Shown piece after piece: positions 1-64,000 of a stretch of 64,000 nt of DNA (its first letter is position 1; every line of letters begins with the position of its first letter). The DNA is from Nitzschia sp. pyKryTriq1 (lineage: Eukaryota > Bacillariophyta > Bacillariophyceae > Bacillariales > Bacillariaceae): the NCBI GenBank assembly GCA_956465555.1, contig OY101118.1, positions 1,302,001 through 1,366,000 on the forward strand, given 5' to 3'. The notes under the pieces were generated by a model. It made no database searches. It was not told where the DNA came from and saw only the letters and a list, made by a program, of their open reading frames with translations. The translations under genes and the position numbers were made by a program.

Positions 1-1
1 G

Positions 2-97
2 AAAACACCATCGTCGTCGAGATCGTCTTCCAACGAGAAAACGGCGGGAGGCGGGAAACGTAAAAACCGTGTTGATTTATTTAGCTTTTTCATTTGA
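2..97 (+). CDS. possible 3' end of a gene entering from the left edge (partial)
   Basis: One forward frame is open from the window edge to a TGA at 95-97. It encodes 31 residues that are Ser-rich, then Lys/Arg-rich (GGGKRKNRVD), ending in a short hydrophobic run. The composition could be a basic, nuclear-type C-terminal tail, but the stretch is too short to recognise and could be chance. The bases from 98 to 413 hold nothing coding that I can support and presumably serve as the pelota promoter and 5' UTR. Confidence 0.2.
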   Translation, partial: KTPSSSRSSSNEKTAGGGKRKNRVDLFSFFI

Positions 98-413
98 AAA
101 GAGAGTAATTGGGACGTTATTTTGTAACCGTTTTTAGGCCAGGCGCAAGGCTCTTTTTGGCGCTGTCTCACCCTATGAATTGCAGGACGGATTTCAGGGT
201 CCCGGACCCTGCTTCTTGTTGCTGGTTGTGCATTGTGCACGTTGTTGCACCATACATGTTGCAACAGACATCACATGAGATCTCTTTCCTATGATTGGCA
301 TCCAATTTGACGCCATTGCCTTTCTCCACTTTGCTCTAGCTAGTGGTACACCAAGGAGCGAGTAGAAAGTTCTCTATCGATCCAGCTATACAGTACGTGT
401 ACGTACATCCAAA

Positions 414-1655
414 ATGAAGATTATCAAGCGCAACATCAGCGCGAAAGATGGGAGTGGTTCTGTGATGCTGCTCCCCGACACCGCCGAAGACCTCTGGCAC
501 GCTTACAATCTTTTGCACAAAGGAGATTTGGTCCGATGTACAACAGTTCGAAAAGTCGTCAAGGAATCCAACACGGGCTCTACCTCAAGTTCGAAGAAGC
601 GTGTCATGCTAACCATTGACGTTCAAAAGGTTGACTTTGATCCCGACTCTCTCGAAGTGCGAATATCGGGCCGCGTCCAGAGCGAGAATCAATTTGTTCG
701 TATGGGAGCCCATCACACGTTGACGCTCGAGTTGAATCAGAATTTTTCAGTCGAAAAGGAATGTTGGGATCAAATTTATCTAGATTTATTACAAGAAGCT
801 TCCAATCCAGAATTACAGGCAGAAGTGGCAGCGGTTGTAATGCATCAAGGCTTGGCGCATGTCTGTCTCGTGAGCGGGGCACTCACAGTCACCAAGGCGC
901 GAATCGATGTGAATATCCCAAAGAAACGAACGGGATCCGACAAAAACTCCAAAGCCGTTAACAAATTCTTTGAAGCGGTTTATCAAGCAATTTTGAGACA
1001 TGTCGATTTCCACAAAGTCAAAGTGGTCTTGCTGGGAAGTCCAGGATATGTCAAGGACGACTTTTTCAAATACGCCATGCAGGAAGCAGTACGGAGAGAC
1101 GATCGTGCCTTTATTGAAAACAAGTCAAAGTTCGTCTTGTGTAAAGCATCGAATGGACACAAATATGCTTTAGAGGAGTTGTTTTCGGATCCAGCCATCA
1201 TGGCGCAAATGACGGATACCAAAGTGGCAAAAGAAGTGAACGTCTTGAACAAATTCATGCGCATGATGGATACGGATCCGGATCGAGCGTATTATGGATA
1301 CGCTCATATTGCCAAAGCGCACGAGCAACTGGCGATTGATTCTCTACTGGTGACAGATGAGCTCTTTCGGTCGTCCAACGTCAAGACGCGGAGAGCCTAT
1401 GTGGATCTTGTAGAATCCGTTCGGGAAAATGGTGGCCAAGTCTACATTTTCAGTAGCATGCACGTTTCGGGGCAACAGCTGCAGCAGGTGTCGGGTGTGG
1501 CCGCTATTCTCCGCTATCCAATGCCCGGTCTGGATGATTTGGAAGAAGAGGAGCCAGAAGAAGAACCGAATCAGGACATGGATTACGTTAGTTCGGACGA
1601 TGAGCACGACCCACTGGCACGAGCACACGAGGACCTGGCAGATATGGGATTATAA
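414..1655 (+). CDS. PELO: Pelota / Dom34, ribosome rescue factor
   Basis: Pelota binds the empty A site of stalled ribosomes with an Hbs1-type GTPase and splits them, starting no-go and non-stop decay in the cytosol. The 413-residue intronless frame begins with the family's typical MKIIKRNI and carries an Sm-like N-terminal domain (about 1-130). A central eRF1-2-like domain follows (HVCLVSGALTVTKARIDV, near 145), then a C-terminal eRF1-3-like domain (about 270-375). It lacks the GGQ tripeptide of eRF1, as pelota should. The last 40 residues form an acidic tail (EEEEPEEEPNQD), making it slightly longer than the usual ~385. It converges on the dephospho-CoA kinase gene with 57 bp between stop codons. 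The ATG at 414 is the first in frame and matches the family start. Confidence 0.93.
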   Translation: MKIIKRNISAKDGSGSVMLLPDTAEDLWHAYNLLHKGDLVRCTTVRKVVKESNTGSTSSSKKRVMLTIDVQKVDFDPDSLEVRISGRVQSENQFVRMGAHHTLTLELNQNFSVEKECWDQIYLDLLQEASNPELQAEVAAVVMHQGLAHVCLVSGALTVTKARIDVNIPKKRTGSDKNSKAVNKFFEAVYQAILRHVDFHKVKVVLLGSPGYVKDDFFKYAMQEAVRRDDRAFIENKSKFVLCKASNGHKYALEELFSDPAIMAQMTDTKVAKEVNVLNKFMRMMDTDPDRAYYGYAHIAKAHEQLAIDSLLVTDELFRSSNVKTRRAYVDLVESVRENGGQVYIFSSMHVSGQQLQQVSGVAAILRYPMPGLDDLEEEEPEEEPNQDMDYVSSDDEHDPLARAHEDLADMGL

Positions 1656-1712
1656 TTATTCGTACAGCTAGCTAACGTAGCTAACATTGCCCAATAGCGT
1701 AGGAGTGTCTCT

Positions 1713-2711
1713 TCACTTCCAGGATTTGGGATCGACAAGTGCGGCTCTCAATAATTTCACCACTTCTTCTTCGTTCCCACTGTTGTTGATGACATTGGTC
1801 ACAACCCTCTTTTGGACTTCTTCCTCCAGATTGCCGATTCCTCGTCGCGATATTTGCGCATCTATTCGTTTATTGCATTCCTCCCCCGAAAGACCCCGTG
1901 ACTCCATTAATCGCTTCAATTTCACCTCTCTGGGGGCAGTAATCACCCAAACCCCATCCAAGATATCGTCCCAGTCGGCATCTAACAAGACTGCCGCTTC
2001 GAGGATCACGACCGGAACCGGGCTGGTGCCAGTGTCACTACCTGTAAATTTTCCCTCTTCCCATTCCGATTTGACGCCTTGGATACGATCCACCAGTAAA
2101 GTCTTGACGTGGGGCCATACAAGACGTTCTAATTTCTGTGTACGTTCGGAAAAGATGGGAAGCGTGAGGTTCTCTCCCAAGCCACAAGAAAAATCATAGA
2201 TGACTTCTCTCAAAACCTCCTGTCTGTAGCTAGGTAGAGTGAGTGGGTCGCACGAACTTACCGCCATTTCGCTCCTATCGGAAAAAACAATGGCTCCAAG
2301 CTTTTTTCTGTCTATCTCTTCCTTTTCGGAACCATCGTCTTCCAATAATATTTCCTTTCCGAATTCATTGACAATATCCTTGACTGCCTGGGAGCCAGGA
2401 CTGTAGACGGTATGAGCCAAGGAATCGGCATCCAAATGAGCCAGACAACCCAATTTGGAAACCATCATTTTCGAGGCACTACTCTTTCCGGATCCAATTC
2501 CACCGCAAATTCCCAACACTTTGAAGGTTTGAGGTCCTTGCGCTTCATTAGACAATGACGACATGGTCAAAGACGTGCGGCGAAAGGGATAAGAACTGGA
2601 ACTGGAACTGGTATTTATGTTCTGGATCTCGAACGTCGAGGCAAAAGGAATAGCCCGGCAAACAAAAAGCGTCGCTAGTTTGAAGGGTGCTCTCATGAGG
2701 GTGACGATCAT
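1713..2711 (-). CDS. COAE: Dephospho-CoA kinase (CoaE family), one in-frame intron
   Basis: This enzyme phosphorylates the 3'-hydroxyl of dephospho-CoA, the last step of coenzyme A synthesis. The P-loop GGIGSGKS follows an N-terminal extension of about 60 residues that could be a targeting sequence. The family's DADSLAH motif comes next, and RRGIGNLEEE lies near the C-terminus. A 126-nt segment (2136-2261) has a GTAAGT donor and a pyrimidine-rich ACAG acceptor, keeps the frame and has no stop. Removing it joins FSDRSEMA to KLERLVWPHV, exactly the join expected in CoaE proteins, so I treat it as an intron. The spliced protein is 290 residues. ATGs at 2711 and 2564 are both possible starts; the second would remove the extension. 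Its stop faces the pelota stop. Confidence 0.88.
   Translation of the reverse strand: MIVTLMRAPFKLATLFVCRAIPFASTFEIQNINTSSSSSSYPFRRTSLTMSSLSNEAQGPQTFKVLGICGGIGSGKSSASKMMVSKLGCLAHLDADSLAHTVYSPGSQAVKDIVNEFGKEILLEDDGSEKEEIDRKKLGAIVFSDRSEMAVSSCDPLTLPSYRQEVLREVIYDFSCGLGENLTLPIFSERTQKLERLVWPHVKTLLVDRIQGVKSEWEEGKFTGSDTGTSPVPVVILEAAVLLDADWDDILDGVWVITAPREVKLKRLMESRGLSGEECNKRIDAQISRRGIGNLEEEVQKRVVTNVINNSGNEEEVVKLLRAALVDPKSWK
2136..2261 (-). other. Intron of the dephospho-CoA kinase gene
   Basis: The donor is GTAAGT at 2256-2261 and the acceptor is ACAG at 2136-2139, read on the minus strand. The length of 126 nt is a multiple of three and the intron has no in-frame stop, so unspliced RNA would encode a protein with 42 extra residues placed just before the conserved WPH motif. 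The family alignment favours removal. Confidence 0.75.
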
Positions 2712-2840
2712 GTGCTGAGTAGGAGATCTATCTATCTAACTACTCCGATCTATCGACAGAAACAACGTGGGGGGGTGATGCTTTTTATGTCGAGTGAGTG
2801 TCAAAGTTCAATAAGGGACGATCCGACTGTGAGAATATAA

Positions 2841-3602
2841 TTGATTATTGTGCTATCGCCTGGAGGCGGAACAGTGTTGTCGCAGAACAACGAGATCGCA
2901 GCAGGACTCATGCGAATCTTCCGTCTGTCGTCGACCGATTTCATTCGTGCGCGCCCGTTTCATGCGGACGTTTCTGACCGTTACGAGGAAGAACAAAATC
3001 AAGATCTTCTTGATCGATCTCTTCTTCCATCCAACAGGCGGATTGTCAACACAGCATCCCTTCACGGGAATACGCTGATGCAAATGAAACAAAACATCCA
3101 AGATTCTACCCGACTGTCCCCGATTCCGTTGGGAACTCACTTCTCCTCAAAACCTGTTCTCCAAGAAGACAGTGGAGCCTCTGCATGTACCTCTTTTGAT
3201 ATTACCGATTTCGAGCCAGGTACACTGTCCGATCTACCTGAACCAATCACCATGGCTGGCATCGGAGGGGGAGTGCAAATCACCAAGGCCGGTATCATTC
3301 GGTACAAAACCCTCGATGATCAGGGTGCTCCCGTGACCATTCGCTGTCCCGGATATTTTCTCCCAAGCGTGAAACAACGCCTGTTTAGCCCGCAGATCTT
3401 TTTCGACTTCCATGGCAAAGGAGGCGAATTGTTGATTCGATCCCAAGAGGCAAAATTACTGTTGAAGAGCGGCCAAGTGGTGACAATGCCACTGTAGGAT
3501 CCAGCTACCCGACTCTTTTACATGCAATGCTTTGGCGACGTCCAAGCTGTGGCCGATGAACTGGCGTCCTACGCCTTAACGTCAGACATGGTCGACCTTT
3601 AA
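2841..3602 (+). pseudogene. Copia-type retrotransposon polyprotein fragment (aspartic protease region), decayed
   Basis: The translated stretch contains DSGAS followed about 30 residues later by a MAGIGGGVQITKAG segment and a CPGYFLPSVKQRLFSPQ segment. That is the layout of the retropepsin and pre-integrase region in Copia polyproteins, where DSGA holds the catalytic aspartate. The frame is broken by a TAG at 3495-3497, reads on as DPATRLFYMQCFGD, and stops again at 3600-3602. No integrase, reverse transcriptase or LTR was seen, so this is a truncated, inactive relic. The open frame starts at a non-ATG codon and has no promoter of its own. It lies in the gap between the dephospho-CoA kinase and bestrophin genes. 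Confidence 0.7.
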
Positions 3603-3675
3603 CCTAGCCCCGCAAGATCTCAACTTGGATGAGTACAAGGAGCGGTGCAAACGCTCCTTGGAGGAAAACAACTAA

Positions 3676-3999
3676 CAAGCCGCCGGATGGAGCGAGAAGA
3701 AACAGGGCAAGTCCTCTACCTCTGCCTTTCGCTCTACCGAAATCACCACTTGCAAAGACCTATGTGAAATGATCGCAAACACCGGTGAGGTTTTCTATAC
3801 AGGCCATTCATTTCGAGTCGGCGCAGCAGTTCAAATGCATTGCAATGGGGCCACGGAAGTTGAAATAAAACAGCGACTCCGGTGGGCATCCGACGTATAC
3901 CAACTATATCTGCGAAATATGCCGCAGAATGCGATTCGACACATGTCAATGTTCAACAATGGCGATGTTGACAGTTGGGACATTAAGGCGATTGTATGA
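3676..3999 (+). pseudogene. Tyrosine-recombinase-like C-terminal fragment
   Basis: After the Copia relic, a different frame encodes FYTGHSFRVGAAVQ and then LRWASDVYQLYLRN. This is the H-x-x-R box, the conserved Trp and the Tyr region of tyrosine recombinases (phage integrase fold), as found in Cryptons, DIRS elements and related eukaryotic genes. Only the last quarter of a catalytic domain is present; the first catalytic Arg region is missing, so it cannot be active. The same frame is open upstream to a TAA at 3673-3675, with no clear start. It may be part of a second mobile element joined to the Copia fragment. Recognition rests on motif spacing only. Confidence 0.5.
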
Positions 4000-4120
4000 T
4001 GTAAGATGTAGGTCGTGAAACATAGCCAGTAATGGCAGGTGAATATAAGACAATGGTATTAGTACTGAGTGGTCCCTGGCAAGAGCCCCAACAGTTCTGA
4101 CTGGGGCTGGAGAGGATCAT

Positions 4121-4144
4121 GAAGAAGAAGAAGAAGAAGAAGAA
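4121..4144. repeat. GAA trinucleotide microsatellite
   Basis: Eight uninterrupted GAA units lie in the 4000-4505 spacer upstream of the bestrophin gene. The rest of that spacer has no gene I can support. Confidence 0.9.
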
Positions 4145-4229
4145 TCATCTATCATCAGACTCTTGTTACCTTGATACGGACGACGGACAGGTCTCTGATA
4201 GTCTTGCCTTCGTACGTACACAAGAACGA

Positions 4230-4235
4230 TGACGT
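4230..4235 (+). promoter_or_regulatory. TGACGT box upstream of the bestrophin gene (CCRE-like)
   Basis: TGACGT lies about 270 bp before the bestrophin ATG. Sequences of this type are known as CO2/cAMP-responsive elements in diatom carbonic anhydrase promoters. A six-base match can easily be chance; it is listed because the downstream gene plausibly belongs to CO2 handling. Confidence 0.25.
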
Positions 4236-4505
4236 AGTTTGAAATTTTGATTGGCTTGCGCTTCATCACACATCCATCACCAACGGCTGTGCGAAAAAAG
4301 ATAGAGGCAACGAAGAAACACCGATGGGATCACCGGCATAATCCATCACCATCACCACAACAGCAGTTCCAAGTCCCACCACTTATTATTGAGTGTTTTG
4401 CACTTGTTCCGATCAACCATCAGTGCATGCAGTATCATCGTACAATTACTCTAGCTAGCTCAGAATATCGTTGATTGTTGAATTAAAAAAGGGAAAAAAG
4501 AACCC

Positions 4506-7500
4506 ATGAAGCGAAGAAGGCCGAAATCAACCCGGCATGAGAAAGCAGGTCGAAGGATGAAGGCTCTTGCTAATAGTATCATTTTTGTTGGTCTCCTGGT
4601 GCTGCAGCATGAAAACTCGTGCCTCGCTCTGTTACCGTCCATCTCTCGAGAAAGACCGTCTGCCTACTCTCCCCGAGGACCCGTTCCATCCAAAAAGGGT
4701 GGATGGACAACGACGATCGTTTCGCCCCTCTTTTCGGGTACTGCCCGCCGATTGCAACTGGAACGCCGACGGAGACAAGGAGAATATCTTTCCAAGACTT
4801 CGTCGTCATCAGCCACTGCCTTGCCAATGGTGCTGACCACACCGGAATCGATTATTGAACAAGCATCTACAGTCAACTTGTTAGATGACTTGATCGACGA
4901 GAGTGTTCGCACGAGTCCACGACGACCAATCATGATGCAGTTCGATCCATCCAGTGGCTGGATCTGGCGCCGATGGAAAGGTACTATCTTTTCGGAAACG
5001 TGGACATCTTGCGTTAAGAATATGGTATACGCTTCCATAATATTCTTTCTCTACAAACAATATCCCGGCATCAAGGACCATCTCAACGGATTTGGAACGC
5101 TATGGGGACAGCTCCTGTCAGTGACAACGTTCACGCTAACCTTTTTTGTCAATCAATCTTACGCACTATGGAGAAAGTGCTATGAACTGAGCCGACGACT
5201 CCAAGGAAGATTGCATGATATTGGAATGAATCTGGCGACGCACGCCACGCGAAAAGTTCCCACCACGTCCGAGGAGACGTCCACGTACACTGCAGCAAGT
5301 CGACAAATCTTGGAGCTGATGAGCCGTTACATTCGTCTCTTTGATCTCCTGACGTACGCGTCCTTTACTCGGTCCCATCGGCCCATTTTGACTCCTCGTG
5401 GTATGCGTCGTCTGGTAGAACGTGGACTGATGACTGCACAGGAGCGTGCCGTCCTGGTGGATGCTGCCATCCCGGCAACGCAGCGCCACAGTGCGATCCT
5501 CATGTGGATGATTCGACTCTTTGTAGAAGGTAGAGCGTCGGGGCATATCCAGGGTGGTGATGGCTTTGAGCAACAAACGATGGAAAAATTTCATATTATT
5601 CGTGCCCAGTACGGAGCCATCGGAGACGAGCTACAAGGCCGGATGCCTCTTGCCTATGCACATGTGGTCCAAATCCTGGTCGACTTGATTCTGTGGATGT
5701 ACCCAGTCATGGCGTTTAGTATAAGCATGTCACCCGTCGTGGCGATTGCTGGTACTGGACTTTTGACGCTTTCCTATCAAGGTCTCTTTGATCTTGCAAA
5801 GCAATTCTTGGATCCTTACGATAACGAGAACTATGGAAAGGGGGAGGATCCACTGTCGGTCGACACATTGATTGCAGAAACCAACGCTGGTTCCGTCCGA
5901 TGGATGTATGGCTTTGAAGAAATGCCATTTTCGCAAGAAAAACTGAGAGAAGGAGAACTCTATGACTATCTACTGCCAGTTCGAGGATATTCCTTGGAAG
6001 AGCTCACTCAAATGGAAGAGGAAAAGCTCCAACGAGAAAAGGAATTGGTAGAACAACGTCTTCGGGAAGAAGAGGAGAGAATAGACCGCGAGGCAGAGGA
6101 AGTAAGAGCTGCAGCTGAGAAAGATAATATTGGGGATGAGGACCAGGAGCCCGATGAGGCACTTGGTGGGGATCCGAGTGGTGTCGCAGTGGAAGAACAG
6201 GAGCCAACCCCCGTGGTGGAGGACCGACCGGTGCATAAAATCACAACGCTAGCGGATGGCACGGTTGTCTCTTTCAAAGAGGCGCCCCAGATTTTGGGTG
6301 TGGCTTCCCTAAAAGTGGCCTCGGATGTGAAACCAGTAGCCCCCGACCCAGGAATACCAAAGGGGGCAGCACCGTACTTGGCTTCCCTTTCACGAACCGG
6401 GTCTGCATCTACGCCACAAAAGGTGTTGAAATCAAAATCCCCTGCGAGCGATCAAAACCCCGCCATCCAGGAGGAACCGGTCTCGAAAGAAGTTGCACCG
6501 ATTGACCAAGTAGTACCGCTCAGCCAGATTCCGAACAAGGAGATGAAAGACGTCACCGAGGTTGTCGCGATGGGTTTGACCCAAGAAGGGTACGAGACAA
6601 CTATGGCAGTATCCAAAGGAATTCCTCAACTCGAGGTGCTCGAGACGATCGAGATTACGAATGAAACTCCAGTCAAGGAAAATCGAAAAGATAATGTAAT
6701 GATGTCCACCAATGATGAGACAAAGCTGCTGGTAGATTCTGAATCTACAGATAAAAAATCCGGTGCAATGGACAAGCCACCACAACAAGTTTCAAGCTCA
6801 AGTATTCCAAATTTGGAAGTGGTAGAAAGCCCCGATGGAGGCCCCGTCTTGATTGATGGGTCCGAGGGCACAATGATCGTTGAATCGATGCGTGACGAAG
6901 GCATCTCTAAATTCCAAATTGAGTCTGGTGGGGGCACTACTGCTGATACTCCGTCCCGAACAGGCGAGGAGGTAGACGACATCGCGACAACTGAAGCAAA
7001 AATGGCCGAAGACAATTTCGCGGATGACGATCTGGGATCCAGGGACGTGGATGCAGATGCGTCAGAAAGCCAGGAGCCTGAGCCACCCGCTCGCCTCACG
7101 TTGGCCGACTACAATGTACAAGTGGAGAAGATTATGGAAAGAGCAAAAGAGGAACTGTTGGAGACAGAAGCCATCCTGCGAGCAAGGCCCGGTGCCGATC
7201 CTTTAGGCTGGGACTACGACGATAAGCAACTGGCCCCTTCGACTGATGGCTCCGAGGAAGAAGAAGAAGAAGAGAGAGAAGAAGAAGTGAAAGAAGAGGA
7301 GCCTCTCAACCTAGATGTTCTCGAGATGGATGGGGCTGGTGACAATGATCAAGTGGAGGCTGCTCGACGGACACTTAAAGCCTCCACTGTGGATTTGGGA
7401 ACCGAAACAACCGTTGATGACACCGGCGAAATCCATGGGGAACAAGAGATTGATAGCAAGGACGAAACAATTCTGGTAGATTCAGATGCCCAGTCCGATT

Positions 7501-7691
7501 TGCAAGCCACGGATGAATTTGACGAGGGGGAGATATCGGCAGTGCAGGAAGACACCACAGAAGCTAAAGGCACCGACAAGATTGAACCTATATATATCGA
7601 CAACGAAGACATCGAAGAGGACCCTGAGGGTGACACGGCCCAAGACGAGAATAGTGATGAACCAGACGAGGACTCCGAATTTCGCCTCTGA
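4506..7691 (+). CDS. Bestrophin-like anion channel with long acidic C-terminal extension, probably plastid-targeted
   Basis: Bestrophins are pentameric anion channels; thylakoid members in algae pass chloride or bicarbonate and support carbon concentration. A second in-frame ATG at 4557 gives a clean signal peptide (MKALANSIIFVGLLVLQ) and is the likelier start, followed by a Ser/Arg-rich, transit-like region. The channel core spans about residues 150-470. It has a membrane segment near 172, the family-typical FTLTFFVNQSYALWRK near 210, a hydrophobic pair near 386-425, and LDPYDNENYGKGEDP near 435 followed by VDTLIAETN. After about residue 490 come a charged Glu/Arg coiled coil and a 500-residue disordered, Glu/Asp-rich tail ending DEPDEDSEFRL. 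That tail is unusual because algal bestrophins are often 350-450 residues. The gene has no intron. It converges with DPH7, with 33 bp between stops. Confidence 0.82.
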   Translation: MKRRRPKSTRHEKAGRRMKALANSIIFVGLLVLQHENSCLALLPSISRERPSAYSPRGPVPSKKGGWTTTIVSPLFSGTARRLQLERRRRQGEYLSKTSSSSATALPMVLTTPESIIEQASTVNLLDDLIDESVRTSPRRPIMMQFDPSSGWIWRRWKGTIFSETWTSCVKNMVYASIIFFLYKQYPGIKDHLNGFGTLWGQLLSVTTFTLTFFVNQSYALWRKCYELSRRLQGRLHDIGMNLATHATRKVPTTSEETSTYTAASRQILELMSRYIRLFDLLTYASFTRSHRPILTPRGMRRLVERGLMTAQERAVLVDAAIPATQRHSAILMWMIRLFVEGRASGHIQGGDGFEQQTMEKFHIIRAQYGAIGDELQGRMPLAYAHVVQILVDLILWMYPVMAFSISMSPVVAIAGTGLLTLSYQGLFDLAKQFLDPYDNENYGKGEDPLSVDTLIAETNAGSVRWMYGFEEMPFSQEKLREGELYDYLLPVRGYSLEELTQMEEEKLQREKELVEQRLREEEERIDREAEEVRAAAEKDNIGDEDQEPDEALGGDPSGVAVEEQEPTPVVEDRPVHKITTLADGTVVSFKEAPQILGVASLKVASDVKPVAPDPGIPKGAAPYLASLSRTGSASTPQKVLKSKSPASDQNPAIQEEPVSKEVAPIDQVVPLSQIPNKEMKDVTEVVAMGLTQEGYETTMAVSKGIPQLEVLETIEITNETPVKENRKDNVMMSTNDETKLLVDSESTDKKSGAMDKPPQQVSSSSIPNLEVVESPDGGPVLIDGSEGTMIVESMRDEGISKFQIESGGGTTADTPSRTGEEVDDIATTEAKMAEDNFADDDLGSRDVDADASESQEPEPPARLTLADYNVQVEKIMERAKEELLETEAILRARPGADPLGWDYDDKQLAPSTDGSEEEEEEEREEEVKEEEPLNLDVLEMDGAGDNDQVEAARRTLKASTVDLGTETTVDDTGEIHGEQEIDSKDETILVDSDAQSDLQATDEFDEGEISAVQEDTTEAKGTDKIEPIYIDNEDIEEDPEGDTAQDENSDEPDEDSEFRL

Positions 7692-7724
7692 TGATTAATA
7701 ATCGTAGCATTTTTGTTACTGCAC

Positions 7725-9002
7725 CTATTGATTTATATTCCATAGATACATGGCCTTGTCGTAGAAAGAACAAGTGACAGCAGCCTCGATAAGTCGACTC
7801 TGTCCTGGTTTTTGATACACCAACCAATCGGCGCCATAGGCCATGCTTTTATGGTGGGTAAATTTCTGATGTACATGGACACCGAGGCTGTCCTGGTCTT
7901 CCCCGTTCGGCACCAAGTCTATGACTCTGCACCCCCCATGCATGGCGCCCAGTAGCAAGCGATTGTCTTGCTTCGGATGCCATTTGATTCGCCACATACC
8001 ACCACCTAGTGCATCAGAATGGCAGAGTTGCTTCGGCGCCTGACTAGTAGAGACCGATCTCAGATCGAGAACAGACATGGTTTCATCGTAGCTCCCACAC
8101 GCCACCCAATACTCTCGCCTGGGGTGCGGAGAGAGGACCGTCACACCTGCCTCAAAGATATCTTTGATCGTCTGCATGGGTTTTGCCGTACCGGCACGTA
8201 AATCCCAAATCTTTAGATGACCCTCATCCCCACCAGTCAAAACAATATCTTCCTGTGTGGTGAAGGAGGCTGCCCAGACTTCAGCCGGGCTATGAAACAT
8301 TTTGTGGGCCGACCAAGACTCGACTGGTTCGAATTGAGCCGACAAAGAAGTGTTGGAAAACGTATTTCCGTCCGACGAAGACTCACTCCTGGCAAAGTGG
8401 ACGTTATGAATGGACACCCATCCATCACTGTAGGACGAGATCATCTTTCTAGATGATAATAGCGATTTGTCATTAGTAGTCCTTTCGAAATCCCATGACA
8501 ATGCCAAACAGAGACCTTCTGTATCCGGTTCGCTCTTGCCGACCTGCGTGACTTGAAAAGGAAACTGTCGAGACTCATTCTCCTCTGGTGTATCTTTTCT
8601 CGTTTCATGGATGTGGTGAATTTGAATTTCTCCTGACGCGTGAGCCGTCGCATAAATTAATGGTTCATTCGAAGAGGTTTCTGCCGATCTCGTACACCAT
8701 TTTCCATCAAGAATTCCCGTAAACATTTTTTCGTTGGCGGCTAGGACATGGATAGGTTCGCCCAGCCCTTCCACACATATTTCGTCTTCTTTATCATTAC
8801 ATTCCGGAACTGATACTGCATATAGATTCAAGTGTCCTCGTCGCTCACCACTGTTCTCGTCTAGTTGATAGCACCCCAACATTAAGGGCCAAACATGATG
8901 TGTTCCATCACTCGTTTCCACCGGTGAGGGGAGACTTTCCAAACTGCATGCATTCAAGGGAGTCGTCACATGTTCCGTGTAGTCTGGAGATGCTGTTGCC
9001 AT
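7725..9002 (-). CDS. DPH7: Diphthine methyltransferase (DPH7/WDR85 family WD40 protein)
   Basis: DPH7 removes the methyl ester from methylated diphthine on elongation factor 2, allowing the last amidation step of diphthamide synthesis in the cytosol. The 425-residue protein is a WD40 propeller. Its diagnostic stretch runs from SPAEVWAASF through VLTGGDEGHLKIWDLRAG, VACGSYDETMSVLDLR and GGGMWRIKWHPKQDNRLLLGAMHGG; this last motif is typical of DPH7 rather than WD40 proteins in general. The N-terminus (DYTEHVTTPLNACSLE) also fits the family. The gene is intronless, starts at an ATG at 9002, and ends 33 bp from the bestrophin stop. A generic WD40 protein is the only alternative. Confidence 0.87.
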   Translation of the reverse strand: MATASPDYTEHVTTPLNACSLESLPSPVETSDGTHHVWPLMLGCYQLDENSGERRGHLNLYAVSVPECNDKEDEICVEGLGEPIHVLAANEKMFTGILDGKWCTRSAETSSNEPLIYATAHASGEIQIHHIHETRKDTPEENESRQFPFQVTQVGKSEPDTEGLCLALSWDFERTTNDKSLLSSRKMISSYSDGWVSIHNVHFARSESSSDGNTFSNTSLSAQFEPVESWSAHKMFHSPAEVWAASFTTQEDIVLTGGDEGHLKIWDLRAGTAKPMQTIKDIFEAGVTVLSPHPRREYWVACGSYDETMSVLDLRSVSTSQAPKQLCHSDALGGGMWRIKWHPKQDNRLLLGAMHGGCRVIDLVPNGEDQDSLGVHVHQKFTHHKSMAYGADWLVYQKPGQSRLIEAAVTCSFYDKAMYLWNINQ

Positions 9003-9226
9003 GAGTATTACTTCTCCTTCTTCTTCTTCTTTTCTTGGAGGAGCAATGCATGGAGACTACTCGTACTCCGAAGTAGACAATAAGAGGACCGCTCTACAGG
9101 TACTCTAGTTATATCGTAAAGCAGCGAAAAAGTGCAATCTAATTTTCTGCGCGCAGATAGAGCTCAACACGTGGTGCGCGACGCCGAAGAAACTCAAAAG
9201 TGCAATCGGAGCGCTGTACTGGACTC

Positions 9227-9766
9227 TTAGAGCAGTGTCTGTTGCGAAGTCTCTAGTCTAATAAGTCGTACGTCGTCCCCGTCTTGCGTGTGCATAGTGG
9301 TTTTGAGGTCTCCCATTTTTGTTGCGATGAGGTTCTTTCCGCTACCTACTTTGATAAGTGAGTGTATCATTTCTACGTTGAACATCCCTGTATCGTCATT
9401 ACACATGTGGGAGGATGCGCCACTGTCCACGAGCCAAATTCCCTTGCTCATATCGTGTGGGTCTTGCGCTACCACTAGTGCTACGTCTGCAGACGGCTTG
9501 TAGATAGTAATGCCATCGTTAGTGTTTTCATTTCGTGATATGCCCTCGTTAAGTGTATCGTAATAAGCCCATCCAGTGTCGTGCGAAAGCCCCGCATGCA
9601 CTGGGTCGAAAGTTCTTTTTATGTTGTGGTGGATGAGTCGGGCCCGTGCGTTTATGCTTGGGTAAGTAACTACGTGTGTCGCGTTTGTTGGGTAGAACGC
9701 TGATCTGCTCATAAGGAGCGCTTCGTGTATGGCGAAGTCTACCGCTGTCTTATTAAGAATGAACAT
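9227..9766 (-). pseudogene. Copia-type polyprotein fragment around the aspartic protease, decayed
   Basis: The minus strand encodes WLVDSGASSHMCND near residue 115, then FNVEMIHSLIKVGSGKNLIATKMGDL. This is the catalytic DSGAS and flap region of a Copia (Ty1-like) protease. The same frame continues upstream to about 9850 through a TAG, giving gag-like sequence (NHTWFNYSLDQFDQDKYND). It ends at TAA 9229 with no integrase or reverse transcriptase, so it is a 0.6-kb relic. It is clearly a different element from the plus-strand relic at 2841, since the sequence around DSGAS differs throughout. No LTRs were seen. Confidence 0.75.
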
Positions 9767-9850
9767 CAGCTAGTCGTTGTATTTGTCTTGGTCGAATTGG
9801 TCCAGTGAATAATTGAACCATGTGTGATTGCGCGCTACATCCTGGACCGT

Positions 9851-10538
9851 CTCAACACGGTAAGTTGTTGAGTTGCCATTGTAGTTCCTTCATGAAAACC
9901 ATCTCCCAACAATTCGTCCCCTGGGGCGGTACTTTCCTCTTCATTTTCGTCAGAAGAGACCTGGTTTCCTCACAGCCGGGGAGTTGACGAAACCTGTGCA
10001 GGGGTAGATGCTTCCAAGAATATGACCACTTTTGCTGAGCAGCCCTGTAGATTTTGCTTTCTTTTGGTTTCTTGTGATGGAGGTCCACAAGAAAGCTTTC
10101 ATAGCTTTCAAACCATACAAGAATTTTCACAATACAGCACCTGTATTTTTCAACAACTCCTAAAAAAGACTTTTTTAGCCCCTTTTGATCCATGTAGCGG
10201 CCGACGTACATACTGAACTCGGCTTACAGTACGGTACATATATACATACACCAGTACAGCACACACCATCTCTTTAGGGGAAGCAACTTTGGGGGAGCTC
10301 GGAGTAATCTTGCCTTCAAAAAGACGCCGTCGGTCTTGACGGATACAGTACAGTAGTCTCGACCGGTACGGTACAGTACTGAGTACTGGTACGGGCACAG
10401 TATGTACAGTACGAAGTGCTTGCTATCTGTACCGGGTACGAGTACTGTGCACGTAGACTACTAGTAGTAGAGTTTGACTTGCAGGAAGAAGTATCCAGTT
10501 AGACCTCTAGCTCAAGGTATTGCATGGTAAAAAATAGA
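9851..10538. other. Intergenic region, GTAC-rich in its second half
   Basis: No gene is supported here; the short open frames lack recognisable motifs. From about 10204 to 10470 the sequence is dense in GTAC, TACAGTAC, GGTACGGTAC and GAGTACTGGTAC units. This is one of several such clusters in the window, lying just beyond the 3' end of the thioredoxin-fusion gene. Confidence 0.6.
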
Positions 10539-12335
10539 CTATAAGGCTGCCCCCAGGAGCATTTTAGAAAATTGTTCATAGTCGACCAGCATATCTTTGT
10601 CTTCGACATCAATTAAGTTGGTGGGATTGTCCGAGATCAAACCTCGCACCCCACCGAGGACCTCATCCAAATCTCCTGCTCGCACATATCCTGTATTGTC
10701 CTTGTCCAGCTCTTGAAAGGTTTCTGTAAAGAGATTGTAGAATTCCGCTTCCGCCATGACTCCCATGAATTCGTCTCGATTAATGGCATAATCACCGTGG
10801 ATCACGGGATCTTCTGGGGGCGCGGTGGCCCGAGCCATCATGGCTTGCAATTCTTCATTTGATTTGCGCTTTCGAGCACTATCCATAAATCGTCTCATTT
10901 CTCGTAGACTAATCTTTCCGCTTTGTTGTGAATCCACGATATCAAAGACTTTTTGAAACTCATCCCGTTGAGAGGGAGACAATTTGCTGACCAGCAAGGT
11001 CCGTCTTGCAATCTCTCCCGTGTCGCCCCAGTTGGGCTCCGTATTCATGACGTACTCAAAGCATTTGGCGGCTTGCCGAATTTGGCGAAAACGTACCAAC
11101 AGCTCGAGAATACAATCGTCTCGTTGAGTGACGGGGTATTCTGGTCGGTAATCCTTAGGTAGTTCGTAGCGCTGATTGAGCTTGTCGACAATATCTCGCG
11201 TCGCGCGTCGCTTCCGATTCAAAATACTGCTTTCGGGAATGTCGTCGACATCAAAAGCAAAACAACGAACCTTATCCAGTGCACGGACGCTCGCCTTGAG
11301 TGGCTCCCCCGTCGTCAAGGCTCGTTCGCCAAAGTAATCAAACTTGTGCAGTTCATTCACAACTACTCCCAAATAATTCGAGGGCGTCGAAATGGGATCG
11401 TCAAATCGGCTGCGCACACTCATTTCCGCCACCCCACTTTTCAATACGTAAAACGTGCGCCCCGGCATACCTTGCCGAATAATCAAGTCTCCTGGATTGA
11501 AAGTCAATAGTTTGGCTTTACTCAGCATGGTCTTGAATTCAAAATCTGTCAAATCGCGAAAGAAGGGCAAATCATCTCGCAAATAGTAAATATGTTCCGG
11601 AGTGATGAGCTCGTTGTCGACTACGACATCTCGACTGACACGGGGAGTCACGGGTTGTTCATTGACAGTTACCGATTTGGGGAGTAACAGTTTACGGGTT
11701 TCGGGATCGACGCGCTCATTGATAAAGCGAGCCAATTTTCTTTTCAACAATGGAACTTTGGCGGGTCCACAAGGAAAGTTTTCAATCAAGCCTCGTGATC
11801 CATCGTAAAAGTGGACCGTGGGCAGTGTGAGGACTTGAAGTTGCCGAAACAAGTCCTTACTGTTGCGGGAAGACGAATATTCGGCAAAGACGACCGGCAG
11901 TCCTTGGAGTTGGGGATCCTCCTTGACGGCAAGAAATTTAGGGGCCAGTGCCCGGCAGGCCGCGCAGTAAGTAGCAAAGAACTTGATGATGACGAGCTTG
12001 TTTGGGTTCGCCTGTAAGAGATTGTGATAATGTTCCTCAGTTTCAATTTCGTAAATGCCTTTGGAAGATAGGGGAGGCAATCCTGCACCGTTATTGAAGC
12101 TGACGACATCGCCATTGTTGTTAAGAAAGCTGTTGATATCGCCGTGGCTTCCACCAAATCCACCGTAGGAGTAAGAGTATTGATCATTAAAGAGGCACGA
12201 GGAAGGCCGGGTCGGTGAAAAAGAAGCCATTTCAAAGGCTAATGTTTTCGTAACATCCACCGTGGATACTAACAGGGACACGAGAGCTATCATTCTGCAA
12301 CAATTAATGGGTCGAACCATAATGATGCTTCTCAT
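10539..12335 (-). CDS. Thioredoxin / cyclic-nucleotide-binding / EF-hand fusion protein, probably plastid-targeted
   Basis: This intronless 598-residue protein combines three sensor modules. A signal peptide (about 10-35) ends near TLAFEMASF, like the cleavage site of secondary-plastid proteins. A thioredoxin domain follows with the redox pair C124-A-A-C127, where the usual Trp before the first Cys is Tyr, and the cis-proline at LTLPTV (172). A cyclic-nucleotide-binding fold spans about 255-370. Its phosphate-binding cassette (335-352, FGERALTTGEPLKASVRA) has Leu346 where cAMP/cGMP binders normally have Arg, so nucleotide binding is doubtful. Two EF-hand loops lie at D468-E479 (degenerate) and D544-D555 (near canonical). 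I infer a redox and calcium responsive regulator; substrates are unknown. It is head to head with the PP2C gene across 287 bp. An in-frame ATG downstream at 12320 (MVRPIN) is an alternative start. Confidence 0.8.
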   Translation of the reverse strand: MRSIIMVRPINCCRMIALVSLLVSTVDVTKTLAFEMASFSPTRPSSCLFNDQYSYSYGGFGGSHGDINSFLNNNGDVVSFNNGAGLPPLSSKGIYEIETEEHYHNLLQANPNKLVIIKFFATYCAACRALAPKFLAVKEDPQLQGLPVVFAEYSSSRNSKDLFRQLQVLTLPTVHFYDGSRGLIENFPCGPAKVPLLKRKLARFINERVDPETRKLLLPKSVTVNEQPVTPRVSRDVVVDNELITPEHIYYLRDDLPFFRDLTDFEFKTMLSKAKLLTFNPGDLIIRQGMPGRTFYVLKSGVAEMSVRSRFDDPISTPSNYLGVVVNELHKFDYFGERALTTGEPLKASVRALDKVRCFAFDVDDIPESSILNRKRRATRDIVDKLNQRYELPKDYRPEYPVTQRDDCILELLVRFRQIRQAAKCFEYVMNTEPNWGDTGEIARRTLLVSKLSPSQRDEFQKVFDIVDSQQSGKISLREMRRFMDSARKRKSNEELQAMMARATAPPEDPVIHGDYAINRDEFMGVMAEAEFYNLFTETFQELDKDNTGYVRAGDLDEVLGGVRGLISDNPTNLIDVEDKDMLVDYEQFSKMLLGAAL

Positions 12336-12622
12336 CCTAGGATTACAAAAGCAGGGTGGGCCAGAGCAATATGCGACGTTTGTTGCGATAGATGTTCGAA
12401 GGTGAGCGAGTCGATGCCAAGCTGCAAGGGGATGGTGGGATCGTTGATATTATGTTATGATCGACGTGAGACGTGAGTGATCGATAGAGATGATCATGGT
12501 GACGAGACGTGACTGTTGATGGTTGATGATGTTTGTGCGAAGGAATTGCGGTGCGTTGAACCCATGCATCCACTGGATCTTGGGTCCCGAATTTCAGTCA
12601 CGGATACGGACGGTTTGACATC
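12336..12622. promoter_or_regulatory. Shared divergent promoter region
   Basis: The 287 bp between two divergent start codons (thioredoxin fusion and ankyrin-PP2C) must hold both promoters. It contains a repeated GACGTGAG unit near 12469-12479 and further GACGTGA near 12507. No TATA box is obvious. Co-regulation of the two genes is an inference from position only. Confidence 0.45.
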
Positions 12623-14869
12623 ATGAATCATGACCGTTTATTGCGACGCACGGTGGTCGGGGAACCCGGAAACGCAATGCGTGATGAGAAAAAACGGCAC
12701 CGACCCCACGACCACAATGATGAACAACACGAAACACGAACCATCAAAAAGTCGAACAATACTGGTAGACTACTGGTACGAACAGCATCAAAGACTTTCT
12801 TTGAGTATAATATACCATACTTCCGTATCGAGCAGCAGAGGACAATGTTGGCCCATTGGTTCACACGTGGTATCGGGCAGCTCGTGGCACCCGACGAACG
12901 GATCGCCCAGCACCCGCCTCCCGACGACGACTCGGATATTTGGCAGTTTCTAGCGCCCGATCCGAACATCGCACCTCCGACAGTGCCTCCTGCTTCTCCC
13001 CAACAGGTGCAATGTCAGCATTGTCACAAGTGGACAGCAATAGGAGCTCCAGTAGCAGCCTCCAATCCTGCAGCTGCAGCTGCAACTGCAACTGCGAGCA
13101 CTCCCGCCAATCGAACGTTGGCTATGCCCTTCATGACGCCCTCTCCGACGAACAACCATCGTCCGGGTACCGGCAGTGTCATGTTCTCTCCCGAAGTCGA
13201 CCGTCTCACCCTCTCGGCAGCACGGGCGACCGCTAGTGCCCAATTTTCCCCGCCACTGTATCAAAAATTGCGCGACAAAGTCTTTCGATTTTGCACCACC
13301 GTCAAAATGGACGACAAGCTAGCCACGCGATTACGGAAGATTCTCATCAAGGATCCCTCGCTGCTGCACGCAAGAGCCCTCCACCTGGGCCAGCAGGCTC
13401 CCGATGGATTCACTCCCATGATGGCCGCTGCCTATTCTGGTTCCATAACGCCAACAGAGATTCTTCTCGAAATGGCAGATACGTACGACGCCAACGCAGA
13501 AACGTCTATTCTTCTGGAACGAGACTATCATGGACGAACAGCACTTCATCTCGCTTCCGAGTTCGGACACTTGGATATTGTCCAACTCCTGCTGCCAAAA
13601 TATAACCTAGGTAATGTGGACGCACCGGTGGATCTCACTGGGCGGACTGCTCTGGGAAGAGCCATTACGTCTCCCCAGCCTAGTGCCAGGAAGAAACGGG
13701 GGGAGCTGGAAAAGGCCCTCTTCAGAGCCAACGACTTGAGTATCATTGGAGTTTCCAAGCCCGAATCCGAGCGAACTGCCAATGACGAGGCCCTTCGACT
13801 GGCCTACGGAGTCGCGGACATGCCGGGCTATCGAGTCGAAATGGAAGATGCCATTTGTCTGGCTCGGTTCGAAGTCGCTGGTACGCCCTACTGCTTGTTT
13901 GGTGTCTGTGACGGACACGGAGACTATGGCATGGTCTCGGACTTTGTCGCTACTCATACACCCCAGGTCCTGCAGACCCATATGGGGCAAGTGGACAATG
14001 ATTGGAACTCCATTTGGAAGGCCACTTGCCTCGAAGTCGACGAGAAACTTCAAAAGGCAGAGTTGGCGGGTGGATCCACTGCCGTCTTTGCATTAGTGTC
14101 TAGCGATGCGATCGTAGTTGCCAATGTGGGGGACAGTCGGGCCATTCTTATCCAGGCAGCTGCCCCGGGAACTACTGGTCTCGAAGCACCCATGGAACAC
14201 ATGGCGATTGCGGAATCCACGGCCGAAGGATATCCTGCCACGATCGATGGCAACGAACCACACACAGCCAACACGCCCGAACAAGACTCCTCTGGAGAGT
14301 CCAAACATCCTCCCAAACCGATCACGGGGCCCATTGCGATTGCATTGTCGGACGACCATAAGCCTAGTTTACCCGAAGAAGAGGCCAGAATCCAGAATGC
14401 AGGAATGAAAGTGGTCCCCATCACATTCCAAGAGGATGGACAAGAGGTGACCATTCACAAGGTTGCCAAGACAGACAGTGACATGCTGGCCGTATCTCGC
14501 TCCTTTGGTGACTTTGAATACAAATGCAATACGACACTTTCACCGGAAGAACAGGCGGTCACGGCAGTTCCAGATATTCGTGTCCATTCGCGGGACCATG
14601 CTACTGATCTCTACCTGGTATTGGCTTGCGACGGTATTTGGGATGTCTGTGAGAACGACATGGTCAAAGACTTTGTCCTCAATCAAGTGGAGGTCCGTAG
14701 AGATACAAGCGATACAGTCTTGCCAGAAGTGGGAGATGCTCTTCTCCGAGAGTCACTCAATCGCGGTTCCAAGGATAACATGACGACCATCGTTGTGGCA
14801 CTGTCCAACGAGGCGGATCAGATGCGAACCGCCATTCAAGGCAAAACGCTCGACTTTGTGTCTCTATAA
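12623..14869 (+). CDS. PP2C-type protein phosphatase with ankyrin repeats
   Basis: PP2C phosphatases are Mn/Mg-dependent Ser/Thr phosphatases. The 748-residue protein has a poorly conserved, Ala/Pro-rich N-terminal third with a Cys/His pair (QCQHCHKW, near 135). Ankyrin repeats lie at about 265-350 (GFTPMMAAAYSGS and GRTALHLASEFGHLDIVQLLL). The PP2C domain runs from about 395 to the end: GYRVEMEDA, FGVCDGHGDYG with the metal-binding Asp, GGSTAVFALV, VANVGDSRA, SRSFGDFEYK, LACDGIWDVCEN and GSKDNMTTIVV. All metal-binding positions look intact, so it should be active. An acidic insertion separates motifs at about 540-590. No intron is needed. ATGs at 12623 and 12845 are both possible starts because the N-terminus is not conserved. 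Confidence 0.88.
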   Translation: MNHDRLLRRTVVGEPGNAMRDEKKRHRPHDHNDEQHETRTIKKSNNTGRLLVRTASKTFFEYNIPYFRIEQQRTMLAHWFTRGIGQLVAPDERIAQHPPPDDDSDIWQFLAPDPNIAPPTVPPASPQQVQCQHCHKWTAIGAPVAASNPAAAAATATASTPANRTLAMPFMTPSPTNNHRPGTGSVMFSPEVDRLTLSAARATASAQFSPPLYQKLRDKVFRFCTTVKMDDKLATRLRKILIKDPSLLHARALHLGQQAPDGFTPMMAAAYSGSITPTEILLEMADTYDANAETSILLERDYHGRTALHLASEFGHLDIVQLLLPKYNLGNVDAPVDLTGRTALGRAITSPQPSARKKRGELEKALFRANDLSIIGVSKPESERTANDEALRLAYGVADMPGYRVEMEDAICLARFEVAGTPYCLFGVCDGHGDYGMVSDFVATHTPQVLQTHMGQVDNDWNSIWKATCLEVDEKLQKAELAGGSTAVFALVSSDAIVVANVGDSRAILIQAAAPGTTGLEAPMEHMAIAESTAEGYPATIDGNEPHTANTPEQDSSGESKHPPKPITGPIAIALSDDHKPSLPEEEARIQNAGMKVVPITFQEDGQEVTIHKVAKTDSDMLAVSRSFGDFEYKCNTTLSPEEQAVTAVPDIRVHSRDHATDLYLVLACDGIWDVCENDMVKDFVLNQVEVRRDTSDTVLPEVGDALLRESLNRGSKDNMTTIVVALSNEADQMRTAIQGKTLDFVSL

Positions 14870-15140
14870 TACAAAACAATAGTATAGAGACCACGCGTTG
14901 CTCACCATCCTCTTTCCGTAGCGATATCAGCAAAATTACACTACATACCGCTCTCTCTAGACAAAAAGCTAAGCACGTCCAACGGCAAAATGTCACCAGA
15001 ATCATTCTTTCACTTTTATCAATCTACGAGTACATGACCGAGAAAACACCCAGATGACAGTCACAGGGAGACGATTCCATGCACTTGCATTATCTTTTAT
15101 GTTCATTTCATTCATTCTTCCCACACACACATACATGGAC

Positions 15141-17306
15141 TTAGAAGTCTTGCTTCTTTTCTTCCTGAGACATCAGCAGCTTGCTTAGATCCGGGACAGA
15201 GGGTCTACGGAATCCATCGGGCATTGTAATCGTCCCACGTCTGGCGCAAGCCACGTAGTGAGGAATCCAAACTCCTGCGAGTCTTCGTTGCATGCGAGCA
15301 CACGTCTTGGTGTATTCCTTTCCTTCAAAGACCTGTTCCAAAATCACTTCACGGCTCTTGGCTTCGATGCGCACACCATCTTGACGGTACCAGGTGCGAA
15401 TCAAAAAGTCCTTGACGGAATTTCCCTTTTCAGTGTAAGTATCAAAATCAGCCACAAGCACACGTCCTTCCTCGGACATGAGTCCCTTCGCCGAATACAG
15501 GGCCTTCTCCCATTCGGGGATCATGGAGAGAGAATAGCTGAAGGTAATAGTGTCGAAGCCCCGTTCAAGTGTTGCTCCAGAGACCTTGGCAAGTTCTTCT
15601 TTGATTGTGGGGGCATTGATGTCCATGCATACCCAAGAGATTTTGGCATATTGCTCAGGAGTAAAAGTAACTCGAGCATGCTCTTGTCCGATTTGTAGCA
15701 ATTCCGGGCAAATGTCCAAAACCACAATCGATTCGAATCTGTCTAGCTGCGCGCGGAGGTAATGCAAATTTCTTCCAGTACCACCACCGATATCCAACCA
15801 TGTGTGTCCTACCTTGATGGGTCCAAATGCGGACATCATCTCGGGTCTGGCCACAAGCATATTTTCTCGGACGGCGTCGTATCCCTTGGCCTGACTAGCG
15901 TAGAAAGAAGACATCTTATCACCGTGAGCATTCACTCTTCCGGCAGTAAGAGGGTGCAAAATCATTTTCGTCGTGGTCTTGACCTTGGTAAAAGAGGAAG
16001 CAAGTTGGCAGGGCGAAGGTTTGGTATCGACAAATGGGAATTCATCACGGGGCATGTACGACAAGAACGTTCCAGGGTACATCTTGACGCGATCCTTGGA
16101 GTACCATTTGGGGCTCAAATCATCAATGTCGAGGTTGTTGAAGAAGGGCTTGTCACCATTGTGCGTGAATGCTGATCGCCACAAGATCTTGGCACCGGGT
16201 TTCGTGGCGCGTTGCAGGGCAATCCACTCGCTGTGCACCATGGCGTTGGGCATCCAATCCATGTGGTCTAGAAGAACGAGCTTGGTGAAGGTTTTGGGTT
16301 TCACACGTTCCATCGTCTCTTGAACAGTAGCGTGGTGCCATTCGAAGCATCCCGCGTTGGCACGGAGGGCTTCAAAGTGCTCACGCATCAATGTACGAGG
16401 GCAGCAAGTTTGGTCCTTGTAGCCCTTTTCAATATAAAATCGCCAGAAGTAGTTACTCTTGCCGAATTCCGGGTCAAGGAAGATTTCCTTAAGGATTCCT
16501 TCATAAAATTCGGTGGTGTAAAACTCGGGTCCGATCTGGTTGGGAGGAACACCAGCGAAAGGAGCCAAAATACCAGGGAATAGAGCACGGAACCACCAGG
16601 CAGAGTTTTTGATCACGTGGTAGTTTCGTTGGATGTAACCATGAGCGAAACCAGTTTCCGCCCATTCCTTCATGTTGAATCCCACAAAGGTGAACAGGAA
16701 TGGCAGAATCATCTTGACAATGAAGCCAGTCGATCCAGTGGTCGCGAATCCCTTGCGGAATACGCGTTCAATACGTCCATCCCACCACTCTCGACCGCCC
16801 TGCGACATGGTGTGTCGCATGCGCTTCCAAACACAAATAGCAACCTCCACATTAGAGTCGCCCCAGATAGACCACCACTCTTCGTAGGTGAGCTTCGGGT
16901 CGAGGAGCATTCGGATCTTGAGTTCAAACAGCCAAAGCTGGTGCAAGTTCATGTCGCAGACGACAATTTTTTGCGGTCCTTCAATGGCATAGTCCAAGAC
17001 GATGTCACCCGCCGAACAAATACGAAAGATGACATCATCGGATTGGATCTTCAAAACCTCGTGGTCCACAGCTGGGTCTTCCCAGCAGATGTTGTAGATG
17101 TAGGTGCGGTTGACGATAGTGTCCATCATGCTGAACGACTTTTTAATCAGCTTTCTCCCGAGGTAGACGCCGGCCACGGCACCCGCCGCCAAAACAAGGG
17201 GGGATTCGGCATCCAACTTGTCGAGCTTGATTTTATCGAGCTTGAGCTTCTCCAAGCCCTTCAAGGCCATCTCGGTAAGCTTCGAAGTCATTGCTTCGAC
17301 TGTCAT
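15141..17306 (-). CDS. BTA1: Betaine lipid synthase, BtaA-BtaB fusion
   Basis: This enzyme makes betaine ether lipids (DGTS, or the related DGTA) from diacylglycerol and S-adenosylmethionine. The BtaA-like half transfers the 3-amino-3-carboxypropyl group, and the BtaB-like half adds three N-methyl groups. The 721-residue protein begins with a short hydrophobic region (about 37-52). The BtaA domain (about 65-400) has IYNICWEDPAVDHEVL, ICSAGDIVLDYA and VVCDMNLHQLWLFELK. The C-terminal methyltransferase (about 440-690) has its SAM motif I near 503 (TWLDIGGGTGRN). As I recall, the Chlamydomonas fusion has the opposite domain order. Such lipids replace phosphatidylcholine under phosphate shortage in algae. 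The gene is intronless and divergent from the membrane protein at 18627. The exact lipid product cannot be told from sequence. Confidence 0.88.
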   Translation of the reverse strand: MTVEAMTSKLTEMALKGLEKLKLDKIKLDKLDAESPLVLAAGAVAGVYLGRKLIKKSFSMMDTIVNRTYIYNICWEDPAVDHEVLKIQSDDVIFRICSAGDIVLDYAIEGPQKIVVCDMNLHQLWLFELKIRMLLDPKLTYEEWWSIWGDSNVEVAICVWKRMRHTMSQGGREWWDGRIERVFRKGFATTGSTGFIVKMILPFLFTFVGFNMKEWAETGFAHGYIQRNYHVIKNSAWWFRALFPGILAPFAGVPPNQIGPEFYTTEFYEGILKEIFLDPEFGKSNYFWRFYIEKGYKDQTCCPRTLMREHFEALRANAGCFEWHHATVQETMERVKPKTFTKLVLLDHMDWMPNAMVHSEWIALQRATKPGAKILWRSAFTHNGDKPFFNNLDIDDLSPKWYSKDRVKMYPGTFLSYMPRDEFPFVDTKPSPCQLASSFTKVKTTTKMILHPLTAGRVNAHGDKMSSFYASQAKGYDAVRENMLVARPEMMSAFGPIKVGHTWLDIGGGTGRNLHYLRAQLDRFESIVVLDICPELLQIGQEHARVTFTPEQYAKISWVCMDINAPTIKEELAKVSGATLERGFDTITFSYSLSMIPEWEKALYSAKGLMSEEGRVLVADFDTYTEKGNSVKDFLIRTWYRQDGVRIEAKSREVILEQVFEGKEYTKTCARMQRRLAGVWIPHYVACARRGTITMPDGFRRPSVPDLSKLLMSQEEKKQDF

Positions 17307-18626
17307 TGAAAAAAATGCACAAGTAAGGAGTTAGAAACGAGGATGAATTCGTCCGACGCACAAAAGAGAAATAATGGTTGACGACGAGCGAGAGCAGTCC
17401 GACAGGAAACATTGGTGGCACAAGTGGAGGCAGTACGAGTAGCCACTGTTCTGACATCAGGAAGAAGCATTCCACGAAGCACAAGCACGACAGAAAAACA
17501 ACACTTGGCAATTTGGAGTTATCATTATTTCGTCGCCCGTTCGTCATTCGGAACCCCAAGAAATGTACCGGTAGGTCATTGGACGACGAAAATGACGGCG
17601 ATATGGCGATGATTCATTCTCTCATTCATTCGTTCATTAACACATTAAAGAAGCTGGGGCCGCCCTGCAGAACTCACTCGTCATTGTTGCTCTGTATTCA
17701 ACCCAGACGTCCTTTCCAATTTTATGGTACGTCTCTCCAAACAATGAGATGCAAGAATTGGCGCAAAACTTGCGAGCCTCTCGTTTGTACCTGTACTTGT
17801 ACGGTAAAGTGCTGCCGAGCGAAGGCGGCGAGGAGTCGTCGTCGTCTACGAGAGATACTGGTATGTAGACGAAAAAAGGAAACCAACAACAACAACTGTT
17901 TGCGTCCGTACCGTACCGCTGTGGTATGCGAGCAAGCCACCGAGGGGATGCACACAAAGTCTACGGGCGCGACGCGCGCGTGTGACGAGTGACGCGATAT
18001 CTTTTTTCTGAGGCGCGCCAGCATACCCGGTACAGTACGTGTACGGTGGTACTTGTACAGTACGTACTCGTCGCGCGTTTCGGCATCATACAAGTACAGT
18101 ACTTGTAGGGAAATGCCAATGCGTAAGAATCTACTGTAGATTCTTACCAGAAGATTCGGAGATTCGAGATTCATTCGATGATTGTGAATATTCAATTGCC
18201 GCGAGAGCCTCCTCGCCTGCCGCCCACGCATGCACCACCCCTCGATAAAAATAACACGGAGAACGACATTCCAATTGTCTTTCTTCCGCAACTTCCAATC
18301 AAAACGCTCGAAGTGGGCGAGTGGTCACATCCCGCGAACCGCGACAGACAGTCAGCCGGCGCGAAGGTCGTCATTCGTTCCACATTCCACATCATCATCA
18401 TCATCATCGAGCGGTAGGTGCGGTCGGTCGGTTCGAATGACGAAAGCAGCTACCGTACTGTAGTACGAAGGAACCGTACTGGAAAGAGGTGCAAAACGCG
18501 AAGAGCAAAGCCGATCCTCCTTGCGTCTCAGGTGCAATTGACTCCTCCTCCTCCTCCTTTCTCTCAACGCTCAACACTTCTTCCGCTTGTCCTGTTATTT
18601 TTTCTCATTCGATACAACAACAAGCA
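17307..18626. other. 1.3-kb divergent intergenic region with palindromes
   Basis: No coding sequence is supported. The stretch separates the divergent BTA1 and Mpo1-like genes. It holds a GTAC-rich cluster at about 18025-18110 (GGTACAGTACGTGTACGG, then CAAGTACAGTACTTG) and a long perfect palindrome right after it. A CATC/ATC repeat and CGGTCGGTCGG lie near 18390-18432. Both promoters must lie here. Confidence 0.6.
18123..18147. repeat. 25-nt perfect palindrome
   Basis: Two 12-nt arms (GTAAGAATCTAC and its exact complement) flank a single central T. It could form a hairpin, or be a dimeric protein-binding site. It shares the TAC-N-GTA core with the GTAC palindromes around it. Confidence 0.85.
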
Positions 18627-20402
18627 ATGACGACGAACAAGGAGAGCTTGTTTAGCTTGTCGTCCATCTTCTGGACGAAAAAGGCGTATGCTCATGTTGC
18701 CGCCGAGTTTCATCCTTTCCACAAGCACGACTTGAACGTGTTGCTGCATGTGTTCACCACTGGCTTGGGCGTCTGGGGTGCCATTCAACTGGCCGTAAGT
18801 TTCGACTTGGAGGCAGCTGTCTACGTCTATGGAGCCATCATCGCCTTGACCACTCCGTTTTGGACGGCTGCCATCCACAGTGCCTTTGTCTACGGGTGCT
18901 TGCAAGTTCCCCTTGCGGCCGCCTTTCCTCTACCGGTGGTAGCAGCATTGGATAATCCGCTGTACCTGGGACTCATCGCGATTGCGACTGGATACGGATT
19001 GCAAGATGTCGCTCACTACTTGTGTGTTGAGCAAACGATGATGTCGAGCTACATCAAGTCCAACCCGGCCATGTTGATCGTCCACACTTTGTGGTTGATG
19101 CCTTTGGTGATTGATTCCGTCTTGAACCGTCATTTTTTTGCGCCCAAACTTTTTGTCAATCGCAACCGCAACGTCTTTGTGCAAGTGGCTTCGCGCAAGG
19201 CTGTCGAAGATTTGCGGGAATGGATCAACACCAATGTCCCGGAGACGCCCGTGACCACTCATGTGTGGCCTCACAAGCAAGAGGGAACCGATGGACCCGT
19301 CACGCAGCTCGAAGACGATGCTGCCATCATGGCGGGGTTCCGCAAGGTCTTTGCAGCGCATCACTTTGATGTCAAGCCAGTGGTAGAAATGAACGAAATT
19401 TATGTCACGGCGGTCGGGAAGCAGCAGGAAATCTCCTCGGACGCAGTCTTTTATACACCCCATGTCGACGGGCCCTACTGGTGGTTGCCGGGTGCCTCTT
19501 TGTACCGAGTGTTGGTGGGAGTCACGCCCAACACCATGGTCCGCACTCGTTTCAACTTGCAGCATTCCACAGAAGACAAGGTAGTGGACATGTACGATGT
19601 TCTTGGTTTTGATTACAACCGTGAATTGCACTGGATCGACCACGTTCCAGGTCAATCCAACAAGGAACGTCGCTCCTTGATCAAGCTTCACTTTGTCGTC
19701 TACCCCAAGGGATGGCACCGATACGGAAAGCTGGCTGCCCATCTCAATGCTTCGTACAACACATGGGCCCGTGGAAACTTTTTGAAGACTCTGCGCCCGA
19801 AAGGAATGTACGAAAATGCGATGGCTTGGTGGATCTGGGTGACTACCTGGAGCAATGCCATGTTTGAAATGACGGTCGGATGGTCGAATTTGACCTACAT
19901 TTTGGCATCCTACGCCATGGGACCCACACCCTTTTTGATTTTGACCTCTTTCCGTCACTACTGTGTTTACATTTCCACATTTGCCTTTCGCAATCCTCCA
20001 GTGGCTCACGGGCAGTTGATGCGCGATGCCAAGTTGTTTAAAACTTTGGCCATGGCGCACATGTCCAAGCGCCTCTTTCCATTGATTCAGTTGCCCAATG
20101 ACCTTCTGACCATTCTCTTGGCGGCTGTAGGATTCGGTATTACCATTCTAGCTACTATGCAACTGGGCATGGTCCGAACCTACTTTGGAAGCGAGCTGGG
20201 CTTTTGCAAACCGGAATGGATTTCGGGTTTCCCTTACAATACCATCCCTCATCCCATGATTGTTGGTCAACTTGTGGCCTGGGGAAGTATTCTTTGGGGA
20301 TTCCACGACCGAATGACTCCGGAAACAGGAATGTTGATTGGCGGGCACATGTCCTTTTACACTCTCCATATGATTCAAGAAATGTTGACTTCCAGCTACT
20401 AA
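18627..20402 (+). CDS. Multi-pass membrane protein with Mpo1/DUF962-like N-terminal domain
   Basis: The 591-residue protein begins MTTNKESLFSL. An upstream in-frame ATG at 18489 would add a Ser-rich stretch without a conserved look, so 18627 is preferred. Residues about 25-150 resemble the Mpo1 (YGL010w/DUF962) membrane dioxygenase family, with FHPFHKHDLNVLLHVF carrying spaced histidines and GYGLQDVAHYL later. In yeast that family acts in phytosphingosine alpha-oxidation at the ER. A large soluble middle part (about 180-430) is unrecognised, with a TPHVDGPYWWLPGASLYRVL segment. At least three more membrane segments follow. Near the C-terminus, FPYNTIPHPMIVGQ loosely recalls membrane phospholipid methyltransferases. 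It faces BTA1, so a lipid role is attractive but only inferred. Confidence 0.6.
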   Translation: MTTNKESLFSLSSIFWTKKAYAHVAAEFHPFHKHDLNVLLHVFTTGLGVWGAIQLAVSFDLEAAVYVYGAIIALTTPFWTAAIHSAFVYGCLQVPLAAAFPLPVVAALDNPLYLGLIAIATGYGLQDVAHYLCVEQTMMSSYIKSNPAMLIVHTLWLMPLVIDSVLNRHFFAPKLFVNRNRNVFVQVASRKAVEDLREWINTNVPETPVTTHVWPHKQEGTDGPVTQLEDDAAIMAGFRKVFAAHHFDVKPVVEMNEIYVTAVGKQQEISSDAVFYTPHVDGPYWWLPGASLYRVLVGVTPNTMVRTRFNLQHSTEDKVVDMYDVLGFDYNRELHWIDHVPGQSNKERRSLIKLHFVVYPKGWHRYGKLAAHLNASYNTWARGNFLKTLRPKGMYENAMAWWIWVTTWSNAMFEMTVGWSNLTYILASYAMGPTPFLILTSFRHYCVYISTFAFRNPPVAHGQLMRDAKLFKTLAMAHMSKRLFPLIQLPNDLLTILLAAVGFGITILATMQLGMVRTYFGSELGFCKPEWISGFPYNTIPHPMIVGQLVAWGSILWGFHDRMTPETGMLIGGHMSFYTLHMIQEMLTSSY

Positions 20403-20886
20403 CTACTACGAGGACAATATACGAGTATAGTCTACTCCTGAGACTTTTTTCAATAAATCAAGATTATCTAAAGTACAAGTAGTGCGATGAGATGGATGTT
20501 TCGGTGGATACCTGGTACATACGAGTTGTACTCGTAGTCTTGAACTGAGAGTACAGACAGGTTACCTGGTACCGGTACCTGTCCAGTACAAATAGACGTG
20601 AGAGGTGATGAATGATGAAAGAACTGCTCCTATTACTACAGTATTTACTTCGTAGATCGTTTGACTCCTTCGAATATTTTCCCAATGCTACGCTTTCGCG
20701 CCTTGGACGGACCGGCGTGGTACTCACTCTGCGTAGAAGTCTACAGAGAGCGATACCCGCAAGGACAACGCCCAACGGATTGATCCACCATGGCGCCTCT
20801 CAAAAGATAGCGACACATTCATTGCGGCCAGAACTTATCGGGGAGTAGTAGTGTTTCACTACGGTACCGGTACAACCGTCATCACC
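20403..20886. other. Intergenic region with GTAC palindromes before SEC15
   Basis: No gene is supported. It contains CCTGGTACCGGTACCTG near 20568-20584 and ACGGTACCGGTAC just before the SEC15 start. The sequence CAATAAATC at 20450-20458 may be the polyadenylation region of the upstream gene. Confidence 0.5.
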
Positions 20887-23800
20887 ATGACAGAGGAAGG
20901 GCATGCCGTAGCTTCTACGCCGGCCGAGTCGTCCACCGCTCAAACGGAGGCGCCCCCATCGTCGAAAACGCCTGCGACGACAGCGACGTCGGCTCCTTCT
21001 GCCGCCAAAGCCAAAGAAGTCAATGTGACGGCCCGTGCCAAGCGTCGTCGAGAAGAAGCTGTCCGTCGCCTCGTAGCGGACGTTCAGGCCCGTCCGGAAC
21101 GCAAGTTTGGAGGCACCGATGCCTCACCGGCCACCAACGATAGTCAAGATTGGATCATTGCGAGCACAGTTGCGGCGGCGCTGGAACGCGGCTTGGATCG
21201 CGATTTGCACCACGAGCTTGTGCAAGAAGCCAAAGAAAATTCCGGTAGAATCGGTCAGGTATGCCATGACCACTCGGATGTCTTTTTGGGGTCGGTGGGT
21301 AAGGTTGTTGCGCTGGGAGGACCCTCGGCGGATCTGGCAAACAAACTCAACATGGCACAAGAAGAGTTGGAACTCAAGACGGCGGGGCCCATGCATCAGT
21401 CCGCTATTTTGTGGGAAGATGCCACAGGAGCGCATGCTCGCTCCCGGGCACTCTTTGTGATGGTGAAGGCGTGTCAGAAGGTCGCCATGTGGTTGGAAAG
21501 ATCCCGGAAACAAGCGGCTCTGGGTCGTCCTCGTGGAGCACTAGAAGCCGTAGATGAAGCGCGAACGGCCCTGACGGCGCCCATGAGCTCCTTATTCGAG
21601 GGGAGTTTGATGGAACATGCGTTGGATATCTTGGGTGATGCAGCGAATAAGAAACAGCAACAGAGTGCAGAAGAAAAGAAGGAGGCAGAGACTTCTAAAA
21701 CTGGTGGATTACTGAGTCTCCAGGATACTCCCTTTGGGAAGAGAGCCAGTCTCATGTTGCCTAAAATTGAGACCGAGGTCTTGGCAGGAGCCAAGCGAGG
21801 GCTGAATCGTTGGTTCTTGGCACTACGCACAGGAGGTGATGGAGCCAAGGCGGGCCGAGCGGTCCTCCGAAGGTGCGCGAATTCCATGGCGGTAGGACCA
21901 GGAAATCTTGGACTCGGAGGACATGTTCCACCCAGCTATCTATGGCGCGCCAAAGTTTCCGACAACTTGATTTCGCGTATGAATCAAAATGGAAGGGTAG
22001 TACGTGCCATTCGAAACGGATACTGGTTCGAGCGTGATGCACCCAAGGAGTCTCAGCGCCTAGATCTTGTACCGCCGGGTATGGAACGGAGAGCGGAAGC
22101 CTTTGCCTCGGCATTTGGATGGTATCGTTGCTGGGATGAGACGGTGAGTCTCATGGTGGACCCTAGTGACTACGCCACTGCCGACATGGGCCGTGGACTA
22201 TCGGGCAGCCGGCATGGTGGATCTAGGCATGGAATGGGTGGGAGCCGACATGGTGACAAACGTTCATTGGGTTTCCGTGCCAAGTCAAAAGGAGGCATGG
22301 AACAAATCACACAACCTGCCAATAACTCCTCGAGTGCGAGTGATAAGCTATTGTCGAAATGGGCGCCATTGCTCACTCCATCGATTCTCTTTGAGAACAG
22401 TCCAACAAGGTAAGTTGACCACGAGTAGCTCCACGTTTGTTATCAGCGGCTGGGATGTCTCACATTTGTTTTATTTGCGAATAAAGAACGGATGATGACA
22501 GCAAGTTTATGGGGCTTGCTGAATCTGTGCACCCAGTCCGTCGCGCAGAAATCGCCTACAAGTTATTGGGCAAATCAGAAGAATTTGTGAAATATTATGA
22601 GCAGAATCGATTTGGTGATGTGCAAATTGGAGGAGGAAAGGATAGTGATAAGGACGGGAAAGGTGATTCGCGAAGTTCTCTTTCGTCTCTAACTGGAGAC
22701 GACGTTAGTGTTGGTACCGACAGGATCTTTTTTGCCAAGAGTCTTCCACACTTGTGCGCTAGTGTTGTTGGATTTAGTGCCGTGGAAGCCGCTTTGGAAC
22801 TTGGTCACTTTGCGGACGAAGACGAGGAAGATAAAATCAAAGGTGCTGTTGCGGAAGCTGTAGCAGCAGGCAAGCAAACAATCGCTACTCGATTCCGAGA
22901 ATCGTCGGAACGCTACGAGCGTGCCCTTGTTACCGAACTGGGCAACTTGCTTCGAAAGCGTTCCAAAGGAGCGAACTTGGCGGAATTGGTCCGTGCCTCT
23001 TGTCTCATGGCCGCCTTTCGATCGGGGCTCAAGATCACACACCCCAGTTCTACTACGCGAAGATTCGATAGAGAACTTTTGGCCATGGATGTGGATATTT
23101 TGATGACGGCGCTCAAGGTGGCACAGGACGAACAGCTCAAGGCAACCTCGGCGATTGTTGCTGGCGACAGCAAGCAACCGCTGGTCGCTGGATATCGCTA
23201 TCCTTCCAAAAAGGAGGGAAACATTCCGGACCCAGAACAAGTCGGCCTTCCATTCGGCCTCGCTGACTTGAAACAGCCACCAAAATCCAAGGATACTTTG
23301 AGTCAGTCCCAAACGAGCTTTGGCAGCGCTTCTACAGGTCGCGAAAATGATGAGTTCTTGACCTACTCACAGTCAGCGCCCTTGGTCATTCGTTCGATCC
23401 ACGCTCGCGCCATTGCATGTGCTGCTTTTGCTCAAAGCCAGGAAGAACTGGGACAAAGCTTTCTGCAGAAGAAGGGTTCTGGTGCAGCATGCTACGTGTT
23501 GGACTGTGTGGAAGAATGTGTCAATGTCGCTGCGGTCGGCATGAAAGATGCGGACAACACCGTCGACGAAGGCAATATTGACAAAGCGGTTCAGGTCATG
23601 GCCAATATCGCCGCGCTACAACACAGTTTGCCGCGACTCTTTGGTACCTTGATGCGTGGAATGTGCCATGTTGGCATGATCCGAGCCGATCAACTTGCCG
23701 AGACCTTTCAATACGCCGAGTCGACCCTCAAGGGCGCTGACAAGGCGTGCGATAACCAAGTTGGAGCAATGTACAGCCTGGTGTACGAAATTTGCCGCAA

Positions 23801-24416
23801 CAAGATTGATGCTCATCTCAACTACGCACTGGATGGCTTCAACTGGGTCGCCAAGAGCGCCCGGGACATGCCCAATGCGTACTGCGAAGGATTGATCGGG
23901 TACATGAGAAGCGTATTTGAGTCCTTGGGTCCGATGGACGAAGGTTCGAGGGCCGGGCTCCACTTTTCGTGTTGTGGGCATGTATCGGAGCGCCTGGTAC
24001 GGATTCTTTCGGAACGTCCCTTGGAATCTGGAACGTCCACGCAGGCGGGTCTTCCTCCTATTTCCAAAATTGATGCCTTTGGAATCAAGAATCTTTCGCG
24101 AGACGTGGACGAGTTCCGCAAGTTCGCGGACACCACTGGGGTCCCCCAGCTGGGTGATTGTTTTGATGAATTGAAATCCATCACGGATGCCATGTTAGAC
24201 AAGGACCTTCCCATTCTCTTGCAGCCAGAGAATTCCAACCACCGAAAAAAGAAATATCCCTACCTGAGCCTGGAGAAAGTTGGAAATATCTTGGAGAAGT
24301 ATGTGGGTGCTGGAATGACCATCTTGGGAACTGGCAAAGGCAGTGGAGAAATTTTGGTTCTTGACAAAAAGGAAGTCTCCAATTTGCTACGACTGGTGCG
24401 TTCGCACGGGGTCTAG
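20887..24416 (+). CDS. SEC15: Exocyst complex subunit SEC15 (EXOC6), two exons
   Basis: Sec15 is a CATCHR-family subunit of the exocyst, which tethers secretory vesicles to the plasma membrane and links them to Rab GTPases. Exons are 20887-22409 and 22487-24416, joined across a 77-nt intron with a GTAAGT donor; the join keeps the frame and gives about 1150 residues. The N-terminal part has ERGLDRDLHHELVQEAKEN and a helical LANKLNMAQEELE. The core after the intron has VHPVRRAEIAYKLLGKSEEF followed by YYEQNRF, and the C-terminal helical bundle has FSCCGHVSERLV and DVDEFRKFADTTG, all Sec15-like. Low-complexity insertions (GSRHGGSRHGMGGSRHG near 445) make it longer than the ~800 residues typical of animals. 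A second acceptor at 22501 is also in frame. The initiator is the ATG at 20887; the open frame upstream has none. Confidence 0.83.
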
Positions 24417-24563
24417 ACGATTAATCGCAGTCAAATCGATAATACCTCAACCTAAACATCATCTTTACAAGTATCGTTGTCATCAAGTAGTCCAGTTTTA
24501 TTGTTTTATTGTTACTTCGATTATTTGTGCATGAATATCAATAATAATAACAATTCTAATAGC

Positions 24564-25781
24564 TCACACAATCTCTGCCACAGAACGGGCCATGGGACTC
24601 GTCGATTGTTCGGTGTCTTTGCTCCTTCCGCCGCCACAGGGTCGACAGAACCCCATAATTTCATCTTGCAACGAAGATGGAAAGCAAACCTTGGCAAAAG
24701 GCGAGAGCCAGTCTGGTCGAAATCGCGGGTCGTTCCCTCGTCGTGCGCTCAGTCCAAACACTTCAATGACACCCGCCAGTGAGGAGACGGGATCATCTTC
24801 TCCCCCTTTGAGACGATCAATGTGTGTCATTTTCGACGATACCACGGAGGATTGATCAATGACCATACAAGCGGTGAACATGCCAAACAGAAACGCCTCC
24901 ACCAACAATCCCAGTATTGTTAAGAGTTGGCTTGGTCGGTCCAAGCATGTCATGCGATGCGTTCGAACATGCCCGTGTTGACCCATGCAAGTGTAAAATC
25001 GGATCATGACCAATAAAAAGGAGTACAGGCAGGAAAGAAACGTGTAAAAGACAAAGAGGAGAAAGTATTTGTGATTGCCAATTCCCACGCAATTGTTCAC
25101 CCAAGGGCAGTGATGGTCCATTTTGATAATGCATCGTCGACAAACACTGCAGTGATGCGCTCGCTTCGGTTTGAAGGTTTTGCATCTTCGACAAAGCTTC
25201 TTTCCTTTTCGGGGAGAGGCAGACCCTTCGCCATTCTCTTCCGAATCATTATTGATACTGTTGATTGGTTCCAAGGGTTTGGTTTCCTCCAACGGAATGG
25301 CATCCGGCGGTACCGCTCCGGGATCGGTCGTCATGGCCTTGAAATGGGCTGCCACGGCCAGCACTGCTGTCGCCGTAAACGCCAGACGATGGAAGTGTCC
25401 CGCCAAGGTGAAACTTCGCACCCCCTCTTCATCCGTCTCACTCATCCATGGCGGAAGAAGCACCAGACACACCGCGTAGACGCCGTAACAATGCAACCCG
25501 TAGGTGATCAAGGCACAGAACAATCCGCAGCAGTCTCGGTTCAACCAGTTTTCATCAAAGGGTCCCGTGCCGTATTTTCGGCGCTTGACAACAGCAAGGG
25601 GGGCACTGGTGTTGGCAATCGTCAGAGTCTTTCCAGTCAATCCATTGACGACCGCATGGCCATTAGTTTCATTGTTGCTGGTTGGATCATCGCCCATCAT
25701 CATGCTGGACAGAGGAACCTGCTCCATTTGCAATGCTGCTTCCATGCTTTTGGGAGCTCCGCCTTTTCGCCGAGTCGTCAT
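24564..25781 (-). CDS. DHHC-type protein S-acyltransferase
   Basis: These multi-pass enzymes palmitoylate cysteines of proteins at Golgi, vacuole or plasma membranes. The 405-residue protein has two membrane segments at about 90-115 and 130-150. The DHHC cysteine-rich domain follows (LCRRCKTFKPKRAHHCSVC, then IIKMDHHCPWVNNCVGIGN, about 195-235), with all zinc-binding Cys/His present and the catalytic Cys in DHHC near 223. Two more membrane segments follow (FLLFVFYTFLSCLYSFLLV and ILGLLVEAFLFGMFTACMV). The tail is Ser/Gly-rich with no ankyrin repeats. The gene is intronless and converges with SEC15, with 147 bp between stops. The substrate cannot be deduced. Confidence 0.9.
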   Translation of the reverse strand: MTTRRKGGAPKSMEAALQMEQVPLSSMMMGDDPTSNNETNGHAVVNGLTGKTLTIANTSAPLAVVKRRKYGTGPFDENWLNRDCCGLFCALITYGLHCYGVYAVCLVLLPPWMSETDEEGVRSFTLAGHFHRLAFTATAVLAVAAHFKAMTTDPGAVPPDAIPLEETKPLEPINSINNDSEENGEGSASPRKGKKLCRRCKTFKPKRAHHCSVCRRCIIKMDHHCPWVNNCVGIGNHKYFLLFVFYTFLSCLYSFLLVMIRFYTCMGQHGHVRTHRMTCLDRPSQLLTILGLLVEAFLFGMFTACMVIDQSSVVSSKMTHIDRLKGGEDDPVSSLAGVIEVFGLSARRGNDPRFRPDWLSPFAKVCFPSSLQDEIMGFCRPCGGGRSKDTEQSTSPMARSVAEIV

Positions 25782-26424
25782 TCGTTCTTTCTACTGTATC
25801 TTTCTACTTGTACTCACAAAGAAGAATCAAGGGGAAGAGCTCCAAGATGCCTTTATTTTTAGGAGCTGGAGGTAGCTGTTGAGTCGGAAGAAAGGGAGTA
25901 CAGTACTCGTATTTGTTTTGTGTAGACTACCAGTGGTGGCAACCGAGAGATGTTGAGTCGTCGTCAAGTGTCAAGTAGTGTCCACGAATGCTAGCTAGTT
26001 CAGAGTGTAACACAACGATGAACGATGAACGATGATGAACGATGAACCGCGCAAGCAAGAGCAACGCAACGCTGCGAGGGCAAAGTGCGCTGCTTTTTCT
26101 CTCGTGCTACCGGTACAACACGACGGGGGGGGGGGGGGGGCGTCGAGAATGTCTCTGTTGGCGGGACTCCAATCGAGACTGGATCTTTCAGTTCGTTCTT
26201 CGTGCGTTCCAACCTTTGTGTCGTCGTCTGTTCATCGTCCGCCAGACGATGCCAACAGAACCATCTCGAAACTCGGTGCCCAAAGCCGGGACAATCAAGA
26301 CGACAATGATCGATTTTTTGGGCTGAGATTACTACGTATGCGCTGCCACAATCATAGCAAAACTCTGTAGTCGGCACTACAAGTACATCAATTCTTCAAA
26401 AGCTAGATCACCACCACCATCATC
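25782..26424. other. Divergent intergenic region between DHHC and RPN5 genes
   Basis: No gene is supported. It carries a repeated ACGATGAACGATGA unit near 26013-26045 and a 16-base G run. Both flanking genes start from it. Confidence 0.5.
26125..26140 (+). repeat. Homopolymer of 16 G
   Basis: Sixteen consecutive G lie in the promoter region of RPN5. Such runs can form quadruplex DNA and are also frequent sites of assembly or sequencing length error. Confidence 0.85.
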
Positions 26425-27908
26425 ATGGACGAAGGAGGACATTCAGGAAGAGCCGCGGGCGGACAGCTCGAGGAGAAGGTCGACTTGACGCCAGAAACCG
26501 ATGCCAAATTGGAGCAGTCCGCGCAGCTGGCCAAGGGGGGATCCTTGAATGAAGCTCTGGCAATGCTGGCCGCCTTGGAGAAACGATGTCGGGTGGGAAA
26601 TGACACGGTCAACTTGGTTCGAGTCTGTGAAGCCAGTTTGCAATACTGCAAGGATGCAGGTGACAATGAAAGTCTCGTGACTACCTTGCAAACCTTGTCG
26701 ACGCGACGATCGCAAAAGACGCAAGCGGTGCGAGCGTTGGTGCAAAAGGCGATTCCGTGGTGTTTGAATGACCAATACACCCCCTGCGCCGTTTCCACAG
26801 ACGAGGAAAAGGCGGACCGAGAGAAGCTTGTAGTGACTCTGCGAGACATTACGGATGGAAAGCTCTTTTTGGAAGCGGAACGGGCGCGACTGACTCGTGC
26901 TTTGGCTACTATCAAGGTACGTACCGGTAGACTTACAGTAAATTACCGTTGCCACTACTGTTTCTGGAACATCATGGCCATACACAACCGTCTCCTCACT
27001 CTTCGCCATGCATCGCTTTTCTACCTTAGGAGGAAGAAGGGGATATTGCAGGGGCCGCCGATGTTCTACAGGAAGTTCATGTGGAGACCTATGGTTCCCT
27101 ATCCAAGAAGGAAAAGGTAGAATTCATCCTCGAACAAATGAGATTAACGCTTGGTAAGAAGGATTATGTTCGGGCAGCCATTGTTGCTGGAAAGGTCTCC
27201 CGCAAACAGCTGTCAGAGGAGAACATGGAAGACTACAAGGTCAAGTTCTACACTCTCTTGGCTGAATCTCATCGTCACGACAAGGATGCCTTTATGCTCG
27301 CCAAAGATTACCATGCTATCTACTCAACCCCCTGCATCCTAAAGGAGGAATCTTCCTGGATGTCTGCCTTGCAAAGCACTGTTCTTTTCTTGGCTCTCAG
27401 TCCGTATTCGAATGAGCAACAGGATATGCTCAACCGAGTCAACGAGGACGGAAACCTAGAAAAGTTGCCGTCTTTTCAAAAGACGATTCAACTGCTTCTC
27501 AAAAAGGAAATCATCAACTATCCTCTAGTCAATCAGCAAGAGCTAGAGAGCCTCCCTGCATTTTTGGAGGGCGGTGCCGATCTTGCTGCATTTTGGCGTG
27601 AAAGCTTGCACCGACGTATCATTCAACACAATGTTCGAATTATCTCCAACTACTACCAACGCATTCATGGAGCTAGATTGGCTCAGCTGCTGGGACTCGA
27701 CGCTACGCGGCTAGAGAAGGAGATTGCGGCCATGGTCAGTGACGGAACGGTCTATGCCAAAATCGATCGTCCCAAGGATATTGTACGCTTTTCTGCACCC
27801 AAGAATCCAGAAGCTGTCTTGTCAGATTGGGCATCGGATATTGACAAATTATTGCATCTGGTCGAAACCACGACGCATCTGATCAACAAGGAGAATATGA
27901 CAAAGTAG
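26425..27908 (+). CDS. RPN5: 26S proteasome lid subunit RPN5 (PSMD12), two exons
   Basis: RPN5 is a scaffold subunit of the 19S regulatory particle lid, in the cytosol and nucleus. Exons are 26425-26916 and 27030-27908, with a 113-nt intron (GTACGT donor, CCTTAG acceptor). Splicing at a codon boundary joins ALATIK to EEEGDIAGAADVLQEV and yields 456 residues, the same length I recall for human PSMD12. The N-terminal helical repeats include SLNEALAMLAALEKR and EKVEFILEQMRL. The C-terminal PCI domain (about 280-410) has RIIQHNVRIISNYYQRI and LAQLLGLDATRLEKEIAAMVSDG, typical of RPN5. Nothing appears truncated. Confidence 0.93.
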
Positions 27909-27998
27909 AATGTATACAACACAGGCTGTACGCAAGAACATCCAATTTCGCTTTTGCAAACCGTTGTAGAGTAGTTGCTTGTATACCCTATAGCTCTC

Positions 27999-29334
27999 TT
28001 AGTCCAACAATTCCACTGTCGGAGGGCGCATGGCCCTGGTAGTCGACAGCGCTTGCCAGCCCTCGTTGTGACGAGCCAGTATAGAACTCTGACTAGGATA
28101 ACGACAGATATCTGGAGAAGCATCTCCGATCACCATCAGTTTGGCCCAAAATGAATAGACTTGAGTCACTTGCCCTACTTGTACCCCTTCCCTGGATTCA
28201 GTGACCACAACCTCCTTGCTCAGATACCAGAGAATCGTCTTTGGGAGAAGTACGTAGAGGGTGTCAGATTTCCAAGATTCGTCGACGACGATTTCCGATA
28301 TTACAAACAAACAGGTGAATCCTCATGCTTACCTCATTCGAGAACCTCTTGGCAATGAAGCACCTAAGGAGTTGCCCCGGTTGAGCCACTTCGCTTTCGA
28401 ATAGAGCACTTGGACCTTGATCGATTGGTTCCGGGCCTACCATGACTGCTCCCATGTTAGCATCGGCAATCACCGGCGGTGGTACTACACCTTGTTCCCC
28501 GTCCCGCCGCCGTTCCATTGGAGCAAATGTTCCGTGAGAAACCTGCGAAGCCTCTGTGAGTTCATTCGTTCGTTGTAGCCGTTGTTCAGGATACTTTGGC
28601 TTGGTAAACAAAAATCCATTCCCGTTGCTCCCTGTGCAAAAGTACACCCCATTCAGTTCGGGATCCCCCGCATTCGTCACCAACACGCGTCGACTCAAAA
28701 GTAGTATTGGAACGCGTACATGGCTATCGTTCATCCCATTCCCCACGCCATCTATTTGCTCTTTCGCCCGCAAGAGCTGCATGACGCTATTAAGTTGCCT
28801 CGAGTTGGCAACATCGTAGGTTCGTTGAGTAGCGCTCCGATAGGCCAGCTGCCGAAATCGAGAGCACGTCAACGCCATTCGGATAAGTGAATGGCACTCC
28901 AGGAATTCAAAAACTCGTAATATCACATCGTCAGCTGTCAAATGCTGCATAAAGTTGTTCGTAAACGACGAGAATAGATCGGGTGGAACGAAACTTCTTG
29001 GAACATGACCGACGACATGATGAGAGCTCTCATCCATGGACATGGCACTGCGATTCATAGAGATGACTCTCCGATGAGCATCTCCCAGCCGTTCGAATGA
29101 CCTCAAGAAATCTTGATATTCTGGGGTTTCTCGAAGCACAATAATATCGTCACGAGGAATCGACGAGAGCCATCTACCGTACCGTTCGAGCTGATCCACT
29201 GGAGAAACGGCAGCATAGTTGTTTGGTTCCAGTGAGGCGTCGTCCATCTGGCGCGAATGATCCGTATCAATCTCTAGATCGTCGTAGTGGCTCATAATGA
29301 GATCATTTCGAAATGCGGCGGCTCTTTTGAACAT
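27999..29334 (-). CDS. F-box protein, two exons
   Basis: F-box proteins recruit substrates to SCF ubiquitin ligases. Exons are 28333-29334 and 27999-28238, separated by a 94-nt intron (GTAAGC donor, AAAG acceptor). The join at a codon boundary gives FIAKRFSNE followed by TILWYLSKEVVV; without splicing the reading frame ends early. The 413-residue product has an F-box-like segment at about 130-165 (LTADDVILRVFEFLECHSLIRMALTCSRFRQLA, with the usual hydrophobic spacing). A C-terminal region (about 200-413) with NGVYFCTGSNGNGFLF and FWAKLMVIGDASPDICRYPSQ is not a WD40 or LRR domain I know, so the substrate is unknown. It converges with RPN5, with 90 bp between stops. Confidence 0.75.
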
Positions 29335-29520
29335 TCAGTCTTATACTGTAATCCACTCTTGAAAAAACTAATGAATCAATCATCACATTTTCAAACTCCG
29401 TGGTCGGTGGTCGGTGGAAGGATGTTTGTGACCCGCCAACAAGATCAACGCAAAATGCCTCATTGCTTTTCGGGCATCGTATCCAAAAGATCTTTACTCG
29501 TACCGTATGTACGGTATTGT

Positions 29521-29556
29521 ACCGGTACTGTACTTGTACAGTACAAGTACCGGTAC
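29521..29556. repeat. Nested GTAC palindrome
   Basis: Outer arms ACCGGTACT and AGTACCGGT enclose a perfect odd-length inner palindrome ACTTGTAC-A-GTACAAGT. The whole unit can fold into one long hairpin with slight asymmetry. It lies about 190 bp upstream of the F-box start. Confidence 0.75.
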
Positions 29557-29580
29557 GAATGCTACCGGTGGGACAATTGC

Positions 29581-29588
29581 TGACGTCA
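29581..29588. promoter_or_regulatory. CRE octamer TGACGTCA upstream of the F-box gene
   Basis: A perfect TGACGTCA palindrome, the classic bZIP (CREB/ATF-type) binding site, lies 247 bp before the F-box ATG. An eight-base match is expected by chance about once per window, so function is unproven. Confidence 0.3.
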
Positions 29589-29707
29589 CGATCCGACAGA
29601 CCGGGCGGGCGGGCGGACCCTTCATGATTTTTTCGTGATGATTCTTGTCTTTTCCGTCCATGAATCATGCATCACTTTTTGTCTCGGCTCTCTATTCTAG
29701 TACCGGT

Positions 29708-29735
<28 letters not shown>
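29708..29735. repeat. AG dinucleotide microsatellite
   Basis: Fourteen AG units in tandem, in the intergenic spacer. Confidence 0.9.
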
Positions 29736-29738
<3 letters not shown>

Positions 29739-29977
29739 AGTAGCATTAGCTCATGCTCAGCGTGGAAAAATAGGGGAAAATATAGGACATTCCTTTTGCT
29801 AATCTACTAGTAGCTCATAGCATGTTTATGTTTTTGACGGTTCAAACCGTTTTCAACTGTGTCTAAAGACAATGCCGGCGGCACGATCTAGCCCTTCCCC
29901 GAAACTTTGTCAGCGTAAGCGCGTTTCCAAGCTCCATGATCGTATAGACTCGGAAGGGAATTGATCAGGATGCCGGT

Positions 29978-30946
29978 CTATTTTGATTCTTTGACGTCCG
30001 GTTGCGATTCAAAATCATCCCACCCGTAATCAATCAAGTCATCAGAATGAAATCCTTTGAGTGGGTCAGGTCGGAAAGTAGATTTCTTCTTGTTGGCAAA
30101 CTTGTCCATGGTCTTCATTTGGATATTATCCATGGGTATATTTTCGATGAACCTGTCATTCAGTATCGCATCTTCAACTTCGGAGTTTCCCCAGTCGTAG
30201 AAGTGGATTGGCATGTCCAAAACTGTCTCGACCACTTGATAGTCCCAACCCGGCATGGGGTACCCACAGCAAAAGATTCTACAGCGTTTTCCTCGAAGCG
30301 CGTTTTCAAGTAGAGGACGAATCTTTTCGAGGCCCTCCTTTGCAAAGTACATGGTTAAAATCGTTGCCTCTTTGATATGATCCCATGCAGGATTAGAAGG
30401 ATCCATCAAGTCCGCCACGAGGAATTCGAGGTTCGGCTTGGGATGGATTCGATTCAAGCGGTCATTCGCCACCTGAACAATATCTTCATCGACATCGATT
30501 CCAATTGACCGCTGTACCCCCGCCTCTATGGCAAAAAAGTTCACCCGGCCATCTCCCGACCCTAACTCCACGTGAATGTCCTCGGGCGTCGGGTCTGCGC
30601 GGTCAAATATTTTTCGGGCCACCGAATCGGGGACAGGTGTCCACGGGCTGAGAGTTGCTTTTTCCGAATACTCCTCCAGTGAATCGCCAGAGTACTGAAA
30701 CGGGCCTTCCATACCGCTCGGAGCTTGCAGTAATTGGTGGCCCATCTGTGGGCTGTCGTACTTTTCATATTTTTTCCGCTTTCGTCGAAGTGTCACCATG
30801 CCTCGTCTGATATTGCTTCCAGAAAAATCAGTTTCTCCATAATTCAGTTGACAAGTCGTCGTAGACGCACAAGGGTTATGTCGAAACGAGGGTCGACTTC
30901 TTCCAAGCGCTTCTCTTACGCCTTGTCGAAATGAAGATGTGATCAT
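29978..30946 (-). CDS. Class I SAM-dependent methyltransferase, probably organellar
   Basis: The 322-residue protein has the Rossmann methyltransferase motif I (VELGSGDGRVNFF, near 125). Motif II ends in an acidic residue (SIGIDVDEDIV), then come EFLVADLMD and a YFAKEGLEKIRPLLENAL helix followed by the CCGYPMPGW strand. This arrangement resembles the FAM173/ATPSCKMT lysine methyltransferases and their bacterial relatives, but the substrate cannot be assigned. The first 50 residues are rich in Arg, Ser and Thr with few acidic residues, as in a mitochondrial presequence. The open frame extends 32 codons further upstream without an ATG, so the start is set at the ATG at 30946. A short upstream exon cannot be excluded. 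Confidence 0.7.
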   Translation of the reverse strand: MITSSFRQGVREALGRSRPSFRHNPCASTTTCQLNYGETDFSGSNIRRGMVTLRRKRKKYEKYDSPQMGHQLLQAPSGMEGPFQYSGDSLEEYSEKATLSPWTPVPDSVARKIFDRADPTPEDIHVELGSGDGRVNFFAIEAGVQRSIGIDVDEDIVQVANDRLNRIHPKPNLEFLVADLMDPSNPAWDHIKEATILTMYFAKEGLEKIRPLLENALRGKRCRIFCCGYPMPGWDYQVVETVLDMPIHFYDWGNSEVEDAILNDRFIENIPMDNIQMKTMDKFANKKKSTFRPDPLKGFHSDDLIDYGWDDFESQPDVKESK

Positions 30947-31289
30947 ATTATTATTATTTGCTATCGGGTTTGTGCGGATCGGCTGCTTCTTGGTAAACGC
31001 TGGAATCCTGGTGCGAACAGCAGCGATAACACTGCACGACAATTTCAGTGGAAGGGGAATGAGCGGGTCGGTCGCGGATACGTACGATGACCAATTCTAG
31101 AACTGTCGTCTATCTTGCTTTTGTGGTGCTCGCCATCATCATCATTCATCATTCATCATTCATCATCGATCATTGTCAATCGTCAATCGTCAAAAAACAC
31201 TTTACTCGGGGCCGAGCTAAAAAACGAGGAGCAAAATTTCCCGGTCGGCGGCTAGACGGATTGTCTCAAAAGACTCATTCGACCGCAAA

Positions 31290-31297
31290 TGACGTCA
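31290..31297. promoter_or_regulatory. CRE octamer TGACGTCA upstream of the GPx gene
   Basis: A perfect bZIP-type palindrome lies 42 bp before the first GPx ATG, probably within the promoter or 5' leader. Functional status is an inference from the motif alone. Confidence 0.35.
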
Positions 31298-31338
31298 TGT
31301 TTCTTCCACGCTGACGAGCGCGGCGTCATCATCTGCTG

Positions 31339-31974
31339 ATGCCTTCTCTCCATCCCCCGTCGCCTCGTGCGTTGTCGTTGTTGTTGTTTTTCGTTTCACG
31401 TCTTTCATTTCCGATCTCATTGTGCAAAAGACCAAGGATGCTTGGAACTTTTCTGTCGCCTGCAACGCGTATGGGAGGAGTTTATCAAAGAGCTCTAGCT
31501 ACATCTGCCTCTATCATGTCGTTTTACAATCTATCTGCTGTCAAGGGAGACGGCTCGGTTCAATCCATGGAAGATTTTCGTGGAAAAGTGGTGTACGCCA
31601 CAAACGTCGCTTCCATGTGAGGTGCGACCCGCCGCGAGTATGCTCAGTTTGAGAAGCTCGGTCAACGGTGGGGAGATGATCTTGTGATAATGGGATTCCC
31701 AACTCTGGAATTCGGTGCTCAAGAGTACAAGAATGACGCAGAGGTTGCCGAATTTGCCAAGGGCAAAAACTTTCCTGGAATTCTAATGAAGGTCGGAAAG
31801 ATCAAAGGTGACAGCGCCCCTGAGGTTTGGAAGTTCTTCCAGCAAGAAACTGGAGCGCCTGATCCTACTTGGAACTTCAAGGGGAAATTCCTCGTCTCCA
31901 AAAGTGGTGTAGTTTCAACCACGGAACCAGGATCTGCCGTGGAAGATGACATTGCGGCCTTGATGGAAGAATAG
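31339..31974 (+). CDS. GPX: Selenocysteine-containing glutathione peroxidase (in-frame TGA)
   Basis: GPx enzymes reduce hydroperoxides with glutathione or thioredoxin. The frame VVYATNVASM runs into TGA at 31618-31620 and continues in the same frame as GATRREYAQFEKL up to TAG 31974. The TGA falls exactly at the peroxidatic position of the NVAS-U-G motif, so I read it as Sec94 of a 211-residue protein. Partner residues of the active site are present: Gln in FGAQE and Trp-Asn in WNFKGKFLV. The usual PCNQFG is PTLEFG, so the resolving Cys found in thioredoxin-type GPx is absent. ATGs at 31339, 31438 and 31516 are possible starts. The middle one gives a mitochondrial-type presequence (MLGTFLSPATRMGG); the first adds a hydrophobic leader. 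No intron. Confidence 0.85.
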
Positions 31975-32036
31975 AGGTGGGTAGAGTGCGAGTACAAGCA
32001 CTCCTGGAAAATACGAACAGTGTTGCTACCTGAATG

Positions 32037-32100
32037 CCGATGCCGCGAATGACGAAGCTGTGTGTTGCTACACACTCCTTCTGATCCCTGCGCTCGTCGG
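32037..32100 (+). promoter_or_regulatory. SECIS-like hairpin in the GPx 3' UTR (no apical AA seen)
   Basis: Starting 62 nt after the stop codon, the RNA can fold with CCGA/TCGG and CGCG/TGCG forming a lower helix. A non-Watson-Crick core follows: ATGA at 32049-32052 opposite GAT at 32083-32085, giving U-U, G-A and A-G pairs. An upper helix of GAAG/CTTC and GTGTGT/ACACAC is closed by a TGCT loop. This is the layout of a eukaryotic SECIS element, placed correctly for the Sec-GPx. The apical AA (or CC) that most SECIS elements carry is missing, so it is either a variant or a coincidental hairpin. Confidence 0.5.
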
Positions 32101-32414
32101 TGTTTGTTCCCTTTGGAGTAGCAAAACCCTCGTATGATAAAGATATTGCCTACAATATTTCATTATTTTACGGTGTTATGACACAGAATAGCTTTGATGT
32201 TTGACGCATTGTGGATATTATGTTGCATACCAAGGGCTTCGGGCGTTTGTTCCCTAAAGTCTTTCAAAAAGTACTGCAGTTAGGGGTGCCGAGATCGAAA
32301 ATTTCGTGCCCTCCATCTGATATTAGGACAAGGGGAGAGGTGGTGGTGGTGATTCCATCCTTGCTGGACTGCCCCTGGACTGCCCCGATCGATTCATTGG
32401 CCGGCGGAGAGTTT
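32101..32414. other. Convergent intergenic spacer
   Basis: The stretch between the GPx 3' UTR and the stop of the next minus-strand gene holds no gene I can support. It is AT-rich near 32150-32190 and probably contains polyadenylation signals for both genes. Confidence 0.45.
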
Positions 32415-34002
32415 TTAAAAACACATTCTTGCAGCAATGACTTCAATTTGAGATTGACCTGCCAGATCATCGTGCTGCTCAATCTTAGCATCCTCGCCGG
32501 AATTGGGATTGGTTACTTGGCAGGAATTGCCATCATCCTCTTCTTCATCCTCCGTAGGCGACTCATCTTCCATGTCATCATGAGGATTCTCATCTTCGTC
32601 ATCGTCATCAGTGTCTGCGGGTTTCTCTGTGAGATTATTTTTTTCAACTCTCATTCCACGGGTCCAATAGACCGTCCCGTCTTCCTCTTCGACCCGAGTG
32701 AACCGACGAAAGTATTCTTGGACGCCCGTAGTGACATTCCCATTCTCGTCCTTCTTTCCATACTTGGTCGAGTGAACAACCCGAATACGGTATTCATTTT
32801 CACCAACGAGTTGAGCAGGTCCCGAAGCGAAAACGATATGACCGGTGTTACTGGCGGTTGTCTCGCAGCATTCCCGTAACAGCTCCAAAGTTTGAGGTTT
32901 GAAAGGCGCCAAGTTCTTTTCTTTCAGAGAGGCGTTGAGTGTCGTGATATTGTCGTACAGTTCCTTGATGGTAAAGATGTCAATACTGGCCAGCTTCGTC
33001 TTGACTTCCTTGACCCAGGGTTTGACCCGGGGATCACGTGCCATATTCTTGGTTACAAGCGCTCCTGTGTCCCGAATTTCGTGCCACAGCTGAGCTACCC
33101 GGACGGCTTTGAGCAGATGGTTCAAATCTTTGCGATCATTTGTAGTGAATGCGGCTCCTCCAGCAGAACTTCCTTTTGGCCGGTAACAAATAATGTCGCC
33201 TGGAATGACGTATTTGAGATCTGTCACTATGCGCCACTTCATAAGCCGTGTTTTCTCTGGGATTGGCGCTGTATCCATGACAGTGAAAGGGATGGTCGAA
33301 AAGAAATCATAAAAGTCTTTTGCTCTCATAAAGTCACGATCACTCAGGGCCTTTTGTTTGAAGCAAATGATGATAAAAGCGTTAGAGAATTTGGTTGGGT
33401 GTTTTGGTGTCGGCCTGGGTGGTACTCACAGTGGTTTTCGATGCATTCGTACTTACCATTACAAAAGGATTCTTTGTGACGTGCTTCAGAGCATTTCTTA
33501 CAAAGCCCGCACAGTCGACGTTGACGACCCATTGATCGCCGTATTTCAAGGTCCATTCCTCGTCTCCAATCTTTCCGTTCTCAGGTCGGTGAACGTACTC
33601 GGTCTGAACATGCCCCTTTTCGACTTGTCGAGAGATGTGTTGAGCCAAGCGAAAGCAGCGGTGTCCCACAGGACCGGGAAGAAAAGAGTTTAGCTTTTGA
33701 AGTGTGGGAGCAGAGAACCTATTCTCTGGGGGGCAGCCGAAAAGCTCCAAGTCCAAATTGACAGTTCGGTCTTTGCATCCAGTTGCCAAATCGCTGATCG
33801 AGTTGATTCCTGATGCTTTGAGGAACAGCAAGGTCATAGTCGTCCATCCAACGCCCATTTGGTGGGCCAGACCAAAGGCTTCCAAGGCAAAGCCTAGCTG
33901 GATGTCATCTGTCAGCAAGCCATCGGCAAGAGCATTCATACTACTACTTGTTTTCTTGTGTCGTCGAGGAGAAGAATCGAGAAACTTCTTTGCTACTGCC
34001 AT
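32415..34002 (-). CDS. Putative NlpC/P60-like papain-fold protein, two exons
   Basis: I do not recognise a named gene. Exons are 33457-34002 and 32415-33350 with a 106-nt intron (GTAAGT donor, AAAAG acceptor) at a codon boundary, giving 493 residues. A possible cysteine-peptidase core is visible: VDCAGFVRNAL around Cys175, VIPGDIICYRP near 225, and TGHIVFASG with a candidate catalytic His near 335. The order Cys box, PGD strand, then GH-hydrophobic strand matches NlpC/P60 domains, which cut peptidoglycan-type or amide bonds. Spacing between PGD and His is longer than usual. The C-terminal 100 residues are strongly acidic (DDDDEDENPHDD). The start is the ATG at 34002; the open frame further upstream has no ATG. 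A non-enzymatic relative is possible. Confidence 0.6.
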
Positions 34003-34532
34003 TTGTCGAGGGGAAAAAATTATGAGAGGTCGGGTGGGTGTGTTGTCTCCGACGTCGCCGTTTTTGGCAAAAGTTCTCTCCGCCGGCACGAATGACCCGT
34101 TTGCATGCTCGTAGATTTCCGCTTTGGCTCATCTCCAAATTCCGAATTGGGAATGCCGTTGGACATCGATCGAAACTTGAGAGATTTCGACTCACCTCTG
34201 TTTCGACTCACCCGACAACTTTAACATCCTGTCGAGGCATATATATCGGATCGTGAAAAAAGTGATATGCCCTGCCACTCCTTGGGGCTTCTTCGGTCGA
34301 AGGAGTCAGTCGCGCCGCCGACCGACGTACGTTTCTTTTTTGCGCGCAAGACGAAAAAACGGTCATGCATCGATCATCTGCAGAGCCTGCACAGCAACTC
34401 TACTTCTACCGGTAGCTACCGGTAGCATGCATGCGACAACCGACCAGATTTTTCCTATCGTCGAAGATACAGTCGGTCTCATCCATCCACTTTTGTCGGG
34501 AGCAAATTTTTGTATAGACCGAGAATTTCGCA
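34003..34532. other. Divergent intergenic region with a 20-nt palindrome
   Basis: No gene is supported. It contains a direct repeat of TTTCGACTCACC near 34184 and 34201, the CTACCGGTAG palindrome pair, and GCATGCATGC next to it, about 100 bp before the sirtuin ATG. Confidence 0.5.
34406..34425. repeat. 20-nt perfect palindrome (two CTACCGGTAG units)
   Basis: CTACCGGTAG is itself a palindrome and occurs twice in tandem, so the full 20 nt is also self-complementary. It lies 108 bp upstream of the sirtuin start and belongs to the same TAC-GTA family as other intergenic palindromes here. Confidence 0.85.
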
Positions 34533-36023
34533 ATGCCCAAGCAGCAAGCAGGTTCGAAAGCGGACAAACGTCAAAGTTCGCCGAAAGAATTCCCGTTTCC
34601 CCTATCGGATGGTAAGGGTTCTTCTTTTGACAAGACTTTCGATGGTGTTGCTCGACTTTTGAGTGGACGGAAAAACATTGTGGTGTTAGTAGGAGCGGGC
34701 ATTAGCGTGTCATGTGGAATCCCCGACTTTCGTTCCAAAGATTCGGGGCTCTATTCGACGCTCGACACTGAAGAGCTCGGCTTGAGCTGCCCGGAAGACC
34801 TGTTTGATGTGTCTTTTTTTTTCGATGACCCTGGTCCCTTCTATCGGTTTGCAAAGAACTTGTACTATCCGAAAGGAGAGGATGTCCCAGTGGAGCCCAG
34901 TGATTCACACAAACTGCTGGCAATGCTCGAGCAACGAAAAATGTTACTTCGAATCTACAGTCAGAATATCGATGGGCTCGAAAATGTGGCGGGTGTTTCG
35001 GATAAGAGAATATGCTACGCTCACGGCTCTCTTCGCTGGGCCAGTTGCACGAGGTGTCAACGGAAAGTATCTTGTGAAGAAATCATGCCAGCGATCAAAC
35101 AAGGAAATGTGGCGCGATGCCAAGTGGAGCAAAAGACCCGAAGAAATAGTAGTACAAGCAGCACATCGTCGACTTCCACACCTTCTAGAGAGCCACTACA
35201 GCGATTATCGAAACGGCCACGGACGACTTCAGATGAAGTTTGTGGCGGCGTATTCAAGCCAGGAGTGACGTTCTTTGGAGAAACACTCGATGATAATGTA
35301 CGGCGCTCTCTGGAAGCGGATCGGAAGAAAGTGGATGCTTTGATAGTCATTGGCACCTCCCTCTCAGTGTAAGTATGGCCTTACTTTTTCAGTACCTGAC
35401 ATATAGCAGTGACGTGGCCTCACTCCCTATTTTTTGTCGTCATCATCTACAGAGCGCCAATATCAAAAGTCATAGAATATCTCCCGCCCGGCATTCCGCG
35501 GATACTCATCAATCGAACCGTTGTACGTCCTTCCACTAGATCGGCTGACACCACGGAAGATGATGAAGAGCAGGATCCTCGTAATGATTATGTATTCGAC
35601 GCCTACCTTTTGGGGTTTTGCGACGACGTGACTCGGTCTCTGGCAAAGAAATTATTCAAAGATGACGTACCACCGACACCGGCTGAAAAGAAAAGACGGG
35701 ACCAACCAGTTGGTCGGCTGCTATCAAAAGTCCTCCAGGGAGAAGACAAAGAGTATGATGCCGAGGATTGGGGGTCTTTGGCGGTACCGCCGGAAAGGGT
35801 CCTTTTGTTTCCAGGGGCGCAAGCGTCTCATGCGGATAGCACGGAAGAACTCACGTACAGGGAAATTGCGCACTGCGATGGCTGCTCCAAACGCATCAAA
35901 GGTACAATTCAAAAATGCATTGCGTGTTTCGACTATGATCTCTGCCAGAAGTGCTTCCCTTCTTTGTCAAAGATCCACCATGGAGGGCAACACTCCTTCA
36001 GCGCAGAACCAGCAGCACCTTGA
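34533..36023 (+). CDS. Sirtuin (NAD-dependent deacylase) fused to a ZZ-type zinc finger, two exons
   Basis: Sirtuins remove acyl groups from lysines using NAD. Exons are 34533-35368 and 35453-36023 with an 84-nt intron; the join restores GTSLSVAPISKVIEYLP and gives 468 residues. Motifs include GAGISVSCGIPDFRS for NAD binding, SQNIDGLE, the catalytic His in CYAHGSLRWASC, and FKPGVTFFGE. The zinc ribbon has CTRCQ first, but its second cysteine pair is split by about 35 Ser/Thr/Arg-rich residues (C...VCGG), so zinc binding may be altered. After a linker, the C-terminus is a ZZ finger (HCDGCSKRIKGTIQKC, CFDYDLCQKCF, then a His-rich end). This fusion is uncommon. Class I (SIRT1-3-like) fits best. 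Confidence 0.87.
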
Positions 36024-36594
36024 GAGGTGACTCCTTGCTGTTTGTGGCTTGCGGCTTTACGGTGTAAAGTAATTGACTTGCTACTGCTCTCTAATCGTAA
36101 TGTTGATGACTTTCTGATGACGGTCTCTACTACTAGCAGTAGAGGCCAATTCTCTCTACTATCCTACCTTAGTTTGGTAGGCTACTAAGGTAGGCTACTG
36201 TAGCTAGAGTAGAGCGCGATGAACTGCTTAGAGCTACCCATGAGTACATAGTAGATGCACTAGCTCTGTCCTTGCTTGCAATTTCCCGCACATTTATTGA
36301 AAGCAAAAAGGGAGGCGTCGTCTGGCCATCGATTTCGAAAAAATGAACGGCGCTGGCGAGGAATAAGCTGGGCGTTTCCGTCCGCCGTCCGTATTTTCGT
36401 TTTTCCTCCGCCCTTTTCATTGCTTCTCGCCACGTTCGACACATCCGAAAACCGAAAAAGAAAGATGAAGACACGCTGGATGCAAAAGGAGGCAGAGGTT
36501 CATGTTTCATGCTCATTTTCTTGGTTGCACCTTTATCATTCCCAACCAGACGGTACCAAAGTGAAGTAAACTTCCCAATACAAGTTTCCCAGCT
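36024..36594. other. Intergenic region with a hairpin
   Basis: No gene is supported. The first part carries a perfect inverted repeat likely to lie in the sirtuin 3' UTR or terminator zone. The second part is the OXA1 promoter. Confidence 0.5.
36163..36194. repeat. 11-bp perfect inverted repeat with 10-nt loop
   Basis: Arms CCTACCTTAGT (36163-36173) and ACTAAGGTAGG (36184-36194) are exact complements. The hairpin lies 140 bp after the sirtuin stop codon. The loop repeats part of the arm (GGTAGG). Confidence 0.8.
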
Positions 36595-37800
36595 ATGATT
36601 CGAGGCGCCTCAACTCTTCGCTCGGGATTCCAAAGGCAGCTTGTCAATGGCGCCAAGGTGTTGGGCCATGTCGCCTTGCCTAACACTCGTGCCAATCTGC
36701 AAGCCGACCAGCCTGTCAACCGCACTACTTTCTATGGCAATCAAAAGCGATTCATGTCTTCCTCAGATTCGTCAACAGATGGTCCCAAGGATGCCTCTTT
36801 CGACGAGACCATGGACAGGCTTTTCCACGAAGCGCAACGTGCTTCCAGTGGAGAAGGCGAAAATTGGTTCCTCGAGGAAGCCGCACAGGCAGCTTGGGAA
36901 CCTAAATGGTGGAATCTTGCGGACCAAGCTGTGAACTCGGTGCATTTTGTGCATGATATGACTGGATTACACTACGCTGGCTCTATCTTTGCTACTACAT
37001 GTGCGATTCGGCTCCTAATTCTCCCGTTGGCTATTCGAGGCCAACGTGCTGCCTCTCGGATGGCGCATGTGCAGCCTGAACTTCAGGTGATCAAGCAACG
37101 CTACGAAGCCCTAGGAACCCCTACACAAGCCGAACAAAAAGCTTTTGCTGATCAAATGAAATCTCTTTTTGCACGATACGATGTCAAGCCCTTTGCTTCC
37201 CTTGCCGCTCCGTTGATCCAAGCTCCCTTGTTCATTGGCATGTTTTTCGGTATGAAAAAGTTGCCAGAATTGTTCCCGAGTGAATGCGCTAGCGGTGGAT
37301 TACTGTGGTTTATGGATCTTACAATGCCCGATCCCACTTATATCCTACCCCTGACCTGTGGATTGAGCTTCATTGCAACCATCGAAGCAGGGAAAGAACA
37401 AATGATTGATTCCAGCCCAACAAGTGGCCCCATGATGGTCAACGCATTTCGTGCCATGGCCTTTGTTGCCGTTCCAGTCATGACAACCTTTCCGGCTGCC
37501 ATGTTGTGCTACTGGGTTCCGAATAACTTTATCACCCTGGTCCAGTCTGTGACTTTGCGCCAACCATGGGTGAAGAAGCAGCTGGGTATCTGGGATCGGC
37601 CAAAACCTATTCCAGGTATGACTGCCGACGTCGGATTCCAAGAAACCATGACGAAATTAGTGAAACAAGTCCAAGGTGAGCCTACCTCAGATGCAGGCAA
37701 GATCAAGAAGCACAACGAGGAGATTGAAAGCAAGAAACGACTAGCTCAGGTGAGCAAAGCAACCAAGGCTCGAAGAAGAGAAAATGGCAACGGCAGATAG
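36595..37800 (+). CDS. OXA1: Mitochondrial inner-membrane insertase OXA1 (YidC/Oxa1/Alb3 family)
   Basis: OXA1 inserts mitochondrially made and some imported proteins into the inner membrane. The 401-residue intronless protein begins with an Arg-rich, amphipathic presequence (MIRGASTLRSGFQRQLVNG). Five membrane segments of the Oxa1 fold can be placed: near 122-142 (YAGSIFATTCAIRLLILPL), near 205-222 (LIQAPLFIGMFFGM), near 250-265 (YILPLTCGLSFIATI), near 283-300 and near 303-320 (AMLCYWVPNNFITLVQSV). The conserved Arg in the first membrane segment (CAIRLL) and the charged, Lys-rich matrix tail (SKATKARRRENGNGR) support a mitochondrial rather than a plastid Alb3 identity. Confidence 0.9.
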   Translation: MIRGASTLRSGFQRQLVNGAKVLGHVALPNTRANLQADQPVNRTTFYGNQKRFMSSSDSSTDGPKDASFDETMDRLFHEAQRASSGEGENWFLEEAAQAAWEPKWWNLADQAVNSVHFVHDMTGLHYAGSIFATTCAIRLLILPLAIRGQRAASRMAHVQPELQVIKQRYEALGTPTQAEQKAFADQMKSLFARYDVKPFASLAAPLIQAPLFIGMFFGMKKLPELFPSECASGGLLWFMDLTMPDPTYILPLTCGLSFIATIEAGKEQMIDSSPTSGPMMVNAFRAMAFVAVPVMTTFPAAMLCYWVPNNFITLVQSVTLRQPWVKKQLGIWDRPKPIPGMTADVGFQETMTKLVKQVQGEPTSDAGKIKKHNEEIESKKRLAQVSKATKARRRENGNGR

Positions 37801-38234
37801 GAATTTCTTTCTTCTCTTGACTATCTAGTCTTTGAAATAGACGATGATCAGCAATATATCTATTATGGTCTGCTTCATTGTACTCCGTAGTGTGTAGAGA
37901 AACAATGCAATGAAGGTCACCCTACCGTACCTGTAGTCTACCTTCCCTCTCAGCCGTATCTGAAGTACCAGGTAGGAGTGACCTATTTATTGGTCCCTGG
38001 TGGCAGTATTATTGTATGGAACAGAGATTTGGTCGTTCGAGTCGACCAGGTTTTATGAACGGAGAACCCGCGGATTTGCAATTCCCGCCATATCTTTTGT
38101 TGCGACAATACCATAAAACAAAATTTTGAAGGGTGTCGTGCCAATCATTCATCTTATTGACCACGAGTAGTCTATTCCTTTTTAGTGAGAGAAGTGGGAT
38201 TCTGCAGAGAGTTTTCTTCATCGCATGAGAGGCG
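37801..38234. other. Intergenic spacer
   Basis: No gene is supported between OXA1 and SRR1 (434 bp). It contains CTACCGTACCTGTAGTCTACC and GTACCAGGTAGG near 37922-37975, a weak version of the GTAC pattern. Confidence 0.45.
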
Positions 38235-39101
38235 ATGACCCAGCCTTCGGAAGATGAGTGGAAGACTGTCACAAAGAGTGACAAAAAACGAATATTTCGG
38301 CAAGGCAAAAGAAAAGGCGGTGCTAACAAAGCGCAGCAATGGCAACTGCACCATGGCACTACTACTTCGTCGACAACATCTCATGGATCTACAATGACGA
38401 ATGATGAGCTCGCGAAAGTAGTTGCTCGCTGTCGGCGGGAACTGCTGTCCACAAATTTCTTTTCGCAACTTCGCGATGCCCTATTGAAGGGAGCGTCTCC
38501 AACGAGTATTGTTTGCTACGGCCTGGGAAACTTTGGGTTGAAACAATCAGAACCGTCTGCGTCAATGTGGCAATTGGCTTGTGCGCTACAGTTGCAAGAT
38601 TGTTGGAAGAAAGAAGGCAAAGTCATTCCAATGTACTATTTTGAACCCTTCATTCTCAAAGAGGAGGTCGATTTCCTGGGACATCTATCAATCCACGTCA
38701 TCAGCGAGAACGAAAAGGGCAGGCGCCTCGTGAAGGAACCAACTTTCTTCTTCATGCCGCATTGTCCTCTGGGTCTCTACTCGAATCTACTATTCACTAA
38801 TCTATCATGTTTGGAAAACGTCCTACTTCTTGGAAATTCGCTTACTGCCTATGCGAATCGATTGGAGCAAAACCACAATACCAAGCTTCTACGTCATTTG
38901 CAACCTTTTTGGGACGAATCCCCTATCAACATACCACGCGATGAAATTGCATCACTGCCTGGTCACTTTGAGCAGGCGTTCAATGATTCGGCCGTGACAT
39001 ATTTTGAAGGGGGGGAAAATCTTACGACTTTGCCCGGCGGCTTGAGTGAAGAACTAGTAGTACTCCGCATGCAAGAAGATGAGTCCGGTGAGGTGGTATG
39101 A
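38235..39101 (+). CDS. SRR1: SRR1-domain protein
   Basis: SRR1-like proteins are named after Arabidopsis SENSITIVITY TO RED LIGHT REDUCED 1, which affects phytochrome B signalling and the clock; the yeast and animal homologues have other, poorly defined roles. The 288-residue protein carries the SRR1 domain at about 95-215: IVCYGLGNFGLKQSEPS, then VIPMYYFEPFILKEEVDFLG, then FFFMPHCPLGLYSNLLF, then NVLLLGNSL. The N-terminus is Lys/Arg-rich. No intron is needed. The molecular function is unknown, and light signalling in this organism is not implied by the sequence. Confidence 0.82.
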   Translation: MTQPSEDEWKTVTKSDKKRIFRQGKRKGGANKAQQWQLHHGTTTSSTTSHGSTMTNDELAKVVARCRRELLSTNFFSQLRDALLKGASPTSIVCYGLGNFGLKQSEPSASMWQLACALQLQDCWKKEGKVIPMYYFEPFILKEEVDFLGHLSIHVISENEKGRRLVKEPTFFFMPHCPLGLYSNLLFTNLSCLENVLLLGNSLTAYANRLEQNHNTKLLRHLQPFWDESPINIPRDEIASLPGHFEQAFNDSAVTYFEGGENLTTLPGGLSEELVVLRMQEDESGEVV

Positions 39102-39542
39102 CTTTTGACTAGATAATATATGGATAGATAGTCTACCAAGTTACAGTGTCAGTGTTGCCATCATTCGTCATTCGTCCTCAATATATATTTGGCATGACCC
39201 CTGATACTTAAAAAATAGTATGAGCACTTGTACCTTTGAATCGAGGGGGTCCGTTGGTCCCTTGCCGACGTACTACATACGGACCACTCCATTGACTAAT
39301 GCGAATTGTTCGAGATTCTTACACGTGTCGGGTCTTCAGTCAGGACTCCTCAGACGCGACGCGTCGTCCGATGATGGAATGGCGGTACGTGCACGGCCGA
39401 TCCACGATCCAACTCTCACAACTATTACCAACTACTATCTGTATCTTGCATCTTGCATCATTTTCTCATGTTGTCTCTTTAGTAGAGTATCGCTATCTAT
39501 TGCACACCCAAAAGCTCAAATCTCATTCAGATAGCTCCAAAA
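39102..39542. other. Intergenic spacer before GGPP synthase
   Basis: No gene is supported in these 441 bp. An open frame of about 100 codons from 39220 has no recognisable motif and ends just before the next start codon, so I treat it as chance. Confidence 0.45.
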
Positions 39543-40702
39543 ATGTCCAAGAATCCCAAAACTCCTCTGCTTCCGCACAGACCTGACCCGGCTTTGTTGG
39601 AGTCGTTCCGATACATCAATGGCATGCCAGGAAAAGATGTGAGAGGCAAACTGATTGATTGCTTTCAGCTCTGGATGAACGTTGATTCCATCGACGTGCT
39701 CAATTCCATCAAGGTAAGCCTGAGGGATTAGGCGAATATCCTGTATAGAAGGAAGGAAGGAAGGAATCAAGAACCAATCGCCTCATCTTTCTGGTCGCTC
39801 CATCATATCAGGATATTGTCGGCGACCTTCACAATGCCTCTCTAATGATCGACGACATTGAGGACAACAGTAAATTGAGACGCGGAGTACCAGTCGCTCA
39901 TTCGATTTTCGGGATTCCGACCGTGATCAATGGAGCAAATTACGCCTACTTTTTGGCACTTGAGAAATGCCACGCTTTGAAAAATCCAGAAGCTATGAAC
40001 GTCTTTGTCGGCGAGCTGCTAAATTTGCATAGGGGCCAAGGCCACGATATTTTGGTACGTTTCTTTGGCTTTGGGGGCAGGAATGACCAAGATCCTTGTA
40101 TTATTGATGGGGATTCTTATGTACTTTACTTCAATGCCGTTTTTTAGTGGAGAGATGATGTCAAGTGTCCGACGGAAGAGCAGTATTTAGAAATGGTCAA
40201 AGACAAGACGGGGGGCTTGTTTCGCTTGGCAGTCGGTTTGATGCAGTCGTTTGCCACGACGAACAAGGAGACAGACTACACATCACTGGTCGACAACCTG
40301 GCACTATACTTTCAGATCAGAGACGATTATATCAATCTAGCCGACGAAGAGTATATGAAATCAAAAAGCTTTTGCGAAGATCTCACAGAGGGGAAATTTA
40401 GTTTCCCAATCATCCATTGCATCCGAGCAGACCCGGCAGACACAAGAATATTGTCTATTTTGAAAAAGAAGACAGAGGATATTGATGTCAAACGATACGC
40501 CCAGCGCCTTTTATTGGAGAAAGGCAGCCTGAAATACACGATTACAAAGTGTCATGGTCTAAAAAAGGAGCTTGTCTTAGAAATCGGCCGACTTGGGGGA
40601 AATGCACCATTGTTGAAGCTGGTGGAGTTATTAGACGTGCAATTGCAAGGTATGCAAACAGAGGCGGTCCCTAGAAAAGAGCCCACGATTGACGAAGCAT
40701 AG
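39543..40702 (+). CDS. GGPPS: Geranylgeranyl diphosphate synthase, three exons
   Basis: This prenyltransferase condenses isoprenyl diphosphates into C20 GGPP, the precursor for carotenoids, the chlorophyll phytyl chain and protein prenylation. Exons are 39543-39713, 39812-40054 and 40148-40702, with introns of 98 and 93 nt. Both joins lie at codon boundaries, and the product has 322 residues. Motifs: [15 protein letters not shown] (first Asp-rich DDxxD near 72), [16 protein letters not shown] spanning the second splice, [14 protein letters not shown], and [10 protein letters not shown] (second Asp-rich motif). The architecture is that of eukaryotic type III GGPPS. No targeting peptide is visible, so a cytosolic enzyme is likely. 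It converges with XRN1, with only 33 bp between stops. Confidence 0.92.
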
Positions 40703-40735
40703 CCCGGGCACTGCACTTTAAGCTTAGTTAGGTTC

Positions 40736-43700
40736 CTACTTTGCTATCAAGTTGGATGGTACAATCATCTTCTTTTTGGTAGGCGCTCCCGAGGTTGGTT
40801 CAGCTGGCTTGGACGGACTTGCATGAGCTTTGGGGGCACCGCCGCCAAGGGGCGGAAATTCTTCATCAGAAACGACAGCGGGACCATTGGGTGGTGGAGG
40901 CGGGCGTGGCATGTTCTGGGGTGGCATCATACCCATATGGTAACCCGGTACAGGAATCCCAGGATGATGCATTGGCATTGGCATGAGGTGCATCGGCGGG
41001 CCATAGCCAGGCATCATCATAGGGATTGGCGGAGGTGGGGGGAAACCCATATGCTGCATGGGTACTTGAGGTGGAGGAGGAGCTTCCTTCCCTTCCTCGA
41101 CGTAAGTGAAGTTGAAAGATGGTTGCATAGGCATGGGGGCCTGGTGCATGTTCTGGTTCTGGTGCGGCTGCTGTTTTGACATTAGCTGGAGTAGCTTCTC
41201 GGCGGCCGAGGGAGGAGGCGGGGCTGGGAAGCCGTTGTTCATTTGTGGCCGAGGAGGAGGGGGCACTGGATTCTGATTTGAATTGACTCCGAGCATAGCC
41301 TTCAGACCGGCTGAGGCACCTTGGGCAGGAGGCGGTGGGGCAGGAGTATTTGATCCGACGCCAAGCATGGCCTTTAGCTCCGCCGCCTTCCCTGGTGGGG
41401 CTTCGCTTGGTGTACCAACTCCAAGCATCGCCTTTAAATCAGCAGCGTTGGGAGCAAGAGCTGGCTTACCGACTCCCAGCATTTTCTTGAGGTCGGCTGC
41501 TTGCTGCCCACTCCCAGCTGGTATTTCCGGTTGAGCCTTTCCAGTAACTATGTTCTTCCAGCGAGTCAGCCCATTCTTCTTGGGCTTCTTCGCTGATTTA
41601 AAACCAATGCCTTTCTCTGGGGGTCCATTCGCCTGCTGCCAGCCCGCTTGCTTGTCCCTGCCTGTGGATCCGGCCCTCTGTTTTCCAGATGAAGCAGCAC
41701 GACCTGCGCTCGTCGCTCTGTCGCTTCGGGGGGCCGACAGGTTTCGTGGAGCTTGGGGTTGAGCGGGAACTGGTGGGGGCGGCGGGGCCCACGCACTCGG
41801 AGAAGGCTGGGTATCTGATTGACCTGACTCAGTCTTCACTTCTTGTTTCTCAATGTCGGAAAGAATTTTGTCGACTGCTGCCTTGCCAGAACCCTGAGGG
41901 ATCATTTTGTCGACGACACTACTGCTATTCTCGACGGTAATTCTCATCAAATGGGCCCAAACACAAAGCTTTCCCCTGAAATTTGAGCAAAGGCCTTGCA
42001 AGTTCGTACCTCCAACGAACTCTTCATCCATGACGACTTCGACACACCCAGTAGTAGCCTGGTGAATGCCTACAACAGTACCTCGTGCTCCAAAAGGAAT
42101 ACCACTTGCACAGAGATTGATAACTCGATCACCAAGTTCAGGGGCTTCGTTGTCGTTGTGATCGCTGGCAAGCATAACGTCAGTGGCACTCGTTGAATTC
42201 TCGAGGTACAAGGCACTGCCGGGAATCTTGACAAGAGACTCCTTCGGGAAACCCTTCTTTTTAATCGCGAGATTACGAACACTCGCAGCCTTTTCAACGG
42301 CCACAACAGCTTCTTTCGACATTGTATCAGTGGAGATCGGTGTCCTTGGGAGCTTGGCACTTTCCACACCGTTCAGCCATTCCCGAATGACTGGGAGCCA
42401 ATCAGCTCCATTTGGCCCAAAAACTTTTGTGGCATCGTACTTTTTCTCGTTTGGCATTCGAATGAGTGCGGTGAACAACTGTGGAAATTTCTGGCGGTAC
42501 TCGTTGACTAGGCGGATGGCCTTGGGAGTATATTCCCAAATGATTCGTTCTTCCGGCCTTGTGTCGCCATTGCCCATCGTGCGCTCGCTTCCGATGACAA
42601 GAACCGAGTCTCCGGAATCCCAAGCCTTCTTGCTAGGGTCTGTGTTGTTCTCCTTTTCTCTTTTTTGACGGGTGAAGCCAGCAACGCACAGCCCGTCGTT
42701 GGACTTAAGGTTCAATCCGAGATCGTACTTGCCTGGTTCGAACATCATAATGCCTGTAATCTTTCCGAATAGACCAGGATGAAGTTTCAAAATGCGGGCG
42801 GCGTCGGTAGAAGAAATATAGGATTCGTAAACAGATCTGGCAAGAGCGAGTCCAAAAGGAACTTCTGGGGGCATCGTCAATACCTTCACGCCTACTTTTT
42901 TGTCGTCGGAAACGCCTACAACACTGCCGACACAGCCTCGATATTTTCCTTTTGTCAAGATCACATTCGAGGTCGCCGGAAAACGGTCTTCGAGTTTCAT
43001 CGGGCCCTTCTCTGCAAAACGCGGATCTGGAGCCGGTGCCTGCCACAAAGCAAGTTGTAACGGGACGTCGGCTTCCTCTTTTCCAAACAATTTCTTCGTC
43101 GATCCATTGCTTCGATTTGTCGTCATTCCTTGAAGGGGCAGCAATTTCAATCGCACTTTGATTTCACCAATCTGAACTCCACCCGAACCTGGGATACTTC
43201 TTCCAGCAAAGTACCCCTGCATCATTGACTCCGAGTCAGTCTGCCATCGGTCAGATTCGATCTTGTTGAGCTTTTTTACCTTATTCTTGCCTTTATACTG
43301 GCGAACCTCCGTTTGATCGTCGGAAATCGCAACCACCTTGGCTTCATGCATCATGGGCCAATTGATGAACAAGGATTTCCCCAACACGTTGTTGGCCAGT
43401 TGTTCGACGGGCGGGATCTGAGGCATTTCGTGGAGCTTCAAAACCATAGTGGGGTACTTGGATGACATTCCAAAGACATTAACGCCAATTGGAACCAATT
43501 CTGTCGAGGCAATGGGTAGTACATTCAAGGACGGAAACCCAGGATAGGGGATCTGCGTTCCTGGCATCAACTCGGGCTTGAACGAGATTCCTTCTGATTC
43601 ATACTCGGGCACAATAGATACTCGGGAGTTGCAATTGGTGATATCAGTGAGTCCGATGCCCTTGCTCGGTGAAGGGACCGTCTCGTTGCATGTCAAGTCG

Positions 43701-45871
43701 TAGGTATAGCAATAAATTGTCCCTTTGACATTTCGCGCAAGTTCTGTCGGCGTCAACTTCTCGTCGGGGCAATACTTTTTAATGGCATCCAACAAGCGAT
43801 TGATTTCAATAAAGGGCAACAAGTTGACTCCTTCCCATGGGTTCTTCTTCCCGTTCATGTCCACTTCGAAGTCCGTCGGGTAAAACTCCATGATGGGGGA
43901 ATCAGGTGAGAGCATCAGATATTGGTAGGGTTTGGGGACCAAGGTGGCCGAAGCGGGCGGAAGACAGGACATCAATTGCTGAAAGGGCAAAATGGGGATC
44001 CCGACTTCGAATTTGATTCTCTCAAACATGGCAGGTAGATGACGTAGATCACTCAGCATGGGGCCTTGCAAACGCAGTGTGAGTGTCAGCGTTTAAAATG
44101 GTATTAATCAAGCAAAAACAGCATACCAAATCTTACCATAGTGATACGGGTAGAACCATCCCCAGGAAATGCAACCGCGATAATAGTACGCTAGACACCA
44201 CATTAGACCTTCAATGTACGACTGGCGGAGGGAATGGTGTGCTTGAATATCCAATGGCGTTAATTTGAGCTTTTCGAAGTAGTATCGTCCTTTGAAATCT
44301 TTTGCACCATCCTTAGGACTCCAACCGTCAACAAAGGAAGCATTCGGGTTTTCGGCCACCATTCTACGAATCATGGACTCGTACTCGCCCTGTTTCTCGC
44401 CTTCTGCGGCTTCCAATTCTTCATCCGATGGCAATGCGGCCTTCCCGTCCCGTTTGTTCCATTTACGCTTTTTCTTGAGAAATTCTGCGTCGTTTACTTC
44501 TCGTTGTTCCAATGTTTCCTGTTCGTTCGTGCCAATCGCCACCAAAAAGGCCTCCAAACGAGCAGGATCACTGATATCTCCGCTCTTGGTGAGGTAGTTC
44601 CCCGCTCCCCATCCATGCCTCTGTTCTTTGTACACTTGAAAGAGGAAATCAAAAGCACCTTCCCCGATATCAAGCGTGTTCAAATGGGGCAAGAAATCGT
44701 TACCCACCAAAAATGTCATGAAAACAAAGTCATCGATGGATCTCTCCAAATCGGCAACGGGGAATTCCTTACAAAATTCAATGTGTAGATATTCCCTCAA
44801 GACCGACAGATGCAAGAGTTGAAAGTCGGATTCTTTGGTGAACTTTTTGACTTGCTTCAGCGAATTTTGGTTCGCAAATCCACTCTGAAAATCAATGACT
44901 TCTCTCAGAATGGTGAAATGGGGCTCATGCGTGACAAGCCCGAGCATGATAAGATCGGCATCTTGCCCGTAGATACAGTGACGAGTATTAGGTCGGTATC
45001 CTGGCTGATTTTTCATCATGCGAATGTGTTCCATAATTTTGTGTTCTCCTTCCCCGGGAAGTTCGTGTCCACTAAAGATGATCTTGAGATTCCTCCAGCT
45101 TGGATCTTCCTTGAGCTTTTTGCGGATAAAGTACTTGATGGTTTCAGAAACTTTCGCCAAAAACTCCGTTCCGGGTGTGATACAGTTCGAGTCAAAGACA
45201 TGAGGACTTTTCGTGTTTCCAGCTTCGTCCGTCTCTCTCGGCATATCTTTGGTGGCCTCTGCCATATCCTTGGCGGATCGGAATCTTCGGGAACGTTGTT
45301 GGTTGAGTTTGGCCCGGGGGGCGACTCCATCGATGGCCATGTAGACCGAAACCTTGGGTTTGACGATCTGAGTAATGATCCGATCCAAATCTAGCAGATT
45401 TCCAAAAGCAGTGAGCGGGGTTGGAAATGACGACTTGTTTACGTATGATATAGTACGTAGTACAGACCAAGGGAGCCGATCTTCTTCACTACGAGTAGAC
45501 TACAAGTACTTACAGTGCATAATCCCCAGCATCATGTCTCGTTCGCTCAAGACATCCGAGACGTCCAAATGACTTGGATGCGTGCAGCCGTGAATGATAC
45601 CGTTCATATCCAGATACAAATGGTCAAACTCTGGCAGCAGCGCCGAGTCGGAAACGATCTCATTGATCTTTGTGTACCGTTCGCTGATCCATCGATAAAA
45701 CTACAGTACCGTACCGTATGAGTACCGTACCGTACGAGGCGAAGCAGAAAATTACAAAAATTGAAATGAGCGACCAATCAATCATTCATTCAATCAATCG
45801 ATCGTGACACTTCGCAACTAGATCAATAGCCTTTGCCTAGCTGACTACTGACTCACCTTTGGGACACCCAT
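40736..45871 (-). CDS. XRN1: 5'-3' exoribonuclease XRN1, four exons
   Basis: XRN1 degrades decapped, 5'-monophosphorylated RNA in the cytosol. Exons are 45857-45871, 45514-45700, 44137-45390 and 40736-44064. All three joins are in phase and rebuild the family start [14 protein letters not shown]; introns are 156, 123 and 72 nt. The product has 1594 residues. The nuclease core (about 1-490) has [56 protein letters not shown] and VGNDFLPHL. The second core block has [16 protein letters not shown] and [12 protein letters not shown]. The D1-D4 region follows. The last 350 residues are Pro/Met-rich, with four LK(A/K)MLGV repeats and an EEFPPLGG motif. Lack of a zinc knuckle and the long C-terminus favour XRN1 over XRN2/4. 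Confidence 0.9.
41286..41500 (-). repeat. Four-copy LK(A/K)MLGV repeat in the XRN1 C-terminal region
   Basis: The coding strand repeats a unit of about 20 residues, each containing (D/E/G)LK(A/K)MLGV(G/N) followed by a Pro/Ala spacer. Four copies are visible, the most upstream as LKKMLGVG. Conservation of the core against a variable spacer suggests selection on a short helical motif. Confidence 0.8.
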
Positions 45872-46538
45872 GTTATATTGCCTTACTTCTTGCTATGATA
45901 GCAAGTAGACTACAGTATCCAGTATCCAGTAAGTATCCTTTTGTGTCCAAGTTGGGAGTGTCGGAAGGGACGCGGCGGAAGAATGCTGACCTCTCGTGCA
46001 TCGTGCATGTCATGGCCGAAAACGGCGCTACTCGTACGCAGTACTCGTACAGTATTTATTTGCGGTGTCCGCAGGTCGGCAAGTCAACGGATCGGATTGG
46101 GATGTGTCGGTAAATACCGGTGCATACAGACAGTGGATGAGGGGTACTCGTACGGTACTTGTACTTAGGTACAGCAGTGACGACGAGGGGGCCGCACCCC
46201 TTTCGGTGGAAGCATTCGAAGGAATCATAGAAAACGACCCACCCGACCTGTCGACCGCGCGGCACAGCGTACAGTAGCGACCCGCGCTCATCGCTCATAC
46301 TGTCACACTGTACGGTCGGTACCAACTTGTACGTACCGGTAGAGAAAAACCACCCTTGAATGACGATTGACGACATGATGGTGAAGAGCAAAGCAATCTT
46401 CAGCAACAATGGCAAATTCGACAATGCAATAGCATCTTTGGCATGTACTACTACTTTTTCCTAGTAGATGTATGCAAAGCGTTGTATTCGTATGCCACCA
46501 ACATTCACGTATTCAAACTTTTTAGCACAAGTACAATA
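45872..46538. other. Divergent intergenic region, GTAC-rich
   Basis: No gene is supported between XRN1 and the SWEET gene. GTAC units recur (CAGTACTCGTACAG near 46038, CTCGTACGGTACTTGTACTTAGGTAC near 46146, CTTGTACGTACCGGTAG near 46325). A related cluster also sits in the first XRN1 intron (45701-45740, tandem GTACCGTACCGTA). Confidence 0.55.
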
Positions 46539-47354
46539 ATGGACGACTCGATACCAGGATGGGTGAAATTCTGTGGCAATTTGGCTCCGTTCGCCGCCAT
46601 TGTGGTCTTTTTAGCAGTGAGTGGCTGACTTTCGAATGATGATTTTCGTAGTACCATGCCCATTGTACGATCATCTTGCATCACAACATCATGTAGCCTG
46701 TTGTTTTCTCACTCTTTCTTTTCAACCCCATTCAAACAGCCCTTTCCTACCATCAAACAGATTACTACGGACCGTTCCGTAGGGAATCTTCCTTTGCTTC
46801 CATACTCGTCCATGATTGCCAACTGTTTCTTGTGGATCACCTATGGATTGTTAAAGCATGAAATTCGAATCTGGGGGCCCAATGGCGTGGGCTTTGTATT
46901 GGCGTTATTTTACTTTCTCAAGTTTTCTCGCTACGCTCCCCCCAAATCCCCCACATTACCAGGCTCTATTCGACAACACGTCCAAGCCAATGCGGCCGTC
47001 GTGGCGGCTACCTTTGGGCTGGTCTATTTGTCCCCACTTGGAGATCCTGCCGAAGTCATTGGTAACATCGCTGTATTGTTTTGTGTGGCCATGTTTGGCT
47101 CACCGTTGGCGGCCCTCCGAACAGTCTTGGAAATGAAATCTGCCAAAAGTATACCTCTTCCATTCACGTTGGCAACTGTGTTAAATTGTTTTTTGTGGTC
47201 CGTATTTGGAGTGTTGGAAAAGAACGATGTCAATATCTATATACCGAATCTACTGGGGCTAGCCTTTGGCGTGGCACAAGTGGCTTTGAAATTAATCTAT
47301 GGCGATGGAATGGGGAATGTCCGGTCAGAGGATAACTTGGATCTTGTAGCGTAG
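46539..47354 (+). CDS. SWEET: SWEET-type sugar transporter, two exons
   Basis: SWEETs are uniporters that let sugars diffuse across membranes. Exons are 46539-46616 and 46740-47354 with a 123-nt intron (GTGAGT donor, AACAG acceptor), giving 230 residues. The seven-helix architecture of two MtN3 repeats is visible. Repeat 1 has FCGNLAPFAAIVVFLAPFPTIKQI, then VGNLPLLPYSSMIANCFLWITYG and NGVGFVLALFY. Repeat 2 has IGNIAVLFCVAMFGSPLAALRTV, LPFTLATVLNCFLWSVFGV and IPNLLGLAFGVAQVALKLIYG. The paired NG and PN positions and the Pro of each repeat are present. The C-terminal tail is short. The transported sugar and the membrane are unknown. It converges with syntaxin-18. Confidence 0.92.
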
Positions 47355-47486
47355 AAGAACATCGAACGAACGGACTGTACCGGTAGAGTGAATGCTCTAC
47401 TATTCCTAGAGACGAGGTCATCTATTGCACGCACTTGTAATGTATTGCAGTGCATTGCGTTGTAGCTCTATATACTGTTCTCTTTT

Positions 47487-48878
47487 TCAATTCCTCAATG
47501 TGTGAAAAAACAAGAGCATCAAGGACAGTCCAAAAATGGTCCATGCCAGATAGTGCTTGCTGCGTTTGGTTCGTTCCGTCGCATCCACCAGATTCTCTTG
47601 GCCTTTGGTCATGTTTTTCTTGGTTTCTTGGGCGTGTCGAGCAATATCGAAAATTTCTTCTTGTTGCTCACTCACAAGGTTGGAAAACTGCCCAATCAGT
47701 GTGGTGATTTCAACCATGCGCTGTTCCATCTTCTGGACACTGTCCAGGTCACTCTGAACGATAGATACTTGTAAAAGGGCGGCCTCTTGTTGTAACTCAT
47801 CTTGTTGCTGTTGCTGCTCTTCTTGATACGGTAAGACAGGAGTTAGATTGGGAGTTGTTTGAATCTTGGGCATCGGTGGTAGTATCGGCAGAGGCTTTGG
47901 GGCAGTACCTGAGGCACTTTCATCATCGTCGTCGTCGTCGTCGACGGCTGCCTGTGTTTGCTTGACATGTGCCAGACGATCCAAAAAATCGGGCCTACTG
48001 GGAAGGGGTCCTTCTTGGAGAGGATCTCTCTCATACTTGTCTAGAAAATCCAAATCGGGTCTCGGTAAGGGACTCCGGGGCAGGAATCGTTTCTCTTTGG
48101 TGGCTGTCGCCGGCTCATCCTCCCCTTCCTCGTCATCGAATAGCTGTATCACTCGGCTGGTTGACGACGACGACGCTTTGGCAGAAGGAGGTGCTGCCAG
48201 CTGACATTGCCAAGGATTTTGCCATAGTTTCACGGATATCCGAGTCCGCTGTTTTTGCAAAATTCCAAAGGGACGAGTAATTTCTTCTTGGAGTTGGTTC
48301 AATAAAATTTGCACAATTCCATTCCGATGCCCCGCCACTGTGCCCCCCACCGGAATGAGTTTCCGCAGGGTTTCCAGTTCTGACGCGGTTGTCGCGGCAA
48401 AGGTTGTGACGGTTGATTGAATCAAGGAAGCTTCCTCGTCGGGCATATCCAAGCCCACGTATTCATGTTGTTTGCTTTGAATCCAACGGGCTATGCGGTT
48501 CAAATCCGATTGGATCCGCAGAGCATTTTCAGTCCAGTGATCCACTACCTCGTTACTATACTTGGATTCGCCGTTATCCTTCTCCGTCATGCCTTCCTCC
48601 TCCTCGAGGTCGTCGTCCTCCTCCATCAAGTTGATGACTTGTTGGATTCTGGCATCGGGAGACGCTGCTACGGCGCCAGGAATAATAATACCAACGTCGT
48701 CGTTACGGTTATCATGATTGATATTGTCGTCGTCGAATCGATCGACCCATTCAAACCCCATCACTTTCGCACAACATCGTTGCCATTCTTCCTCGCGATT
48801 GTAGGAAGCTGTGAATATCGTGTCATCATTGATGGGCAACATTCGGTTTTTTGCAGTATTTGTCAATGACGACGACAT
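47487..48878 (-). CDS. STX18: Syntaxin-18/Ufe1-type Qa-SNARE
   Basis: Syntaxin-18 is the ER Qa-SNARE for retrograde Golgi-to-ER vesicles and works with the Dsl1/NRZ tether. The 463-residue intronless protein has an N-terminal region (MLPINDDTIFTASYNREEEWQ) and helices with RIARWIQSKQHEY. HRNGIVQILLNQLQEEI, typical of syntaxin-18, is followed by a long acidic/proline linker. The SNARE motif is at about 365-430 (MEQRMVEITTLIGQFSNLVSEQQEEI, with the zero-layer Gln in SEQQ). A single C-terminal anchor follows (YLAWTIFGLSLMLLFFHTL). Asp runs (DDDDDDE) in the linker come from a GTC/GAC repeat. RINT1/TIP20, a subunit of its tether, is encoded 13 kb away. Confidence 0.82.
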   Translation of the reverse strand: MSSSLTNTAKNRMLPINDDTIFTASYNREEEWQRCCAKVMGFEWVDRFDDDNINHDNRNDDVGIIIPGAVAASPDARIQQVINLMEEDDDLEEEEGMTEKDNGESKYSNEVVDHWTENALRIQSDLNRIARWIQSKQHEYVGLDMPDEEASLIQSTVTTFAATTASELETLRKLIPVGGTVAGHRNGIVQILLNQLQEEITRPFGILQKQRTRISVKLWQNPWQCQLAAPPSAKASSSSTSRVIQLFDDEEGEDEPATATKEKRFLPRSPLPRPDLDFLDKYERDPLQEGPLPSRPDFLDRLAHVKQTQAAVDDDDDDDESASGTAPKPLPILPPMPKIQTTPNLTPVLPYQEEQQQQQDELQQEAALLQVSIVQSDLDSVQKMEQRMVEITTLIGQFSNLVSEQQEEIFDIARHAQETKKNMTKGQENLVDATERTKRSKHYLAWTIFGLSLMLLFFHTLRN

Positions 48879-49801
48879 GATGATGGAAGAAAGTACTTTG
48901 ACAGAACTACAGGTAGTTGTCGATGTATTTTAAAATACTAACTGTGTTGACCAGACGTGCTGTGCTATTCATTCGCAGTGTGCAGGACTTTTTCACCGAC
49001 CAAACCTGCGGGGGATCTGGGGGAATTCACTACTTTTGGGCTTAATTCGGGTTACAACTCGGGGTAGCCCCCGATTTGTACGACCACTTTGACCAATCCA
49101 TTTTGACCAATAGACGAACATTCAGACCCGAGTGATGTCTGACGACGATGATGATTCCATCGGATGGTCCGGTTTGCTTTGAACTTTTTCCTTCCTCGCA
49201 ATTTTCTTTGTGAACTGACAATGGTCAACTCACCTGGCTTGCTACCAACAGTACCTGCCTGGTAGCTTTTATCTGCCCACACAGTAGCCTGGAATGGAGG
49301 GATGGCATGGCTTGCTGGCTTGCTTGCTGGCTGGCTGGCTGGTCCTTGTGGCTATGAATATTATGTACCGGTACCAGTACAGTATCACCGGTAGTACAGC
49401 ACTGGTACTGTGTGAGTACGTAGACCGAAGTACCAAACTGTTCCCGCGCCCGCCCCCCCCCCGATGCGCGCCCGCCCCGCCCCAACCCCAACTCGTCCTG
49501 CCTGGTACAGTACGCAGGGTACGACCCCGTACTCACACCCAGTACACTACAAGTACGTACTGTACCTGGTACCAGTAGATGTACCGTCGATGACGACGAC
49601 GAGACACTCATCACTTTTTTCGCTTTTCGCGCCACGATCGTTTCGAACGTCGCCCGTCGTCCATCCTCCACAACAATAAATATAAGGACAGTATACAGTA
49701 TCTTCCATTTTCAATTTTCTTTCACGCACCAACATTGTATCGTTGTTGTTTGATACCCCATTATTGGGAATTGACCGTCACGGTTCTTGCATTACTAGAG
49801 T
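48879..49801. other. Divergent intergenic region with GCTG repeats and GTAC cluster
   Basis: No gene is supported. It contains a GGCT/TGCT tandem repeat at about 49310-49344. A GTAC-rich cluster runs from 49365 to 49580 (TGTACCGGTACCAGTACAG, GTACGTACTGTACCTGGTACCAG), interrupted by a very C-rich stretch at 49443-49480. Confidence 0.55.
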
Positions 49802-51904
49802 ATGAAGAATCCAGGAGAAGTAGCTCTCTTTCTTTTGTTTCAGTGTTTCGCCGCGCTACCTCGTTGCCATGCGTGGGTTGCTCCACCCAACGAATCATCA
49901 TTATCACCCTTATCATCGGCAACGAGATGGAGGAAGGCGCAGCACTGGAATCATCATCCCCACTCGTCACTCACCGCCGCCGCCGCTGCTACCACCATGG
50001 TTCCAACCGACATGGCGGCGAATTCTGACAGCAACAGTGATTCTTTTGTCGTGGTCCCAGCGGTCGTTCCTGTCCCCACCAAGCGCACTGCTACCACTCG
50101 CACTACTACGAATACTTCAGCCTTTTCCAGAGCCCAGCGTCTCGCGGAAATCTCGGTCGGAACGCTTGTTGGACCCCTCACTGTAGCCTTGTTCAAAACT
50201 GGCTTGCCTCGAACGCAAGAGGAATGGAACTTGTTTTGGGAGCTCCCCGTTGACGACGGCAGCAGCAGTCTTACTCTGGCGCAACAAGTGACTTGTGCAT
50301 TGGAAGATATGGGCCCCACCTTTGTCAAGTTTGGTCAGTCCATGGCCGCGCGGCCGGATATTGTGCCGCGGTCCCTGGCAGTGGCATTGAGCACGTTACA
50401 GGATCAAATGCAGCCATTCGACACTCAAATCGCCAAGACGATACTCGAAACAGAACTAATGTCGAAAAAAACGAACAAACAAGACGACTGCCAGGCGATC
50501 CTGGCCAGTCTCTCGGAAACGCCCGTCGCCGCGGCATCTATCGGACAGGTCTACTCGGCTCGGCTAGCGAACCAACAAAAGGTGGCCATCAAAGTGCAAC
50601 GGCCTGGTATCCGGGATGTGGTGGAACAAGATTCTGCCTTGTTGCTTCAAGTCGCGAAATGGCTAGAAAGTCTGCCGGATCCGCGGCAACAACAAGAACG
50701 TTTCATACGAACCAATCTTTCGGGGGCTATCCAGGAATTCATGACACGGTTACGGGAAGAGCTGGACTATCGCAACGAAGCGAATAATTTGGAAATCTTT
50801 GCTAGCCTTTACTCTCATCGTCGCGTGACGAACACGTCGGTCCAAGTAGTGGTCCCGGAGGTGTATGACGAATTGTGCACCGAAAACGTATTGGTCATGG
50901 AATGGCTGGACGGAACCAAATTGGTGGATTTGGAAACGGAAGAATCGAGTCGCGAAAGCCTGGCATTGATCGAAGAAGGGATCGATTGTACGCTATCACA
51001 ATTGCTGGAAACGGGAATTCTTCATGCCGATGCGCATTCTGGGAATCTACTCAAAGTTCAAGAACCGTCTTCGGCGGCCACGAGTGCTGATAGTTCCAAA
51101 AACTCTCCAACGCAACAACCGAGACTTGGCTATGTGGATTTCGGATTGTTGGCGACGGTTCCAGTACAAGTGAGGGATGGATTGGTGTGCGCCGTGGCGG
51201 AGCTTGTATTCGAGCGAAACGTGACGGCTGTCGCTCAGTTGTTTGGAGAGTTGGCCTTGATTCCGGATAGCGTGCTCCAAAATCCATCCGAAATGGAAGC
51301 TCTGGGGCAAGAACTAGAAGCCGCGTTGGTAGAAGTCTTGGTGTATCCCAGTGGTGACACTTCTTCTTCTTCTTCTTCTCCTTCCTCCTCAACGATTCCG
51401 CAACTTCGATTCGACAAATTATTGAACGTCTTGTCAAGACTTGTTCCACGTTTCCAATTCGAATTGCCACCCTACTTTCTCAATAACGCACGCTCACTTG
51501 GTACGCTCGAGGGTATGGCTCGAGAGATTCAACCGACCTTCAACGTCTTGCAATTTTTGTATCCTTATGCCTTGCAAAGGATTGTGGCAAACCCAAGCCA
51601 AAGCCCGGTCGTCGAGACGACACTGAACCACTTGCTTACCCACCCAGAGTCTGGTCGCATTGATCGGCAAAAGATTCGCCGTTTGACTCACGATGTGACC
51701 CTCTTGACGGGGTATTCCAAGACTCGGCTATTACGAGATGTCTTGGCGTCGCCCAACGGCCCCCAACTAGTTCGGCGGGTAGTCGGCGATTCAGTTCTTC
51801 AGATCGCCAGGAGGAAGAAGCGTGGATCGGATACCGAACGACGACACAGTCGAAAACATCGAAGGCGGCAGTCTGGGGTATCCTCGGACTTTTTCCGGCT
51901 GTAG
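49802..51904 (+). CDS. ABC1/UbiB-type atypical kinase (ABC1K), probably plastid-targeted
   Basis: ABC1 kinases regulate prenylquinone metabolism; plastid members sit in plastoglobules or thylakoids. The 700-residue intronless protein starts with a signal peptide (EVALFLLFQCFAALPRCHA) running into WVAPP, reminiscent of diatom plastid presequences, and then a Ser/Thr-rich transit region. The kinase has the diagnostic KxGQ motif (GPTFVKFGQS, near 170), the Ala-rich loop PVAAASIGQVY (near 243), VAIKVQRPGI with the lysine, and the ExD motif EELDYRNEANN. It also has VLVMEWLDG, the catalytic-loop HADAHSGNLL (near 410) and the metal-binding DFG in GYVDFGLLATV. All family residues are present. The C-terminus is basic (SRKHRRRQSG). 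The substrate is unknown. Confidence 0.88.
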   Translation: MKNPGEVALFLLFQCFAALPRCHAWVAPPNESSLSPLSSATRWRKAQHWNHHPHSSLTAAAAATTMVPTDMAANSDSNSDSFVVVPAVVPVPTKRTATTRTTTNTSAFSRAQRLAEISVGTLVGPLTVALFKTGLPRTQEEWNLFWELPVDDGSSSLTLAQQVTCALEDMGPTFVKFGQSMAARPDIVPRSLAVALSTLQDQMQPFDTQIAKTILETELMSKKTNKQDDCQAILASLSETPVAAASIGQVYSARLANQQKVAIKVQRPGIRDVVEQDSALLLQVAKWLESLPDPRQQQERFIRTNLSGAIQEFMTRLREELDYRNEANNLEIFASLYSHRRVTNTSVQVVVPEVYDELCTENVLVMEWLDGTKLVDLETEESSRESLALIEEGIDCTLSQLLETGILHADAHSGNLLKVQEPSSAATSADSSKNSPTQQPRLGYVDFGLLATVPVQVRDGLVCAVAELVFERNVTAVAQLFGELALIPDSVLQNPSEMEALGQELEAALVEVLVYPSGDTSSSSSSPSSSTIPQLRFDKLLNVLSRLVPRFQFELPPYFLNNARSLGTLEGMAREIQPTFNVLQFLYPYALQRIVANPSQSPVVETTLNHLLTHPESGRIDRQKIRRLTHDVTLLTGYSKTRLLRDVLASPNGPQLVRRVVGDSVLQIARRKKRGSDTERRHSRKHRRRQSGVSSDFFRL

Positions 51905-52340
51905 CTTTGGACTGGATATCCGCCGTATTTATGCATGCTGCCTTCTATAATTACTTGGTTCAATTCTCAGCCAACTGGTGCAAATAATCATCAAACCATT
52001 AATTCTATGCTGTGTTACTACGGTTGTATTTCTATCAAGACTTTACGTATAGGAGAGCTGTTTCTCTTGTACGAGTAAATGTAATATAAATAGTCTATGG
52101 TAGCCCCTCTGGACATCCTTGTGTCGATGTGTAGCGGTAGTGAAGGTTTTCCTTCGATTGAGGACAAAACAAAACAGTGTCGAATGATCGATCTCACTGT
52201 CACTCCTCTGATGTGCTTGCTTGTCTATCTAAGAATAATCGTACCCAGCGTCCGTAGTTACTCGCCCCAGTGGAGGAACATCGAACCCCCCACCCCATGC
52301 ACTCGACGTCGTTGACAGTGCTAAAGTGCTCCTGTAAACG
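51905..52340. other. Convergent intergenic spacer
   Basis: No gene is supported between the ABC1 kinase and LRR stop codons (436 bp). The sequence is AT-rich near 51990-52100, consistent with 3' UTRs. Confidence 0.45.
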
Positions 52341-55300
52341 TTATTTGAAAACGCAGCCGGTGGCATCGTTGCAACATGCCGTGCAGCACGAACATGTGAC
52401 TTCTGTGTTTGGCTCACCGCAGTCTGCCACCAAGTTTCTAATCTGTTCCCCGGCTCCACAAAGAACGGGGTCGAAATTGCCTGTCAAAGCATTGTTCTGA
52501 AGGTAGAAATCGTCTGAGAAAGAGAAAGTCGGGAATATTTGTGAGTATGCATGTCATGACAAATTGAACATTAACGAAAGCCACCAACAATTCCATATGT
52601 ATCCTTACCGAGGGTGCTACTGAGGACGACCAGGGATTCTGGCAGAGTTCCAGAAAAATTGTTGTACGACAGATCCAACTCAGATAGATCCGTCAACAAT
52701 CCCAATGTATCGGTAATCGGTCCTTCGAATTCGTTTGTGCTTAGGTCAAGGTGAGTCAGTCTCCATAGAAACCCGACTTCTTCTGGGACAGTGCCGGTGA
52801 GTTTGTTCTTGAACAGGAGAAGAGTATCAAGTCTGTTGAGATCTCGTACTTCGGAAGGAATAGGACCCGAGAGTTCGTTGTCGCTCATGAGAAGCTGTGC
52901 AAGTCTGCTGAATTGTCCCACAGCAGCTGGAATGGTGCCTGTCAGGGAGTTGGAAGATAGATCAATGGTGTGGAGCTCGCCGACGGGACCTCCTGCCGCA
53001 AAGAGCCCTTCGAGATTACCAGAGAGCTTATTGCCAGCAAGATCGATCGACTGGAGAAGACCAACGTTTCCCGAGAAATTCGGGACTGAGCCTGTCAGTT
53101 GGTTTTCAGCAGCATGAAAAGTGACCAGTTCCGGGACGCTATTGAAGGAGTCTGGAATCGTTCCTGATAACACGTTGAACCGAACATCAAAGAAAAGTAG
53201 ACCTGACAAGTCTCCAATTGTTTCTGGAAGTGACCCACTGAGCTGGTTCTCATAAAGGGATATGAAATATAAGTCAGCTTGACCGGTAAACCCAGGGATA
53301 GTACCGGAAAAGCTGTTTTCCGCCAATTCGAGCACCTCTAGGCGTGGCAACTGAGTTAGCTCGCTGGGAATTACCCCAGTCATCACGTTACCCAAAAGAG
53401 TGAAAAAGAAAAGATTTGACAGCATACCAATACTTTTTGGTAGCGATCCAGACATTTGGCAGCGTTGGAAGGATACCATTTCAAGACTCGTAGCCTTCCC
53501 GATGGAATCTGGGATGGTTCCGCCCAAGCCTCCATTTCTTAGCATAAGAAGTTTTTTGAGACTCGGGAGCTCAAAGATGGATTCAGGAAAAGTGCCAGTA
53601 AGTCGGTTTTGTCGCAAATCTAATTCTTCTAGACTCGAGAGCTTTCCCAATTCAGAAGGAACTGATCCGGTGATACTATTGGAACGGAACTCGAGCCTCT
53701 TGAGGGAAGTCAATGCTTGTAGCTCAGAAGGTAGAGGTCCCCGGAGAAGGTTTTGATCTGGTATTGTCGTCCAAATGGAAAAAGATTAGAGCGGAAACAA
53801 TCTGGCTGAGTTTTGTATCATACATTCTTCACTTACTGATTGATATTTCTTCGATGGTCCCATCCGCGTCGCAGATAATTCCCTTGCCAGTCACACTGTC
53901 ATTCCATTGACAGACATCTCCTTCCGTCATAAAGTCGAACGTGTAGGGCCACATGGCTCCGTTTGTCGAGAAATAGACAACTGCCGCAACATAACGCTGT
54001 TCGAGACTCTTGACTGAAATTGCGTCGAGATCCAAGTCGGCTGGATCCTCATTTAGGAGCCATTGATACGCCTTGTATTGAGGGGTTGTAGGATCATCAA
54101 GAAGGTCACCAGATATTTCCATAAGACGAGCCTTTCCAGCAAATCGAACCCCAATTTCAGCGGGATTCAGTGTCGGCCAACTTGCTTGAGTCGGTTCCGC
54201 GGTTGGAGGGACACCGATCGTTGGTGCCTGTGTTGAGACTGGTGGAAAGGATGGAGGGACACCGATCGTTGGTGCCTGTGTTGAGACTGGTGGAAAGGTT
54301 GGAGGGACACCAATGGTTGGTGCCTGTGTTGAGACTGGTAGAATGGTTGGAAGAGCTGGTGGAAAGGTTGGAAGGGTTGCTGCAACGGGGGCTTGCGTCG
54401 GAGTAGAATCTGGAAGCACAATCGTCGAGTCGGCTTGTGGTGATGAAATAGGTGCTTTGGTCGGAGCTGGCTCTGGTACCACAGGTGCTGTGGTTTCTGG
54501 CCTCTCGTTGACTTGCGGATTTAGAGTCGGTGCCATTGTTAGTTCAGCAAGAGGGGTGTCAGTACTTGCATTGCCAGTAGTTTGACCGAACTTCTCTCCC
54601 AAGTCAGTAAAGAAGTACAGGAGCGTCAAAATCAATGCGACGATAGCCAGGCACAAAAAGGCCGCGAAAAGGACCCGTCTTCGCGGTTTGGATTTACCCT
54701 CATTTCTTCCAGCAGCCCCTTCTTCCTGAGATTTCGATTCGTCGAGTACAGGCATGTAGGCCTTGAATTGAAATCCCTGCTCTGATTTCGGCGTGCGGGG
54801 TTCTTCAACGGCACAAGGATCGCTTGAATTCTCGACGGACGAAGAATCGACCGAAGAATCGACATGAAGTTCGAGGGGAGGCTCCGCCATCTCCTTCTTG
54901 ACCTCTTTATCTGGTGGCCCAAGCAACAGCATTTGGACCTGCCGTATGATTTCAGGAGTATTGGATTCTTCCCCGCTTGACGACCCGGATCTCAAATCGT
55001 CACTTTGGGTGATAGTTCCTGCTTGCACAGGCTTTGCATGTTTATCCCCAGTGGCACTGGGATCAGAGTTGATCGATTGCGAGTTAATAGACGCTGAATT
55101 CATCGATGGTTGTTCATTCGAAGTTTGTGATTGGTCCGAAGAAAAGTATGCACTGGCTCTGCTATCGTCACGGGAACCTTGTAGTGCCAAATCCAAACGA
55201 CTAGAAAATGGCTTGGGCACATTTCGAGCCTCAACCTTCTGCTCAAAAGGAGAAGGAATCATTCCTTCTGCTTCCTCTCCGATGGTCTCGGGAGCAGCTT

Positions 55301-55856
55301 TCACATTATTTCGATGATGCCCAGATGATACAGTTGTCCCTGCTTCGTTGACGTAAAAATCTTCGACATCGCTGCCTCCAGAATACAAGGAACTACACTC
55401 AGACAGTCCACTGCGCCTTGAAACCCAGGCAGTTGCCGCCTGATCAAGCTCGTCAAGTTGATCTCTGATATCATCGCCCACCTCGGCAATCCCAGCTAGT
55501 GGTTGTCGTGTCTCAATCTCCGTGACCCTCTCGTGTTCTGTCGTTAGGAACGATGAGATAGTACCAAAGGTTCCGACGCTTTTGATAGTATCATGCAAAG
55601 ATTCCGGTTTCATGTTCCCCATAACTGCGGTAGGATCATCGTGACCAATAACAGAGCCATGTACGCTTTGGCCGCCATAGGTGCTATTGGCGTCGTCAAA
55701 CACTGATCCAGAGTTGGACTTGGGCGAAGATATGCCCTTGGTTCCAGAACTGTACACGCTGTTCGAATCGTCGTATCCAAAGGCAGAGGTAGTAGAGTGC
55801 TTCGGAGAAGATCCAGGACTCCTCATGAATCTTGGAGAGCGAGGTCCGTTCTTCAT
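52341..55856 (-). CDS. Membrane-anchored leucine-rich-repeat receptor-like protein with Cys-rich tail, three exons
   Basis: Exons are 53837-55856, 52609-53757 and 52341-52513, with introns of 79 and 95 nt; both joins are in phase and the product is 1113 residues. An N-terminal cytoplasmic Ser-rich region of about 390 residues precedes one membrane helix (VLFAAFLCLAIVALILTLLYFF, near 395-415), so topology is type II. A Pro/Thr stalk follows with three 16-residue repeats (STQAPTIGVPPTFPP). Then comes a cap (AVVYFSTNGAMW, VCQWNDSVTGKGIICD) and about fourteen plant-type LRRs (SLEELDLRQNRLTGTFPES is one). The third exon adds a final LRR (FYLQNNALTGNFDPVLCG) and a Cys-rich end, CSCCTACCNDATGC. There is no kinase domain. 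An extracellular recognition role is inferred. Confidence 0.85.
54205..54348 (-). repeat. Minisatellite of 48 nt, three copies, inside the LRR gene
   Basis: Three tandem 48-nt units encode 16 residues each (STQAPTIGVPP(T/S)FPPV) in the extracellular stalk. The two outer copies differ at a few bases, including GATCGTT against ATGGTT, and the frame is kept. Such units often vary in number between alleles. Confidence 0.85.
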
Positions 55857-57021
55857 CGTGAATCAATCAACCAATTGACGGTTATATCCAACAAGGTAAA
55901 GCTTTCCGAATCAGAACAGAGTGGCAGTGCAAGAGGAATAGGATGGAACCGAGGACCGGGCAAGTGCAATTACTACTTCTGGCAGTGAAGTCAGTCGACT
56001 AACAAGTAGTAGTTTCGTGAGTTCTGGTGTGCCTTCGTCTGATCTTTCACCCCGAGCACACTTACTTTCTTTGCTTTACAAGTGCCTTCTTATTGCTTTG
56101 ATGCCCTCGCTGTTTGTTTGGAGCACATGATGTTCTTGTTTACATAGCATCGCAATCTCGGTCGGAGGGTGGTCGCCAGTTTTCGATTGGCGATCGCCAT
56201 CCTCGCACCACACATTAATTATTATTTTTTCTAACATACATCCATGTATATAAAATAAATAAAGGAAACGGAGTCCAGACGTTAATAAGCGGTTAAATTA
56301 TTTGGTACTTAGATGTGATGATGTACGCCTGGGCCCGGGGCGGACGGGCGGCGGGCGGGGCGGGGTACAAGTACGTACGCCGTACGTTGGGCGTATGATG
56401 ATACTTTGTAGGTATGGTACCTGGTACGCTGCCGGTATATCTGCCAAGAGAAGATAGATCTCAGTCGTACATACATACATGTGCAAGTAGAAGCGCTAAG
56501 CAAGCGTTGCTGTATTTTTAAATTAAAAAAAAGAGTACCATACTGTAGTAAAGTAGTTTTTGTACCAGTACGGTACGTACGACGACGACGACGACTCCTC
56601 GTAAATGTACCGGTAAGTAAGTTACATACGTAAGGAAAAAGAACGCACGACAGACGCAGGCGTAAGCACAAGATATAATTCTGTACGGTCTGGACGTCGA
56701 CCACAACGCGCACTGGTAGACGACTGAGAAGTCTTATCCAGTCCCTAACAACTCACGCCATTCAAATTCTAAATCTGCTTCTCCTCCTCTCATGCTACCA
56801 TAGCATGCATCTATCTTTGCTTTCTTCTGTACGCCTTTCCTTTTGCCGATTGCCGATCATCCATCCATCCATCCATCCATCTTTTTATCAAAATTTCTAT
56901 TCGAAAGAGGTTGTTGTCTACCAGCAACCTAGAGAAAAGCTCGGACTATTCTTCTCTTTGGCTGTGATAGTCATCGCTCGTTGGTGGATTTTCAGAAGAA
57001 GCAATAGTTCAAATAGTTACC
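55857..57021. other. 1.2-kb divergent intergenic region, GTAC-rich
   Basis: No gene is supported. GTAC units are dense from 56366 to 56620 (GGTACAAGTACGTACGCCGTACG, GGTACCTGGTACG, TACCAGTACGGTACGTAC, GTACCGGTAAG). A CGA repeat lies at 56579-56594 and a CATC repeat at about 56858-56881. Both flanking promoters lie here. Confidence 0.55.
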
Positions 57022-60000
57022 ATGAGAAAGCGCAAGACCTCTGACGACGAAAGTTCCGAAATGGAAGTTCTCGACGAAGAGAAAGCTGACATTAATGATG
57101 ATGATGATGATGATAATGAAGGCGAAGATAATATGAGTGGCGATGATGAGGACGAGGACGAAGAGTTTCAGGGGGTACGAAAGACCTCTGGACCTGCCAT
57201 GGTGGATAATCCTTTTCTCGACTCGTTTTATTCTTTGTCATCGGAAGATGCGAAAGAACGTTCCAGGGCTGCTCAGACGATGTTACATCACTGCATGCTT
57301 AGTTCAGCGGCGAATTCGAAAGACGCTGCCTATGCCTTTCGTCGTCTCCTCAATGGTATATGTTCTGGCAGGGCTGCAGCCCGCCAAGGAAACGCATCGG
57401 CTCTCGCCAGCTTCCTCAAATTGGCGTTTCATCTGGAAAAGATGGAAGATATTCGAGAGGAGCAAGAGACGGGCGCTGATACTGAATCCCTCTCGTTGCT
57501 GGCGTATGTACGTCATCGCTTGATGGTGGCAACGGATCCAAACCAAACAACGGGCAAGAAGAAAGGTTCCGAAGAAAGGGATTACCAATTCGGAAGATTG
57601 TTTGGAATTCTGGCCGTTGTTAGGAGCAACATTCTCATTTCTCACTCCCAAGAGAATGTTGAAGATGCAAAGGATATCGCAACTGCGCTGACCACGGATC
57701 TCGTGGAACTGTTCTGGCTCAAAAAGTGGATGAGAGAACCAGCTGCGCATGGAATTACCACCCTTTTGAGACCTTTTTGCGAGGCCACCTCAAAGAAATC
57801 AGTGGCTAAGCATCTGGTAGAAAAGGTAGTCATTCCTAAGGTTCTTTTGATGAGTTCCATTGGTGATGAGGGCGAAAAGGACCACGCCACTCTAGTGGGA
57901 AGCTTTTGTGCGGAGCAATTGGGTATCGCGCTTTTTGTCCAGTCCCAGTCTGTTTTTGACTCTCGAGCCATGCCGTTTCCCTTGAATCACGGGATCATGT
58001 CCAAGGAGACTGTTGAGGTGTGCGCACAAGCATTGGGCGAGACAAGTGTGGTTGTCCAGCCACGCATGCACTTTGTTTGGGATTCTTTATGGAACTATCT
58101 GACCCATCCGATGGAGAAATCAGGAAAGAGAAACGTGAAGGAGCCCGAAAAGCGAGTACTCCGTGAGTCTTGCCCGGGAGGGAATGAGAACACGCGGGAG
58201 GTACTTGATCTCATTGTTCAACAGGTGTTGATGCAAAAACTGCTTCGGATCGATCCAGAGAAATCATCGCCATCCGGGAAAGCAACTCACGAACGTAGAG
58301 CTCTTGCCCTGTGTATTGTCAAGATCCTCGCAGGAGTTCCATATGTGTCGTCTGTATCAGGCGCTAGTCGCATAGTGTTGGAAGGAGAAGTCTTGGGACA
58401 TACGGTGTTTTCACCCGAGATGGTACGGTCCCTATTCCTTGATATAATTTGCGCTGGAAGCGAAAAGAAAAAGACTTCGCACCTTTTGAAACCACTTGCT
58501 TTGGAGGTTTTGAAAGAGGTGTCTGAGGGAATCGTTTTAGATACTTCAGATTCGTCTGAAGCAAGGCGCCTCGCTGTTGCAAAGGCACTTTTGGGGTGCG
58601 AAATCAGATTTGATGCTCGAACTAAGACCTCCACCGTATCTGATCTTCTCGGATTGATGCGGCCTATTCCAGAAGGCAAAATGGCCTCCTCGTTTTCATT
58701 TTGGAACGGATATCTTGAATATTTGCTGGAAAGCCTTTTGGGGCAGTGCTCCGATATTAAAGGGGACGACAACTCCGCACAAGCGAACGGCTACGTTGAA
58801 TTGATCTATAGCTTTGCAAAACACATCCTTCGCGTTCAAACAGAAAAAAGTGAACATCAAATTGAGTTGGGTCAATTCAAGAAATCTGTAGTGGACAAGA
58901 TTCTAAGATTCTTTTTGGCCGCAGCGTTTTTCAACTGTGAGGATATCAACGAGCCCGAAACCAACACCCCCAAAAAGAAGAAGGGTAAGAAGGCAAAGAA
59001 AGGTCCCGAAAATCCTTTACTGGTTATCGCCCAGAAACTGCAACATACTCAGGCCAAAGGGGCAGGCATTGTTCATGCGGTAAGAGCTGTGATTTCCGCT
59101 CGATTCTTTTCGCTTTTGGCGGACTACAGTGGCTATGCTACACATGCCACCATGGAGGACAGTGAGAACAAGCTTGAAAAAGATTCAACAACTCTTGGTG
59201 TCTTGGTGGACGTATGCGAGAGTTGGAAGTCTTTGGAGGCTCTCGGCGCCAAAAGGTATACCTCACAAACAGAAGCTGGCGACTCGAATGACGATGAATC
59301 TGTCGATCCGGAGAAGGTAGTGAATGAAATGCAGAAAATGGTGAAGGCGTCTACAGAGGCAGCATCCAAGGATCCGGAGGATGTCTCGGCCGCATCGAAA
59401 AAGCGATGTTGCACCGGAATGGCAGTTCTTGGATTCTCGCTCTACCTACACCGACTTTCCTGCGGCGAGGGTGACGAAGATAGCGACGACCCAGACGCCG
59501 ACGACGAGAACGATGAAGAAGAAATTTGCAATGCTCTAGAAGGGCTGAAGAATGTCGCTGATGATTTCATGGAAGAACCCGAGGAAGAATCGAATCCACT
59601 TCTCGGTCTAGCAGAACTTTGTGCAAACGTTCTGTCTTCACCCTTAGGCTCTGGAAACATGGGTCGCGCAGCATCTCCAAAACTTATCCGAGAGGCTGTC
59701 AAGTTTGCCTGGCTTGGAGGGTTACGGCTGGCGTCGATCACGGCATCCGAGGATCGCACTCTTCTTGATGCAAGCGTCATCGAGATATTGCTCGAGGCTG
59801 TAGGATTGTCAGACCAGAAAGAAGGTAACATGGAAGAAGACGCAAGCGACAACGACGACGACGACGACGATGCTAATGAAGAGGCCAGCAGTGACGATGA
59901 ATCAATGGACGAAAATGTTTTCTCCAAAGCCACTAAGGTTGTAGAAGACCCGGAAGATATGCAGATCGAGGGAGAGGATCCGCAAGATGGTGATTCGGAT

Positions 60001-61257
60001 GATTCGGACCTAGAACTGGATCCGGCAAAGCTTCAATCAATGCTTGAAGAAGATAGCGACGCCGATATCGATGAAGAAGTTCTGGAGCACCACGAAGGAG
60101 CAGACGCAGCCCTGGCGAAATTGATCAAATTGAAGCAAGAAGCGCGTAAGGCTGGGAAGCAAGCAAAAGAGAAAATCGAGATTGGCCATCAATTGAGAAG
60201 TACGTTCCTCTTAGAGCTCTTGTTTGGTCGACCAGATGCCTGGAATCGGCTGTTTCGAACCGAGACACTGCTAGCCATTTCCCTTCCAATGCTCAAGCAT
60301 AGGCAAACACTTGAAAGGTCACTCAAAAAGTCGATCGAAAGCAGCAGTAAGTCGGGCATGGGTGAGAAACAAGCCCTCCTGGACCGATTGACAAATCTAC
60401 TCACTCAGAAGATTTGCAAGATGAAGGTCGCATCCTTGCCTTTGGCGAAACCTCTTCCGACTCAATCCGCTGCTGGGTATGCATCAAAGATGCTTGGAGA
60501 AGCACGACGATCCGACAGCAAAGAGCAATCTTCTTGCTGTAATAGCTGCCTGGTCTTTCTCTTCCGTTCTACCTCCGACGCAGCGAATGGCTCTGTGTTG
60601 GTTACTATTTGTGAAGAAGCGGTGACAGAATGGTCGACAAAGCGAACGACAAAGCTCGAAGCAAATCTTTTCGATGAAATGATAGTCCACTTGCCGGAAA
60701 TCTCGCAGACATTCTTGGCTCGACCGCTGTCTAAGGCAGCTCAAAGTGCACGTTCTCCGTTCTTGAAAGCCGAGTCTTTCCGCCTAGTCACACTTCTGTT
60801 CTCCACAAACCCCGGTACCCAGGACAGCAAAAGTGGTCAGACGGCAGAGCAAAGTCTAGTAGCCGCCCGAGAAGATTTCTTGACGGCCGTCGAGGCGGCA
60901 CTTCAAGACGAAGAAATGCGAAAGGCGAAACGTGTTCGGGTCATTCTGAAAGCGTTGGAAAAGTTTGTTGCTGGACTAACGCCTCCAGCAACCAAAGAAA
61001 TCTACACACATCTCGACACTATTAAGGGACTACTTGGCAAACTCGGGGAGGGTGAAAGTCAGGGTGTTTCTGCCATGTGCACCAAATTGGTGAGTGAGAT
61101 GGATGCCAAGACAGTAGAACTCAAGACCAAGACAGTAGAACTCAAGGGAAGCGACGGAGCCGCAGAGAAGCAGGAGCCAGCATCGCAATCAAAGGCGGGT
61201 GAGGAGTGGGATGTTTCTAACTCCAAGAAGAAGAAGAAGAAGAAAAAGAAGAGATAA
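57022..61257 (+). CDS. POL5: POL5 / MYBBP1A family nucleolar protein (DNA polymerase phi family)
   Basis: Despite its name, this family acts in the nucleolus in rDNA transcription and ribosome biogenesis, and is not thought to be a real polymerase. The 1411-residue intronless protein starts with an acidic region (NDDDDDDNEGEDN). The conserved block NPFLDSFYSLSSEDAKER and LLNGICSGRAAARQGNASALASFL (near 115) marks the family. Helical repeats follow, with HGITTLLRPFCE and a Lys-rich loop near 655 (KKKKGKKAKKG). A very acidic segment lies at 930-1030 (NDDDDDDANEEASSDDESMDE). The C-terminus is poly-lysine (KKKKKKKKKR), as in nucleolar proteins. A short duplication (KTVELKTKTVELK) lies near 1375. 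It converges with RINT1, with 48 bp between stops. Confidence 0.82.
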   Translation: MRKRKTSDDESSEMEVLDEEKADINDDDDDDNEGEDNMSGDDEDEDEEFQGVRKTSGPAMVDNPFLDSFYSLSSEDAKERSRAAQTMLHHCMLSSAANSKDAAYAFRRLLNGICSGRAAARQGNASALASFLKLAFHLEKMEDIREEQETGADTESLSLLAYVRHRLMVATDPNQTTGKKKGSEERDYQFGRLFGILAVVRSNILISHSQENVEDAKDIATALTTDLVELFWLKKWMREPAAHGITTLLRPFCEATSKKSVAKHLVEKVVIPKVLLMSSIGDEGEKDHATLVGSFCAEQLGIALFVQSQSVFDSRAMPFPLNHGIMSKETVEVCAQALGETSVVVQPRMHFVWDSLWNYLTHPMEKSGKRNVKEPEKRVLRESCPGGNENTREVLDLIVQQVLMQKLLRIDPEKSSPSGKATHERRALALCIVKILAGVPYVSSVSGASRIVLEGEVLGHTVFSPEMVRSLFLDIICAGSEKKKTSHLLKPLALEVLKEVSEGIVLDTSDSSEARRLAVAKALLGCEIRFDARTKTSTVSDLLGLMRPIPEGKMASSFSFWNGYLEYLLESLLGQCSDIKGDDNSAQANGYVELIYSFAKHILRVQTEKSEHQIELGQFKKSVVDKILRFFLAAAFFNCEDINEPETNTPKKKKGKKAKKGPENPLLVIAQKLQHTQAKGAGIVHAVRAVISARFFSLLADYSGYATHATMEDSENKLEKDSTTLGVLVDVCESWKSLEALGAKRYTSQTEAGDSNDDESVDPEKVVNEMQKMVKASTEAASKDPEDVSAASKKRCCTGMAVLGFSLYLHRLSCGEGDEDSDDPDADDENDEEEICNALEGLKNVADDFMEEPEEESNPLLGLAELCANVLSSPLGSGNMGRAASPKLIREAVKFAWLGGLRLASITASEDRTLLDASVIEILLEAVGLSDQKEGNMEEDASDNDDDDDDANEEASSDDESMDENVFSKATKVVEDPEDMQIEGEDPQDGDSDDSDLELDPAKLQSMLEEDSDADIDEEVLEHHEGADAALAKLIKLKQEARKAGKQAKEKIEIGHQLRSTFLLELLFGRPDAWNRLFRTETLLAISLPMLKHRQTLERSLKKSIESSSKSGMGEKQALLDRLTNLLTQKICKMKVASLPLAKPLPTQSAAGYASKMLGEARRSDSKEQSSCCNSCLVFLFRSTSDAANGSVLVTICEEAVTEWSTKRTTKLEANLFDEMIVHLPEISQTFLARPLSKAAQSARSPFLKAESFRLVTLLFSTNPGTQDSKSGQTAEQSLVAAREDFLTAVEAALQDEEMRKAKRVRVILKALEKFVAGLTPPATKEIYTHLDTIKGLLGKLGEGESQGVSAMCTKLVSEMDAKTVELKTKTVELKGSDGAAEKQEPASQSKAGEEWDVSNSKKKKKKKKKR

Positions 61258-61305
61258 ACATACATAGGAGTCGTAAAACTGTATAGCACTACCCGTAGTT
61301 TCGCG

Positions 61306-63561
61306 CTAGTCGCGTCTTCGATTCAAAATAGAGACAGCGTCCTTCAACTCCAAATGCGCAAATCCCTTCGCCTTGAGCATCATGACGGCTTCATCGTAAA
61401 CCGTTTCGTCACCCGAAAAATCATGAATATCCAAAAAGTCAGTAGCTCCGACCAGTCCCCCCAAGGCCACGACCAGACCTTGCGACGAGCTTGAATCCAT
61501 TATCATCAGTTGAACGACATCCAGGAGACGTCGAACAAGTGGCAAGTCAGAAAAGGAACCGACAATGGCATCTACATCACGAGCAAAAACTTTGGCCCCT
61601 TGCTGCCACAAATCAGGCGTCATGTCGTGAATATCCAAAGCCACTTCTAACAACTTGTCTGCCACTCGATTGTAGACGTGAATTTGTATTGCCCTAGGAG
61701 CAAAATGAGCAATTTGTTGGTCGGAAGACGACGCTTCTACCATACGATCCCCCTTTTCGTCTTTCGGAACGGAAAGAATCGAATCGCAGACTTGTCGCAA
61801 AAGCACTAAAGAAAATCGAGTCTCTTTCAATTCTGCCGATAAATCGCGATCATCACCATCCCATTCCCGACTGGCCAACAAGTGGGAAGCCATCATCAGA
61901 TATGAGGCAAACTTGGCTCTCTCCATGAGAATCGTTTCGACAAAACTAGACGCCAGCTCCTCTACCATAACTTCCACAAGCCGCTCCAAACTCCTTCCGA
62001 ATCTCGCCAAGTCATGATCGCTCTGACTGGTGGCTGGCATACCGTCCTGCCAAGAACCTTCTCTTAGTAATACATTGGCAGCCAAGCGAGTGCCATTGAT
62101 GATCTCGATCCATTCATGGATATTAGACACCAAATGGGAGGTCGACCCCGTGCCTCGACTCATTGGTTGGCACAACAAATTGCGGAGATCGGTGGAAGTC
62201 TCGTGTAGGGCATCCACGAATTGAGAACACAGAGGAACCGCCACATTCCGCAAATAGATCCCCGGTGCTGTCAAAATCGACGCCTTCCACTGAACAGAGC
62301 GAATAAGTGCGCAAAAGATTTCGGCGCGGGGAGAGACATGGTTGGCAAGGGGCTTGGGGACGTTGGTCATGCTGTCATCTTCAAACAAAGTTGTAAAGAC
62401 GGCTTCTCGCTCTCTCTCAATCCACCACTGACGCAATTCATCATCCGCCATCACCAAGGTGTCCATGAGTCCAAGAAAAACGTCATCTTGGTCGTTGGTG
62501 GCGACAGGAGCCGATTCTCGGAGGATTCGATCAAAGAGAAGGAACTGCTCCATGGCATTGTACAAGTGTACTGGATTCGATCGAGGCCCCACAATGTCAG
62601 CATGTCGAAAGAATTGACGTTCTGTCAAAACCCAATGAACAAGTTGAATCAGTTCCTGCCAAAAGCACATACCCAGATGGACCGCATCATCCGAGGACAG
62701 CACGCAAGTCAAGCCCAGGCGGATTAGATCATGGAGAGAATCGTGCTGGCTGTCTCGATCGGAAGACGTTACTTCCAACACATTCTCGCGTAGATAATTC
62801 AAAAGCCATTCGGGAAGTTTATCAACACGAGTGGTAGTCACTCGATCGGGAGACGCCTCGACGAAATGAAAACAAATCCGCCTCACAAAAGGTCGCAAGA
62901 GTTCTCTAACAATGATCATCGAAGGGGAAATCTCCTGGAAAGCGGAAGTGTTACCACTGTCTAGGGTTTCGAGAACCGATTGATGAGACCTTTGTAGTCT
63001 GAGAATCCAATAGCAAGCTTGAGCGAACGCCGACGTCTCTGGTGACGTCTGACACTGCCGTGTCAGAGTCGCACAGGATCCCTTCTTTTTTGGATATTGA
63101 GTGGCCTCGAGTTCGCTCCGTAATAGCTTTAAGAGCGACGGAAAGAGGTACTCGTAGAGTGGCAAGTACTTTTCTTCGTATAGATCCATCGTGATCGCAT
63201 CCCCCACTCGATCAGAATACTCTGCAATCACGCTGCCCAGGCGATCACACCACTCAGCTTGAGCTATCAAAGAGGACGAGGAATCTTCTTCTCCATGGTC
63301 TTCTGGAAGGACTGGTGCTTGAGCAACCCACTCGGTCATGGCTTGAGCCAATGCCAAAGTATCAGCGGTTTGCGCTAGCTGGGCCAGTTGAACACTCTTT
63401 GGCAAGTTCTGGCTGGAAGCACCCCCTGTGCCACTCGATCCATAGTCATAGTCATTTGCGGCTTGTTGCTGCAAGCGAAGCGTTTCTTTCAATGCAGTTT
63501 CCGTGGCTTCTAACTCTTGCGCCAAATACTCCTTGCTAGTATCTGCGGCGGTGGCAAGCAT
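61306..63561 (-). CDS. RINT1: RINT1/TIP20-family vesicle tethering protein
   Basis: RINT1 (yeast Tip20) is a subunit of the NRZ/Dsl1 tether that captures COPI vesicles at the ER. The 751-residue intronless protein has a coiled-coil N-terminus (EYLAQELEATETALKETLRLQQQ). The family block runs HLYNAMEQFLLFDRILRES, then VFLGLMDTLVMADDELRQWWIEREREAVF (about 350-420), then YLRNVAVPLCSQFVDALHE and a C-terminal helical bundle ending FARDVDAIVGSF. Identification rests on this spacing of DELRQWWIERE within a CATCHR-like all-helical protein, so a different tether subunit is the main alternative. The ATG at 63561 is used; the open frame extends 11 codons upstream without an ATG. Syntaxin-18, its SNARE partner, is also in the window. 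Confidence 0.75.
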   Translation of the reverse strand: MLATAADTSKEYLAQELEATETALKETLRLQQQAANDYDYGSSGTGGASSQNLPKSVQLAQLAQTADTLALAQAMTEWVAQAPVLPEDHGEEDSSSSLIAQAEWCDRLGSVIAEYSDRVGDAITMDLYEEKYLPLYEYLFPSLLKLLRSELEATQYPKKKGSCATLTRQCQTSPETSAFAQACYWILRLQRSHQSVLETLDSGNTSAFQEISPSMIIVRELLRPFVRRICFHFVEASPDRVTTTRVDKLPEWLLNYLRENVLEVTSSDRDSQHDSLHDLIRLGLTCVLSSDDAVHLGMCFWQELIQLVHWVLTERQFFRHADIVGPRSNPVHLYNAMEQFLLFDRILRESAPVATNDQDDVFLGLMDTLVMADDELRQWWIEREREAVFTTLFEDDSMTNVPKPLANHVSPRAEIFCALIRSVQWKASILTAPGIYLRNVAVPLCSQFVDALHETSTDLRNLLCQPMSRGTGSTSHLVSNIHEWIEIINGTRLAANVLLREGSWQDGMPATSQSDHDLARFGRSLERLVEVMVEELASSFVETILMERAKFASYLMMASHLLASREWDGDDRDLSAELKETRFSLVLLRQVCDSILSVPKDEKGDRMVEASSSDQQIAHFAPRAIQIHVYNRVADKLLEVALDIHDMTPDLWQQGAKVFARDVDAIVGSFSDLPLVRRLLDVVQLMIMDSSSSQGLVVALGGLVGATDFLDIHDFSGDETVYDEAVMMLKAKGFAHLELKDAVSILNRRRD

Positions 63562-63912
63562 GATAGATACTGTTTGTTTCTTGTGCTGGTGCAATATGTG
63601 ATGAAATCATACTCACTCGTATTGAATACAAATGTCGTTTGTCGAGATGATGATTCTTCTTCCGCATCATTCTAGCATTGCGCCGCGCCTCGGCCATGGT
63701 CGGAGGATCATCATTCAGGGGCGATTGATGTTTCTTTTGTGAGAATCCCCCTCTTTAGGTCTCCCAAAGTTCGAGCTAAAAGGCGAGCGAGGAAAGAACG
63801 ACACCTATTCGTAAACTGTAGTCTAGTAGAGTACTTCTTGCAAATCTCATCCTACTAGTCGTGACCTTTCTGCATATACTGAATCTATTCTGATAATTCC
63901 TTCGTTCATTTT

Positions 63913-63999
63913 TTACTGATAGGAAACATCATCGTCGTATGGATCAGGAAGATCTGACTTGGGACCTGGCATAGGATTCCCATCCATGTCAAATTCGAC
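63913..63999 (-). CDS. 3' end of a gene continuing past the right edge (partial)
   Basis: A minus-strand frame reads from the window edge as VEFDMDGNPMPGPKSDLPDP, then YDDDVSYQ and TAA at 63913-63915. The acidic, Pro-rich composition looks like a real C-terminal tail, but 28 residues are too few to name. The interval 63562-63912 would then hold its 3' UTR and the RINT1 promoter; I see no other feature there. Confidence 0.35.
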   Translation of the reverse strand, partial: VEFDMDGNPMPGPKSDLPDPYDDDVSYQ

Positions 64000-64000
64000 T

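Follow-up and report, generated by a model that had tools for sequence, protein, structure and literature searches.

The locus considered here lies in a window of 64,000 nucleotides from Nitzschia sp. pyKryTriq1 (contig OY101118.1, positions 1,302,001 to 1,366,000 of the forward strand), and it raises two linked questions: whether a glutathione peroxidase (GPx) interrupted by TGA at its catalytic site is a selenoprotein, and whether a downstream hairpin without an AA in its apical loop can act as its SECIS element. The original prediction read NVASM-TGA-GATRREY in a single frame, with the Gln and Trp-Asn residues of the active site downstream, and we find both as described, the TGA at 31618-31620 and the residues as Q95 and W145-N146. 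Following an in-frame TGA at 31312, the reading frame stays open, save for the codon at 31618-31620, as far as a TAG at 31972-31974, and it contains in-frame ATGs at 31339, 31438 and 31516, any of which may be the start codon. The coding features, counted from the second ATG, are these:

31438..31974, + strand: coding sequence of a putative Sec-containing GPx of 178 amino acids, matched by Pfam GSHPx and by GPX4-type PDB chains
31618..31620, + strand: TGA codon, putatively Sec61 at the catalytic position, facing the catalytic-column Cys of GPX4-derived chains
31972..31974, + strand: TAG stop codon of the GPx gene

Evaluating the 178-residue product, we obtained a match to Pfam GSHPx (PF00255) of 1.3e-21, at 76.6 bits against a cut-off of 27, spanning residues 29-134, so that homology extends on both sides of the TGA. 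GPX4-type PDB chains matched at E ~1e-18, the best natural structures being phospholipid hydroperoxide GPx/GPX4 chains at about 4e-18, and in two PDB alignments, both with designed GPX4-derived chains, residue 61 stands opposite the Cys of the catalytic motif. U61, Q95 (the Gln of GAQE), W145 and N146 are all found in the product, and we take them to be the catalytic tetrad of GPx. A replacement of the catalytic Gln by Glu (NQFG to LEFG) was suspected first and then rejected, as the catalytic Gln, by count against the numbering of GPX4 and GPx1, sits at the GxQE position and is kept. The likeness to GPX4 (phospholipid hydroperoxide glutathione peroxidase) consists of the Sec, Gln, Trp and Asn tetrad and a monomer-like length, whereas the aligned GPX4-derived chains read FPCNQFG where the window protein reads FPTLEFG, and the whole window protein has zero cysteines, so Sec61 would be its sole chalcogen nucleophile. 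The gene product would then be a monomer-sized, GPX4/GPx7-like enzyme with Sec61 encoded by UGA, for which Sec insertion and peroxidase activity are to be expected. Relatives of the window GPx were absent among viral contigs, and those among genome contigs came down to 40 GPx loci of bacteria, unsuited to comparing 3' UTRs. Divergent from the GPx gene lies an ORF on the minus strand (29978-31096) with a VELGSGDGR motif, which we assume to resemble the class I SAM-dependent methyltransferase motif.

Searching the genome (40.65 Mb in 20 contigs), we found three tRNA-Sec genes over the Rfam cut-off with anticodon TCA, and an SBP2-like protein whose C-terminal part has as its best PDB match the SBP2 of 7zjw (1.3e-22); the organism presumably has eEFSec as well. 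Twelve further genes carry TGA at a Sec site, namely two GPx (L003, L004), SelT (L015), SelM (L017), two MsrA (L027, L028), SPS2 (L038/L123), two PDI-like (L121, L122, here PDIa and PDIb without regard to order) and three SelU/Prx-like genes (L076, L031, L030), with Sec sites judged by eye against the usual family motifs. These are the genes reached by our searches, which form part of the selenoproteome. Family membership, a TGA at the catalytic site, the tRNA-Sec genes, the SBP2-like protein and the 12 other genes together support the Sec-GPx reading, and judged by sequence the window gene is a real Sec-GPx gene. It is extremely unlikely that the TGA simply terminates translation, stems from a sequencing error or marks a pseudogene, with no Sec made: the codon is known from a single assembly, but this single stop falls on the Sec column of an otherwise intact GPx domain, in a genome with tRNA-Sec genes and an SBP2-like protein, where unrelated families have TGA at their own Sec sites.

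Having a recoded TGA requires that we look to the 3' side of the gene, where the following features lie:

32032..32105, + strand: SECIS-type hairpin in the presumed 3' UTR, z = -5.03, top scan candidate within 500 nt of the stop
32047..32052, + strand: GA-AUGA, 5' half of the kink-turn (SECIS) core, common to other SECIS candidates of the genome
32083..32084, + strand: GA, 3' half of the non-Watson-Crick quartet, from the scan
32066..32069, + strand: apical loop UGCU, without AA or CC, from the fold prediction

A hairpin had been proposed at 32037-32100, and a real, stable fold does exist there, although it is slightly longer, at 32032-32105. Its minimum free energy is -29.5 kcal/mol, whereas shuffled versions give -16.8 +/- 2.5 and none of 200 folds as well (z = -5.03). 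Fold and scan also bear out the ATGA/GA core and the upper helix of about ten pairs, which is predicted as two segments of 4 and 6 bp separated by a 2x2 internal loop (CU/UC). The ATGA at 32049-32052 would pair with the GA at 32083-32084 to form the quartet, which helix I and helix II are predicted to flank; this core stands on the coding strand 76 nt past the GPx stop, and the hairpin would be transcribed within the 3' UTR. As had been predicted, the TGCT loop has neither AA nor CC: no unpaired AA or CC occurs at offsets 8-14 after AUGA, and there is no A at offsets 5-17, so no refolding can give an apical AA on that strand.

To compare candidates, our scan sought NTGA ... GA with adjoining helices on the upper and the lower side and did not demand AA. 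Under a first scoring the window hairpin reached -30.9, against -26.2 for the best of 60 random 525-nt window segments; under a second scoring without the motif requirement it reached -22.4, bettered by 5 of 100 random 900-nt segments. Among background 500-nt segments (n = 500), 3% reached -22, and 0.4% did so with a GAATGA core. Neither the region nor three SECIS candidates, the window hairpin among them, matched any SECIS family of Rfam, and no RF00031 match was found among the 133 of 718 genome candidates that were scored.

We considered whether the TGA is recoded through some other, canonical AA-bearing element of the 3' UTR, the hairpin at 32032-32105 being incidental. Canonical SECIS elements carry AA or CC (PMC2375036 and PMC3316567, both in part), and the end of the GPx 3' UTR is not fixed. 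Yet scan candidates bearing AA or CC at offsets 9-14 were absent within 500 nt of the GPx stop, where the window hairpin is the best-scoring candidate; within 900 nt its -22.4 is followed, whatever the kind of candidate, by scores of -8.9 or weaker; and under the first scoring over 1497 nt the runner-up reaches -19.3 against -30.9 and lies 1136 nt downstream. The window hairpin moreover shares its GA-AUGAC core with other selenoprotein UTRs, where it lies about as far from the stop, and we regard an element elsewhere as improbable. The hairpin at 32032-32105 is very probably the SECIS.

Turning to those other UTRs, we found a SECIS candidate element in 12 of the 13 Sec genes (the window gene included), with cores 40-195 nt from the stop in the eleven elements other than that of the window; the exception is the SelU-like gene L030 (C8:1559831; TGA in RPGUVLC), which has no convincing SECIS element within 500 nt of its stop. 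In the first 250 nt past the stop, 8 of 10 selenoprotein UTRs, the window included, contain GAATGA followed by C or T, as compared with 78 of 1408 background segments (binomial p 3.6e-9); for GAATGAC alone the counts are 7 of 10 and 39 of 1408 (p = 1.4e-9). Since the core motif was picked with the data already in view, both p values are to be multiplied by up to ~16,000, to ~6e-5 and 2e-5, and the background mixes coding and non-coding sequence on both strands of the window and loci L040-L075. Requiring both a GAATGA core and helices at a score <= -12 retained 9 of 10 UTRs and, among 500 background segments, 2.8%, PDIa being the only one of the ten without GA before its core element. The scan did not demand GA-ATGA(C/T), which nonetheless forms part of the top candidate in seven of the ten UTRs (window included; the exceptions are GPx L003, GPx L004 and PDIa). 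The nine selenoprotein GAATGA sites outscore 290 other GAATGA sites (p = 4.5e-10), only one of which scores as well as the window element, and that one belongs to L028, later found to be a Sec gene. These results support the prediction of a SECIS with a variant apical loop, its core being shared with other selenoprotein UTRs of the genome.

Assessing the elements individually, we saw considerable variation. Folded alone, four of ten reach z <= -2 (window GPx -4.82, GPx L004 -5.01, SelU L076 -3.97, MsrA L027 -2.12) and six do not (PDIb and SPS2 -1.45, SelM -1.23, PDIa -1.01, SelT -0.68, GPx L003 +0.74), L028 and L031 having been left out of this set. When nine SECIS candidates were aligned at full length with MAFFT, their cores stayed out of register; shortened candidate pieces aligned without gaps in one MAFFT mode, which we considered too weak a basis for a covariance-model search of 40 Mb. 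GPx L003 has three rival elements, GAATGAC at 102 nt (-12.4, AA at offset 8), ATGAA at 71 nt (-16.2, AAAA at offsets 13-16) and GAATGAG at 724 nt (-17.3, or -38.3 under the first scoring, with CCCCC at offsets 8-12), all of them bearing AA or CC, so that this gene has one or the other whichever element is right. For GPx L004, the GAATGA element (-13.9) is slightly outscored by a candidate whose core is different and which has CC at offset 9 (-16.1). The MsrA gene L027 (C1:1879555-1879929) has an extra in-frame TAG inside its matched domain, which is either an intron or a lesion; its end was taken at the next stop, and its element is at most ~165 nt away if measured from the TAG.

As a negative control we used presumed Cys-type homologues, 50 of them listed without a stop in the matched stretch (50 of 55 loci, the others being duplicates or too short), and ended each gene at the first "stop" met in frame past the matched start, a codon that can fall in an intron. 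Three of the 50 have a GAATGA-core element at <= -12, namely L028 (-27.1), L031 (-14.3) and L057. An upstream TGA was sought in part of the control loci, these three included, and in L028 and L031 the Sec site, lying upstream of the stretch that had matched, turned out to be TGA, whereas L057 has Cys there. Since L028 and L031 are Sec genes, the Cys-type control is not clean; the scan had found two selenoprotein genes unprompted, and the check is partly blind. Among the remaining 48 control genes, GAATGAY occurs in three (L025, L026, L073) and an element at <= -12 in one (L057).

With twelve elements in hand, we evaluated the apical AA or CC across the set, by scan and predicted folds. An unpaired AA or CC at offsets 8-14 after AUGA is predicted in three of the 12 (SelT, AA at 9; GPx L003, AA at 8; SelU L076, CC at 10), and L031 is borderline, with AA at 10 at a helix end. 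The other eight (window GPx, SelM, MsrA L027, MsrA L028, GPx L004, SPS2, PDIa and PDIb) have none predicted, MsrA L028 and PDIa having AA or CC in sequence at these offsets, but paired. At the level of sequence, AA or CC occurs at offsets 8-14 in 6 of 12 elements, against 405 of 710 background ATGA sites (57%); given this lack of enrichment, the twelve-element set shows no sign of selection for AA or CC. The missing apical AA is real and is not peculiar to the window gene. Where the variant loop had been put forward as a trait of one gene, the loop does lack AA and CC as stated, but their absence seems common in the genome (8 of 12 elements), which suggests that the form without AA or CC is a common one among its SECIS candidates.

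Bringing these lines together, we consider it highly probable that the window gene encodes a GPx with Sec61 specified by UGA and that a kink-turn hairpin in its 3' UTR serves SBP2 as a SECIS without apical AA or CC. In this model the hairpin would fold into a kink-turn (GA-AUGAC / UGA) to be bound by the organism's SBP2, and the GA-AUGAY core and two helices would be the conserved determinants, with AA or CC kept by some genes and missing from the majority of those we looked at. The chances appear about even that a broader statement also holds, namely that in this lineage the apical AAR is no longer a general SECIS requirement and that a GA-AUGAY/UGA kink-turn between two helices specifies recoding, with the upper helix often closed and AA or CC present only in some genes. 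If so, docking of SBP2/eEFSec on the ribosome would work without the AAR, and SECIS searches demanding AA or CC would miss most of such a selenoproteome. Compatible with the AA-less SECIS is a refinement that we find rather doubtful, in which the function of the AA persists in another guise, the apical part refolding in vivo or other unpaired bases making the same contact (UGCU in the window, split A's in SelM, a single A in GPx L004). Helix II is indeed interrupted at offsets 9-14 by other bases in SelM (A11/A13), PDIb (G9/C10) and GPx L004 (A13), but the window element has no A anywhere in the wider offset range given above, and MsrA L027 and SPS2 have no AA or CC at offsets 8-14.

Set against the literature, the Sec-GPx is ordinary for an alga, and what we provisionally regard as new is the AA-less SECIS set, 8 of 12 candidates of the genome. 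Diatoms are reported to have 20-44 selenoprotein genes, with Sec-GPx genes known (PMC7539508, in part), and Thalassiosira pseudonana has 16 selenoproteins, two of them GPx, from a SECIS search that demanded AA or CC 10-13 nt past the quartet (PMC2375036, in part), so that AA-less elements could be overlooked. The apical AAR is described as one of two conserved motifs of eukaryotic SECIS, its exact role being called unknown, with AA in nearly all vertebrate elements and CC rare (PMC3316567, in part). For mammals it is described as essential for Sec insertion, and its deletion does not block L30 binding (PMC3706390, in part); a review states that AAR mutation leaves eEFSec recruitment unaffected, and mentions elements with CCC in place of AAR (PMC8659212, in part). 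Within the available parts of open-licence PMC full texts, we found no account of a genome in which eukaryotic SECIS elements commonly have neither AA nor CC.

The window element resembles eukaryotic SECIS of types I and II in its position 3' of the stop, its AUGA/GA quartet, helices I and II, and a genome with tRNA-Sec and an SBP2-like protein, and differs from them in having no unpaired AA or CC in an apical loop or bulge, in the recurrent GA directly before AUGA and in the missing Rfam SECIS match. It lacks the defining AAR feature of the classical SECIS, and we name it an AA-less SECIS variant that very probably works like a SECIS. The nearest precedent for a departure from AA at the apical site is the CC-type SECIS of mammalian SelM and SelO (in the available part of PMC3316567), whereas the window element has neither AA nor CC, and it is SelU L076 of this genome that has a predicted unpaired CC, at offset 10. 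Lineage-specific bases 5' of the quartet, common to non-homologous selenoprotein genes, are likewise reported for Dictyostelium (UGUA before the core) and Ostreococcus (G before the core), but the Dictyostelium elements all keep AAA, while this genome has GA as its shared bases and for the most part no AA (PMC2375036, in part, for the two other lineages). Asgard archaeal eSECIS-like structures share the AUGA_GA core and vary in their apical nucleotides, whereas the window element is eukaryotic and nuclear, and eukaryotic elements are called highly conserved by comparison (PMC11227280, in part). A genome mixing AA-bearing and AA-less SECIS offers a natural experiment on the role of the AAR, and tools demanding AA or CC would undercount selenoproteins in such lineages.

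The genome search also yielded observations on individual loci. The tRNA-Sec genes (L005-L007) lie at C5:2573652 and at C4:2830576 and 2830737, the C4 copies forming a tandem pair 161 bp apart and the C5 copy standing ~330 bp from an L7Ae-domain match (C5:2574068). A TrxR with C-terminal GCUG was not seen in the 201-221 bases inspected at 10 of 11 Pyr_redox_dim matches, where an exon boundary could hide one. L013/L014 (C9:1133824-1134547) form one gene with two SelW-like (Rdx) domains in tandem, each of which has Cys-x-x-Cys (YCTGCRW) in place of Sec, and in L017 the SelM-like domain (CQGUQLN) is followed by a long charged Glu/Arg/Lys-rich C-terminal extension within one open frame of ~458 aa. 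The selenophosphate synthetase of L123/L038 (C9) has its Sec in GUACK, where we assume the usual motif to be UGCK. The Sec-GPx L004 begins with a hydrophobic N-terminal segment (NALVFLGILSLLFIATMV) and is possibly membrane-anchored. Contigs C1 and C3 share pairs of matches that score the same or nearly so and are offset by ~1.14-1.15 Mb (for example C1:4599776/C3:3457415 and C1:4309215/C3:3171433), which represent either a segmental duplication, large and recent, or a haplotype left uncollapsed, and two contigs of 123 kb and 50 kb are sized like plastid and mitochondrial genomes.
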